From contig CM041778.1 of the NCBI GenBank assembly GCA_023374045.1, positions 100,194,839 through 100,258,838 on the forward strand: a stretch of DNA of 64,000 nt, read 5' to 3'. Each line of letters opens with the position of its first letter. Position 1 is the stretch's first letter. The notes below the pieces were generated by a model. That model saw only the letters and a program-made list of their open reading frames with translations. It searched no databases and was not told the origin of the DNA. Shown piece by piece: positions 1 to 64,000 of the stretch. The stretch comes from Limonium bicolor. Its lineage: Eukaryota; Streptophyta; Magnoliopsida; Caryophyllales; Plumbaginaceae. Position numbers and translations under genes: made by a program.

Positions 1-2052
1 CCAACCAAACTCGTTGGTGTTGTCTGAGGCGCCGAGGGTTTGGCCGTTGCTCTCAATGTAGGTCAGGTAGGACTCGTCTTCAGTGGCCCGACGAAGCCAT
101 GCTGCTCCCCATAACAGTTCATCCTGATCGCAATAAACGATAATAATGAAATTAAACTTTCAGAGGGAACTGTTTTTCAGGGAACTAATAACGACCCTAT
201 TTGGAATAAGTTGTAATCCCAATCTGTTTTTAGTTATTAATATGAAGTTTCAAGTTAGCTCAAAAAAATAACGACCCTATTGAATGTCTTGTGCGATATT
301 GAAATGATAAATAAAGGTATAACTATTTGTTTTAAGAGAACTAACAACATAATTCATGGTGGTGGGGTGGGGGTGATGTTTGTAGTTCTCCATGAGCTCA
401 ATGCACATGCTAGAGCCGATCAAATATATGGTTCGAAAAACTAGATTTGAAAAATATTCATGTAGAATTGGACAAAAAAATAAAATCGAATCAAAAATTG
501 GGATGAAATGACAAAATTTTCGTCGAAAAAAAATCCAATTTAAATTTAGTATATTATTTTTAGAAATATATAATATATTTAATTTAATTTTTATATATTT
601 ATATATCATTTAGAATTTATTAATTATGTAATAATTTATGTTGAATTTTATTATTTATATTTAAAATATTATTATTATTCAAATTTTTGTTAATATTTAA
701 TAAAAAAATTAAATACCGGAAAAGTCAAAAAGAAACTAGGACTAACTAGAAAGATAAAAAAAATCAAATTTAAAACATAATAAAAATACGTGACGCCCCT
801 AAAATTCTTCCAAACCTGCCATAAGCCATTTGATCACATGTGACTCATACACAGCAAAAGAGAGATACTGGACCTGCCTACTTTTAAATTATTGCGCCAA
901 AAAGATGATCGAAAATAGTCTAAAAGTATCTCCAACTGCTTCAACCGCCTCCCTCTATCACTACAGTACTCAACTTCACGGGTGGGTTTCTCGGCAAGAT
1001 ATGTTTTCTTCCGTTCATTCATTTTGATACTCCTTTTTTTCACTTATTAACCCCACCATTTCACTTCTCAATTATTACCCAACCGCTGAATTGCAACAGA
1101 TACCTACTTCCACAATTCCACTACAGCAGTTGCAGAGAACAACAGCCGTGTACTCTGTTTCTATCACCCACAGACTTTATTGAAAAGGAAAAATGAATTC
1201 TGTTACCTACCTGATAGCCATCAAAGTCGCAGTAGAACGGACAGACTCCACCTCTGATATCCTGGTTATCACTGTAAGCACCTCGATAAGTATCCGCATA
1301 CCGGAATGCATTCACGGCGCTTCTCAGCAAGCGTCTCAGCGTACCCAGGGTCAGATAACTTGAAAACCATTGACGTTGCCGCCAATGCTGCTGCAATCTC
1401 ACCCGCTACATCCGATGCCGGGTTTGGAGATTCAACTGCGTAGACTGTCCGTTTTGTGTCCATGTCCTCTGGTCTCTCCCAACAGTTATGATCATCTATT
1501 GGATCCCCAACCTTATCAATTTTCAAACCCAATTTAAAACGTGTATTATGCTCGCTCGCTCCCTCACAAGTTAAATTACTCCAATTGAGCTTAAATTATA
1601 ATAATAACAACCTGGACATATATTCTGTTGGGGAGCAGTGACACAGACTTGAGAAGGTAATCAGCAGCCCATTTGATAGCGATGAGGGAATTCCGTTTCT
1701 CCGATGGTGGCATGAGTTCTCCGAACTCAATTACACTCCAAGCTAGCATTGTGGTGGTAAAGGCCATCGGGAAATTGAATTTCACATTGTCACCAGCGTC
1801 GTAGTACCCGCCAGTTAGTTCGATATTCTCCCGACTGCCGATGACAGGGCCGGAGCCGTCACTGAGTCCGGAATTCGCACGCCACCATATCCGCTGATCC
1901 TGTGGGAGGAATCCTGACCGTTGTCCCTCGAAGAAGAGTATAGATTTGGAGAGGGCGTCGGCGTAGTCGTGGTAGGAGAAGGTTAGGATGGGTAGAATGA
2001 GGGTGATGATGAGTGGGAGAAGTTGAACAGACAGGGAGGAAGAAGGGTTCAT
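1..2052 (-). CDS. GH9 endo-1,4-beta-glucanase (cellulase), 5' part, frameshift in exon 2
   Basis: Hydrolyses internal beta-1,4-glucan bonds in the cell wall. Exon 1 (2052-1612) codes for 147 residues: a hydrophobic signal peptide (about residues 1-26), the GH9 start [18 protein letters not shown], and the catalytic Asp motif GGYYDAGD at 81-88. Exon 2 (1511-1211) starts VGDP and contains [10 protein letters not shown] and, in another frame, [11 protein letters not shown] and [11 protein letters not shown]. Exon 3 (123-1) starts [10 protein letters not shown] and runs off the window. Junctions are CAG|GT, AG|GTTGGG, CAG|GTAGGT and AG|GATGAA, all phase 0. Exon 2 is 301 nt, not a multiple of three: one extra base near 1325-1335 shifts the frame after the DPGYAETL segment. 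This is either an assembly error or a disabling mutation. A secreted form with no N-terminal membrane anchor fits class GH9B. Family is certain; whether the gene works is not. Confidence 0.93.
124..1210 (-). other. Intron 2 of the GH9 gene, AT-rich, no coding signal
   Basis: 1087-bp intron bounded by GT at 1210 and AG at 124. It holds a direct repeat of AATAACGACCCTATT (about 187-201 and 267-281) and a very AT-rich stretch (530-780). No transposon ends were recognised. The small open frames here are chance. Confidence 0.7.
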
Positions 2053-3030
2053 TTGATTCGTTGTAATTTAGTAATCTGTTTTGGGTTGGGTTTACACTTT
2101 ACGGATGGTTAAAGGAGTGAGCAAGGACGTCAACTACAATTATGTTCTGTTTTTGACTTGGATATATGGTTCAGAAGAGGATATGAAGAGACAGAGGGTA
2201 ATCTCAATTAAGGTGAAAAAAAGAGTCCCGAGTTAAAATTTTCAAAATGTTATTGAATGTGACATCTCTCCTCACCATGACATGAACAAGAAACATTGGA
2301 TAGTCGACAATATTTTCAAATTTTAGACATTCTAACTTACACATTTTCCTCAAATCATATACACTAGTATATTTTAAACTAATAACTTTCAAATTATAGA
2401 CATTCTAACTTTCAGATTATATTCATTATTAGGATATAATTGAGACTGTGACTATCAATAAGATTTGGGAGTACTATAAAAAAAAAACTGCTCCCGTGAG
2501 TTAGACTGTGTCTGTCGCTTCTGCTTCTGCAATCACGGGAGGAAGGCGTACAGGGAGAATGGGACAGGAGATTGGAATTTGGAGGACACGAAAGGAAGAA
2601 GAGGGGTCGGGGTCGGGGGAGGGGACTCAAGGCGAGGGACACGACAAGGATGGTAGTAACTAGAATGAAGGAAGTTCAAGCGTTTTTTACATTTAATGTC
2701 GTGGGGGTGCATTTTGTGACTGAGTAACACTTGAAAGTAGAAGTATACAAGTGTACAACGGCAAAAGATGGGGTGGTTTACTGCCACGGGTCATGAGTTT
2801 TGAGAGAAATATTTGTATATGCACGCAGCACGCTATACATAGCCGAAGACCAAATAAACAAAATAATAAACTAATTATCTATTGTAAATCAGAATTCAAA
2901 TTTATTAATCCGGTATGAAGAACAAAAAAATAATAATAATTATACAAAGAAGATGAAACGTCATCTAATCTATATCGTAAAACAGTTACACGAATCAAAT
3001 CTCTATTTTTTGCTCCAGTCTCTCTACCCG
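2053..3030. other. Intergenic / 5' flank of the GH9 gene
   Basis: No credible gene. A TATAT string near 2163-2167 lies about 110 bp upstream of the GH9 ATG on the minus strand and could be its TATA box; this is weak. The 2480-2660 stretch is purine-rich and gives spurious open frames. Confidence 0.5.
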
Positions 3031-3712
3031 ACTGTTCTTAGGGGTGAATATTTGGATAATTCGGTTAACTAAAATCCAAATTGTAAAAAAAAAAAAAAAT
3101 TGGATTTCTGTTAATTCGGATTTTAACCGAATTATCCAAATTTTGATCAAAACCGAATTAACCGAAATCCAAATTATCCAAAATCCAAAAATTTTTTAAG
3201 TTGAAAACCGAACGGAAATTCAGTTCGGATTTCAATTAACCGAATTTTTTTTAAAAAAAAAACGAAAACCGATTTTATAAATAGGATTTCAGTTAACCGA
3301 ATTTTTTAAAAAAAACCAAACACATTTTTTTGTTTCATGTTCATCATCAACAACAGTAATAACCATAAGCTACTAGAAAATTGTGAATTCCCTAGTTGTC
3401 AATTCATCACAATAGAAACAGAAAGAACTCACTCAAACATTAGACTAGTTACATCAAACTAGGGGTGAGCAGCGATGAATGATGTTCCAAAACAACCAGT
3501 TATATATAATTAATTTGACGAAAAAAGAATAGTATGACATTATATAATTGAAGGATTGGATCAATGCGAGATAGGGTTTTGAATTTTAACGTTTTGTTTG
3601 TCATTTTTAAAGAGTATTAACTACTAAGGAAAGATTTAGGGATTTTCTTTAAAAAAAAGTTTTGATGATTCAGTTAACCGAATTTTACAGGGTTAAAACC
3701 GAAATCCAAACC

Positions 3713-3992
3713 TATTGGAATTGGGCTCAGTCTAGTTGGGCTTAGCCCATAATGTTCAAATGCTTTCATTCTTTATCTCTTATTCTAATTATGTAAACAG
3801 AAAGATAAAGTATTAAGTCTTCATATTTGCCAAATATCTAGGGATTTAGATTAGATATATTTAGTATAAATACATCAGGTTGTAATCAAGTAATTACACA
3901 TTCGTAATCTACATCAGTAATATACGCTCTTTCCTTATATTTTCTACCTATGTTTCTGTTTCACATACAACTCAAAACCCTATATTCTAATA
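3713..3992 (+). repeat. 5' LTR of the copia element
   Basis: 280 bp. Contains a TATA-like TATAAATA at about 3865-3872, the probable promoter. One difference from the 3' LTR (T here, C there, in the GTTTC(T/C)GTTTCAC segment). Confidence 0.95.
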
Positions 3993-4010
3993 TGGTATCA
4001 AGAGCTAAGG
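3993..4010 (+). promoter_or_regulatory. Primer-binding site of the copia element
   Basis: TGGTATCAAGAGC directly abuts the LTR and resembles the TGGTATCAGAGC primer site of plant copia elements, which is complementary to the 3' end of initiator tRNA-Met. It has one extra A. Confidence 0.8.
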
Positions 4011-4036
4011 GAATTTGAGATTGGTTTCTTGCATCA

Positions 4037-4964
4037 ATGGCGGACGACTTAAACAAAGGAAAGAAGGAATCCAGTCCGTCTTCAGTGGCTGGGGCGACTT
4101 TGATCGACATTAATGATCCAGTTTATGTCCATCCTGCATAAAGCCCTGGGTTGAGCCTCGTTTCCAAGTTCAGCGGCACCGGTTTCCTCGGTTGGAAATT
4201 TGACATGGTGACAGCCCTGAAATCAAAAAAACAAATATGGGTTTGTCACAGGAAAAGTCAAACAACCAGAGGCAACAGATGAAGTTAGGTATGCAGCTTG
4301 GGAAAGGGCTACCTCACTTGTCGTTTCTTGGATAAAGAATTCACTTGGCGGAAGTGTTCTTGACAGTGTGAGGTTTGTAGATGATCCCAAAGATCTCTGG
4401 GACATGCTCTGTTCCGAGAATCAACACAGCGATTTGGCGATTGTCCATACCTTGAAGAGAAGCCTGACAGAAACAAAGTAGGGCGAGGAGTCAGTACGTG
4501 AGTATTTTAACAAATTGAAGAGAATCTGGGGTGAGTTAGAACAAGCAAGGCCAGCCCAGAGATGTTCTTGCAATAAGTGTACGTGCGATATCAATAAAGC
4601 AATCAAGAAGGCAGGAGATGAAGACAAATTGGTTCATTTCCTGATGGGATTGAATTCGAATTACTTATCTATTAGGGGGCAGATTATGGCGATGCAAAGT
4701 CCTCCGAGTCTTGAGAAGGCGTTTTCTTTAATCATACAAGAAGAAGAACAGAGGCGTGGAAAGACACCCAAAGAGGAGGTAATACTTACGAAAATTGTTT
4801 CCAGCGCCAAAAGTGCAACCATTGCAAAAGGAATGGGCACACAGAAGATGAATGTTATCATCTCCATGGTAGGGAGAATGTTCTTGCGCGAAAGAGGAAG
4901 AGTTTCGTTAACAATGCCAAAACAGAAGAACAACCAGAACAGTCGGGAATCGATGGAGGATTAA
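4037..4964 (+). pseudogene. copia gag, broken
   Basis: Gag packages element RNA. The ATG at 4037 opens a frame (MADDLNKGKKESS...) stopped by TAA at 4139-4141. The frame shifts at an A-run near 4222-4232, meets a TAG at 4479-4481, and shifts back near 4770. Between the breaks are a recognisable UBN2/retrotran-gag domain (REYFNKLKRIW, FLMGLNSNYLSIRGQI) and a CCHC zinc knuckle CNHCKRNGHTEDEC from 4814. So the family is clear but no full Gag can be made. Confidence 0.88.
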
Positions 4965-5101
4965 CACCGAAGCAAATCCAGCAGATAGCAGAATTAATCA
5001 GAAATGCAAACACCAGTACGAAGACAGAAGAGCTAAGCTACAGCAATTTCTCAGGTAAATCTTCTTCTCACGACGATTATTGTCTTACCAGTTCGCGAAG
5101 C

Positions 5102-6568
5102 TTGTTCAAAGGGAGATGGATTTTGGATTCCGATTCCACGGATCATATTACTGGGAATAGGGATTCGTTTGCAAAATTACATACCTTGCGCGGCGAGAAG
5201 ACTATTGTCTTACCGGATGGAAGTTTTTATGGCGTGCATCTTGTGGGAGATGTGAAAATCGGTGATGAACTCTGGTTGAAGGGGGTGTTATTCGTGCCTG
5301 GGTTCAAGTTTAACCTAATCTTGGTAAAGAGGTTGTCTGAAGATTGTAACCATGCCCTAATTTTTGACGCGGTCGGTTATTTTTTACAGGACCGTTTGAC
5401 AGGGAGGATTAAGCCACTTGGAGAGAGCACCGGTGGGCTTTACGTTTTGGGCTTTACAAACTCATTCTCAAAGCGAGACTTGGGCCACGTCAAGAAACAG
5501 ACATCACAAGAAGGCACGTCAAATGAGCTGGGCTGTGTCGATAGAGGAAATATGGATCAGTTTTGTAATAGTTCTGCAGAAGTAAAGTGTAGCCGGGCTA
5601 CTTTCATTAGCGCCAAGGCTAGAGAGATGCATGTTACTCTTGGACATGTTCCACTTAAAAAACTTGTCACAATGGGATTAATAAAGCATTCTGATTTTCA
5701 TTATGATTATGCTTGCGACGTGTGTTATAAAAGTAGAGCCCAAAGGTTGCCTTTTTCAGATTCATGTGTGAAAACTAAAAGGGCTTTCGAAATGGTTCAC
5801 GTTGATGTGTGGGGTCCCTTTAAAGCTGAGACCTACAATGGCTTCAAATATTTTGTTTGTTTTGTTGATGATTTCACAAGAACTACGTGGGTCCATCTGA
5901 TAAAGCAGAAAGGCGAGGCATGGGAATCAGTTGTCAATTTTCTCAGTTTTATAGAACGACAGTTTGAAACCAAAGTTAAAGTGGTTCGTTCAGACAACGC
6001 CAAAGAACTTGGAAGTTCTAATGAAGGGACAACTTATTTTTCTAAGAGAGGAATAATCCATCAGACTACATGTGCCTACACGCCACAACAAAATGCAGTT
6101 GTTGAAAGAAAACACAGGTATCTTCTTGAAACTGCGCGAGCTCTGTTCTTTCAGTCTAATGTGCCCATAGATTACTGGGGAGAGTGCATATTGCATGCTG
6201 CTTATCTGATTAATAGACTACCTACTAAAGTGCTTGGTGGTATGACTCCGTTTGAAAGTTTGTATGGGCAAAAGGTCGCGTATGATCAAATGAAACTGTT
6301 TGGTTGTTTGTGTTATAAAACAGTCATTAATGGTAGAGGAGGAAAGTTCGGCCCCAGAGGGGAAGCATGTATTTATCTTGGAGAGGATCCAAGAAGAAAA
6401 GGACACAAAGTGTTGAGTATTGGTACTCAGGTTGTGGAAGTTTGCAGAGATATAAAGTTTCATGTTACCATATTTCCATACACAGAAGATATCCAGGATT
6501 ATGGTCTTCGTGATACGGTTGTGCAACATCCTCTACATACGGATATGCAACAAGCTATTTTAAGATGA
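5102..6568 (+). pseudogene. copia protease and integrase part of pol
   Basis: Open for 488 codons and in frame with the upstream zinc knuckle. The protease region reads WILDSDSTDHI: the aspartic-protease D-S/T-G triad is changed to D-S-D, which should inactivate it. Then a GAG pre-integrase segment (MHVTLGHVP...CDVCYKSRAQ) and the integrase core with its acidic triad in HVDVWGP, VRSDNAKE and AVVERKHRYLLE. A frame break near 6562 and a TAA at 6588-6590 separate it from the RT part. Confidence 0.92.
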
Positions 6569-6590
6569 CGTACAGGAACCAAGAGTATAA

Positions 6591-8381
6591 TTGCCTACGG
6601 TTGATGAAGGTGAAACTACCTTGCCACAGATTCTTGTTCGTCGTTCCGGGAGAGAAGGTCACAAACCTAGTTATTTAAATGACTATGTTTGTAATACCGT
6701 TTTCCAAGAAGTCTTGGATGAAAGAGTCTATCGGAACCATGATGTTGCAGGTAACCTCATACAAGGTTGTGCCAGTCTGACGGAGATCAAACCCAACAAT
6801 TGCATGGCTTTGTTTTCTCGTGCTCAGGTTGATTCAGAGTCGGACATAACAGAGCCTAACACTTATAAAGAAGCTGCCCAGCACGTTCACTGGGAAAAGG
6901 CCATGCAGGAAGAATTGGATGCTCTCAAGAGAAATAATACATGGGATGTAGTCACACTACCACGAGGGAAGAAGGTGATCAGTTGCAAATGGGTTTATAA
7001 GGTTAAATTGAAGTCTGATGGATCTCTGGAAAGATACAAGGCCAGGTTGGTGGCAAAGGGGCTCACTCAACGACATGGGCTAGATTAAAATGAAACTTTT
7101 TCACCTGTTGTTAAACTTACCACAATACGAGCTCTCATTGTGGTGGCTTTGAACAGAGGATGGTTTATTAATCAGCTTGATGTTAATAATGCTTTTCTTC
7201 ATGGAGATTTGGATGAAGAGGTTTTTATGAGAATTCCGGATGGCCTTAAGGTTGATGGGAGTAACAAAGCTTGCTTGCTCAAGAAATCTTTGTATGGACT
7301 TAAACAGGCCTCAAGACAATGGTTTTCCAAACTGACAAGTTTTCTGCATACGTTAGATTTTACTCAATCAAAGAACGATTATTCTTTATTCTTCAAAGAT
7401 GTGCAAGGAGGAAGGATGTTCATGGCTGTTTATGTCGATGATATTCTACTCATAGGGCCTAAACAAGAGGAACTTGACAAGATAAAAGCTGCGCTCGATT
7501 TGAATTTCAAAATCAAAGATCTGGGCTCTCTGCACTATTTTTTGGGGATAGAATTCCTTCCAACAAAAGGAGGCTATGTTCTGTCACAGCGAAAATATTG
7601 TATGGATCTCATTGATGAGTTTGGTTGCCAGGATAAGAGAGCTACACAAGGACCCATGGTGATGGGAAAGGCTCTCTTGGTTGATGACGGAGATTTTCTT
7701 CGTGATCCTACTGTTTACAGGAGATTAGTTGGAAGGTTGAACTACTTGTCCAACACGCGACCGGACATCAGTTTCACAGTCCAGACGCTGAGTCAATTCA
7801 TGCAACGGCCAACTACTGTTCACATGGAAGCAGCTATCCATGCACTCTGCTATGTCAAAGGTACCATTAATTATGGAATCGTATTGATTGATGGAGGGTG
7901 TACAATGTTGAACCTCATGGCCTATTGTGATTCAGACTAGGCAGCTTGTCCTAATACCAGGAAGTCAGTTTCTGGATATTACATTTTCTTGGGAAATAGT
8001 CCAATTTCATGGAAAACTAAGAAGCAAGGGTCCATCTCTCTCTCCAGTGCAGAGGCAGAGTATAGGTCTCTCCGTCGTGTCACAGCTGAGTTAGCTTGGT
8101 TAACTCGTGTTCTATCAGAACTTGGTGTCCAGAATATCATCCCCGTACCAGTCAAGTGTGATAATCAGTCCGCGATTCATATTGCTCGGAACCCAGTGTT
8201 TCATGAATGCACCAAGCACATTGAGATAGACTGCCATTTTGTACGTGAGAAGATCCAGCAAGGTCTTGTTGATGTCCTTTACACGCATACTTCGACCCAG
8301 CTCGTTGACATGCTGACAAAAGTTCTTCCAGGCACAAGATACAAAGAACAGCTTCAACGCATGGGAATGAACAGCAAATAA
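6591..8381 (+). pseudogene. copia reverse transcriptase and RNase H part of pol
   Basis: One frame interrupted by TAA at 7086-7088 (where a D-Y-N-E-T-F type motif is expected) and TAG at 7938-7940 (where CDSDWA is expected, so Trp to stop). Copia RT motifs: WEKAMQEELDAL, KARLVAKG, QLDVNNAFLHGDL, LYGLKQASRQW and the catalytic YVDD at about 7432. RNase H motifs: LSSAEAEYRSL, CDNQSAIHIARNPVFHE, and HIEIDCHFVRE. The end at 8381 is just before the polypurine tract. Confidence 0.93.
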
Positions 8382-8425
8382 ACTGTCAAGCCTTGGTAAA
8401 TATATTTCCCTGCGGCTTGCGGGGG

Positions 8426-8705
8426 TATTGGAATTGGGCTCAGTCTAGTTGGGCTTAGCCCATAATGTTCAAATGCTTTCATTCTTTATCTCTTATTCTA
8501 ATTATGTAAACAGAAAGATAAAGTATTAAGTCTTCATATTTGCCAAATATCTAGGGATTTAGATTAGATATATTTAGTATAAATACATCAGGTTGTAATC
8601 AAGTAATTACACATTCGTAATCTACATCAGTAATATACGCTCTTTCCTTATATTTTCTACCTATGTTTCCGTTTCACATACAACTCAAAACCCTATATTC
8701 TAATA
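8426..8705 (+). repeat. 3' LTR of the copia element
   Basis: 280 bp, one substitution from the 5' LTR. Followed directly by the AAACC duplication and then the right half of the interrupted hAT element. Confidence 0.95.
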
Positions 8706-8848
8706 AAACCGAATTATAATTTGGATATTCGAATAACCGAAATTTTGAATTCGGTTTAAAATTCGGTTTAAAATTAAAAAAAATCGATTAATTTAGATTA
8801 TGGATAAATCCAAATTATCCAATCCAAATGCTCACCCCTAACTGTTCT

Positions 8849-9732
8849 GTCTTCTCTGCTCTAGTTCTCACTCGACGGCTAGAGGTAGGTTCGAAGATAT
8901 ATCCCCCTGCTGTCATATTTCCTCAATATATATAAGTCAAAACAATTCTCCCTCATTATACGCTCACGTGCAGCCCATTTACTATCAATGTGCAAATTAT
9001 AATATAGGCTTTGTTTGGTATGATTTTTTTTTGTGGTTGTTTGACAATGTGACTGTTTCATCTAGCGTTTTTGAATAAGTTAGTTAAATAGTTATGTGTA
9101 GTGCATTTACTGATATCTATGCTACGATTACAAATTTATATTACATTGTAAATAAAGAAACTACTAACAAATATACAGATTAATATATACATAATTTATT
9201 AACTAGGAAGACAACAAATTTTCATTACAATCAATTTTTGTTAACATTTATATTAATGTCTATACAAATAACTTCACTATTATCAACCACAATTCTACCA
9301 TTGGATAACAACAATTGTAACTATACATGGTTTTAACACACCAAACTACTTGTTCACATTTGAATAAAAGGAAAATATAATAATTAATTAGTGAAATTTA
9401 TTAATGTTTACATCATACAAAAAAATCAACAGTTGTTAAAAAAATATGGCCTATATATTACTATATGTATATATAATTAAATATTCAGATTTTATACCTT
9501 ATTTTTAATAAAATGAAATACTATCATTACAATGTGGTGGGTAAATAATTGGTAAAAACTACTACTTAATGATATTTTTATAAAAACAAATAATAAGTGA
9601 TTTTTTAAAAATTAGTTAATTTATTCACATCAATCGCTACAATTTTACAACCCTAACTTATAAACAATAATATGTACGGTATTTTCTCTTCATTTACGGT
9701 ACTTTTACAAAATTACGGTATTCATTCTCTTT
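8849..9732. other. AT-rich intergenic stretch
   Basis: No gene seen. Contains TTATACGCTCACGTGCAGCCCA (G-box CACGTG) at 8956-8977, which recurs with one change at 15890-15911. The rest (9000-9730) is AT-rich and looks like decayed repeat DNA. Confidence 0.5.
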
Positions 9733-10177
9733 ATAGTATAAATTATTGACATATACCATTCAACAGTATTAGTTAGTCGGTCTGTTTTCCTCCCTAGTGA
9801 GGTTTTCTCCCAAAGGCAATTTTCGTTGCCCAACCCCTCGTCTTCTACACCTGCATGTAAACCCTCAGTATTCCATCACTTCTCTCACTGAGTTGTCAAT
9901 GGCTGCATCTCCTAAATACACGTTTCCCACCTTAATCATCACCAAGTATCTATTACCAACATGCAAAAAATCATTACACCTAGCTCTAGGGGTGCTTGGC
10001 TGTCCAACCTCAAGGTTTACCCCTTACTTAAATCCTGATTTGGTTTCCCGTTGTTTCACACCCCTCCCACTTCTGTTCTTGCTCCACCACTCTTTTCGAC
10101 GGTTCCTCTCCCCGATCTCACGGCTTTTACGTTCTTTCTCAAAGATTTGTGCCACCTTCCCAACTCTCTTCTCTTCA

Positions 10178-11307
10178 ATGGCTGCTGCACCACCACCACC
10201 GCCGGTTGAGGAGTTGGCCACTCACTGTGCCCAGTTGACCCTCACTGCAGCGGAAGAAGCGCCTATCCCAGTTGATGACCTAATCAACGTCCCTGATGAA
10301 ACACTCATGCAATGCTCTTTTCTGGGGAAGTTGATGATGCCCAGGCATGTCGATCTCAAAACCTTGGAGCGGACACTTGCCAAAGCTTGGCGATGTGAGT
10401 ACACGCTACGAGTTCGGCTTTTGGAGGATGGAATTCTCCTGTTCCGCTTGCCCGACGCGGCGTTTGCTGCTTCCATTCTCTCTAGGGGCCCTTGGACTCA
10501 TGATGGTGGCCTCCTTGTTCTCTCGGAGGTTGACCGGTCTGTCGCCCCCAGGAATCATGCTTTTAAGTGGGCTCCCTTCTGGGTGCATGTTCATGCAGTC
10601 CCGTTTCAGTTTATGCACCTTCTGTTTGCTCGGAGACTTGGGAATCAAATTGGAATCTTTATGGAATACGCCGAGTTTGATCGACGTAAGACTGGGTCTT
10701 ACATGCGTATCAAGGTCAAGATGGATGTTACTACCCCGTTGCTCCGTTTCACATCTGTCCTTGCTGATGGCAAAACTTATACTCTCCCGTTAACGTACGA
10801 AAAACTGCCAAATATCTGTTTTTTCTGCGGTGTGTTTACCCATCTCCTCAAAGATTGCCCTTATCGCACGGAGGCAACACAGGCGGAGCTGAATTATGGT
10901 GTTTGGTTAAAGGCAGGTGCCGCTGAAGGGGCTAGACCAACTTTTGAGGTTCGTGGTGAAGCATCAGTCCAGCCTCGTCGTTCAGTGTCGCCACCGGGCC
11001 CTGGAGATTTGCCTTTTGCTGAAGCTGCTGTTACAGAAGAAGGTGGAGCTGAGTTTCATGGAGATGAAGCTGTGCATGTTATGGTGGATATAAATGAGGA
11101 ACCGGTGCTTGAGGAGGGGGAGGTCCCTCAATCTCCCACCATGTCTGATGGCCGTAAGAGGAAAATGATCATGTTCATTGCTCTTCTTCAGATTCGGAGC
11201 TCAGGGAAGTTCATGCTATGGAGGAAGTTAACAAACGCGGGAGGGGCGAGGCTGGTCTGGCTATTTCACAGGCGATGCTGGGGGACACCCAGTGTCGCCC
11301 AGAATAA
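10178..11307 (+). pseudogene. LINE ORF1, nucleic-acid-binding protein (DUF4283, CCHC)
   Basis: ATG at 10178 (MAAAPPPPPVEEL...) is preferred to upstream in-frame ATGs (9797, 9899) because the conserved domain follows it. DUF4283 features: RGPWTHDGGLLVLSEV and FKWAPFWVHVHAVP. Then a CCHC knuckle CFFCGVFTHLLKDC and the usual following YGVWLKA. Acts as an RNA chaperone in the LINE ribonucleoprotein. Near 11165, after DGRKRK, the natural frame is lost by an indel; the open frame then runs to 11395, but the conserved-looking end (HAMEEVNKRGRGEAGL) lies in the next frame and stops at TAA 11305-11307. Confidence 0.88.
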
Positions 11308-14300
11308 TGGCGGTATTGGTGGCGAATTGCAGAGGTCTGGGTGCACCTGCTGCTGTTCGCTGGATCAAGGAGGTGATACACCGACAAGCACCTGATTTTG
11401 TGTTTCTAACCGAGACAAAGTTGTCCACTTTTGAGCTTCGAAGCTTTGCTGCTTCTTTCAGAAACTTTTGTTGGGTGGGTGGGGATAGTGTAGGTAGAAG
11501 CGCTGGTGTTGCGTTTTTTTGGTCTCTCAATCATGTAGTTTCAGTTCTCAGTGTCTCTAGCCGTCATGTTGATGTAGTAATAGGACCTCCGGGGGGAAAT
11601 CAATGGAGGTTTACTGGAATGTATGGATGGTCTGATTGTCGTTTTAAATGGAAAACATGGGACTTAATGCGGTATCTGTCTGTGCAGTGGCACGGCCCAT
11701 GGTTATTAGGTGGTGATTTTAACGAAGTATTATACTCGCATGAGCATCGTGGGAAAGGCACACGTTCAAATGCTAGTATGCTTGCTTTCCGCCATTGTTT
11801 ACTGGATTGTGACCTTCAGGACTTAGGTTACAGAGGCTCCAAATTCACATTTACAAACAAAAGCAGGGATAATCGCCCTTCACACAGCCGTTTAGATCGC
11901 TTCATCTGCAATGATGCCTGGTTGTCTGTTTACCCATTGGCAACAAATTTCCACCTCTCTTGGGGTCATTCCGACCATAAGCCCCTTAAATTAGTTTTAT
12001 CTCCAGCTCGGCCTCATGGCCAACGGCCTTTCCGTTTCGAGAATTGTTGGGCCACAAATCAATCTTGTCAACTCATAGTCCAATCGGTCTGGAATTCACC
12101 AGAATTGGGCTACTGTCAAAAGGTCAAGGAATGTGGACAGAGACTTAGATCCTGGGGTCGGAGACAAATATGGGTGGAGAAACTTTTGCTTAACCAGACT
12201 GAACAGGAAATTGCTAAGGTTGCATCTGCTGGGGTTGGCACTGCAAACATTGCTCGATGGAATGAGCTTAATCATATTCAAGATAATCTTGTTAAAAGAA
12301 GAAATCCGTTTGCAGCAGCGATCTCGGCAACAATGGTTGGCTGCCGGTGACCGAAATTCGCTTTCTTCTTTAGCAGATATAGGATGCGCAATCGACGAAA
12401 TTATATTGCTTCATTGTCCTCTGCTTCGCATCCGCTGCAATCGTCTTGGGCTGGAATTGAGCAGGTTGCTCGACAATATTTTCAAGGCCTGTTTACTTCG
12501 ACTCACCCGCTTCCAGACCCCCATATACAGGCCTGTATATCCAATAGAGTTTCATCAGATCATTTTCAGGCAATGGGTCAGTCTTATACTCGGGATGAAG
12601 TAATCAAGGCCTACAATCAAATGCATCCTGGAAAGGCTCCGGGGCCTGATGGGATTAACGGTACGTTTCTCCGTACTTTCTGGCCTACTATCAGTGAGAC
12701 TTCTTCCATACTTGTCTGAGTTTTCTAAATGCCGGTATTTTGCCTCCAACGCTGAACGACACACATATTATTCTCATTCCTAAGTCTGCAGACGCCATTC
12801 AGATTAGTAACTACAGACCAATCTCCCTGTGCAATACAATTTATCGGGTTATATCAAAAGTGTTGGTTAATCGTATCTCAGATGCTCTCCCTACTGTTGT
12901 CTCTCATAATCAAGCAGCGTTTGTTCACAACAGACTCATATCTGATCAAATCTTGCTGTCCCATGAGATTTTGCATTCTATGCGCAGATCACGGGCTAAA
13001 ACAAAAGGATACTTTGCCTACAAAGTCGATATGTCCAAAGCATTTGATCGTCTGGAATGGTGTTTTATATTGGACGTTTTGACAGCTATGGGATTCCATC
13101 CCAACTGGGTTGCACTTGTTCGCCAGTGCATTACCACAGTCCGTACTTCGATTGTTATCAATGGGCTTCCTGGACAGTTTTTCCAACCACAAAGAGGCTT
13201 GCGCCAAGGGGATCCCCTCTCTCCTATATTATTCATCCTATGTATGGAGGCTTTATCTTCAGCTCTTACTTTTGCCACCGATGTTGGTCTCTATAAGCCT
13301 TATAGCATTCATGGTTTGGCCACCCCAGTTTCTAATCTTTTTTTGCTGATGATATACTCATCTTTGGGGAGGCAACTTCATCCAATGCAGAGGCCTTGGT
13401 TGGGATCTTGGATGATTTCAAAGAAGCGTCGGGCCAATGCATTAATGCCAATAAGTCGGCTGTAATGTTTTCTTTTGGTCTTCATAGGACCTTAAAGGAG
13501 ACCATTACGGCAGCATTATGTGCTCATCAGAAGCAAGATCTCGGCGTCTATCTTGGGTTTCCAAGTACAATCGGAAGAAGTAAGTGTGCTGTTTTTGGTT
13601 ATATCAGGGACAGAGTCGCACAACGAATCCAGAGCTGGTCGCACAAGACTTCACAAGCCGCACGCACTCTGCTGGTACAGTCTGTTCTTCAGGCCATTCC
13701 TTCTTATGTCATGTCCATAATCCAGCTGCCACGTTCTCTCCTGAAGCAGATTCAGACAATGCTTAACCGGTTTTGGTGGGGAGGAACAAAGGATTCTCAC
13801 GTTATTCACTGGACAAAATGGTCTTCTATGTGTAAACATCGTCGTGATGGGGGCTTGGGTTTTCGTGATCTCCGTTGTTTTAATCAAGCTTTATTGGCCA
13901 AGCAATTATGGCGGATCGTGACAGAGCCAGCCACCCTTCTTTCTCAATTTTTCCATGCTAAATACTTGCACACAGCTACTTGGCAAGAAGCTCGGCAGAC
14001 TCTTCCTCAAGTCCTATTTGGAGGGCTCTCCTTGGTGTCCGACATTTATTGCTCTTTGGGGGCAGACGTGCGATTGTCACAGGTACTGATACACGCATAA
14101 CAGACAGATGGCTACAGACGAAAGATGGGGGAAAGCTTTTCCCATGGCGCCTTCCTCCTTTGGTGTTACGGCATGCCTCGGTGGCAACTCTAATCACATC
14201 CAGTGGCCGGTGGAATACGGAATTATTACATCAATGGTGTGATCCAGCGGATATTCCACATGTTTTGGCAACCCCTATTGTTGTGCCCACCCACGTCATT

Positions 14301-15359
14301 GGCCAAGGATTCCTGGTACTGGGGTCTCACAAAATCGAGAGAATACACTGTCTCTTCTGCCTATTATGCCGCTTTGTCCCTAAAGGATGCTAATCTTCCT
14401 TCCGCTTCCTGTCATGGGGCCAAGCACCGGGTCTATCGTGTTCTCTGGGGACTTCAAATTCCTGCACGCATCAAGTTATTTGCATGGAAGTTTATCACGT
14501 CCAAGATTGCATGCAAAACGGTATTAAAGATCGAATACGGCTTGATATTCCCACCACATGCTCCCTGTGCGATTCACATGAAACAATGGTTCATGCGTTT
14601 TATGAATGCCCAGCTGTGCATTCACTCTGGGCTTTGTTTGGTCTTCACTTTCCCCAGCATATTCATGCCGATCATGAGCTTCAAAACTGGCTCTTTCAAT
14701 TTATTTTGGACCATTCCCGATTGGAGGTGACCAAGCTCGTCTGCTTCCTCTGGCAACTCTGGTATGCGCGGTGTCAAGTCGGGCATGGGCAGGTCCGATA
14801 CTTTGAGCATGGCTGGTGTCAGGCGACCAACTTCCTTCATCAAGCTTCGTTGACAGACCATGCCAGTCCTCAAGCGCTTCAGCACCACCGTTTAGAGTAT
14901 CCCTTGTGGCATGAATTTAGTACTGATGCGAGTGTAGATTCACATAACCGAGTGGGTCTCGCCTGGTTGGGCCGCTCTCAATCCAAGCTCATTGTCGCGG
15001 GCAGTTTATGCCTTTCTGGACCTATGAGTGTGGCAGATGCGGAGGCCAGGGCTCTTGAGTCTACGGTGATTGTGGCCATGGATTCTGGGGCAACTACGGT
15101 GCGGTTTTTGTCGGATTCGAAGGGCATCATCCAGTATTTACAAACTGGCAGAACTTCTACGCTCCTACCGTCCACAACAAGTATTTTACATCGCATTATA
15201 GACCGATTAGGCGCCTTTCGTGATGTTTCTTGGTTTCATATTTCTCGAGAGGCAAATTTCTCAGCGCATGTTTTAGCTAACCATGCCCGTCGTACGCAGA
15301 CTTCGGGTTCATGGACTCCGGAAAATATACCGGAGGTTGTACGCTCTCTTCTATCTTAA
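11307..15359 (+). pseudogene. LINE ORF2: endonuclease, reverse transcriptase, RNase H, multiply frameshifted
   Basis: ATG 11307 overlaps the ORF1 stop. APE endonuclease motifs: NCRGLG, FLTETKL, GGDFNEV and HSDHKPL. RT motifs: GKAPGPDGI, SNYRPISLCN, VDMSKAFDRLEW, GLRQGDPLSP. The catalytic FADD box near 13340 is broken by a one-base shortening of a T-run. Downstream: a zf-RVT segment (ARIKLFAWK...CSLCDSHETMVHAFYECP) and an RVT_3-type RNase H with acidic residues in FSTDASVDS, ADAEARALE and FLSDSKGI. Frame breaks fall near 12290, 12360, 12710, 13337, 14010, 14300 and 14525. Confidence 0.92.
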
Positions 15360-15403
15360 TATATATAGACTCCTTTTTCAAAAAAAATAGTATAAATTAT
15401 TGA

Positions 15404-16035
15404 TTGTTTTACGGCTGTTTTGTGCTGACATATCTGTAACTGTTTTAAAAACTATTATTTAACAGTGTGACTATTTAATATTTTTACCAAAAATGTCACC
15501 CTTAGGACTACCACATTCATACCACAAACATCACGACTCCGAAGGAAGCCATAATCCATCTCTTCACATACAGAAGTGATTAACAAATAATGAGGGTCTG
15601 CACTGCAGCCATGATATAACTTAAAAGAATGCAGTTGTATACTTTTTGTCTCATTGATAATGAATGTCGTGCAGTCATGAGTCATCCACGTCAGCAATGG
15701 GTGATTTTAATTTTTAATCAATGCAGCAGCCATTCTCTCCCACGTGATGTATGCGCCTCGGTGATCCATCTTCTGTTGCAGGACTTGTTGCAGCCGACTT
15801 GTCCATGACCCGTGTGTGTATGGCCCATGATTGATCCATGCATGTTCCAGCCATCAAATGAAGATGGGCCCAATCCTTATATACGTCAATTATATGCTCA
15901 CGTGCAGCCCACCAAGAGAGAATTCAGCGTGAGCCCATCGTCTGCATGTACATGCGAGAGCTGCAACGCATGTCTCCGCGTACCGTTCGCTCCGTTTTCA
16001 AAATTACGTGGTCCGGGATAGTTTGCAGAAAGTAA
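15404..16035. other. Intergenic DNA, no gene seen
   Basis: Contains the second copy of the CACGTG-containing segment (15890-15911). Open frames here lack family features. Confidence 0.5.
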
Positions 16036-16043
16036 ACCTGGAC

Positions 16044-16621
16044 TAGAGGTGCTCAAAACCTGTCCGGCCCGGTGACCCGACCCGGCCCGGCCCGGTGACC
16101 CGACCCGGCCCGGCCCGGAAAAAAGCCCGGTAAGTCCGAACCCGACGGGCTGTTCGGGCGGGTTTGGACAAAAAAATGGGCCCGAATAAAAAATCGGGCC
16201 GGACCGCGGCAAATTTTCAAGCCCGCGAGCCAAGCCCGTCCGGCCCGGTTTTCAATATTATTTATTATTTTTTAAAAATATATATAAAATAATGTATATC
16301 TTATATTATTTGATATAATACATATATCAAAATTATATTAAATATACATATAATATAAAATTTTACTCAAATTTATATATTATAATGATTTTGAAATTAA
16401 ATATATATATTTTTTAATATTTTTTATGTTAAAATATAAAAAGCAAATAACCGGGCCGGGCGGGCCGGGCACCGGCAGAGCTGGAAAAAAACCGGGCCTA
16501 GCCCGGCCCGGCCCGAAGATATAAAAAATCGGGCCCGGTCTCCATGAGTAGGCCCGACGGGCCCAAAAAACCTCTCTGGCCCGGCCCGAACCCGGCCCGC
16601 CCGCCCGAATGATCACCTCTA
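16044..16621. mobile_element. hAT-type non-autonomous element with GC-rich subterminal repeats
   Basis: 578 bp bounded by TAGAGGTGCTC and, on the reverse strand of the right end, TAGAGGTGATC. Perfect 8-bp duplication ACCTGGAC at 16036-16043 and 16622-16629. The subterminal 200 bp at each side are runs of CCCGGCCCGG-type motifs in inverted orientation; the core (16255-16440) is almost pure A/T. No coding capacity. Confidence 0.9.
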
Positions 16622-16950
16622 ACCTGGACCATGTCTCAAATTGTCCAATAAGTTTATCACGGGTTAGTCCGGGTATGTTAATCCTAACACAGATCCAGAT
16701 CATCTCAAAATATCCTAGAATGGTTATTTTTACTCATGTTCGGTCCAGGTTTGATCGTTAGGCTCTTGACATATGTTTCTAATTTTTTTTTCCAGCATTT
16801 TTAACCTGTTTAAGCATAAAACCACAAGTAAGGGGAGTTCTTTGCATATAGCATAAATTTTCATATAAGGTAATTTATCACATAATCCAATAGTATATTA
16901 ATCAAATTAAGCATAGAAATATGGATAAATTCCACACATATCAACTAGTT

Positions 16951-18551
16951 TGATAAGTATGAAATACATCTATTTTAGGTCTTTAATTCTTCATATTTTC
17001 ATAAAATTCATGTCATATTTCTCACTTATCATATGTTTTTATTTTTATTTACGTTTTGATGTGAAATGATATATTTTATGTGTCTAATGCAAGGAAAACT
17101 CTAGGAAATGCATAGATTTTCTCATGAGGATTCCAACAGTACAAACGGGGAGCAAATCAGAGTCAAAACGAGGATTTTGTTGTATTTTGCAGTTGGTCCG
17201 GGTGTGTCTGGATTTGTAGTCCGGACCAACCACAGAGGAATATTCTGCCAAGATTTGAGTATGGTATGGGTTTATGCCCGAATTCGTAAACCCAGACCAC
17301 ACCCGAGTTATACTTTCTGCCTTATTTCATACCTGGTCCGTATTTGTGTCTGCATTTGTAAATCTGGATCAAGTCTATTTCTGCGCGCGGAGAAGAATCC
17401 TGTGAGTGGTCCGGGAATGTAAACCCGGATGCACTCTCAGACCAAGAGAACAGGGCGGCCACCGACGCTGCGTTTCGATAAGAAAAGAAGATCAAAGTTT
17501 CTGATTTAGATAGATTGAGACTAATGCTATAAGAGGGGGAATTAGGGCTACAGAAAGACATGCTTTCATGCCAGAGGGCCTTTGTGCCTCTCTTGTTCAT
17601 CTTCAAACTATATCACCACCATAAGAATACATCCATCCACCATTGCCACCAAACCACAAATTCCACCATTATTACACCACACTTCTGACAAAGGATCGAC
17701 GTGATGGCGGAGACGGGCAGGGATCCAAAGTCAACCTGATTAATTGGAGTTTACTCTTTCATCGATCTTAATATGTTTAAAGTCTTTCTTTGTTATTTTC
17801 CCTATTGTTAGTTTTGTTAGACTAAATCCCTGGATTGGGGAAGCAAAGCGGGTCTTAATTTTTATTTCGTAATCTTTTCACTAATTCATAAATGCAGTAG
17901 TTTAATTGTTGTTCTTCATGCGTTTTGAATCTCTAGCTAATTATAAAAGTAATGTTTGTAGTTTATAATCAAAATGCGGCGCTGAGATTAGTTAACAAAA
18001 CATTGGAAGTTAAACCGTATTAACGGCTAGAAGCATGGTTTACCTATAGGTTAATCTATCTCCAATAAGAATTGTTTATAAGGCAATTGGTTAGAATTAA
18101 CTTGGGCATGGTTTGCGGCTGGTTATTTCTGCCAGTTAGGATTCGTTGTACAGGGACTGGTCAACAGATTGATTAAGATTTCTGAGTTTATTGTAGAATT
18201 ATGGAATGGTTTATTAATAGATTTAGAAAGTTAAAGTTTGCAGAACAATCCGGGGTGCTCCATTAGATTTAAAGTTTTAATCTTTATCTCTTAATTTAGT
18301 TTAAATTATTTTATTATTTTATATTTGTGTATTGTGTTAGTATTTTAGTTAAATTAAGAAAATCCTGAAAAAGTGACATTTCCTGTTTTCTTAGTTTAGT
18401 TTAGTTTCTCAGTTAAATTAATAAATTGTCAGTTAATTGAACGAGGTCCCTAAGATTGACAACCCCACGTAATTCACTATTCTGCAAAACGATAGGTACA
18501 CTGCTTAGGTAGAGAAAGTCATATATTTCTGCTATAAGTTTTTGACGCCGT
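16951..18551 (+). mobile_element. Ty3/gypsy LTR remnant with part of its primer site
   Basis: From TGATAAGTATGAAATACATC to TTCTGCTATA (18536), the sequence follows the gypsy-type LTR at 55656-57040, very clearly over its last ~750 bp (for example AAAATGCGGCGCTGAGATTAG). It continues into AGTTTTTGACGCCGT, a mutated and truncated form of the same primer-binding site, then similarity stops. So this is a 5' LTR whose element was deleted. Its U3 part (17100-17450) differs and carries repeated GGTCCGGG-like motifs. Confidence 0.82.
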
Positions 18552-19055
18552 ATAGACAATTTCATGGAAGTAGCATAAAATGACAAAGGAATACCATGCC
18601 TCTTGTTTTATTTTTTTATTTTTACGAAAACCATGCCTCTTGTTAATTATTCAAAACATCACCATTCTCGCATCATACACGTTGCACTAAATTTTCTCAA
18701 TTCGTGATGATGACATCTAAAGTTGCAATTCTAACAACTATATATATACTCTCTTTAATTGTTAGGGGTTCTATAACCTAAGATATATCTTAATAATATT
18801 GTGTGTACTACAAGAAACACCTTGGAGAAATATGAGCTATGCAGATTATAATAACCTTGACTATAAGACTAAGGGATATTCATTAATGTAGCACTTGACT
18901 ATTGATTTTCACCATCCTTAAAATACTTCCTATGGTTAAGAGCATAGGATGCCGTAGAAAGGATAAGAAAATTAAAGAGAAAATAATAGACTATATCATC
19001 CTTTCTATATGTTTGGGATTAAAAATGAAATTGTAAAGGTGTGAGTGAGAATAGT
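18552..19055. other. Intergenic, no gene seen
   Basis: AT-rich. A TACTACAAGAAAC near 18808 looks like a CACTA end but has no partner. Confidence 0.5.
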
Positions 19056-20498
19056 ATTTTTTTCGAAATCCACCTTCGTTAAACAAAGATTACAATCCTA
19101 AGGATCATATAACCAACTACTCAAAAGGTTCAAGAGCCTGAAACCATGACATACTATAAGCAACTAACGTCGCAAGGGTTGTTGCGAGAGTAACAGACAT
19201 GAGCAAGACCCATAATCCACAACTCATGACATTAAGCAATAACTTCAAAATACAATAAACTAACTACTAAAACTAAGAACTAAACCAACTAAAGCAATAG
19301 GAGTTAAAACTAAGGGACCTCACAAGATGCAGAACCAAAAAAGAAAATCAAAAGATGGGTTTGTACGAGGAAGCCCCATCAAATATCGTAGGTGAATGCA
19401 AACAACAAAAGATGAAACAACCTATGAAGATGCTAGACACTGATCAACAGCAAGAATAGCCAGACGTATGAGTTCGTGAACCAGCCTCATGCAACCAACG
19501 TTGTGGAGGATTATTTTGTGAACGATTAGCAACTATTTTCAAGGCCGTTGAACCACCCACCCTTCGTTTTCATGTTGATCTATCCTGCACCGCAACCGGA
19601 ACAGAGAGCAGGACCTTCTTTCCTTCTCGATTCATCTCTGGTAGAAGCAGGTCCCAAAAGTCCTCACGCGATACCTCCTCAAGCAGCCTTTCATAATTTC
19701 ATTTCCTCAACCCATGAACAGGATTCGTGGGGTCGACTTGCATGGGCTCAAAGGCAGTGCCAAAACTAGCAGGCAAACGTAAGGATGATTCTCCACTACC
19801 TATCGCTAACCCTATTTCAGTTGAAATAGTTGAATGCTCTTGGCCTAGTAAGTCCGAAACTAGCCCTCCCATATATGACCACACCTCCGGTGGAGAATAA
19901 ACCACCTTTGTACAAAGTTTGGCCTGGAAGACGACCGATCTAAGTCACACACCAAAGGGAGAATCATGCTCCTTATTGATTATAGGCTTCGGGTAATGAT
20001 CAATGTCATACACGAAAAGGCCACATCTTGAGGATGTCATGGGCATGTTGTCATAAGTGATGGTGAAGACCGCGACCTTGCCGTCCAGAATGAGGGGAAG
20101 GATCTCCAAACTAGCGATTGAATATCAAGCAGAATCTTAAATCTCACACACTTAAACCATGACAAAGCAGGATCTTTCATCACGCCCGCCGGTGAAGCGC
20201 CCTACCTTGGTTGTTGCTTTCTCTACAAATAGAACATTGCAGTAGGAACGAGGGACATCATAAACTCGGACCCAAAAGGGAACCCACCTAAATTCATGAT
20301 CTTCCAGAGCTAAGCTCCATTCTAAATGTCAAACAACAAAGAGAAGATTATTAACCACTCATGGTCCTCGGACAAGGACATCATGCATGGCTTGAACCTG
20401 CTCAAATTCGATAATGAAGAGGTTATGACAAGCTTTGCAGAAGTGAAGTCGTTCAAACGGGATCTAGCTTTGACAAAGTGTGGTTGTTAGAGAAGTAA
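19056..20498 (-). pseudogene. LINE ORF1 relic (DUF4283), antisense, 3' portion
   Basis: On the minus strand, translation with stops shows LINE ORF1 features: VRGPWVVNNLLFVV, HEFRWVPFWVRVYDVP, a damaged zinc knuckle region (SRCGLFVYDIDHYP), PFGV*LRS and PPEVWSYMGGLVSDLL. An A-run (plus-strand T-run near 19056-19063) marks its 3' end. No ORF2 is present, so it is internally deleted. Its 5' side is cut by the CACTA element, and the sequence beyond that (24833-25060) is probably the rest of its 5' region. Confidence 0.75.
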
Positions 20499-21240
20499 CA
20501 CTACAAAAAAAGTTACCTATTTAAACGGTATATATTTGATGCTGGAAAGATTTGCGTTGAAATCAAAATGTGCTCTTAACGCTATGAAGCAGTGTTGATA
20601 TTGAAGTGTACAGAATGTTTAATATAAGCCTCGTTTCCACTTATATTTTATAGTGGGCTAATTTTACACTTAGGGGAGTTTCTCTTTACTAAGCCCATTA
20701 CCAAAGTTCGCATGCCGTCTGAAATGAAAAGAAAAGAAAATAAACCCTCGTGACTGCTGCGCGCCCTCCTCCTTCTACCATTCTCCAAACTTCACAGACG
20801 GCTGCTTCCGTCAATTTCACCAAATCTGCAAGTGCATTCACTGTCATTGGTCTGCAAACACATTCACTCCTCTACGCCTACAATAATTTCATCCTATCAG
20901 CATAGATATCAACATAGTGAAGGAACGAGGAACACGAGGAAATTAAACCGGTGAATCTTCAATTCCTCAAATTGATTGTTAGAAGTTTATTCTCGTTTCG
21001 ATTACTCACCCTTCATGTAATTGTTCACTCGATCTGACTAAAATTTTATCAAATCGGACATTATTTGCTTCTTCTCTCTCACTCTCGTTCCCACCCCACC
21101 GAAATTTTGAGCAGCGATTTCCTCTTCTTCTCTTGCTGTGGATTCGAGCCTGGAAGCCACAGTGGTTTGCAATGAGATCGTCATCTTGCAACATATAGTT
21201 TCACGTGAAGCAGATCCGTTGGTGCCTTCAACATTATTCC

Positions 21241-21320
21241 CGATTCTGTGACTATAGGCGGTACCTTTCGAGCCTTCTCAAAAGATACCCTCCGACAACT
21301 CCAGAAACTCGTCAAAGAGG
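21241..21320 (+). other. Possible captured exon, not recognised
   Basis: Reads SVTIGGTFRAFSKDTLRQLQ and KLVKE up to a GT donor (GAG|GTACAG at about 21321). It lies inside the CACTA element, downstream of a 5'UTR-like pyrimidine-rich region (20760-21230). I do not recognise the family; it may be chance. Confidence 0.3.
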
Positions 21321-22629
21321 TACAGTTTAGGGATCTATCAATTTGCATCTATCTTCATTCTCTTCCCTTCAATTTTCATCATTTCTCTGCACCAGCCTTC
21401 ATTGAGTATTGACGAACGGGGAACATACATATCTAAACCTCCTTTTAGCCTCTTCTTAGCAGGATATGCAATTCATACGGAGGTAAGGCCTTGCAGGTTC
21501 TTCTTCGATTTTCCCTTCATATCTTTCGTTCTGAATTTGGTTCTGAATTTGGAATTCAATTCGAGATCTGCCTCATAATTGCTTTGTTCTTCTTTTCAAG
21601 TTGTAACAATCGAAACCAGAGAGGGAAAGTGAAGTGGAGTTTCATTTAGGGTTCAAACCGACATATTGGACACCAGCAGCTTCATAATCTTGCTATAACA
21701 TAAACAGAAACAAAGCCAAAACCGAAATCTATTTTAGGGTTCTTGGAGTGGTGAGTGAATCGGTCCTATATTTGTTTTTATTTTGAAATTAATCTGTGTA
21801 TAATATCTAACCATAATTTCCTTATTTGTTTTATCATCAGCTTCTGTAAAATTGTGAGTACGGTGAGGTAAATCGAAAACTGGACTTAAGATTAGGAGAG
21901 GTTCTGTCTAAGGTTTGTGCTGTTAATGCTAGCTAGTAATGCTAACGGGATGGTAGTTGAGAAATCCTAAAACGGCTCAGTATGTTTTTTTTTGTGTTAA
22001 TGTGTAATTAGTGGATTTTGGAAAATTGTGTCAAGTATATTGGTATCAAACTGGTAGGATTGGACCTAAATTAACGTTTTATTTTCAACACAAGGTTTAT
22101 TCACGTTGATATTTATTTTATGTTTTAACACACCCAGCAAGCGTTGATATTTTAAGCGTTGATTGTAAATAAACCCTCGATTTTAAAACCATGACTACAG
22201 ATTGTTATTAAGCTAAGAATGTGGAAGATCACACACTCTATTTGCTTCTGAATTTTTGTTTTACTGTAGTTTAGTACTCATTTATTACTGAAAGCCATGG
22301 AGAGATTTGAATATGATTTCTGCCTGGAAAAAGGATCCTTATTATCTATGGTTGGTTTGTTTTAATTGTAGGTAACAGCGACACAAAACCCCTTATATAT
22401 ACACCTAGTTTCACTGTGGTACATTTCTTCTCGCGCGGAGTGAATCACCAACAGCTAGCTGTCATTATTTTGAGGTACTTTATATATTTCTGTTGACATT
22501 TATATGTTACGTACGGCTTTGGGGCATTGCCCCACTATTGTTATCACTTGTCAAGTTGTGGGGTTTGCCGTGTGCAATTTATTGAATGCAAATTGTTTCT
22601 TGTTTTGTCTGTTTTTCGACCTCCATCAG

Positions 22630-22730
22630 AGTCGTGTCGGTCCCGTGCAATGGTTGAAGCCTTACACTGATGAAACTCTAGTTGAGCTTGGTCAGCAGGA
22701 GATCAAGAGTTTGTTGGTTGTTCCTGTCAG
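22630..22730 (+). pseudogene. Captured ferrochelatase exon
   Basis: 101-nt exon with acceptor CATCAG| and donor |GTGAGA. It reads [15 protein letters not shown], then [18 protein letters not shown], matching the conserved C-terminal part of plant ferrochelatase, which inserts iron into protoporphyrin IX in plastids. Only this exon was found; the next expected exon (FVSEHIETLEEID-like) is absent. It is a fragment caught by the surrounding CACTA element, not a working gene. The intact splice sites and open frame suggest a recent capture or splicing in a chimeric transcript. Confidence 0.9.
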
Positions 22731-23703
22731 GTGAGACAAAATTTGCTGTTATTGATCTTCTAAGTTGTGTTGCTCTACCATGAATTATGCACATTCTGAT
22801 ATGTTTCTACTAGTATATGGTTTGAACAATTTGATGTACCTTGACCTCATACCTTTAGCATCTTCTTATTTTTCCTGTTTGTTAGACATTAGCGATTATT
22901 GCGTTAATATTTATGCAGCGAAATTGTATGTACATGATTTGACAACAGATTTAGTAATGATGGATTTGGTTAAAAGATCATTTGCTCTCATGGTGAATGA
23001 TACTTGCATTACACACAACTTCTATCAAAGGTAGGATAAAGAGCAGATGCACACACAGCTTGGGGTTCAAATAAATGACCATGGATACTAATATAGTTAG
23101 TGCAGTTCAGTTGAAACATTGCCTTTTGCTTCAAAAATTGTCTCTGATTCTAACTTTTGAATTTGAGAAATAGTAGTAGGCACAGGCAGATGGATTTTCC
23201 GTAGCTACATCCAACGCATACTCACAAAGCTTTCTAGTTTTACATCCAACGCATACTCATAAATTGGCATGAGAAATTCACACTTACCCAATTTCACTTC
23301 AGCTGAAATTAAAAGGAATAGATCCATAAAAAAAAAGCAGCAGGGATGCAAGCTCTGTGCTGGAGAATTATCCTCTGAAAATCAAAGCTATGTGTTTACC
23401 TTAATGACCTGGTTGTTAAGCCTAAAGTTTCTGAATGTCTCCTCATCAGTTACTGCCGGTTAAGGAACATACATAAAAATCTGCAGCGGGTTAATGATTT
23501 CAGTTACTTGCCTATCCTTACTGTTTTCTTGTAGTGTTTGTTTAGTCACATTTAACTCCGATCTAAACAAACTGTACAACAGCAAAAAGATTTAGTGGTT
23601 TTGATATAATTGTTTGTAATGCCAATTTACTCTAGCTACTTCATTTTCATCTGATGAGTGTTTTTCTCTTTCTTATTTCTTTATTGTTATTATCTCACCC
23701 TAG

Positions 23704-24127
23704 CACTATCCAACTCTCAACCGCTCCAGATGTTGCTTGAAGAGCATATGTACAGGTATATATTTAGGAAATCCTTTGTAAACATTCAAGTCATATAGAA
23801 ACAATAATTTCTTCAATATATGTATTAATTTTTTGCTACAGAATGTTTTCTGCAAATAAAGGATCGACATTCAAGCCGACCAGCTCAGTATCCTTTATCA
23901 GTATATGTACATTTAATGATGTAGAACCTCTCGAAGGAACTGTTTGTCTTTTTCTTCATTGTTAAGATTCAGTTACATCTTAACCTTGTTAGATGCCCTT
24001 TCTGCAAAGCTTCTAACTATGCAGTAGAGTATCGAGGTGGAAAATCAAAGGAGGAACAGGGATTGGAGCAGATTGTGATAGTTCAGAACACCGGCTCAAG
24101 GATTTACCTTCAGCAAGGTTCCAAAAG
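23704..24127 (+). pseudogene. Captured exons of a DA2/GW2/SIP5-like RING protein
   Basis: Three exons with correct introns. Exon a 23704-23755 (HYPTLNRSRCCLKSICT), exon b 23842-23887 (ECFLQIKDRHSSRPA), exon c 23993-24127 ([16 protein letters not shown], then [12 protein letters not shown]). Phases join exactly (1 and 2) so the C-x-x-C pairs of the RING-like domain fall in register, as in plant SIP5/DA2-type proteins (C..C, ICTECF, CPFCK). After EQI the frame departs from the family ([18 protein letters not shown]) up to a GT at 24128. The start and the first cysteines are missing, so it is a fragment. Confidence 0.85.
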
Positions 24128-24832
24128 GTACATTTTATGGGAGTTATAATGGGAATAACTTCGCCGCATACATGTTCGATGTGGAGTTCGCTATCCCATG
24201 ATCTCTTTGAGTTTAGTCTCTTAGCTTTCTCTTTGAGTTTAATATGTCATTATGATACATATAAGTCTGTCATTCTGCTGCTGATCCAGTGCTGTTTTTA
24301 AGTGGTTTTGCTGCTGTTTTAGTGGTGAACCAATTGCTATTTTTAATCTCTGTCATTATGATACATATCTTGCTGATCCATTGTTGTAAACGGTTTTGCT
24401 GCTGCTAGTTTACTATACTTTTTCTACTGATTGCGTAGGGAGGAGGGCACACCGCACTGGAGTACAAACGAGGGAGCTTAGGCCATGATTAGTTGTTGGT
24501 GTTCGAGATGAAGACTTAACTAATAAATGTCACCCATTTTCCGGTCTTTTTTTTTTGTGAAAATTGTATATTTTTTCGACGCAAATATTGCGTCGTATAT
24601 CGATAATATCATTTGAGTGGAAAATGTCATTTACGACGTAAATTTCTGTTAGTTTAATATTCTTTTCGACGCAATTTTTTGTAGAAATTCTTAATTATTT
24701 GCGTTGACAATATTTTTTCAACGGTGTCAAACTCGACACTTTGATGTTGTGTTGATTCCTAATTTTTGACACAAATGTGTCGAAAATTGAGAATTTCTTG
24801 TGTTGAAACACATACATAATTTTGTAGTGTAA

Positions 24833-25574
24833 GACTAATCTCGGTGTGAGAGAAGAACTTCCTCAAGAGACAATATTGGAAGGAGAGTAAAGCACCACTG
24901 AAAGGAAAACTGCATTGTTGAATTGAATGGATGAAGAGAAAACGTAAATATGTCGAGAAAAAGAGGAAGGAGCTCGATAGAAGGAAGGAGAGGACGAAGG
25001 GGAGGAAAGATCTAGAGCAAAGAATTGAAAGCATGCAAAATCGATAAGGATTAACGATCAAAAGAAACTAATGATTTCATTCCCGCGGCTATAGAGGATT
25101 AGGAAAGGAAGAGACGCGGCCGCTACTGAGGAGATATCTTTGTATTAGGATCCACTAATCACTGCTACAACTTCCAAAACATCACATTTTAGAGAGGAAA
25201 CGCGAGAACACACGGTTTGACGAGGACGGAGACAAAGGGCATGAGAAAGCTGGGCAAGGCTCCCGCTTAAAGAAGTGCTATGTAAAATTGGAAAACATTT
25301 AAGAAACAACAAAAGATCTAGAATATCTTATACCGCGCGTAAACAGGAGAGTAATAATTATATTGACTATACATATACTCTTAACACCATATGTAAAATA
25401 AGGCCCAGAAGCGACAGGTGTCTCTCCTATCTATAGTTCTACACTATATCTAACATTTAATATTAGGAAATGGACATCATCATTTATTTATCTAGTATAC
25501 ATGTGTATAAATCTATAAGAAGCCACCCGACCCCTTGTGCGTATCAAGTGCGCGTGAAAATTTCATGCTATTAA
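24833..25574. other. Probable 5' part of the antisense LINE relic, then intergenic DNA
   Basis: 24833-25060 read on the minus strand is pyrimidine-rich with a short open frame (MIVNPYRFCMLSILCS...), like a LINE 5' leader; it joins 20498 once the CACTA element is removed. 25080-25574 shows no gene. Confidence 0.45.
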
Positions 25575-26155
25575 TTAGTTGGGGATTTGCTTGTAACGAG
25601 GCCTGGAAAATGAAGGCGTCGGATCATATCTTCCATAATCATTGGTATTCATCCTCAGCAACCTCTCGTGGATTGCTCTCTGGGATTGATCAGTCTCCAG
25701 TGATACTTCGTCCTGGAACTGGTTCACCTTGATCAATTCATAAAGTAAAGTGGTGATTATCAAATGGGAGAAGAAAGTCAAGTGAAGAGTTTTTTGGTCA
25801 TGAAAACTGTAGTATCAGAGTCTGAAGCATGAAACTGTACGCAAAAGATGACGATGACAACAGTTAGTTAACAGAGAGCCCTCACATGACTAGTCCCAGC
25901 GCTATGATCTTCATCTTCGTTTAAAGTCCATGCTGCCTCAAAGCTAGCCTGTCTACCTGCACAAAACCGACCAAACATAGACGAGATATAAAGTGATCGA
26001 TGTCAGTTATGTCTTTATAATTCAATCGAACCTCTTTTCTCCCTTCTTCTGACAGAGAGCTTTGAAATAAAGTATATACCTGCAAGTGCAGCTGAGATCA
26101 TGACAAGGAGAATAAGGATGAGGTACTCTATCTTCATAGTCACATGATTGCCCAT
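25575..26155 (-). CDS. CIF-like (Casparian strip integrity factor family) peptide precursor
   Basis: Three exons: 26155-26080, 25956-25886, 25727-25575. Introns are GT-AG (CAG|GTATAT...GTGCAG|, CAT|GTGAGG...ATCAAG|) and phases fit (1, then 0), giving a 99-residue precursor. Residues 1-25 are a signal peptide (MKIEYLILILLVMISAALA from the second Met, 26137, an alternative start). A variable acidic middle follows. The last 21 residues, DYGRYDPTPSF then SRPRYKQIPN, end exactly at the stop. This matches CIF1/CIF2 peptides: 21 residues, N-terminal Asp-Tyr (the Tyr is sulfated by TPST), a Pro-rich centre, and a basic-x-IPN end (known form ...PPFKLIPN). CIFs bind the GSO1/SGN3 and GSO2 receptor kinases and control apoplastic barriers. 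PPF to PRY and L to Q are divergent. No other family fits as well. Confidence 0.82.
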
Positions 26156-26226
26156 GCCAAAGGGAGAGAACTTAAATGATCACTACCATGAACTTAATTA
26201 GTCATTTTGATGGCTTAATCGGATGG

Positions 26227-26233
26227 ATATATA
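26227..26233 (-). promoter_or_regulatory. Probable TATA box of the CIF-like gene
   Basis: CTATATATCC on the minus strand, about 72 bp upstream of the ATG at 26155, a normal distance for a plant gene with a short leader. Confidence 0.5.
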
Positions 26234-26830
26234 GCTTCCATAATCCAATAACAAGGATGTCTTAAGTGGCTACTCTATCTACATAGCAAAAAGCAGATGG
26301 GATTTAATAAACCAGGCTATATGGAATAGTGGGCATTGTTAGAAATCAACTAATGGGGAACATATAGAATAGATTATTCCAAAGGTTGTGCTTTTTCCTT
26401 GTTAAATCGGCAAAATGAAAAGAGGGAGAGAGGCCAGCCTTGTTGTTCTCACGGTATATTGTAGATGATTAAGTTCTTGTGGCTTTTTTAATGCCGTGTT
26501 TTGCATAATTGATATCAAAAGTACTGAGTGAGTTAAAAAAAAATCAAAAGTGCTGAGATTTCGAAAATGTGCTTAAAAAGCTTAGAAGAGGCCCAGTACT
26601 ATCATACCGCATAATACCTACTACCGTATGAGACAAATATCAGTATTATTATTACTATTATACGACTTTGCTCGAAAGAAACACCACACCGCGACCACAT
26701 TCAGGTATTTATGGATGTAAAGCCATTTCACCCAGAAAATAAGATGAAGAATCGGTAAGGACTAATCAATAATAGGCAAATTCGATGGCACGGCTGTCCG
26801 CATGCACCATAGGGATGAGACGTTGATTTG
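26234..26830. other. Intergenic, no gene seen
   Basis: Upstream region of the CIF-like gene. No other feature recognised. Confidence 0.5.
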
Positions 26831-27925
26831 GCATCAGCTGCTGACTGGATTGTTTTGTTGACTGGACTGTTTTTTTTATATCAATTTTAAATGGTTGTAA
26901 CTTTTAATATATAAGTCTAAAATAAAAAAAATTATATCATTGTTCACCTAAATTCAAGCTCTTTAAAATAAGATCAGTCATGAATATGTTTTGATAACTT
27001 TTAAAAACAATTATTTTTATATGTATACGATGATACACTAAAATGATAATATAATTCATTAATTTTGTATTATGATTCATTAAAATTGATAGTATGATTT
27101 ATTATGTAATAAATGGTGATTAGATTACAAACTTCGGAACCGATTAAAAAACAGTACTGTTTTGTAGTGTATTATTATTGTTGTATGAATTATTTTAAAT
27201 CTTATATGATGAATCATATATTTTCATACATACCAAATATTATTTTGTGTTGTATTATTGTTTGAAATTTTTTTATATTTATATGTTTACGATGATACAC
27301 TAAAAATAAAGATATGATTCATTGATTTTGATATTATGATTCATTAAGATTGATATTATGATTCATTAACTAATAAGTGGTGAATTAGATAACAAATTTC
27401 GGAATCGATAAAAATCATTATTGTTTTTGTAGAATATTAATATTGTTGTATGGTGTATTTTAATTCTTATATGGTGAATCATATTTTTCGTACATACAAA
27501 GTATTATTTTATTTTGTATTATTGTGTAAAAAATTTTATTCTTATATGTTTGCGATGATACACTAAAATGAAGATATGATTCATTAATTTTGATATTATG
27601 ATTCATTAAAATTGATATTATGATACACTAAAAATAATGTTATGTTTTAACAATGATACACTAAAATGATTTTATGAATCATAAGTCTCGTTGATATATA
27701 TATGGATATATACAAGTAATTAATATAAATTTTTCAATTTTTTAAAACATATCCATGATTGGTCTTGTTTTGAAGAGCTTGAGTTTAGATGAACAATGGT
27801 GTAAAAATTTTCTATTTTGGATTTATATTTCAAGAATTACAACCATTTAAAGTTTGTTTATATTTTACTCTCACTTATTTACCATATAACCAGTCCAGTC
27901 AGCATGCTGACTGGACTGCACATGG
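26831..27925. mobile_element. Long inverted-repeat (foldback-like) element
   Basis: The left arm (26883-27000: TTAAATGGTTGTAAC..., TTCAAGCTCTTTAAAA) is the imperfect reverse complement of the right arm (27735-27853), over about 115 bp. Outside the arms, GACTGGACTG-like segments (26841-26870) pair with a palindromic GTCAGCATGCTGAC region (27890-27920). No coding. Exact ends and target duplication were not found, so Mutator-like versus foldback class is open. Confidence 0.7.
27029..27660. repeat. Tandem repeat of about 262 bp, 2.4 copies
   Basis: GATGATACACTAAAA recurs at 27029, 27291 and 27554, each followed by ATTCATTAATTTTG-type text and later by a TTCGGAA(C/T)CGAT segment in the first two copies. 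It forms the loop of the inverted-repeat element. Confidence 0.8.
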
Positions 27926-27984
27926 ATGGACTGCACAGACCATTGTGCAGGCAGTGTGCAGCTCGACGGTCTGTCAATAATATA

Positions 27985-28201
27985 CCCCTCTGTTCAACTC
28001 AATTTAGAAACTTGCACATTTATTAAGAAAAAAAGAAAAATGATCTATATACACCTATTTTTTACTTTTCTATTTACATAATAATTATTTTTGTCTTAAA
28101 TAGTAGGATTAAAAGGGAAAAAAATATGTCTAAAAACTAAAATGATATATATTTTTAAACAAGATTTACATTCTAAAACGATAAATATTATTGAATGGGG
28201 G
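27985..28201. mobile_element. Stowaway-like MITE
   Basis: TA target duplication on both sides (27983-27984, 28202-28203). Ends CCCCTCTGTTCAA and, reversed, CTCCCCCATTCAA. 217 bp, no coding. Confidence 0.55.
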
Positions 28202-28567
28202 AGTATTGTATTTGTAGGCTCTACCATCATTAATTAATCAACAAAAGTTGTTTCAACACTTCGATCATTCTTATTAGTGTATTGAATCAGGATAAGGCTA
28301 ACACTTAAAAAGAACCCAGTATTTGTTATTAGTTCTAAGCCTCCTTTCATTTATCAGGCTCGTACGTTATTTCAGGCATGTTCTCTCTTTAATAACTTGT
28401 GTACATACAAACCAGTATAAATACAATTTACTGCTGAGACCTTTGATAGGCTGGCAAATAATTAGAAATTGTATTCTATTATCTTACTATGGTATCAAAG
28501 CCTTGATCTCCGCCACACTCAGTTATGTTAACTACACAAAATATTCCAGTCACCGCAGACATCTCAT

Positions 28568-29744
28568 GGCGGAAACAATTCTAGGACGTCAAACGCCGCA
28601 AATTCCTCTTCATCTTCTCACGCTGTATTTCCCTAGTCGGTTCTTATAGCAACTAGAAATCTTATTAAGTTGACTCAAAACAACTTCAGCCTTTGGGAAA
28701 CAATCACAGTCTCATTCCTACGAGGTAATTATTTGTTCAAATTCCTTGATGGCACTCACCTTTTTCCTGAACCAAGATCAACTTCTAATGTTAGTGATTC
28801 ATATGTCCCTCATTGAACAACTTATAGTCACTGTTATGGGTTGTAAAACCTTGAGGCAGTTATGGGAGCTTTTACACAAAATATACACAGCACAATCAGC
28901 TGCACAGCTTGGTCATTACCATCTCCAGCTAGCGGGAATTACAAAAAGGAAGGATGAGTCTATATCATATTATTATAATAGAGCAAGAGGCCTTGTTCAT
29001 TCACTTGCTGGAGTTGGGCATGTGGTTTCAGACGGAGAATTTCAGACCTAGTTGCTAAGAGGCTTACCAACAGAATTTAACCCTATAGCTATAATAATCC
29101 TTTCATCCCATGATCAGCTGGCCCCCTTTGAGGCGCTAACTCATCTACTGCAATTTGAAGTCACCATTAACCAACAAGCACAACAACTTATTAGCATTGT
29201 TAATGTAAATGCTGCAACCATAGCAAACATTACCATTACTGGGAATAACCAACAAGCACAACAACTTATTAGCATTGTTAATGTAAATGCTGCAACCATA
29301 GCTAACGTTACCACTGCTGGGAATAAAAGAGGAACATTTAATAATAAAAGAATCAGAGGTAACTTTCACGGAAGAAACAACAGAGGAAGGGGAAGATTCA
29401 CCAATTATGGAAGAAACTCTAATGGTGGTTATGTCACTTTTTTCTCTAGTCAACCAGACACAAGAGTTTGGTGTCAAATCTGCTCTAAAAGAAGACATGA
29501 GGCTAAGGATTGTTTTCACAAATTCCATCACGATTACCTATCTTCTCCTCCCTCTTCATTTACAGTAAACAACACCACATATAACTCTCTCTATGGTAAT
29601 GCTGATTGGCTTCCAGATATTGCAGCTTCGCACCATTTTATTGGTGACTTTGCCCGTACAAGTGCAGATAATATTACCTTAGGTAACGGATCAGCCATGT
29701 TCTATCTCCCACCAAGGAACCGGTGCTCTCACTATTCACAATAG
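28568..29744 (+). pseudogene. copia gag relic with in-frame duplication
   Basis: Gag starts near MAETILGRQ (28568) and is broken by stops at about 28647 and 29049. Recognisable parts: LRQLWELLHKIYTAQSAAQ, ISYYYNRARGLVHSLAGVG, a knuckle CQICSKRRHEAKDC and a damaged protease start WLPDIAASHHF. A 78-bp (26-codon) in-frame tandem duplication spans 29171-29326 (NQQAQQLISIVNVNAATIAN twice). Confidence 0.85.
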
Positions 29745-29949
29745 AAACTTTAAGCAGTGGCATATATCTATCACAGTTCCTATTTTAATAAGTATTTACT
29801 TTCGGTGAATCGTTTATGCAAGGATAAAAATGTCTATTTTGAGTTTCTCCTTGAGTGCTTTATTTTAAAGGACCACAAAACTCAGCAGGTGCTTCTCCAA
29901 GGCCAGCTAGACATCACATTTACCTTTTCCCTACAACTTTAATCATGTT

Positions 29950-32605
29950 TTGCCACCTCAATATCACCTCAACAACCTAAGTGTCAAGGCTTCTCCGACA
30001 ATCTGGCATTGGCGCTTAGGCCATCATTCAAGTTCTACTACTATTTTGACTATGAACAAGTTTAATCTCCATGTAAATAAAGCTACACCCAGTTTTTCTC
30101 TACTTCTTGTCTTGGAAAACACATCCTCTACCACATGTTACTTCTTCTAGCAAATCTAAAGCTCCGTTTAAATTACTTTTTATGGATAAATATAAAGTAT
30201 CTTTCTTCAGCTGATGGTTACAGAAAAATTTTCTCCTCATTGTTGATACTTTTCAAAATACATGTGGCTTCTTGTTGCTTTGAAATCAGACATTAAATAG
30301 GTTTTGCATACTGTTTCACAATCTGGTTAGGAACTTCTTTATTACCTTCATCATATCTGTCCAAATAGATGGAGGGGGAGAATTTAAGGATCTTTCTGTT
30401 TTCTTTGGAAATGAAGGTATCAATCACATGTCTCACCCCAAAACAATACCGCTAAAAGCAAAAATATATTTGTTGTGTATAAGGGAATTACACTCATGGC
30501 TCAAGCCTCATTTCCTCTATAGTTTTGGTCCTATGCTTTCCGCACAACGGTTTATCTTATGAATCGTACTCCCACACCAATGTTACACCACAACTCTCCT
30601 TTTTGGATGTTGTTCAAAGCTACTTCCAACTATTCTTTTTAGAAGGTTTATGGATGTGCATGTTACCCAAACCTTAGGCCTTATAACATGTACAAGTTTT
30701 CTTTTCGAATCATCCAATCTTATTTCTTCTTCCTCACCGCATGCCACTCCTAACCCTAACCTCTCCAAAAACTCCTCAAACAAAATCCAGCCACTAACAT
30801 TGCTCTTATCTCCCTCCATCATCCTCTGCCATCATGTCCACACATACTGAATCCTCTCCCACACTAGTCTCTCCACCTATGAACAATCACCTCATGCTAA
30901 CCCGAGCTAAAACCAATACTTCCCGTCCTCATATTGGAACTGATGGAACCATACCCTACACTCTCCATCATAGTGTCATCTATAATATTCTAGAAAATCC
31001 AACTCTTAAGCAAGTCATACAACATCAAGAGTGGATCTTAGCTATGGACAATGAACTAAAAGCTCTTAATCAAACCCAAACACGGACCTTGGTTCTCTTC
31101 CATCCTACAATGCATGTACTTGGTGTCAAATGGTTTTTTTTTTTTGCACAAACAGGGACACAAATGACTCTACTTTCAAGAGAAAGGCATAGTTAGTAGA
31201 ACGGGGTTCCAATCAAACTCATGGTTTTGAGTATACCAAACACTTTCAATCTAGTAGTAAAGCAATCAACCATCATACTTGTTTTATCCCTTGCAGTCTC
31301 TCACAAATGGCCTATTCAACAACTTGATGTCCAAAATGATTTCTTGCACGGTGACCTACATGCGATTGTTTATACTCACCAACCTACTAGGTTTTCTAAT
31401 CCCAAATTTCCCAATCATGTTTGTTTGTTAAAATGATCTCTATATGGCCTCAAGCAATCTCCTTGTGCCTAGTATGCCAAACTAAGTCGGTTTAGGGTTC
31501 TCTATCTCTCAATCAAAGACCTCTCAATTTACTTTTACCCAAGGGAAGGTCATTGTTTATCTTTTGGTGTACGTTGATGATATCATCCTAACTGGCTTTA
31601 CTTCTCGTATGTTACAACAATATATCAAAACTTTTGCAGCCAACTTTCCCATTACTGACCTTATAACTCTTAAACACTTTCTTAGAGTTTCTGCAAATCG
31701 CACCAACTTTTTCCTACTTTTAGCTCAAACACAATACATCACATACTTGCTCTCTCGAGTGAACATGCATAATTTGAAAGTTGGTGCTACACCTATGTCC
31801 TCTACAATTTGTCTAGTGTCTAGATACCACTGATTCCGCAGTTTTCAAAGATCAAACATTATACATAAGCATGGTGGGAAGCTTTCAACATTTGTCATTT
31901 ACACGGCCAGGTCTATCTTTTGCAGTAAATAAAGTAAGTTAGTACACGCACTCACCGAAAGACGTCCACTGGCATGTCGTGAAGAGAATCCTTTGTTATT
32001 TGAACAACATGTGACACCTTGGACTCTTCTTTGCAACTACTTCTCTCCAGGCCAACTTGCAGTGATTACTGATGTGGATTGGGCCAGATCTGTTGTAGAT
32101 CGACGGTCCACCCAGTAGCGGACCCAGAACTTTTGTTTAGGGGGATAAAAAAAATATTTTGACACCATTGTTCTTTAATACATTATGTTATTTTATATTT
32201 GTCAAAAATTTATAAGAGCATTTTACAAATTTCCAAAAGTTTCGGGGGGGCCGGTGCCCCCCCCCCCAAAACCCCCCTTGCGTCCGCCACTAGGTCCACC
32301 GATGGTTATCTTGTGTTTCTTGGACCACATCTCATCTTCTGGAGCTCTTGCAAGTAATCCACCTTCTCCTAGTCAACAACAGAAGCTAAATACAAAGCTC
32401 TGGCGATGGGAACTACAAAAATTATTTGGATTCAACAGGTTCTCTTTGAATTGGGTCTACATCTTTGCAACCCTTCGCTTGTCTACTGTGACAACCTGGG
32501 CATAACCTTCTTGGTCGTAAATCCAGTTCTTCATAGTCGGGTTAAACATGTTTCCCTCGACTATCACTTTATTCGCGAAAGAGTAAAACAAATAGTTCTT
32601 TGAGG
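29950..32605 (+). pseudogene. copia integrase/RT/RNase H relic
   Basis: Scattered pol motifs: pre-integrase HWRLGHHSS (~30007), RT QQLDVQNDFLHGDLH (~31318) and YVDDIIL (~31572), RNase H-like CDNLGITFLVVNPVLHSRVKHV (~32488; shown in two parts: CDNLGITFLV, VNPVLHSRVKHV). Frames change often and much of the integrase is missing. The RNase H region is interrupted by a MITE. Confidence 0.85.
32113..32292. mobile_element. 180-bp hAT MITE inside the old copia element
   Basis: Ends CAGTAGCGGACCC and, reversed, TAGTGGCGGACGC. Perfect 8-bp duplication GGTCCACC (32105-32112, 32293-32300). Contains runs of seven G and nine or more C, unusual homopolymers. Confidence 0.9.
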
Positions 32606-33124
32606 ATCTCTCATCTTCCTTCTGGTGACCAGATTGCAGATCGCCTCACCAAACCCTTATCGACTTCCTTTTTTTCAGAAGATGCGGTCAAAGCTCCCGC
32701 TAGCAGGCTTAAACTCGAGGGGGTATTAGTGTATTGAGTCAGGACAAGTCCAACAGTTAAGAGAATCAAGTATTTGTTGTTAGTTCCAGGCCTTATCAGG
32801 CCCATACTTTGTTTCAGGTATGTTCTCTCTTTATTAAGCCTGTGTACATACAAACGAGTATAAATACAGTTCACTACTCAGATCTTCGATAGGCTGGCCA
32901 ATGATTAGAAACCCTAATCCATTATTTTGCTAATTCTCAATAATATTATAGTGCACAAGAGAGGTGTATTATTGTCAAGTGTATCTGTTCTTTGGAATTT
33001 GTAACTATATTCAACTAAATGATGTTAACAAGTATAGTTTGGCTCTTAGAGCATCTCCAGATGGTTGAATCCAAACCACTCTTTTTCACACACTCTTTTT
33101 TATGTTTTTTTTGAAGATATTGTG

Positions 33125-33620
33125 ATTCATCCATTCATAACAACAAACAGGTACCGCCAAGGTCTACATAGTAAACATCCAGAGCTGGGATGTAGTAGTA
33201 TGAACAACCACCATCCTCCAGCATAATCAAAATACTAATCCTATGAACAACTAACTCTTAAACTACCATTACAAGTAGTTATAGAGACAAATGATAGGCC
33301 CATGAATAGCCTAAACTTACAACCCAACCTAAACTTACGAAACAGATTAGAGTAACCCCCTACATTAACCCAAAAAGAAGCTTCCTTCCTGGACTTAGGC
33401 TTGCTTCGGCAAATCTCCCATCATCCTTTTCTGTTCTCTCATTCCCAACCTGTGAGAACTCCATCGATACTTACCCAGTTTCTTCTGCCAAACTTGATAA
33501 GAGATAAGCTTTTTAGACTTTGATTTCTTCCAAGCGCTCCACTTGATCGATCTAACCATTACTTTAGAAACAAGCTAAGGCTACCCATCTGAGTGTAAGC
33601 TCCAGAGCTATTTTGTGTGT
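33125..33620 (-). pseudogene. Possible LINE ORF1 3' relic
   Basis: On the minus strand an open segment reads RSIKWSAWKKSKSKKLISYQ, then basic residues (REQKRMMGDLPKQA), like the basic tail of a LINE ORF1 product; a T-run on the plus strand (~33106-33114) could be the poly-A end. No conserved domain is visible, so this is tentative. Confidence 0.4.
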
Positions 33621-35640
33621 TAAAAATCTAACCTGATGCACATTGACAGTGCTTGAGATCATTCTTGTAAGTGTCTGGTGGTGAAACTTAAATCTAACCA
33701 GCGATACCCTCTTCTGGTTAATATCACTTCCCTTCTCGTATTTGTCATCCTCAATTCTGCGTCTCCCTCTCTTCTTCCCTTTGTGGATCAGAACCCCCTA
33801 CACCTTAGTCTTCTTTTCATTTTCCTTTTTGATGTTACTATTTCACTGTTCAATTTTATGCTTTTCTTTGGATTCACCCGCCGTATGAATCGCCATCTGA
33901 ATATGTATATAGAAAACATATATGCAGCAGCATAGATGTCTTGACTGTATATCCAATTTCACCTGAAAATGTTCTTCTCCTCTGACAGTTAAAACATCCA
34001 GAAAAAAAGAAGCTTGTCTTGGTACGGACCAGTTTAAACAGTACGTCGGTGTCTTTGATCAACAACATAATGCCAGAGATGAATATTACTCGTTGCCCTA
34101 AAGACAGGGGTATAGAAGAGTACTTATGTGTTGATTGACGTGGGTCCAAATAAGAAAGATGGCAGAAGTGGACTCAATAATAATGGTTAAACACAAAACA
34201 CATCCCCCAACAAATACCACAATGAGAGGAAGGTAGTGGACAAGAAAGAAGCGCACTCAATAGTACCTTTTTGAAGGGAGGCTGGCTAGCCATAGCCAAG
34301 AAGGGGTCAAACTTATAGATGCTTTTATATAGTACTTTCCCCTTTATAAAGTGGTTTGTTCTCAATTCTCATCAGCTATCCCTTCATTTTGCTTCTGGGG
34401 TAGGCGTGGCATCTTTTGGATTTCTTTAGTGATGTTGTAATCTGTAGACCGGATTATTAGTGCTTTTGACATTGGATACCATTCATATTCTGTATATTCA
34501 TCAAACCATTATCCTTTGCCGCTTGGTAGCTAACATTGGATATCGTATCTTGTTCACTAATTATAAAAAACATAAATTTGCGTCATTCAGTTAACTTACT
34601 GGTGAAACTACACCATTAATCACTTCTTAATAAATAATCGAATAGCGGAATAAACACCCATACTTATTGGGTAATGAGTCTGTAAATAATCTTGGCTTAG
34701 AAACTTTATTATGTTGTATCATTATAATATTCCCCGTGGGAATAATTAATTGTTGTATTGTTTCTGTCTGTTGAGTAAAAAGTCCAAAGTATCAGCTTTG
34801 TTGCAAACTTTCTTCACAGCTAAAAGTGCAAAGTTAAGCCAGGTGTTTTCATCCGTAAGGTAACAAATGTTACACATTTGCTTTCTTGGGCTTTCCGCGT
34901 TTACTTTGATGGTTTGTTTACTGGGTTCTTTTTGTTACATTCCAGAGCCACTGATGATACACAAAAATACAGGTAAGCGTTTCATATTGCCGATAAAAAC
35001 ACGAGATCACAAGATGAATCGCGAAGCAACATGTAATCATTCATAGCCCAACTCCAACATAGTGAGCTTGACTATGAGGATAGAAAGATTAGACGGAGAA
35101 TATTAAATATTGTAAATGACTCTAAGTACTTTAATTTGTACTTTTGTATAAAAGTAATCAACCATTTCTCCTTTTTCATTCTCAATTAGAGGTGAGTATC
35201 CTAGCGATGAAAAGTCAGTTTAGATTCCTTTTTTCTCGACACAGAATTCAGATTGTTTTTGGCAATCAGTCAAATGAGACAATTTTATAGAAAAAAAGTG
35301 ATCATTCTTACAGTGTAGACAGTAATAGAGACATGATTGTTCTGAACAAGAAGACAGAAACCAGAGAGAACAGCTTGGCATCTTCAACGCTTTTAGCCCG
35401 AGCTCTAATTAAGATCTTGCAACATAAGGAGTGATTCAACAAACCACCGACTGTCATTTTGTGAATGCGAAGAGTATATAATTGACCTAAACTTTTAAAT
35501 CTATAGCACAAGCATCTTCGCTATCTGGTTCTTAATTACCTCCCAGAAGTTTAACGACTGGAGTTCTCTTTGATTTGAAGTTAAAAAGAGAAAAGAAAGC
35601 GATGACTACTACATTCGAAAACGCCAACATACAACAACAA
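33621..35640. other. Intergenic, no secure gene
   Basis: On the minus strand at about 34322-34332 a TATATAAAAG is followed by ATGGCTAGCCAGCC (34298, MASQPPFKK) and a GT, which resembles a first exon, but no convincing continuation was found. The rest is featureless. Confidence 0.4.
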
Positions 35641-35712
35641 ATCAGAGTGGCGTAGCGGAAGCGTGGTGGGCCCATAACCCACAGGTCGCAGGATCGAAAC
35701 CTGGCTCTTATA
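35641..35712 (+). tRNA. tRNA-iMet (CAT), imperfect copy
   Basis: Matches plant initiator tRNA-Met: ATCAGAGTGGCG start, anticodon stem GTGGG/CCCAC with loop CCCATAA (anticodon CAT), T-loop ATCGAAA. Two mismatches stand out: C3 opposite T in the acceptor stem (CTCTTAT instead of CTCTGAT) and G opposite G at the outer pair of the T-stem (GCAGG/CCTGG). A T7 run at about 35732-35738 could terminate Pol III. It is either a weak gene or a pseudogene. Confidence 0.8.
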
Positions 35713-37067
35713 TTAGAGTTGCTTCCGGCCCTGTTTTTTTCCCCCTTCGCAACGCGCGCCAAGATTGTCCCCCAACATTGAAGAGAAAAAATCCATAGCG
35801 CGCATCTATCTTTTTGGGCAATGTGTAATATCATAATTTGAAACAGTGCTACGCAAGGAGAATCATGCTGCTGTTAATGTATAGGAAATTGGGATGGCGT
35901 TCTCCTTTGTCTCATACCCTTGTTCTGCTGTAAACATCTTCATATGTTTCTTATCCTTATTGTTTAAAAGCTGTTGTAATGAAGCGGATTGTGTGTAGCA
36001 TAGCCGGTGGCTTCCTCCCTAAATGCTGGAGGCAAAACTAATTACAGTATGGGGAGAACATCAGATTATTGAACATATGACTCGAGTTCAGAACTTCAGA
36101 GTGGATATTACACTTAACCAGCAGCATTAGCACCTGGTACAGCCAGAAACTTCTGAATAGCAGTGACAAAGAATAAAGGCAAACTTCAATTCTAATCACT
36201 ACGAAGCCATTTCTGGGGATGCTACCTGCTAAAGTATAGAGGTTTAGATTCGGACAGACAGATCAATGAAAAGTTCACAGTGATTGTTGTCATTTGGGAG
36301 TTGGAACTAACTATTCCTCTGCCACTGACGCTCAATTGTCTCCCACGGTAATGGAGCATCAATGTATCCTCACACATACATCTCTCATCAACTTTAGCGC
36401 AAAAGGACTATTAGTATCAACGGAAGATGGTAAGTACTCTGACCATCTATCTCTTGGTAGAAGCCAGTTCTCAAAATGAAATAAATTGTTTCGAAGGAGA
36501 TGCAAAATGATCTGCCTGCAATAAATCTCAAGAACAAACTTTAGGTAATTTTACGCATTCCCAAAGCGCAATATGATCCATATTCTGAAACTTATTTGCC
36601 TTTTGACTTGTTTAAAGTTCTAGTATCTTCATTATTAACACTGCAGGTTTCTTTTAGAAGCAAATAATATTCCCAATCCACCTCCTCTATTGTCATTTTC
36701 GGTTGCTATCTGGGCCCAGATATCATAATAGAGGTATATGCCTCCACCAGACCATCGAAGTCATCTTTATGGTTTGATTAAGCATCGCACTCGCACACGA
36801 CTAGACCATCGATTGCGTGCAAGTTTACAGTTTTCATTGAGCGATTCTGAATCTCATGGACACCATTAAAATTACTAGCTCAAAATGTATTCGAAATCCT
36901 ACTAAAAAATTATGAGAAAGCAGAGTTAAGGGTTGACTGCAAGATCTTTAGCTCAATGGATAGGAAGCCCCTGTCAAGGTCGCTCTTCCGGACATACCAA
37001 GTGCTGCAGACGACTAACTCACCTCATTGTAATAATAATTAAAATAACGTACAATATTGAACATCAG
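35713..37067. other. Intergenic between the two tRNA loci
   Basis: No gene seen. A tRNA-like A-box (TTAGCTCAATGGATAGGA) at about 36949-36966 has no matching B-box. Confidence 0.5.
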
Positions 37068-37154
37068 CCGACCTTAGCTCAGTTGGTAGAGCGGAGGACT
37101 GTAGTTGTGTAACAGATAATCCTTAGGTCGCTGGTTCGAATCCGGCAGGTCGGA
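37068..37154 (+). tRNA. tRNA-Tyr (GTA) with intron
   Basis: Perfect acceptor stem CCGACCT/AGGTCGG plus discriminator A, D-arm TAGCTCAGTTGGTAGAGC, anticodon GTA, T-arm CTGGTTCGAATCCGG. A short intron of about 13 nt (TTGTGTAACAGAT region) follows the base after the anticodon, as in all plant nuclear tRNA-Tyr genes. A CAA motif lies just upstream. Looks functional. Confidence 0.95.
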
Positions 37155-37159
37155 TTACG

Positions 37160-37165
37160 TTTTTT
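37160..37165 (+). terminator. Pol III terminator of tRNA-Tyr
   Basis: Six T residues starting 6 bp after the tRNA 3' end. Confidence 0.85.
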
Positions 37166-37311
37166 CCGCTTTCGCCTAGCCCTATACCTATACGCCAGTA
37201 AATAAAAACTTCCGGGCATAAAACTTAGCTATTAGTTACTAATATTTTTATTCTACGTCATACATATTCTTTATTTTATTCATCACTATTATTATTTTTT
37301 ATAAAACAATA

Positions 37312-37540
37312 CTCCTTCTATTGATGCATCCTGTTTACTATTTCGATATGTCGTTTGACTTCAATTTTTAACATATAAAGAAAATTAATTTGAAAATAAG
37401 TTTTGCATATGATTCCTTACATCATGAACTATATAGTATAAAATTTAGTTTTATAAAATTATTTTATCTTATATGTTTAATATTGAAATGGAAAAACATG
37501 TCATAAAGCATACAAGACGGTCAATTCAGGACGGAGGGAG
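37312..37540. mobile_element. Stowaway MITE
   Basis: 229 bp, TA duplication (37310-37311, 37541-37542), ends CTCCTTCTATTGATGC and, reversed, CTCCCTCCGTCCTGAATTG. Confidence 0.8.
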
Positions 37541-38832
37541 TACAAAATCACATGATTTGTTTTCCTTACAACTATTTTGGTTCAAATATTCAGCTGACTT
37601 TATAGTACGTAATGGTATTTAAAAAGTCAATATTTACTACGTATAAAAATCCTTACTAACTCATTATTCTTAAATATGAATGTGAAGTATAATCTATTTT
37701 AAATCTCTTTAAAAATAATTCATTAAGACTTAATCGTCTAATAATATAAATGCTTTGAATTATAAAAAAAATCCTCAGACAATAAAGCTCTTGTTAAATA
37801 AACATTAAAACTCATAGAATCATATATAATTCACTTTTGGTCTTAGAATCTATCAAATTAGGTGAAACTTCACTTGTCTAAAGAACTTGGAAGAGTTGTA
37901 TTTGACTAAATCAATCAAAATAAATTGTCAAAATCAAGTATCAACCTTAATGGATGCATGAATGTTGCAAAAGAATTTGAAAAAAAATGTACAAAGACGT
38001 CAAATTCCTAAAGCGTTAAATACAAATAACAATAAGTTTAGTTGAAGAATATAGAATTATAATCTCAAGTCTTCTCTGATATTCTTCTCCTAGCATAATT
38101 CTTTAAAGGGTTCTGCACTGAGGTTGTATTTGATGAACCATAAACATCGTTATTAGCTTGAACAAGAATGATATTTGGTGAATTTTTAGCTAGTATGTAT
38201 CAGGTTTGGTGGATAATCCTAGATCATTTTTTAAATGTACGTACCCTAGATATATATACGGAACATATCCTTGATACATTGAACTCAACCTTTAATCTTG
38301 GTTATATCGTATGTCTTACCAATTAAGACACACATATATACATTGCTTATTAGGTCTTAAGGTACACGTTTGACCTATTAATTTATATCATAGGCAAATC
38401 TATAATTAGTACTTGTAGAACGACCACATCGATCGAGGATTATAACAGTTAGTATGCATACGGGAGTGTATGTTTTCTTGGGAATTATAAGGTTTGCTGC
38501 CTTTTGTTGAGTTTTTTGTCCAAGACTGAGTCGTTTATATAGGGGAGACAAATATTGTAAAACATACATATTTAAGGAAAAATCTTTTATTTGATCTCTA
38601 ACATAAACATAGACTACATAGTACAAGAATAAAGTTGAACTAGCTAGCTAGATTAACTACTACTCATACCATGCAATGCATGCTAATAATGTCTATCAAA
38701 GTCCTGCCCTACCAACTAGAAACCTACGGAAAAAATAAAACCTAGAACTTAACCTAACTTAATAATGCATGGCAGGAAATGTGCTAGCTCCCACCAATGC
38801 ACGAGCTCATCCGCATCAAAGGAGAAGAGCGT
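37541..38832. other. AT-rich intergenic, 3' flank of the repeat-protein gene
   Basis: No gene seen on either strand; open frames lack features. Confidence 0.5.
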
Positions 38833-39309
38833 TCATGGAGTTGCCGGTGGAGTAACGGGAGTTGTAGGGTCATAAACAGGTAACCAATGCATGATCAAGT
38901 TCTTGGCAGAGGCCGGGATCCAAGGGTTGTTGAGGATACTCCAATCAGCAGGAGACAATGGCGGAGATAATGGAACGCCTGGAGTTGGTGGTGTAGAAGG
39001 GACCCAATGCCTGATAATGCCCTTCACGGGCTCCGGAATCCAGGGGTTACTGTAGATGGCCCAGTCAACAGGAGAGAATGGTTGGGATGGCGGATCCTGG
39101 AAAGGAAGAAGATTTGTTGGGGTGTGCGGGACCACTTGTGCGAGCCAAGGAGGGAGCCAAGTTGATGCTGCTGCTAGCATGTGGTGGCTTTCTGTTTTTG
39201 TTTCTGTAGTTGTGTCGATAAGGACTCTGGCTTCTGGTGTCTCGATAGCCAGCATAACAATCAAAGAAAGAAGAAAGAGGGCGGAAGTGGACTGCTGAAT
39301 GTTGGCCAT
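38833..39309 (-). CDS. Secreted Pro/Trp-rich protein with two 40-residue repeats, unknown family
   Basis: Intronless, 158 residues. Residues 1-27 form a signal peptide (LFLLSLIVMLAIETPEA), so the product is probably apoplastic. No cysteines; eight Trp and very many Pro. Two repeats lie exactly 40 residues apart: core 1 at 78-104 (FSPVDWAIYSNPWIP ... RHWVP) and core 2 at 118-144 (LSPADWSILNNPWIP ... MHWLP), joined by Thr/Pro linkers (STPPTPGVP). A partial earlier unit (WLPPWLAQVVP) lies at 51-61. The clear signal peptide, conserved repeat pattern and a TATA box upstream argue for a real gene. I do not recognise the family. It could be a multi-copy peptide precursor or a small wall protein; this is inference. 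Confidence 0.75.
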   Translation of the reverse strand: MANIQQSTSALFLLSLIVMLAIETPEARVLIDTTTETKTESHHMLAAASTWLPPWLAQVVPHTPTNLLPFQDPPSQPFSPVDWAIYSNPWIPEPVKGIIRHWVPSTPPTPGVPLSPPLSPADWSILNNPWIPASAKNLIMHWLPVYDPTTPVTPPATP

Positions 39310-39390
39310 TTGAACGAAGAGTGTATGAGTGCAGAGTGAATAATGATTTGAATGGATAGGTTGTGGATTTGTCGCTGTTTATGGCAGACT

Positions 39391-39398
39391 TATTTATA
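39391..39398 (-). promoter_or_regulatory. TATA box of the repeat-protein gene
   Basis: TATAAATA on the minus strand, about 82 bp upstream of the ATG at 39309, leaving a leader of roughly 50 nt. Confidence 0.65.
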
Positions 39399-40306
39399 GT
39401 GTTGAACTGTTAGAAATTTTTCCTTCCATGATTTGTTTCTAAAAATATTAAGTATTCGTTGATTTAAGAAATAAAAATTAAATTAGCGCATGTGCTTAAC
39501 TCGATCGCAGATTTTGTGGTATGATGATTAGGTGATTTGTTTCGATAAAATCCCGAATTATTAGAGTAGTTACAACAAAACTTAACCTTATCAAGGAGAT
39601 AATGATTCTTAAGAGTTCCTACAGAATGATTATTAAAAGTACAATGATTACGTTTTCTCTATTTGATTCTTGACTTCAACTTTAGGATAGAAACTTCCAT
39701 TTTAAGAAAAAATAATTAGGAATAGTGTATCCACGGGTATAGTTCATCAAAATATTAATTCGTTTATTTCTTTTAAGATATACAGTACTACTTATAAAAA
39801 TATTTTGTTCTAAACAAAACACTTACTAATTTTTTTTCTACTCACATTACATTCTTTGAACTTTATTCAACTAAACCCGCTATTTGTACTCCTTCCAGTT
39901 TTTTTACTAGGTCATTAAGTTATTCCTTTTGACCATTCATGGCTGATTTATAGGTCATTACGTTATACCGATCTGTAGTCTATCTGTACTCCTTCCGATA
40001 AAAAATTCATATTGGGAGTGGATCTATTCCATTAGTACAGTTTATTTGCACTTTAGAATTTTAGTATAAATACTAGAGACTTCTAGCAGCCCTAGATTGA
40101 CGATTAACAAACCTTGTTGATCAGTTATTAGTGGTAGACGATTGTTAGCCGATGAACAAAACTACTATTAACCAACAATTTGTTTCCCTTTATCCTACAA
40201 TATTATTCAATTTAGAGAAATTATTTTCTTTACAATATTATTTTTTTCTCATAATTCTATTTCATTTCTCCTAGATGAAACAAACCTCCTAAAAGTTATA
40301 AATAAA
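39399..40306. other. Intergenic, no gene seen
   Basis: AT-rich; two TACTCCTTCC segments (39891, 39988) resemble Stowaway ends but no complete element was found. Confidence 0.45.
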
Positions 40307-43300
40307 CACTACAACATATTAGATCTATGAGGGCAACTTTTATTGCCCTGATAGACCAATAACTTGCTCTGTTAGACTATAAGGGCGAACTAATAATTGC
40401 CTCCAGGATTGCCTCCGAAGATATGCCATGTTAGAATATGGGGACGACCAGACTTGCCCTACTTGATAAGATCTACGAGGGCAACTAAAAGTCGCCCTCT
40501 TTGAGATGAAGCAGAGGAAGCAATATTGTTGCTTTCTTTGATCAGACCAAGAGTGGCGACATTTTACGGTCGCCCCCGTTGTTTTGACTCAACAGAGACA
40601 AGTTCAAAAACTCGCCCTCTTTGATTGATCTCAAAGAGGGCAACTTTTTACCTCGCCCTCTTCAGTCATTGTCCTCGGTATAGTTTGGCTGCATTCTATG
40701 GTGACGATTCGGTTAGCCCCCTTTGATTTCTATCAACGGTGACAAAACTTTTAGTCGCCCCCTTAGACTATCTATCAGGGCGACTTTTGTTGCCCTCATA
40801 GATGTATTTTTTAGAAAAAAAAATAAAATCAGATTAAAGCACTGAAACGCCTATGTACCATTCAGGTGCCTCAAAGAAAAGGCTAATTTATCTACCGCCT
40901 TTCTAAGAATCCTCATACAGCAAGTTACATTAATCACAATATTCAACAAACCAGATCAAGATTCAAATATCGAACACAAGACATAAACCTTCAAATAAGA
41001 TTAATTTTGATTACTTGCATATATAACTTCCATATTCATAGACAACAAGACAATATTCAACGGATCCCGCAATCTACAACTTTTTACCAGTTATAACACT
41101 GTAGATAGATTCAATATACCCTTAAGGTAATAAGTATCATACTTGGGAGTCTTCATATAATTGTGCCAACAGAGAGCACCATTTGGACGAAGATGATCCT
41201 GAATGCGAGCTACTGATTTTCCATTTCCATTGTACAAGCCAAAGTAAGTATCCTTCGAAAGATGGTCATAATTCTTCTTGAACATGGATACCTATCATAC
41301 AGTGCAACACCAGAAACCATTACCAATCAACAACTAACATAAACCGGAGAGAAAATTCTACACTTCACTCTGGTCCAGCAAGCAGAGAGACACCAAAAGG
41401 GTAAAAAGCCAAGCCATCTTACTTTCAGAAATGGCTCCTCAAATAGCATTCCAACAAGCTATTCAAACTAGCTTGGTGTCTCTATTTGTCAAGTACATCA
41501 ACTACAGTAATTGCTTATTACTTTTTCTCTGAGATCCTTCTGTTTCCTATCTATTTAATTAGACAGGACATCATATATTCAATTCTTTCTAGAGCTAACA
41601 AAATAATAGGCATGCCAAGTTAGAAAGATTGTTTACCTCAGTAAAAGGTTCCTTTATGTCGTCACGCTTAACACTGCTTCCCTACGGAAAGAAAAAAACC
41701 AGGGATGAGCAAATTGACTGTTGAGTATTCTTACCAATATCCATAAAAGATATTGTGATTACACAACAATCTGCATCTACACTTCACTTACATAATTAGG
41801 AAAGAAAACCAAGTCCACATAGCTAGGAACGTCAAGCAACAATTGCCTCAAAGATTACTCACGAGCACCAGCTGGATGTATTAGTTCATCAGTGTCAAGG
41901 TGAAGTATCCAGCCCACATTGTCATCCTAGAGAATCGTAAATCAGAATTCATTATCAGGCTGAAGCTAGTGAAAAGAACATAAAATAGGTAATCTGGATT
42001 CTACAAGAAAAACTTCCATACACGAGCCATAACTATAGCCATCTCCATATTAAGAGATTGCTTCACAAATACATGGCTGAGAAATACTGATTGTTTTCAG
42101 AAAAGAAAGTACTTGACCAGTTGAAATTTAACATTAAACTATAGTGAGTTTAAACGGAAAGGAAAAGCAGGGATACTAAGTACCTTGAGGGCAGTGGTGG
42201 AATATGAGAAGCCAGTCCCAACAGAAGAACTGAGGAACAGAAAGCTTCTGTGCTGAGATTTTTGAAAATCTCTAGCCCCTTGGCTCGTATCAGTGTCCGC
42301 TGATAGCCAAGTCTAGACCTTGGTACTTGACGTTGAATGAGTAGGAAAGGAAATACCTTGAATGTCAAACACAGATTGAAGATGATCGTTAGCTTCTTTC
42401 ATTATCCCAGGGTAGCAGCACGTAAACAAAATTTTAATATATGCTATATCGTCAAGTATTAAGCACAATTGTGGACAGAAAAGAGCTGTTTTAAACTCCA
42501 TAGAGAACAAGACAACGAATAGTTTTTCCTAGTTCTAGGTTTTTGTTAAACCACTAGAAGCTTGATGAACCACGTTATAAGGCACACAATCGACTTAACG
42601 CATGCACTCATAAAATTAAACAAACAAAGGTGTACTCAAAAGATCTGCTTTAGAAGCTAATACAACAATTTATAGGACTAAACAGATGCTCCAGCTGAAG
42701 TACTAATAACTTTTTTTCAAGCCTATGAGTTATTTGGGAAAGGGAAAATTGACAACTGGACGGAACTTGTTAAAGGTCATATCTAATGCTACCTAAGTCC
42801 CCCCCCCCCTCCCAAAGTCCTAATAGCTAAATCAATCACAGGATCAGCTAGCAAATTACTAGTCAGCAAAGAATCTGTGCAAGGGAGCTTCTTCATGTCT
42901 CCTTGCATGAACACACGTGTATATTATAAGGCAGAATAAAATTAGTGGTTACATGAATGTACTTCTGTAGTGACAATAAGTGACTAATAAAAGCAAGTCT
43001 CATCAAATCTAGTCCTATAATCCGGAAAGAAAACAAAACATTGAACAGTGTACAAATCTGTAGTGACAATAAGTGACTAACAAAATCAAATCTCACCAAA
43101 TCTAGTCCTCTAATCTGGAAAGAAACAAATCATAGAACATGGTACAAATTTGCTGGCATGCCTCCCGTTTCTATACATATTACAATGGTCTCGTGGATTC
43201 AATAATGCATGTGAGGTTAACAAAGAGAGTTGACTGAAGACTGATATGAAAAGAGAGTTGAGACTCACCTTGGAAAATGTAGAAATGCTAGTAATGAAAA

Positions 43301-45387
43301 GGATAAAATACTGAGTATCACCAGCACAAGTAGTGACAGAGTGTACAGTTCCCAATTCCCATTTATATATCATTCCCAAAAATAAAACAAAAGAGATTCA
43401 TCATATGTTATATGAATAAAGATTTCTATACAACTCATGTGAACTCTATGATTCTCGAATATAACTATATGGTGATTGGCAGAGTTGCATTAGAAGTGAG
43501 AAAAACCTCAAGAAAGAGTTATAGAAAAGTAGATAATACTTAATTAATGCAACATAGAATATGATAAAAGCAATTCAACAACTACGTACCTACAAAGACG
43601 TTCAATAAGTTCTACCTCTTGCTCTCTTTCTTTGTGGTGATTTGTTGTATGTTCATACAAGCCAAAGGGTACAAATTATATACGCAATTACACATCAATT
43701 AAACACCTAAAGAGTATAATATTTAGTATTTAAGAAGACAAGTAGTAATCCGACCTTCAACTGCTGTAGCAGGTGTTGGCTGCAGCATTGTTGGGTCTCG
43801 GGAATCCCTTTGCCACATGCGAGTCTACACAAGTAACATTTAGAACAATAAATTCAGAGCTAATGAAGATATCACAGTGATGCAAAGAGCACAAATATTT
43901 TAAAACTTCAATATGGATAAGCAAAATACAAATACCTGAATGTTGCATTCTAACTTATGAAGAAAAATTATTCAAGCAATGAAGACCTGAATACTGCGGT
44001 GAGAAGTCTGAGATCCCACCATACCCAATTCTGACTTCATTTCTGCAACAAAATATGCTACCAGGAAGCCTAGATGAGGGGAGCTAAGTGAAAAAACAAG
44101 GATTCAGATTAACCTCCCAGTTTAGGTTACCACGTTTTCCAGGGTGTGCGTTAGTCTTCTCAGCAGCTGATACAAAATTAAGCCAATGCACTAGAGCAAC
44201 CTCCCTTAATTAAACCGTGCTGGTGGTAAACTTGTAGGGTTTCAATCTTGCTCATCTTATTCAACGGAGAATATTAGGGTTCTTAAAGTTGACAAGTTAT
44301 AGCGCGTCGATTGCGTTTTTTGCAAGATAAATGCTGGCGTTTGAGAGCGTCATCTTCAAATCACCGCACACGGACAATTAATTAAGGAACTCGATAAACA
44401 ACAACCAGAGACCACAGCAAGGGAGGAGGAAAGTGCAACCAGAAACAGGAAACAAAAAACGTATTTATCTAAGGCTTCATTTCGTAAAAGAACGGCCGTC
44501 AAGCACACCCACTTACGATTAAGTCTCAGACCGGCCAGCTCCTTGGCTTGAAATCAATTGATTAAAGAACGAGTATACCTGCATTATCAAAATTTAGTAA
44601 TTTAAGAAATAATGATATGGACAACACCCATAATAAAAGTTCAGATGGAATTCAGTAATTATTGGGGAAGAACCTGCGAGCACGACGGAAGAATGACCTA
44701 AAAACATCGGGCTATTGCCTTATATCTTTTCCTGGCGTACTAAATATCGTCAATTCTAGTATTCAGAAATAGATTGATAAATGGAACATACATTTGAGAG
44801 AAGACTTCTTTGTCGCGCGTTTTCCCGTGTCGTAGCCCATGGATTATGGTGATAGGTCTTCTAGTGGAGAAGGAAGGGAGACGTAGATGGAAGGGATAGT
44901 TTGGCGATGGAGCTCAAAGCTAGTGGAGATGGAGTGGAGATGGAGTGGAGACGGAGATGGAAGGAAGAGTTAGGTGATGGAGCTCAGAGTTAGTGGAGAA
45001 GGAGGGGAGACGGAGGTGAAGGGGAGACTGGAGAGTTTCGCGAGATGAGAAGTAGTGTATTGTTTAAGGGAAGAAAGAGCTTTGTTAATTAACTTATTAA
45101 ACAACCGAGGCGACCAAACTTGCCTCCGAACAAAACAACCGAGGCGACCAAATTCATCTCGCCTCCAAACAAAACAACCGAGGCGACCAAATTCATCTCG
45201 CCTCCAATGACTCAGAGGGTGACACCGGATAGCATGCTAATGGAGGCAAAGAATATGGAGTGCCATCATTGATCAATCAGCAGAGGGCGAGTAAGTGCTT
45301 GCCCCCTTTGATCTATTTGAAGGCAAGTATTTGTTGCCTCCTTTGATATTATACAAATTGCCCTGCCAGATCAATATTGTTGTAGTG
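40307..45387. mobile_element. CACTA element carrying KOBITO1-like exons
   Basis: 5081 bp. Ends CACTACAACATATTAGATC and, reversed, CACTACAACAATATTGATC. Flanking triplets are AAA and TAA, so the 3-bp duplication is imperfect. Subterminal regions (40320-40800, 45100-45387) are dense with GGGCGAC / GAGGGCAAC motifs in both orientations. No transposase recognised. Host-derived exons lie on the minus strand at 41926-41143, and a GA-rich leader-like region at 44840-45050. Confidence 0.88.
41143..41926 (-). pseudogene. Captured exons of a KOBITO1-like glycosyltransferase
   Basis: Exon A 41926-41792 (DDNVGWILHLDTDELIHPAG, then an in-frame TAA where Tyr is expected, then SLRQLLLDVP), exon B 41681-41637 (GSSVKRDDIKEPFTE), exon C 41291-41143 ([20 protein letters not shown], then [17 protein letters not shown]). 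Introns are GT-AG and all in phase. The sequence matches the DUF23/GT92-like family that includes KOBITO1/ELD1, membrane-bound proteins needed for cellulose deposition and cell elongation; HLDTDELIHP carries the D-x-D sugar-nucleotide motif. Exon C lacks about 17 residues found in the family between YFGLY and GNGKS. The stop and the deletion make it non-functional. The family name rests on my recall of conserved text. Confidence 0.8.
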
Positions 45388-47148
45388 TAATAAAGAAAAG
45401 TAAACATATAATGCGGTAGGCAAATAAGGATAACTTCGAAAGGAAAATTCAGTTTAAGATAACAAACCCTACTATTATTGAGTAAGGATATAGCTTGATT
45501 ACCCAGAAATAACAAAAAATACCTAAACAAATGCCCCTTAATTAGGTGATTTGCTCCGACTATGCATTTTTAATTAGGTTATGAAGTAAACGCTATCACC
45601 GAATCCACTATGCTAGCATATCATGCCCAAACTTCCGTATTAACGTTACGATGGTGGAACGTACACTACAAGAAAAACTGGATTTAGCGTCCGAAATTAG
45701 CGTCCGATGAAGAAGCGGACGCTATTTTTCGATTAGCGTCCAATATTAGCGTCCGATTTATTGTTAGACGCTGAATTGTGTCTAAATCGATTTTGGACAC
45801 TAGCAGGACGCAAATTAGCGTCCGATATTAGCGTCCATTAATAAATTGGACGCTAAATTGTGTCTAGACTTATACTGGACACTAGCGGACGCAAATTAGC
45901 GTCCGATATTAGTGTCCGATAGAAAATCGGACGCTAACTTACATATATAAAAAATCATTTAACCTTATGGTACCACACTACTTTAACTTAATAATTCATT
46001 TTAGTAAGAGTAATGTTAGAATAGTCTCTTAAGCTTATTAAACTAACTAACCACTTATGTTATAATTATATTTAATACTTAGAGTATTATTTTACACAAA
46101 GTATGAAATACAACAAGAAACTATATAAATTTAGGAAATAAATATGAAAACCTTTATAGATACATTGTTAGTATAATTTTACAGAGAAATCTAAAATACC
46201 ACAAAATATATTTAATAATTATATATTTTTATAACAAATAAATTTAATAATTTTTTATTATATATAAGATATTTGAAGTATTCGAACAAAATAAATATTT
46301 ATAGTGATTATCGATAAAATGTGAGCAATACTATAGATGAAAATATCTCTGTAGATAAATATATTTCAATATTCTACCCCGACATTAATAAAATTTGGAG
46401 AAAAATAATGAGTACAGAATGTGATCAATATTATAGAAAGAAATTTCTATAGATAAATATATTTCAATATTCTGCGACATTAATAAATTTTGGAGGGAAA
46501 TAATTCACTAAACAATATATAACTTAAGAGAGAACTTTTGTAAATGAAAATCTATATTTTTACCTACAGTAAATATTCTAAATATTCCATAATAAACACT
46601 TCTAAAAAACAAAATGATTCACTGACCAATTTGTCTCGTCGGTTTCGCCATTCTTCGTTCTCTTCTTCTGTTTCTCTCTCTTCGTTCTCTTCTTCGGTGA
46701 ACTGGTAATATAATCCAACTTATCTCTTTTGCTATGTGGTGTCGATTGCAACCCTAACAGGCGATAAGGAACCCCGCACTCTGCGCCTTCGTTCTCTTTT
46801 GTTTTCTTACGCGTTGTAGAGAATAATCTGGAGCTTCACATTGCAATTTTTTCTGCAACCCTAGTTCAAGCCTTCATGCGCCGGTCGTACTCTCCATTTC
46901 TAGTTTTTTCTCAGCTTCTCTCTTTGTTCAACTTAATTCCAGATTCTCCCCAGTTAAACTCGTACTCAATCTACTGCATTGTCAAGCTGATTTAACTGAT
47001 CAAATTGTGTTCGCTAAGTACGTGTGCAACGGTTGCTATTAAGCTAAACCCTAAGTTGTTGAATCGCGTTTGCAATCGGTGAAGGTTCTTTCCAATCCCT
47101 CTTTTTTTGTTCCCAACCCTAACTTGTGTTCTTGTGTGCTTGCAGGAA

Positions 47149-47236
47149 AAATGTTGCACTGTGATAAATTGCTACGGACGATTTGCATATTGTTGTGTAT
47201 ACTCGTGGGTTCTGGAGAATCAAGGGGATTGTTCAG
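47149..47236 (+). other. Exon-like segment inside CACTA, unrecognised
   Basis: Between TTGCAG| and |GTGCGT; one frame starts GKMLHCDKLLRTICILLCIL, a signal-peptide-like string. No family recognised. A second exon-like piece begins at 48716 (SQGIFLNGEQRSNEVFLLKP). Confidence 0.3.
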
Positions 47237-47790
47237 GTGCGTAAATGTACCGGGATGATACTATACCTGTTTAATTTTCTCTATGATTGAATGGATGAAT
47301 AATTGAGCGTAAAGTATTCTATCTTGTTGTTGTCTGAAAGGTGGTATGTTTTGGTCTGTTTAGTGATTCTGTATGTGATAGCATTCATGTTCTGTGGTGG
47401 TTGGTTAATATTATGTTGTTTTATGGAGAAAGAAGCAATTGGCTCAAATTGGGCTTGGCTGCCTTCTAAATTGTTTTAACTGAAAAGCGGGATTCCTTCT
47501 TTTGTTTTAACTGGTAGTGGTCTGTCTGATAATATAACCAATTATTCTTTTCTGTCGCTGATCATGATGTGAAGCCGTGAATTGTGTGTTTAGATGAGAC
47601 AACAAAACAAGTTCAGAGTTTGCACGTGTACGTACCAGCAGGCAGCAACTCTAGTTGGCAGTGATCTCATCTAATCTGGCTAGTTATAACTCAAAGTGTG
47701 ATTGATGGCAATTATTATGCAATTTACTAAAGTTAGTTGGATAGTAGCTAGGTTACAGAAATCAGATGAGGTGAAATATGTAGTGTCGTA

Positions 47791-47816
47791 AAGAAAGAAA
47801 GAAAGAAAGAAAGAAA
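47791..47816. repeat. AAAG microsatellite
   Basis: About 6.5 uninterrupted copies of AAAG. Confidence 0.95.
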
Positions 47817-49782
47817 AGGGGGGCCTCTAATTTATTGTGTTGGAAAGAAAGAAATGAAGGTCTCAATCTACCTAGCTATTCAAGAACTTACAGAAACAGG
47901 TACTCTTTCTAAAAAATGGGCCCTGTAAACCAGTGACCAAGTTTATGCCAAATATCAACTATTATTAATTTGTAGTCAAATCTTAGTATATGATTTTTGA
48001 TAAGGACATGGGATTGTAACCTTGCTATAGAAAGAAACCTGATGTACATTATTATATATAAAAAACAACTTCAATCGTTCTGTGTTAATTTGGTTAGTGA
48101 TTATTAATGGTGCCTGTCATTTGTAGAGTTCACATCCCAAGTGTACGTCAATTAACGTATTGGAATCAACTCCTCCCCATAGTCACATTAATTGTCTGTT
48201 TCCTTCTCGCTTTCATTTTCTATTTAATGTTTAATGAAGTAGTTATAACTCAAGTCTCAAAGTGTGATTGATGTACGTTTAACCTGGTAGTCATATATGA
48301 TGCTACGGTTTGCTTCTGTAACAAAGAAATAAATGTGTTTCCTAGCTCATTCTTTCAATTTGTTTTACCGGCGCTGAAACAATCTGATCACTATGTGGTA
48401 AGAAGTTTGATTTAAGTTGATCATGCAGCGGCTTTTGTTTTTCTTTTGCTTGGTAAAGCTGTTTCTATATTCATTGAGCTTTTTTCTCTATGTTTCATGT
48501 GATGTGGCTGGAAACGTTATGTTTTGTCCTTTGTTATTTGCTGCATATAGATGTTAAAGGAACTACGACATGGGTTAGCGTCCAAGATGTTTGAATTGCT
48601 AATATATGTCATTGATTGGAGTTTTATGTTGTTTCTTTGAATTCTGTATGGGTAAACCGCTACAAGTCCGTTTTTATGTGAATTATTGTCTCTGATTTAA
48701 CCTACTGTTTGCAGAGTCAAGGAATATTTCTAAATGGTGAACAAAGATCAAATGAAGTGTTCCTGCTTAAACCTGGAGTTCCAGATCAGATTTTTAGATT
48801 CGATTTTTGTTAAATGTGCTCTTTTTTTTCTTTCCTGTAGAATACTCCAACTCTTGGGACAAATTTATTCTGCTTGTACGGTTCTGTTAGATGCTCTCTT
48901 TTTTTTTCAACGTGTAGAACACTCCAGCTCAATCCTCTGTTTAGAAAGGGAAACAAGAGTGGTCGGGAACATCTTATGTGAAATGAAAGAAAAAAAATGC
49001 CTTTTTTGGCTTTTTTTTGATAAGAAGTTTGTTTCCATTCTATTTAACATGATATACAATTTAGTATCCGAAAAGTGTATGATAAATACATAATTTAATG
49101 TCCGGATATATAAACTAGCGTTTGATAAATATTGATGATAAATGGACACAAGTTAGCGTCTGAATAGCAACCTAGCGTCCAAAGATCAAAATTAGCATCT
49201 GATGAGTAGAAGCAATTTAGCGTCCGAAGATGTAAATTAGCATCCGATGGGTAGAAGCAATTTAGCGTCCGAAAAAAGTTGGACGCAAATCTGTAATTAA
49301 TTTGTCTCCAGTTAGTTAGCGTCTGATTAAGAGATTTGCGACCATTTATCAGACGCTATTTAGCGTCCAATTGTGGACGCTAACAAGTAGACGCAAAATA
49401 GCGTCCGAAACAAAATGGACGCCAAGCGGACGCAAATTAGTGTCCGCGGACGCAAAAAAGAAATTAGCGTCCAGGCTTTTAGCGTCTGATATTCATCGGA
49501 CGCTAAACATCAAAAATCGGACGCTAAACACATTTAGCGTCCGATTAATGATGTTTAGCGTCCGAAAACGTCGGACGCTAAATCCTGTTTTTTTTGTAGT
49601 GGTACTATTGGTTGGTGGGTATTAATACTTGGTGGATGAAACACTTCCGCGAAAGGCAAGACAAAACAACTGGTCCTCATTCCCGGATGTATATAATTAT
49701 GACCAACTTCACAACCAGAATTGTTTACAGATGCGTGCAAATATTGTCTCCCCCTATCCAATGCTTGTTTCATATAATTAAG

Positions 49783-50160
49783 GAAAAATTACATTCCACC
49801 ATAAAGTTTGGTAAAATTACACACCTCACCTATGAGGTTTTAAAAATTATTTTTCTCATCCATGTGGTTTCTCATATTTTACATCCGTCAACTTTTCTAT
49901 TTTTTTGTTCAACTTAAGATATGCTTAAATGTTACCCAAAATTGATGAAACGATACATGGACGATGCTAAAGTGTTATATTTTGGTCAAGCGTGAAAATC
50001 CAAAGTTTTTTAAGCTCACATGTGATATGTGGGACCCAATGAAACATGTAAAATTCTCGAATGTAAAACGAGGGAAATCACATGGGTGAGGAAAGTAATT
50101 TTTACGTGGGTATGGTGTATAATTTCACCAAACGTCATGGATGAGGGATGTATACAATAT
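49783..50160. mobile_element. Inverted-repeat MITE-like element
   Basis: The left segment CACCATAAAGTTTGGTAAAA and the reversed right segment CATGACGTTTGGTGAAA correspond, with further matches (ACACACC/ATACACC). Ends and target duplication are not clear. Confidence 0.5.
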
Positions 50161-50372
50161 TGGGTGCGTTTGTGGACTCCTAGCGTTTGAAACACCGTTT
50201 TGCATCTATTTCAGCGTCGCTTCCACTATTTCTCCCCTACTTTATTCAAACACTGCATTCAAGCGTTGATCTAACAGTTTCCATTACTTTCAGTACTGTC
50301 GATCCCACAATTTCTCCTCTACCTTATTCTGACAACTACATCTAACAGCTGACCTGTAATTTGTCCTTGTAG

Positions 50373-50907
50373 ACAGGTGGAGCTAGAAACTGCAATTTAG
50401 GGTATAATATACGTCGTTTAATATCATGTTTTATATGACATATATATTAACAAAGTACCGCTACTTATCAAAAATTATAAAAAACTTCTCATACATAAGA
50501 CATTTCTCACTACTACTCTAAATATGGTTACCAAAATCCATAAAAATTAATGTTGTACCTCAATACATGTATACAACAGTCTGTAGAAGACCAAAATAAT
50601 TAATTCATTGATGAGTCAAAGTATGGATGGTAACAAAAGGGGTTGATTGAAGCATGTTTTTCCCTCTCTTTCTTTTATCACTGTTGATTTTTTGGGAGTA
50701 AGAGATTTGGGGAGACAATTTACACTTTTAAAAGCTACTTCATCCTATTCAAAATATCTAGACAGATTTAAGTCCAGATTCATCTCTAAAATGACCTCTA
50801 AAATGATAATTATTTTAAATAGGATGGAGTATTAAAGATACTTTTTAACTAGAAAAATTATTGAGGGGTCATGCCATCCCCACCCTCTCTCTACCTCCGC
50901 CTTAGCT
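50373..50907. mobile_element. hAT MITE with nested Stowaway
   Basis: The left end ACAGGTGGAGCTAGAAAC resembles the reversed right end AGGCGGAGGTAGAGAG. Flanks CCTTGTAG and GCTTGTAG (7 of 8 bases). Non-coding. Confidence 0.6.
50738..50829. mobile_element. 92-bp Stowaway MITE
   Basis: TA|CTTCATCCTATTCAAAATA ... TATTTTAAATAGGATGGAG|TA: near-perfect inverted ends with TA duplication, inside the hAT MITE. Confidence 0.75.
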
Positions 50908-50915
50908 GCTTGTAG

Positions 50916-52825
50916 TTGACTCACCATTATTTTCATTAGTTTCCAAATATATTGGAAAGTGTTTAATGTAAGCGTTCAAAAGCAGTATTTTCATTCCTTT
51001 TCCTTGTCGGTGTCACTATTTTTCATCTATTTTATTTCAACGGTTATGTTTGACAATTGACAACTGCAGGTCATATCAAAAGGACCCATACTATACGCAT
51101 ATCACTTGCTTTTTAATCTGTGAAAGCAGACGAAGTTTCTTGATCATGAATTAGCTTTGCTTTCAAGTTATGCATATATTAACAACTTTCGCTTTTAATT
51201 ATATGATCGTGATGTATGAAAAATGCATGATAATTGTAACATTTAAGAAGAAAAGAGAAGAAATGAAACACTTTCTTTAGTATATATATATGCGGTAGGG
51301 GTTTTGACCCAACCACAAACCAGGCAGTGTGTTTCTCGCTTTGCCCATGCTGTACTTTATTATAAAGAAGGAAAAGAACGACGCATAATAGAAATTAGAA
51401 AGAAAAAGCACCCCCAATACACCAAACCAACCCCCCGCCTCGAGTCACGCTCGCATGCTGGCGCGCGAATAAAGAAGCAAGCAAGATTATGTTATTTCCA
51501 CCGAGTATTAACATTCTTTACTATATAGTAATATTACTAACATTTTTTCTAGGTGATGGTAAACACTAAAACTTTTCATGCAGGCGGGCTGCACAAAGAG
51601 GAGGGAAAAAGAAATCGCTTTGATTAACAACAAGATTTGAAGCATGCGAAGATAAATCATGTTGGAATGCGAGAATGCATGCGTTCAGTACACTAGGAAA
51701 TGAAAAAAATAAAGGAAAGTGATCAATTTGAACATATATGAGCCTCATTTATTGTGACATACAATCTTTCATTAATATAATTAATCATCAGGGATTGATT
51801 GATTGATCGATCGATCTAATCGTCTTTTTAGCCAGGATTTTATTCTCTCGAATCTTTCTTGATCTCCTTAATAAACAAACGCAAATAAATGTATGGTTCA
51901 ATAAAACAAACAACCGAATGCTACTAGATTAATTATGATAATAAACATGTGTTTATATTAACTATTGTGGCAGGCTTTGTGCTGTGTCATATACTCGTAC
52001 ATAGGGGTAAGGAAGCGTACTGGGGATTTGATCGACCTGTTTCATTAGTTACTAATTATTCCTCTTTTGTTTAGAATAGCGTTGTATATGTCGATCTTGG
52101 ATTTAATTTTCATCTCACCTTGTCGATCGGTGCGCAGATTGAAGTCAAAAGGTCTCACCTTAATAGTATATGCTTTGTATTTATCAATAACAACAATAGT
52201 ACAAATTACGTGTGGGAAACAAATCCTCTCAAAAAGGGAGCCATCGCTAATGGGCTGGAGTATGTTAAGATAGTTAAGACATACTTACGGTGTTAGTCAG
52301 TATAGTTGTTAGTTTTTTTATATATCTATATAATATATTATATATATATAATTAGGGCTATCGGCAATTTTATTATATAGAACTATCGTGGGCCTCATAA
52401 AAATCTCATGTAAACAAAACTCGTGGGAAAAAAACTTAGGAAGAAAAAAAAAATACCCTTCAATATTTAGATATATATATATATCTAGTAGATCCAGACT
52501 TGTTCTCAGGGTTGTATCATCGAAAGAGCTCCCGGTTCTCTGGGATGTACCTCTTTGTAACCTTTATGTTCATCTCATTCTTTCAATAAAGTATATTCAC
52601 AGTTTTATCTTCGTTTCCTTAATTTGCCTTCAACTACTGCAAACGCTAGTGTATTCAAGTTTGGGATATGTTTTCATGGAATCAGAAAGAACTGTTCACA
52701 AGGGAGAACTAGTCATGCGACGGAATCAAGATTGTCAACATACGACACTCCCCTTTGAAAATATAGTAATCTTTTAGAGTAATTTCCCTCTTGATAAAAA
52801 AAGAGCAAGAACAATTAATATTGGA
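50916..52825. other. Intergenic, no gene seen
   Basis: AT-rich with TA runs near 52320-52350 and 52470-52490. The part from about 52290 may be a decayed copia LTR and leader, since a copia gag fragment follows; no second LTR was found. Confidence 0.4.
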
Positions 52826-53500
52826 ATGACATCAAATCAAGACGAAAAAGACAAGGAAAAGATAGATGCGAGCGACGAGAGCAAGAAGAACGTGACTGCC
52901 ATGGATAACTCATATCTATTCTTTTTTTTTTCCAATTCCGATCACCCAGGAATGCTTATGACTGAGAAATTTGATGGTACGGGATTTAGGGCATGGAAAG
53001 AAGAATGATCATTGTGCTAGATGCAAATACAAGCTTGGCTTTGCGGAGGCACCATTGAGCGACACCCGATTGATGTCAAGACTAAGTCTTGGAGACATTG
53101 CAACTTAATGGTGATTTCGTGGATTCTCACCAGTCTGAAGAAGAAGATAGAAAAGTGTGCTTTATTGCACAATGGTTTCTCAGTTGTGGAAGGAACAGCC
53201 ACACGATACGAAGAAGCAAACATAACGGGGATCTACTCCCTCCACCATAAACTGAGTGAAACTAGGTAAGAAGGAGAGACCATCAGCGCCTATAATACAC
53301 GAATCACGGATATATGGGATTAAACTAATACCTCACAATCACAAGAAATCCTTAATTGTGTGTGCGAAGCAGCTACTGGTTACAAGGAGATCTTTGGGAG
53401 ACAAAGGGTTATACAGTTCTTGATGGGAGTCAATGATGGATTCGCTATTGTCAGAGGTAGCATTCTCATGATTAATCTCTTACTTTCCATATAGATGGTA
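52826..53500 (+). pseudogene. copia gag fragment
   Basis: N-terminal part MTSNQDEKDKEK..., then MLMTEKFDGTGFRAWK, and across stops and one frame change LHHKLSETR, EGETISAYNTRITDIWD and RQRVIQFLMGVNDGFAIVRG, the hallmark helices of copia UBN2-type gag. It ends abruptly where the ACCACGG repeat cluster begins. No pol or LTR seen. Confidence 0.82.
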
Positions 53501-53512
53501 TATTCTATATTC

Positions 53513-53850
53513 ACTAGTGCATAAAATGTTTTATACCACGGTTATTTTACTTAAAAACCACGGTTATAAACCGTGGTTTATGCTCGCGTCGTATATTAAA
53601 AAATAGCTATAAACGACGGTTCATAACCGTCGTTTAAAGTAAGAGAAAAAACCACGGTTGGTTGAAACCGTCGTTTAAGACCCCTTCTCTCACGATATTC
53701 ATTGACTTTATACGACGGTTGAGAGTCTGAACCGTGGTATAAAGTGCGTAATAAATGACGGTTCTTATCAAAACCGTGGTATATAATGTTTATAATCAAC
53801 GAATAAACCACGGTTATACATAAAACCGTGGTTTATAGTCTGTGAACTTT
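53513..53850. repeat. Cluster of ACCACGGTTTATA-type inverted repeats
   Basis: Starts CACTAGTGCATAAAATG and then has more than ten copies of ACCACGGTT / AACCGTGGT and ACGACGGTT / AACCGTCGT in alternating orientation. This looks like the subterminal region of a CACTA-type element, but no opposite end was found. Confidence 0.65.
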
Positions 53851-54609
53851 TTTTTCAAATCGTCGGCGATTTAGCGCCGGCTTCAATTAATCTCAACAGA
53901 GCGCAGACACAAGAGAATGGCCAGAACATGTATTGAAATACCCCTAATTAATTAAACATTGATTAAACATATAATCAATTAAATTACAACAAATTAAACA
54001 CTACAATGTTTGACTGAAAGCAAGAATTACACCCTTTGACCTTTTAGGGTGAAAATATACCCAAATGAACTCCTTAGGATCTAAAATTTTGTCCTAAGCA
54101 CTATAACTCATAAATGAACACAATAAAACCGTTTCAAAGGGAAACCAAGCTTAGAAACTCATTGGAACACAAAATGTGCTCTAAGCTTCCTTAAAGCACA
54201 TTTTTGTGGGTTTGTTTCCAAAATGAGTTTTGTTTGATTTTAGGGTCTTGAATACCCTTAAATATACTAATGTGACATAATGTACCACATTATAATACCT
54301 AATTCAAAGTTTTTCAAAAAAAAATCATAAATATGTGCATTGGTTTATGAATAGTAACCATAGTGCAAAAATAACACTTAATCTCTTAATCTAGTCAATG
54401 GTCAATATCCCTCCCTTGACCTTGACCATTATTTCCGCCAATTTAAGGCCTCCTCCTAAGCATGTGGCCGTCCTCTCAAGTAAATAAAGATGACTCATCA
54501 AAACAACTTTTATAAAGTAAAGATAAGGCATCATTATTAACTTAATTAATCAAATCCCTTCATCTTTCCACATTGCCTTATCCTTTCTCCTGCTCTTAGA
54601 GCTTTCTTC
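53851..54609. other. Intergenic, no gene seen
   Basis: AT-rich, no feature recognised. Confidence 0.45.
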
Positions 54610-54617
54610 AGCTGAAG

Positions 54618-55138
54618 TAGGGGTGTCAAAATCGGGTTTCAGGTCGGGTTGAGCTCAACCCGAACCTGACCCGAAAATAGTTTTGGTCAACCCGAACCTG
54701 ACCCGAAAATAGTTTTGGTCAACCCGAACCCGACCCGAACCTGGAGCGGGTTGTACTTCTTTAACCCGAACCTGGAGCGGGTTAACCCGAACCCGACCCG
54801 TTTTTTCAAAATTTTATTTTATTTTTAAAATTTTGGATTATTTATAAAAAAATATAATACTATAATATTAATTATTATATACAATATATAATCATATGTT
54901 ATCGGTTAAATGTTTATTTTTCATAAATTAATCATTAAATACTAATTAAGTGTTTATTTAATTATTATTTTTTCGGGTTACGGGTTAGCGGGTTCAACCC
55001 GAACCCAAAGCGGGTTTCAATGACCCAACCCGAACCCGACCCGAAAATCATTTCGGGTCAAAATCTCAACCCGAACCCGGCTTTTTACGGGTCGGTTTCG
55101 GGTCGGGTTTCGGGTTCGGGTCAAGATTGACATCCCTA
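54618..55138. mobile_element. hAT-type non-autonomous element with AACCCGAACC repeats
   Basis: 521 bp. Ends TAGGGGTGTCAAAATCGGG and, reversed, TAGGGATGTCAATCTTGACC. Perfect 8-bp duplication AGCTGAAG (54610-54617, 55139-55146). Subterminal AACCCGAACCCGACCCG-like runs in inverted orientation flank an AT-rich core, the same plan as the elements at 3039 and 16044. Confidence 0.9.
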
Positions 55139-55655
55139 AGCTGAAGGAAACCTCCTAAAATATCTAAGGTGAGTCACGCATGACCATTGACCAAAATAAG
55201 ACAATATCTCCTTATAAGCTCATTTTTTCTTCCTTCTCTCATTCACCTTTATTCTTTCAGCCGTAAGCAACCCAAACCCTCTCTCTTGCTGCTTCCAAAA
55301 CCGGTGGCAACCACCAACTTCCATGGTCAACACCTCATGCTCTAGGTAAGCTCTTATGACATGGATATGCTCATTCTCTTCCTCTTTTCTTCTCCTTTCC
55401 ATTGAACTCACCCATTCCCATTTCCATCCAGCAACCTAGGCTGAGTTGGTGCTTGAAGTAGAGGAAGTTTTCGACTAGAACTAAGGGAAGAAAGGGAAGC
55501 AAGTTCCAACAACTTATTAAGGTAAAAATCATGCATTAAGCCATCTTAGCCTCCTTCTCCATTTCCGGTAATGGTTCCCAGTTTTCTTTAGCTTATTCTT
55601 TGGTTCTCTTCATGAAAAATCAGAGGAGAACATCCAAGCTTCAAGAGGTAGCAAG

Positions 55656-57040
55656 TGATAAGTGCGAAATATATCTATTTTCAAGGCTATATTTTATGTT
55701 ATATTTCCAATGAATTATGACATATTTCACACTTATCATATATTTTTCCTTATATTTATGTTTAGATTTGAGCTGATGGATTTTATGTGTCAATTGCAGG
55801 AATTATATATATATATATATATATATAATATTATATATATATATATATATCACGAAACATCACGCTGATTTAATGATTATAATAATCATTTACTAATCAT
55901 CATCACACTCACGGCAACATTTATTAACGGACGAGATGAATATCAACAATGTTTTTATAATTTTTTCTTTTATCACTTATCATGATGACTTCATCAGCCT
56001 TTATACACATGACTACCGTATCAATTTGGTTGTTCATATAAAGAGAGAAGCGAGGGTTTTCGAGAGGGGAATTCACGCTCTGTACACCGCGCCTCCACAG
56101 AGGCTTATGCCTCCAGCCTCCATCTCCACTCTTCCACATCCACACAAGTCCATCATTGTTAGCACTTCACACTTTTAACAGAGGATTAATGCAGAGACAT
56201 GTGACGACAGAAAGCGGAGTGAGGATCTTCTTAATAGAGTTTCTTCTTCCCTTTTTATCTAATTTGTCAATGTGTTATTCCTTTGTTGTTTTTGTTACTT
56301 TTATAGTCATGTTAGCGTAGTTAGTTTAGCTCCCCGGATTGGGGTAGCAAACTGGATCTTTATATTTATTTTGTAATCTCTTTACTATTTATTAATGCAG
56401 TAGTTTAATTCCTGTTCTTCATGTGCTTTAATTCTCTAGCTAATTATTAAAGCAATCCTTGTAGTTTTCTAATCAAAATGCGGCGCTGAGATTAGTTAAT
56501 AAGACATAGGAAGTTAAACCGGATTAACGACTAGAAGCATGGTTTGCCTATAGGTTAATCTGTCTCCAATAGGAATTGTTAATAATGCGATTGGTTAGAA
56601 TTGACTTGGGCATGGTTTGCGGCTTGTTATTTCTACCAGTTAGGATTCGTTGTACAAGGACCGGTCAACGGGTTAATTAAGATTCCTGAGTTTATTGCAG
56701 AATTAGGGAAGAGTTTATTAATAATTGGAAAGTGAAGGTTTGCAGAACAATCCGGGGTGCTTCTTTAGATTCAATACTTATTTCTTTATTTAGTTTATTT
56801 TTATCTTTTTACTGTTTCATTATTTTATGTTAGTTTGTTTAGTCATTCTTTTTATTAAATTAAGTAAAACCTGAAAAAGTGATGTTTCCTGTTTTCTTAG
56901 TTTAGTTTCTCAGTTAGTAAATAAATTGTCAATTAATTGAACGAGGTCCCTGAGATCGACAACCCCCACTCAATTCACTATTCCGCAAAACGATAGGTAC
57001 ACTGCCTAAGTAGAAGTATAGTAAACATATTTCTGCTACA
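55656..57040 (+). repeat. 5' LTR of the non-autonomous gypsy-type element
   Basis: 1385 bp. TATAAAG near 56037 is a plausible promoter. The TA run at 55805-55850 is longer than in the 3' LTR. Confidence 0.94.
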
Positions 57041-57046
57041 AGTTTT

Positions 57047-57064
57047 TGGCGCCGTTGCCGGGGA
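57047..57064 (+). promoter_or_regulatory. Primer-binding site, tRNA-Asp type
   Basis: 18 nt complementary to the tRNA-Asp 3' end, six bases after the LTR. Confidence 0.9.
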
Positions 57065-57631
57065 CCTCTGACACAGTTAATTGACATTTTTATTTATCTG
57101 ATTGAGATTTTTTTTTTTGAGTTTTATCTTTTTTTATTTTTGTATTTTTTTTTCTTTTTGTTTCTTGTTTAGTCGGTTAGTATTATCCCCGTTAGTGTTT
57201 TATTTTAGTTTTTAATTAGCTCATTAATTTTCGATTTCCTTTAATCTTTTTCTTCTCTTACATTTTTTTTTTTAGTCGTACTCGGTTCTAGTTAGGTGTA
57301 CTGTGATTTCTTTTTAATATTTTTTTTTCTTCTTCTTGATTTTTACTTTAGTCGTACGTAAATAAGATTTTAGGTTTAAGTATATCTTTGTTCTAGCTTT
57401 TAAGATTAAATTTTATTTCGATTGAATAGTTTTTCGTTCGATTGTTTCCATTTTTTTTTCAGTCAGGATATACTTGTTTATTTACTAGTGCATAATTTAA
57501 TTTGACCGTTTATTTGTATTTTAGTTTTATTCTTTTGAGTTAGTTAATTTTTTTTTTCTCTGTTCCTTCTCTAGTATTAGTTCTATTTTTCTTTGTATTT
57601 TGGTTTTTGTTTTTTAGACTAGTTACTGAGG

Positions 57632-58234
57632 ATGGAGAGCAGTTACGATGCAGAGACAAGATTGATGGTGGAACGAGCTTTACAGCGCAAGAGGGAAGCA
57701 GTACTTGCTTTTCAGAGACTGATTGGATATCAACCACCACCACAATCTGATCGAGAACTTTATTGGTGGGAAAGTCCTTCGCCTGTAGAGCAGAATATCT
57801 TGCCCGAGCCTAACTCCGAGCCGGTAGAAGCACCAGTTGAGGACGATTTCATAAAAGATGAAGAGATTAAAGCTTCTACCGCAATTGTTTGCCAGAATGA
57901 AGTTTCCATGGAGCCTCACCAACTGGAAGAGGATATATATATTCTCGAAACTGAGGAGAAAGCGCCACCACCAATTGATTTGCAATTTCAACTTTGCCTC
58001 CAGGAGCCTCAACAAAAGGAGGAGGACGTTTATGTCCTCGAATTTGAGGAAGATAATTCATCATCACCTGATCTCCAATTAGAAATACGTTATCGGCAAT
58101 ATCTCCTCAAACATCAGGTTTTGTGGAGTATTTACTTTCCTATTTTATTTGCCGAAGTAACACTTTGTTTTGATCCAGGTGGTTTGCTTTTAATTACTGT
58201 CTATTTCGTTTTCCTGGCAAAGCTGTTGTTTTGA
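57632..58234 (+). CDS. Acidic protein of the non-autonomous element, unknown function
   Basis: 200 residues from ATG 57632, the only substantial frame in the element, preceded by a long T-rich leader. The N-terminal third is helical and charged (RLMVERALQRKREAVLAFQR). The middle is strongly acidic and has a twice-repeated motif (EEDIYILETEE at about 99-109, EEDVYVLEFEED at about 133-144). The C-terminus is hydrophobic (VLWSIYFPILFAEVTLCF and LLLITVYFVFLAKLLF), suggesting two membrane segments. No gag, protease or env family recognised. It is intact despite no obvious replication role, which hints at selection or youth. Could be a remnant of an env-like ORF of Athila-type elements. Confidence 0.65.
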   Translation: MESSYDAETRLMVERALQRKREAVLAFQRLIGYQPPPQSDRELYWWESPSPVEQNILPEPNSEPVEAPVEDDFIKDEEIKASTAIVCQNEVSMEPHQLEEDIYILETEEKAPPPIDLQFQLCLQEPQQKEEDVYVLEFEEDNSSSPDLQLEIRYRQYLLKHQVLWSIYFPILFAEVTLCFDPGGLLLITVYFVFLAKLLF

Positions 58235-58286
58235 TCCAGGATAACGAAGCAAGAGTCTAGCCAAAGACTATAAAGATGGGCAGCTT

Positions 58287-58304
58287 ACTGGGAGGCAACC
58301 CAGT
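58287..58304 (+). other. Hairpin ACTGGG-AGGCAA-CCCAGT
   Basis: A perfect 6-bp stem with a 6-base loop, just after the ORF. A GGGAGGCAACCC hairpin is a common feature of Athila/Tat-type plant retroelements. Its role is unknown to me. Confidence 0.7.
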
Positions 58305-58528
58305 GGTTAAATTTATGTTTTATTTTTGTTTTTATTTTCTGGTTTTATTTTTATTTTTCTTTCATTCAGAAGTGGCAATGGTGCCTGTGCTTTAATGCAA
58401 CGCTTTCGGCGTTTTTGTGGTAGTTGTGAGTGTGTGCAGGTGAAATTTTTATTATGGTGGTTGATGTACCCCCAAGGCTGGACACTTGCTGGAACGCAAA
58501 TGTGAGGAACGCTACCCCCTTGTTCAAG

Positions 58529-59667
58529 CTTAAGTGTGAGGAAGGGATCTTCCTCAATCTACGATATAAGGGGAGTTTTAGTTTCCTTTATTATTTTTTT
58601 TCTATGTGTGTGTTGAGCCTACGATGATTTATATGCTTAAAGATTATTTTTACATTAGTCATCATTGTTCTGAATGAAATCCTTGATGAGTTTGCAATAT
58701 TTAGAAAGTCCTTTTCTTGGTTTTAATTTGTGAACAATGAGGACATTGCTCCTCTTAAGTGTGAGGAAGTAAGGGTACTTTCTAAATATTGACAATTGCA
58801 CTTAATGCCACATTTGTTTTTGGTTGTCCTCTTATTTAGAAAGAATTGCTTCTTTTAAGTGCCAATAAATATTGAATATTCAGGTGAAAATTTGTGTTGA
58901 GGTCTTGAAAACAAGCCTGATGGCCACCTCAAGAATCTTTCTGCTTTTGGCTGTTTGTATGTATAGTTTTATCCAAACTGAATCTATTTTCACTGAAATT
59001 TGGTGGATTAGCTGATTATGAAAACTGAATTAGTCTAGTTTGGGATCTGGGAATGATAAGAAAGTTTGGTATGAAAGGATAAGGCAAGGTACTCCGCTGA
59101 TCTGAATTGAAATTTATTTCTGAACCAAAACAGGCCTCTTCATTCGGTTATTAAGTCCTTGGGGTGCTTCATCACCCGTCTACCTAAGGTCTTGTGATCT
59201 GGGATAGAAGGCCCAAAGCCGCTACATGGGTGAAGAGAAAAGTCTGAGGGGATGAATTGAATATGCAAATGGCAGAAAAGAATGTTAAGGGAAAGGAACT
59301 TTGAAAAGTTAAATGTGTAATTCATTTTTGCTTATTCTGATCATGAGTATGTGGTCTTGAAAGGTATCACGGAATAAGGTGTTACTTCACACCCCTTGTC
59401 ATCCAAAGGTTAGAGGAAAGAAATGGTGGAAGATCCCAAACTATTCAGTTTCAGTTTCTATAATCTAACTTCTCCATGCTTTTTAACTTCACTCTTTTTC
59501 ACTGTTTGCAAAAACCTATAGCTAGTAGCAGAACTTTTCTTTTGATTGTCATTTTGCTTGTTTTCCATCGGCAGTTGTTTGATCCTGAGTTTCAATGCTA
59601 AGGCCCTTAAGAGTAGTCATATTCTGTATTTGCTTGAGGACAAGCAAAAGCTAAGTGTGAGGAAGTT
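58529..59667 (+). repeat. Three polypurine-like TAAGTGTGAGGAAG motifs
   Basis: At 58531-58544, 58756-58769 and 59652-59665. The last abuts the 3' LTR and is the expected polypurine tract; the other two are internal copies. Confidence 0.85.
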
Positions 59668-61020
59668 TGATAAGTGCGAAATATATCTATTTTCAAGACT
59701 ATATTTTATGTTATATTTCCAATGAATTATGACATATTTCACACTTATCATATATTTTTCCTTATATTTATGTTTAGACTTGAGCTGATGGATTTTATGT
59801 GTCAATTGCAGGAATTATATATATATATATAATCACGAAACATCACGCTGATTTAATGATTATAATAATCATTTACTAATCATCATCACACTCACGGCAA
59901 CATTTATTAACGGACGAGATGAATATCAACAATGTTTTTATAATTTTTTCTTTTATCACTTATCATGATGACTTCATCAGCCTTTATACACATGACTACC
60001 GTATCAATTTGGTTGTTCATATAAAGAGAGAAGCGAGGGTTTTCGAGAGGGGAATTCACGCTCTGTACACCGCGCCTCCACAGAGGCTTATGCCTCCAGC
60101 CTCCATCTCCACTCTTCCACATCCACACAAGTCCATCATTGTTAGCACTTCACACTTTTAACAGAGGATTAATGCAGAGACATGTGACGACAGAAAGCGG
60201 AGTGAGGATCTTCTTAATAGAGTTTATTCTTCTTTTTATCTAATTTGTCAATGTGTTATTCCTTTGTTGTTTTTGTTACTTTTATAGTCATGTTAGCGTA
60301 GTTAGTTTAGCTCCCCGGATTGGGGTAGCAAACTGGATCTTTATATTTTTTTGTAATCTCTTTACTATTTATTAATGCAGTAGTTTAATTCCTGTTCTTC
60401 ATGTGCTTTAATTCTCTAGCTAATTATTAAAGCAATCCTTGTAGTTTTCTAATCAAAATGCGGCGCTGAGATTAGTTAATAAGACATAGGAAGTTAAACC
60501 GGATTAACGACTAGAAGCATGGTTTGCCTATAGGTTAATCTGTCTCCAATAGGAATTGTTAATAATGCGATTGGTTAGAATTGACTTGGGCATGGTTTGC
60601 GGCTTGTTATTTCTACCAGTTAGGATTCGTTGTACAAGGACCGGTCAACGGGTTAATTAAGATTCCTGAGTTTATTGCAGAATTAGGGAAGAGTTTATTA
60701 ATAATTGGAAAGTGAAGGTTTGCAGAACAATCCGGGGTGCTTCTTTAGATTCAATACTTATTTCTTTATTTAGTTTATTTTTATCTTTTTACTGTTTCAT
60801 TATTTTATGTTAGTTTGTTTAGTCATTCTTTTTATTAAATTAAGTAAAACCTGAAAAAGTGACGTTTCCTGTTTTCTTAGTTTAGTTTCTCAGTTAGTAA
60901 ATAAATTGTCAATTAATTGAACGAGGTCCCTGAGATCGACAACCCCCACTCAATTCACTATTCCGCAAAACGATAGGTACACTACCTAGGTAGAAGTATA
61001 GTAAACATATTTCTGCTACA
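59668..61020 (+). repeat. 3' LTR of the non-autonomous gypsy-type element
   Basis: 1353 bp, nearly identical to the 5' LTR and followed by the GCAAG duplication. Confidence 0.94.
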
Positions 61021-61025
61021 GCAAG

Positions 61026-62221
61026 ATCCAAGCAAGGAACTCCATTTTGACCATTTTTCGGTAAAGGAATTCTACCACTTTTTCTCCTTGTTCTACCAGT
61101 TGTTTATGCTGAAATAAATGGTGGTTTAACACCTTTCCTTGCCCTTGAAAAATCAGGCGTGAACAGCCATTAAGAACAGCACCATACCAAGGTAAATATC
61201 ATGCCTTTCTAAGCTTAAATCAACCTTTAATGACCCTTGCTTCATATGGCTAACACATGCTCTTTTCCTTGCATGAAATGCTGCCGAAACCATCTTGGAA
61301 CCATGGGTATATTCTGCACAAAAATGTGTAAATCAGATCCAAGTACAAGCCTTAGCAAAGTGAGTATTTTTACTCCTAAATGATGGGTATATACTAATCT
61401 TAAGTGATTCAACAAAAAAATCTAATTAAAACTTGTGTTTAATTTAGGCCGAGAGGATTAAGAGCTGTTTGGTGGAGTTGGTGGCTTAAAACTAGGTGAG
61501 GAAATCTTACCCTATGCTATAATATAGTTTTCATGAAATTTTGTTATATATATATACAAGTCGTGGGTTATATGGGTGATATAAGACCTAACTATGTATT
61601 AAAATATCTTATAACATTTTGGTTAGTTGATTTAGTATTTTAAATGACCTATAAGGTCAAGGAAATAATTTAAGGGGTAAAAACATAATTTATAAAAATA
61701 TCTGGGTGGCTATGGTAAAAACCATGACATAATTATGTCATTTGAGCATTTATGTGTAATTTTATTCTATGCAAAATGATGTAATAAGGTCATGCATTTT
61801 TAGGCCATTTAATTTATGTATATTAAGTTCAAAATGAATTTAAGGTGGTAATTAACATTACCGTAAATATTCTGGGGTTTTTATGTAATTAAAATAAAAT
61901 TTAGAGGCTAACCATAGGTTATAGCAGAAAATTAGGTATTAAAACCTTATTTTATGAATTTTATAAAGTTTAATGAAGTTTTGAGGCAAAAATGTAATTT
62001 CTGAAAAATTGTGGGGTCAAACCGTAATAAAGAAAACATTTGGTCAAACTGGTAGTTAATGGGTCAATATAGACCATGTTAGGTGATTTGACTAGATTTA
62101 ATGTCATAGATAATAAATTTAGGAACTTATGGTAACATTATAGGCTAAATGTTGAATTTATAAAACTATTGGGGTATAAAAGGTAATTACCGAAAGTTAG
62201 GGTTTAGATTGGTTAATATAA
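61026..62221. other. AT-rich region, no gene seen
   Basis: No coding or RNA gene recognised. Continuous with 55139-55650 before the gypsy-type element inserted. Confidence 0.5.
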
Positions 62222-62223
62222 TA

Positions 62224-62659
62224 CTCCCTCTTATTCTTTATATTAGTCGTTTTAAGTTGCTGCACAATATTTAAGAAAAACAATTTCACCCAAAATTACC
62301 CTTGATTGCGTCGATATGCACGAAAGGATAATAATAGACATAGCTTCTAGTAGTAATTATGACTTCCTTAGACTATTTTTTTAGCATGAACTCCCTTTTT
62401 AAGAAGAGAAGAAGTTGCAGGGTTGTAAATTCAATACTACGTATTTGGATTTCTATAATTATTTTTTTAAAAAATGAAGGAAGTAAGGATACAGAAGGAT
62501 TTGACGTAACTAAACTCCTTCCCTTTTTTTTCATTTATTGATTGTTGTGATGCAATGAAGGGTAAGATAGGAACAAGAGTGCACTTATACATCAAAATGA
62601 CAAGTAATGTGAATAAAGTTCAAATAGCTAAAACGACTAATAAAAAGAATAGGAGGGAG
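62224..62659. mobile_element. Stowaway MITE
   Basis: 436 bp, TA duplication on both sides, ends CTCCCTCTTATTCTTTATA and, reversed, CTCCCTCCTATTCTTTTTA; the inverted match extends through ATTAGTCGTTTTA. Confidence 0.88.
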
Positions 62660-62668
62660 TAGTTTATA

Positions 62669-64000
62669 TCATAAGTATAAAGTTTGGGAATTTTTGGAGT
62701 TATATAAATGGCCATATTAATAGAAAAGGATAATATATAGATTTGTGACATATGGAAAGTATAGGATATAAAGTGGGGTCAATATAAATATGGAAAGATG
62801 TTTGGGCAGAAAAAGGAATATTAAAACTGGGTCGGGTCTGTTCGGAAATAATATGATATAAGACTATAGGTTATGTAAATAATAAATGCTAAAACCATAT
62901 AATATAACATATATGTAACTTATGATAATATATGTGGTAATTATGTAAATAGAGGAACTAATGTTGCTGGAAAAAAATAAACCAAACAGAACAGGGGTTT
63001 GTTCGGTAATATTAAAAGAATAACATATAAAACCATATGTTATAATTATTATAATGTTTGGATGATATGATATATGTTATGTAAAAATGTTATAAGATTT
63101 GTGGTAAAACTACAAATATGTAAAACTGAAAATAAAAACAAAACAGGCCCTAAGGTCTATTCATTTATTCGGAAATTTTGAAACCATATATTATACATAC
63201 TATAAGGGTTAAATGATATAGTATGTGGTGAATATAGCATGTTATGAAATAAGTGGTGTAATTGTAATAATTAGAAAGTATGGGAATTGAAAGGAAAAAT
63301 GAAGTAAAACCTATGTGCCTTCTCGGCAGTTATAAAGAAATGTTATAAAACTATAGGTTATATTTTGTTACAAATTTTTAATGTTATAAAATAAGATATT
63401 TATGACATGGTATAAGTTATGTGGTTATATTGTAATGAATGAAAACTATGTAAATAAAGAAATAACAAGTGTATTATATATATGTTATTTCGGTAATATA
63501 AATGATTACCAAAACTATATGTTATAATGTTTAATGACATACAAAATATCATACTATATGATCCCATGATATAAGTGTAACACTTTATAATATTATGAGG
63601 TCAAAGTATAGTTTATAAAACTAGCATGTTGTAGCGCATGAATATATATTCAAAATGAAGTTATAAACTATGGTATACAATGACATAAAATACTATGGTT
63701 ATCCTATGATATTGGTGTGATTAAATAAATCTTGAATGAGAAATAACATGTACATAACATAAGGTTTTCATAATTTATAAAAAAACAACACATATATATA
63801 TATAGTACATAACCGGTCGCAAATATACATATATATTATGGTTTTCAAACCATATAATAATAAATGACAAATGTTAACTCATTAGTATAAACTATAAAGT
63901 CATAAGGTTTTAAATAAATACAACTTGTTACAATGAATAATGAGTTGTATAATACAAGGTATAATAAAAGGTAGGAAAATACCATGTAGTATAAGCTAAC
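62669..64000. repeat. Decayed tandem repeat, period about 162 bp
   Basis: A TTCGG(T/A)AATAT-like marker recurs at about 62841, 63002, 63168, 63322, 63489, 63649 and 63817 (spacing 154-168). Each is followed some 20-30 bp later by AAACCATAT- or AAACTATAG-GTTATA. Seven or more diverged units; no coding. Confidence 0.65.

Follow-up and report, generated by a model that had tools for sequence, protein, structure and literature searches.

A probable additional CIF1/CIF2-class peptide-hormone gene with a PRYKQ tail in a 64-kb plant DNA window

Three short open stretches lie close together on the minus strand of the window, by which we mean the whole 64-kb stretch of DNA that was analysed. Do they form a gene for a peptide hormone of the Casparian strip integrity factor (CIF) family, whose members help to close off the inner barrier of the root, and what does its tail, PRYKQ in place of the common PPFKL, say about its class? 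Joined as exons (26155-26080, 25956-25886 and 25727-25575), they encode a precursor of 99 residues that ends in DYGRYDPTPSFSRPRYKQIPN followed directly by the stop codon. The introns of 123 and 158 nt are both of the GT-AG type, and start, stop and frame are all intact. The initial annotation had proposed this model of three exons (76, 71 and 153 nt) with canonical splice sites and 99 residues, and it stood when the frame was checked. The features of the locus are as follows.

26080 to 26155, minus strand: exon 1, 76 nt, with the start codon and the predicted signal peptide (from the reading frame and a hydropathy peak at residues 12-22).
25957 to 26079, minus strand: intron 1, 123 nt, GT-AG, which interrupts the codon for Gly in the A-G-R motif after the signal peptide.
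25886 to 25956, minus strand: exon 2, 71 nt, part of the proregion (from the gene model).
25728 to 25885, minus strand: intron 2, 158 nt, GT-AG, with alternative in-frame 3' ends 9 or 15 nt further on.
25575 to 25727, minus strand: exon 3, 153 nt including the stop codon, with the acidic proregion, IHERLLRMNTN and the 21-residue hormone (from the gene model and the relatives).
25578 to 25640, minus strand: predicted mature peptide DYGRYDPTPSFSRPRYKQIPN (matrix score 76.5; match to CIF2 with E=0.011).
26227 to 26233, minus strand: TATA-like site (TATATAT at 26233), some 70 bp ahead of the start codon; weak, by consensus only.
25483 to 25488, minus strand: AATAAA polyadenylation-like signal, about 90 bp past the stop codon; weak, by consensus only.

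The TATA-like site and the AATAAA are compatible with a transcription unit without proving one, and the former is no proof of a promoter. The order of parts that had been described for the precursor, namely a signal peptide-like start, an acidic spacer and a C-terminal 21-mer running from DYG to IPN and the stop codon, was found again, with the hydrophobic core of the signal peptide reaching a hydropathy maximum of 3.25 at residues 12-22. Exon 1 also holds a second in-frame ATG at 26137.

Regarding the second junction, which had been placed at 25886/25727, it is GT-AG and in frame. Nevertheless, exon 3 could start in frame from 25727 (after AAG), from 25718 (CAG) or from 25712 (CAG before GAC), and a fourth in-frame AG of intron 2 would set its start at 25694. 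Therefore, 25727 is one acceptor among several. The first three give precursors of 99, 96 or 94 residues respectively, with the same hormone in each.

The intron positions can be compared indirectly with an alignment of 30 of the 192 relatives described below, chosen for pairs of isoforms or of close species. These pairs differ at two places. The first is just before the Gly-Arg that follows the signal peptide (P0031/P0036, P0030/P0032, P0009/P0172 and P0148/P0177), and intron 1 coincides with it in the protein alignment. The second is the spacer before HERLL (P0031/P0037, P0122/P0130, P0125/P0138, P0168/P0170, P0159/P0178 and the grass pair P0096/P0099). Intron 2 falls within this spacer; its columns are those of the Digitaria pair and lie about 7 columns ahead of the others, in a part where the alignment is loose.

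Other features were found elsewhere in the window. On the plus strand, 5102-7940 holds pieces of a copia-type retrotransposon pol (integrase core, SH3-like and RVT_2 domains), 9797-15359 holds LINE-type pieces in several frames (DUF4283, zinc knuckle, endonuclease/exonuclease/phosphatase, RVT_1 and RVT_3), and 28674-31833 holds more copia-type pieces (gag at 28674, RVT_2 at 31486); these lie at least 2.5 kb upstream of the CIF gene. Direct repeats form four pairs (164, 300, 121 and 300 nt), 99-100% identical and spaced by about 3.98-4.01 kb, at 55656-56665 and 59668-60645, and they look like a young element's pair of long terminal repeats. An ORF at 1591-2052 (minus strand) carries the N-terminal portion of a domain of glycosyl hydrolase family 9 (E 9.9e-40). 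Past the CIF gene on its 3' side, a short ferrochelatase piece is found at 22474-22731 (plus strand; profile positions 230-264, E 1.9e-9). Nearby, the open stretches 21209-21409 and 23925-24146 look by eye like exons of other plant proteins, and Pfam gave no match above the cut-off there. ARAGORN placed two tRNA genes on the plus strand, one with a CAT anticodon (35641-35712) and a longer one without a clear anticodon, perhaps intron-containing (37068-37154).

The peptide was scored on a matrix made from AtCIF1, AtCIF2, GmXAP3 and SlCIF1, with the peptide of the window left out. In all six frames of the 64-kb window the 21-mer scored 76.5 and the second-best place 21.5, so that the matrix finds one copy. 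The best score in 300 simulated 64-kb windows (first-order Markov) was 39.5, with a mean of 23.9 and an SD of 3.8, and a Gumbel fit to these windows places 76.5 at about 8e-9. An earlier set of 150 simulated windows had one outlier, which scored 46.5, or 50.5 when the stop column was counted, and is also far under 76.5. Since the score lies so far above the simulated maximum of 39.5, chance is excluded for the peptide.

The peptide also leads to the family directly. The solved Arabidopsis CIF2 peptide (6s6q_C) aligns with the 21-mer without gaps along all 21 positions (E=0.011; profile E=0.0067). A first profile search of the protein collection gave 110 plant CIF-like proteins out of 112 candidates, and a second gave 310 proteins with E<=1 out of 496 candidates, of which 120 were listed. 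The union of the 110 with the 120 listed of the 310 forms our set of 192 relatives; it was collected using words taken from peptides of the CIF1/2 type and is not a random sample. Those listed with an organism name are flowering plants. Of the 192, 191 have an ungapped 21-mer, and P0082, which has none, was excluded from the counts. The CIF2 match and these relatives uphold the assignment to the CIF family made in the initial annotation. Furthermore, that annotation had named beforehand the conservation of the C-terminal 21 residues in related species as one of the points on which it could fail, and these residues are conserved in other plants. Its remark that gene finders often miss such genes fared less well, as 35 of the 110 proteins of the first search are already named Casparian strip integrity factor.

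The likeness is not restricted to a few residues of the hormone. Among 51 distinct 21-mers eight positions never vary (D1, Y2, P7, P9, P14, K17, I19 and P20), and the window peptide keeps all of them. The 21-mer stands at the extreme C-terminus of the window precursor, as it does in 105 of the 109 relatives of the first search with an ungapped 21-mer, and the precursor itself is of the short secreted type of the CIF1/CIF2 class (99 aa with a hydrophobic N-terminal core). Beyond the hormone, the alignment of 30 of the 192 relatives extends to the signal peptide, the A-G-R junction and HERLLRxNT before Asp-Tyr; this last motif, found in many eudicot CIF1/CIF2 members, appears in the window as IHERLLRMNTN. 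The best full-length match among those listed was P0111 from Striga, with 47% identity over 93% of the precursor. In pairwise scores against the listed relatives, P0020 from Acacia came first, and the Caryophyllales quinoa, Saponaria and Gypsophila were near the top, at most a hint at the placement of the source plant. The exact 21-mer of the window was found in none of the 192.

The precursor alone gave no match in the protein collection. We do not read this as absence, because relatives found later share words with the precursor (P0013, P0106 and P0110 have at least 5 five-residue words in common with it) and fit in length. Pfam gave two weak matches on the precursor, both under the cut-off.

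From these sequence comparisons, the gene is probably a plant peptide-hormone gene of the CIF1/CIF2 class, and we put the probability of this reading at roughly 0.88. The gene model is open, the peptide is conserved and the gene belongs to the CIF family, of which it would be an ordinary additional member.

The tail at positions 14-18 is where the window peptide looks least typical. It reads PRYKQ instead of PPFKL, which the initial annotation took to be usually invariant. PPFKL is actually the commonest form among the listed relatives (144/191), but the remaining 47 do without it, so PPFKL is not defining for the CIF1/CIF2 class. PRFKL is found in 24 of the 191, including 14 of the 18 named grass rows. 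The rarer tails are PPYKL (5), PPFKQ, PRFKP, PHFKD and PRHKL (3 each), PPSKL (2) and PRYKL, PPSKI, PYFKP and PRSKL (1 each), PRYKL being the tail of P0023. The PHFKD tail marks a second type of peptide, with MDDYG before the hormone, in P0086, P0089 and P0161; P0161 is from Eleusine, the sole named grass of this type, and it forms a starred pair with P0086 in the tree.

Taken one at a time, Arg15 occurs in 32, Tyr16 in 6 and Gln18 in 3 of the 191 listed relatives, and the full PRYKQ combination in none of them. Each change of the tail thus has a precedent in other plants. The earlier suggestion that the unusual tail probably alters the affinity or specificity for the receptor is therefore unsupported, although the affinity may still differ; Arabidopsis CIF3 and CIF4 diverge much further (table in PMC11534595). 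A more specific version, in which PRYKQ is matched to an altered GSO-type receptor of the lineage and the pair is no longer freely interchangeable with the PPFKL form, strikes us as quite improbable.

The best of the competing explanations is that this is a dying or silent CIF copy, whose frame is still open while its tail has drifted off the receptor-binding consensus. In a tree of the window and 53 hand-picked relatives of the 192, the window has an end branch of 0.92 against a median of 0.29 and belongs to no starred fork. Moreover, a tail combination seen in none of the 191 listed relatives and a window full of transposon pieces would suit such a copy. Against it, however, stand the intact start, stop and frame, both GT-AG introns and all eight never-varying positions, with a precedent for every altered residue, and we regard this explanation as unlikely.

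Less probable still is a CIF-family peptide with another job, in the embryo cuticle or the pollen wall, like TWS1 or CIF3/CIF4. The same receptors do serve these roles in the CIF family, according to PMC11534595. However, AtCIF3 has only 9 of 21 residues in common with the window peptide, versus 15 of 21 for both SlCIF1 and GmXAP3, and roots were the one tissue of those tested in which the SlCIF1 gene was expressed (PMC9028419). Finally, that open stretches were merely joined by eye and there is no gene, an idea to which the short exons and the blank search with the precursor alone might lend themselves, has a negligible probability given a score of 76.5 where 300 simulated windows reached at most 39.5, relatives found by two profile searches and a likeness that extends upstream of the hormone.

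If the gene is of the CIF1/CIF2 class, as we prefer, its expression, splicing, processing, modification, receptor and function may be taken from the CIF family. The pathway, with secretion, sulfation, GSO1/SGN3 and lignification, is described in PMC10827307 and also in PMC11534595. By analogy, the precursor would enter the secretory pathway through its predicted signal peptide, TPST would sulfate the Tyr of the Asp-Tyr motif, prolines of the peptide would be hydroxylated, and proteolysis ahead of Asp79 would free the C-terminal 21-mer. The peptide would be produced in the root stele and diffuse outward. Where gaps in the Casparian strip let it through, it would bind the receptor kinase GSO1/SGN3 with a SERK co-receptor, and this binding would cause lignification of the gap until the barrier has been sealed.

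The evidence gives no sign of a new mechanism, and what is added is one clear CIF1/2-class gene. Nevertheless, PRYKQ is a natural variant of the tail that could help to map the residues tolerated by the receptor, and PPFKL turns out not to be invariant, PRFKL being the form in the grass rows counted above.

Among the known systems, the closest are two peptides identified by mass spectrometry. Tomato SlCIF1, DYGRYDPTPALSKPPFKLIPN, was found in xylem exudate (PMC9028419), and soybean GmXAP3, DYGRYDPSPSLSKPPFKLIPN, in xylem sap, where Tyr2 was sulfated and prolines were hydroxylated in some of its forms (PMC9369194). Of the 15 residues that each shares with the window peptide, SlCIF1 has the first nine the same and GmXAP3 eight of these nine. 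Both also have the C-terminal position, Asp-Tyr and the IPN end in common with it, whereas they carry Leu11, Lys13 and PPFKL where the window has Phe11, Arg13 and PRYKQ.

Arabidopsis CIF1 and CIF2 share 11 of 21 residues without gaps and have the same precursor layout. Their positions 4-6 are NNS or HSS versus RYD in the window, and their tail is again PPFKL. The grass CIFs (e.g. P0093-P0102) match the window peptide at up to 17 of 21 positions and share its R15; unlike it, they mostly have Phe16 and Leu18, and the main grass proregion is without IHERLLR. In rice, where the CIF pathway is present, dissociation constants of 1600 nM for OsCIF1 and 439 nM for OsCIF2 are given in a commentary (PMC10827307). 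P0023 shares PRYK. As for Arabidopsis CIF3, CIF4 and TWS1, the table of PMC11534595 counts them in the family in spite of larger departures in the tail. They start with Asp-Tyr like the window peptide, and CIF3 also has the PTP motif in common with it, while they end in a C-terminal His with another type of tail, unlike PxFKx, and the window peptide in RPRYKQIPN, with the IPN end. A C-terminal His alone is not decisive for that type, because it is also present in two proteins of the CIF1/2 class, P0103 and P0105.
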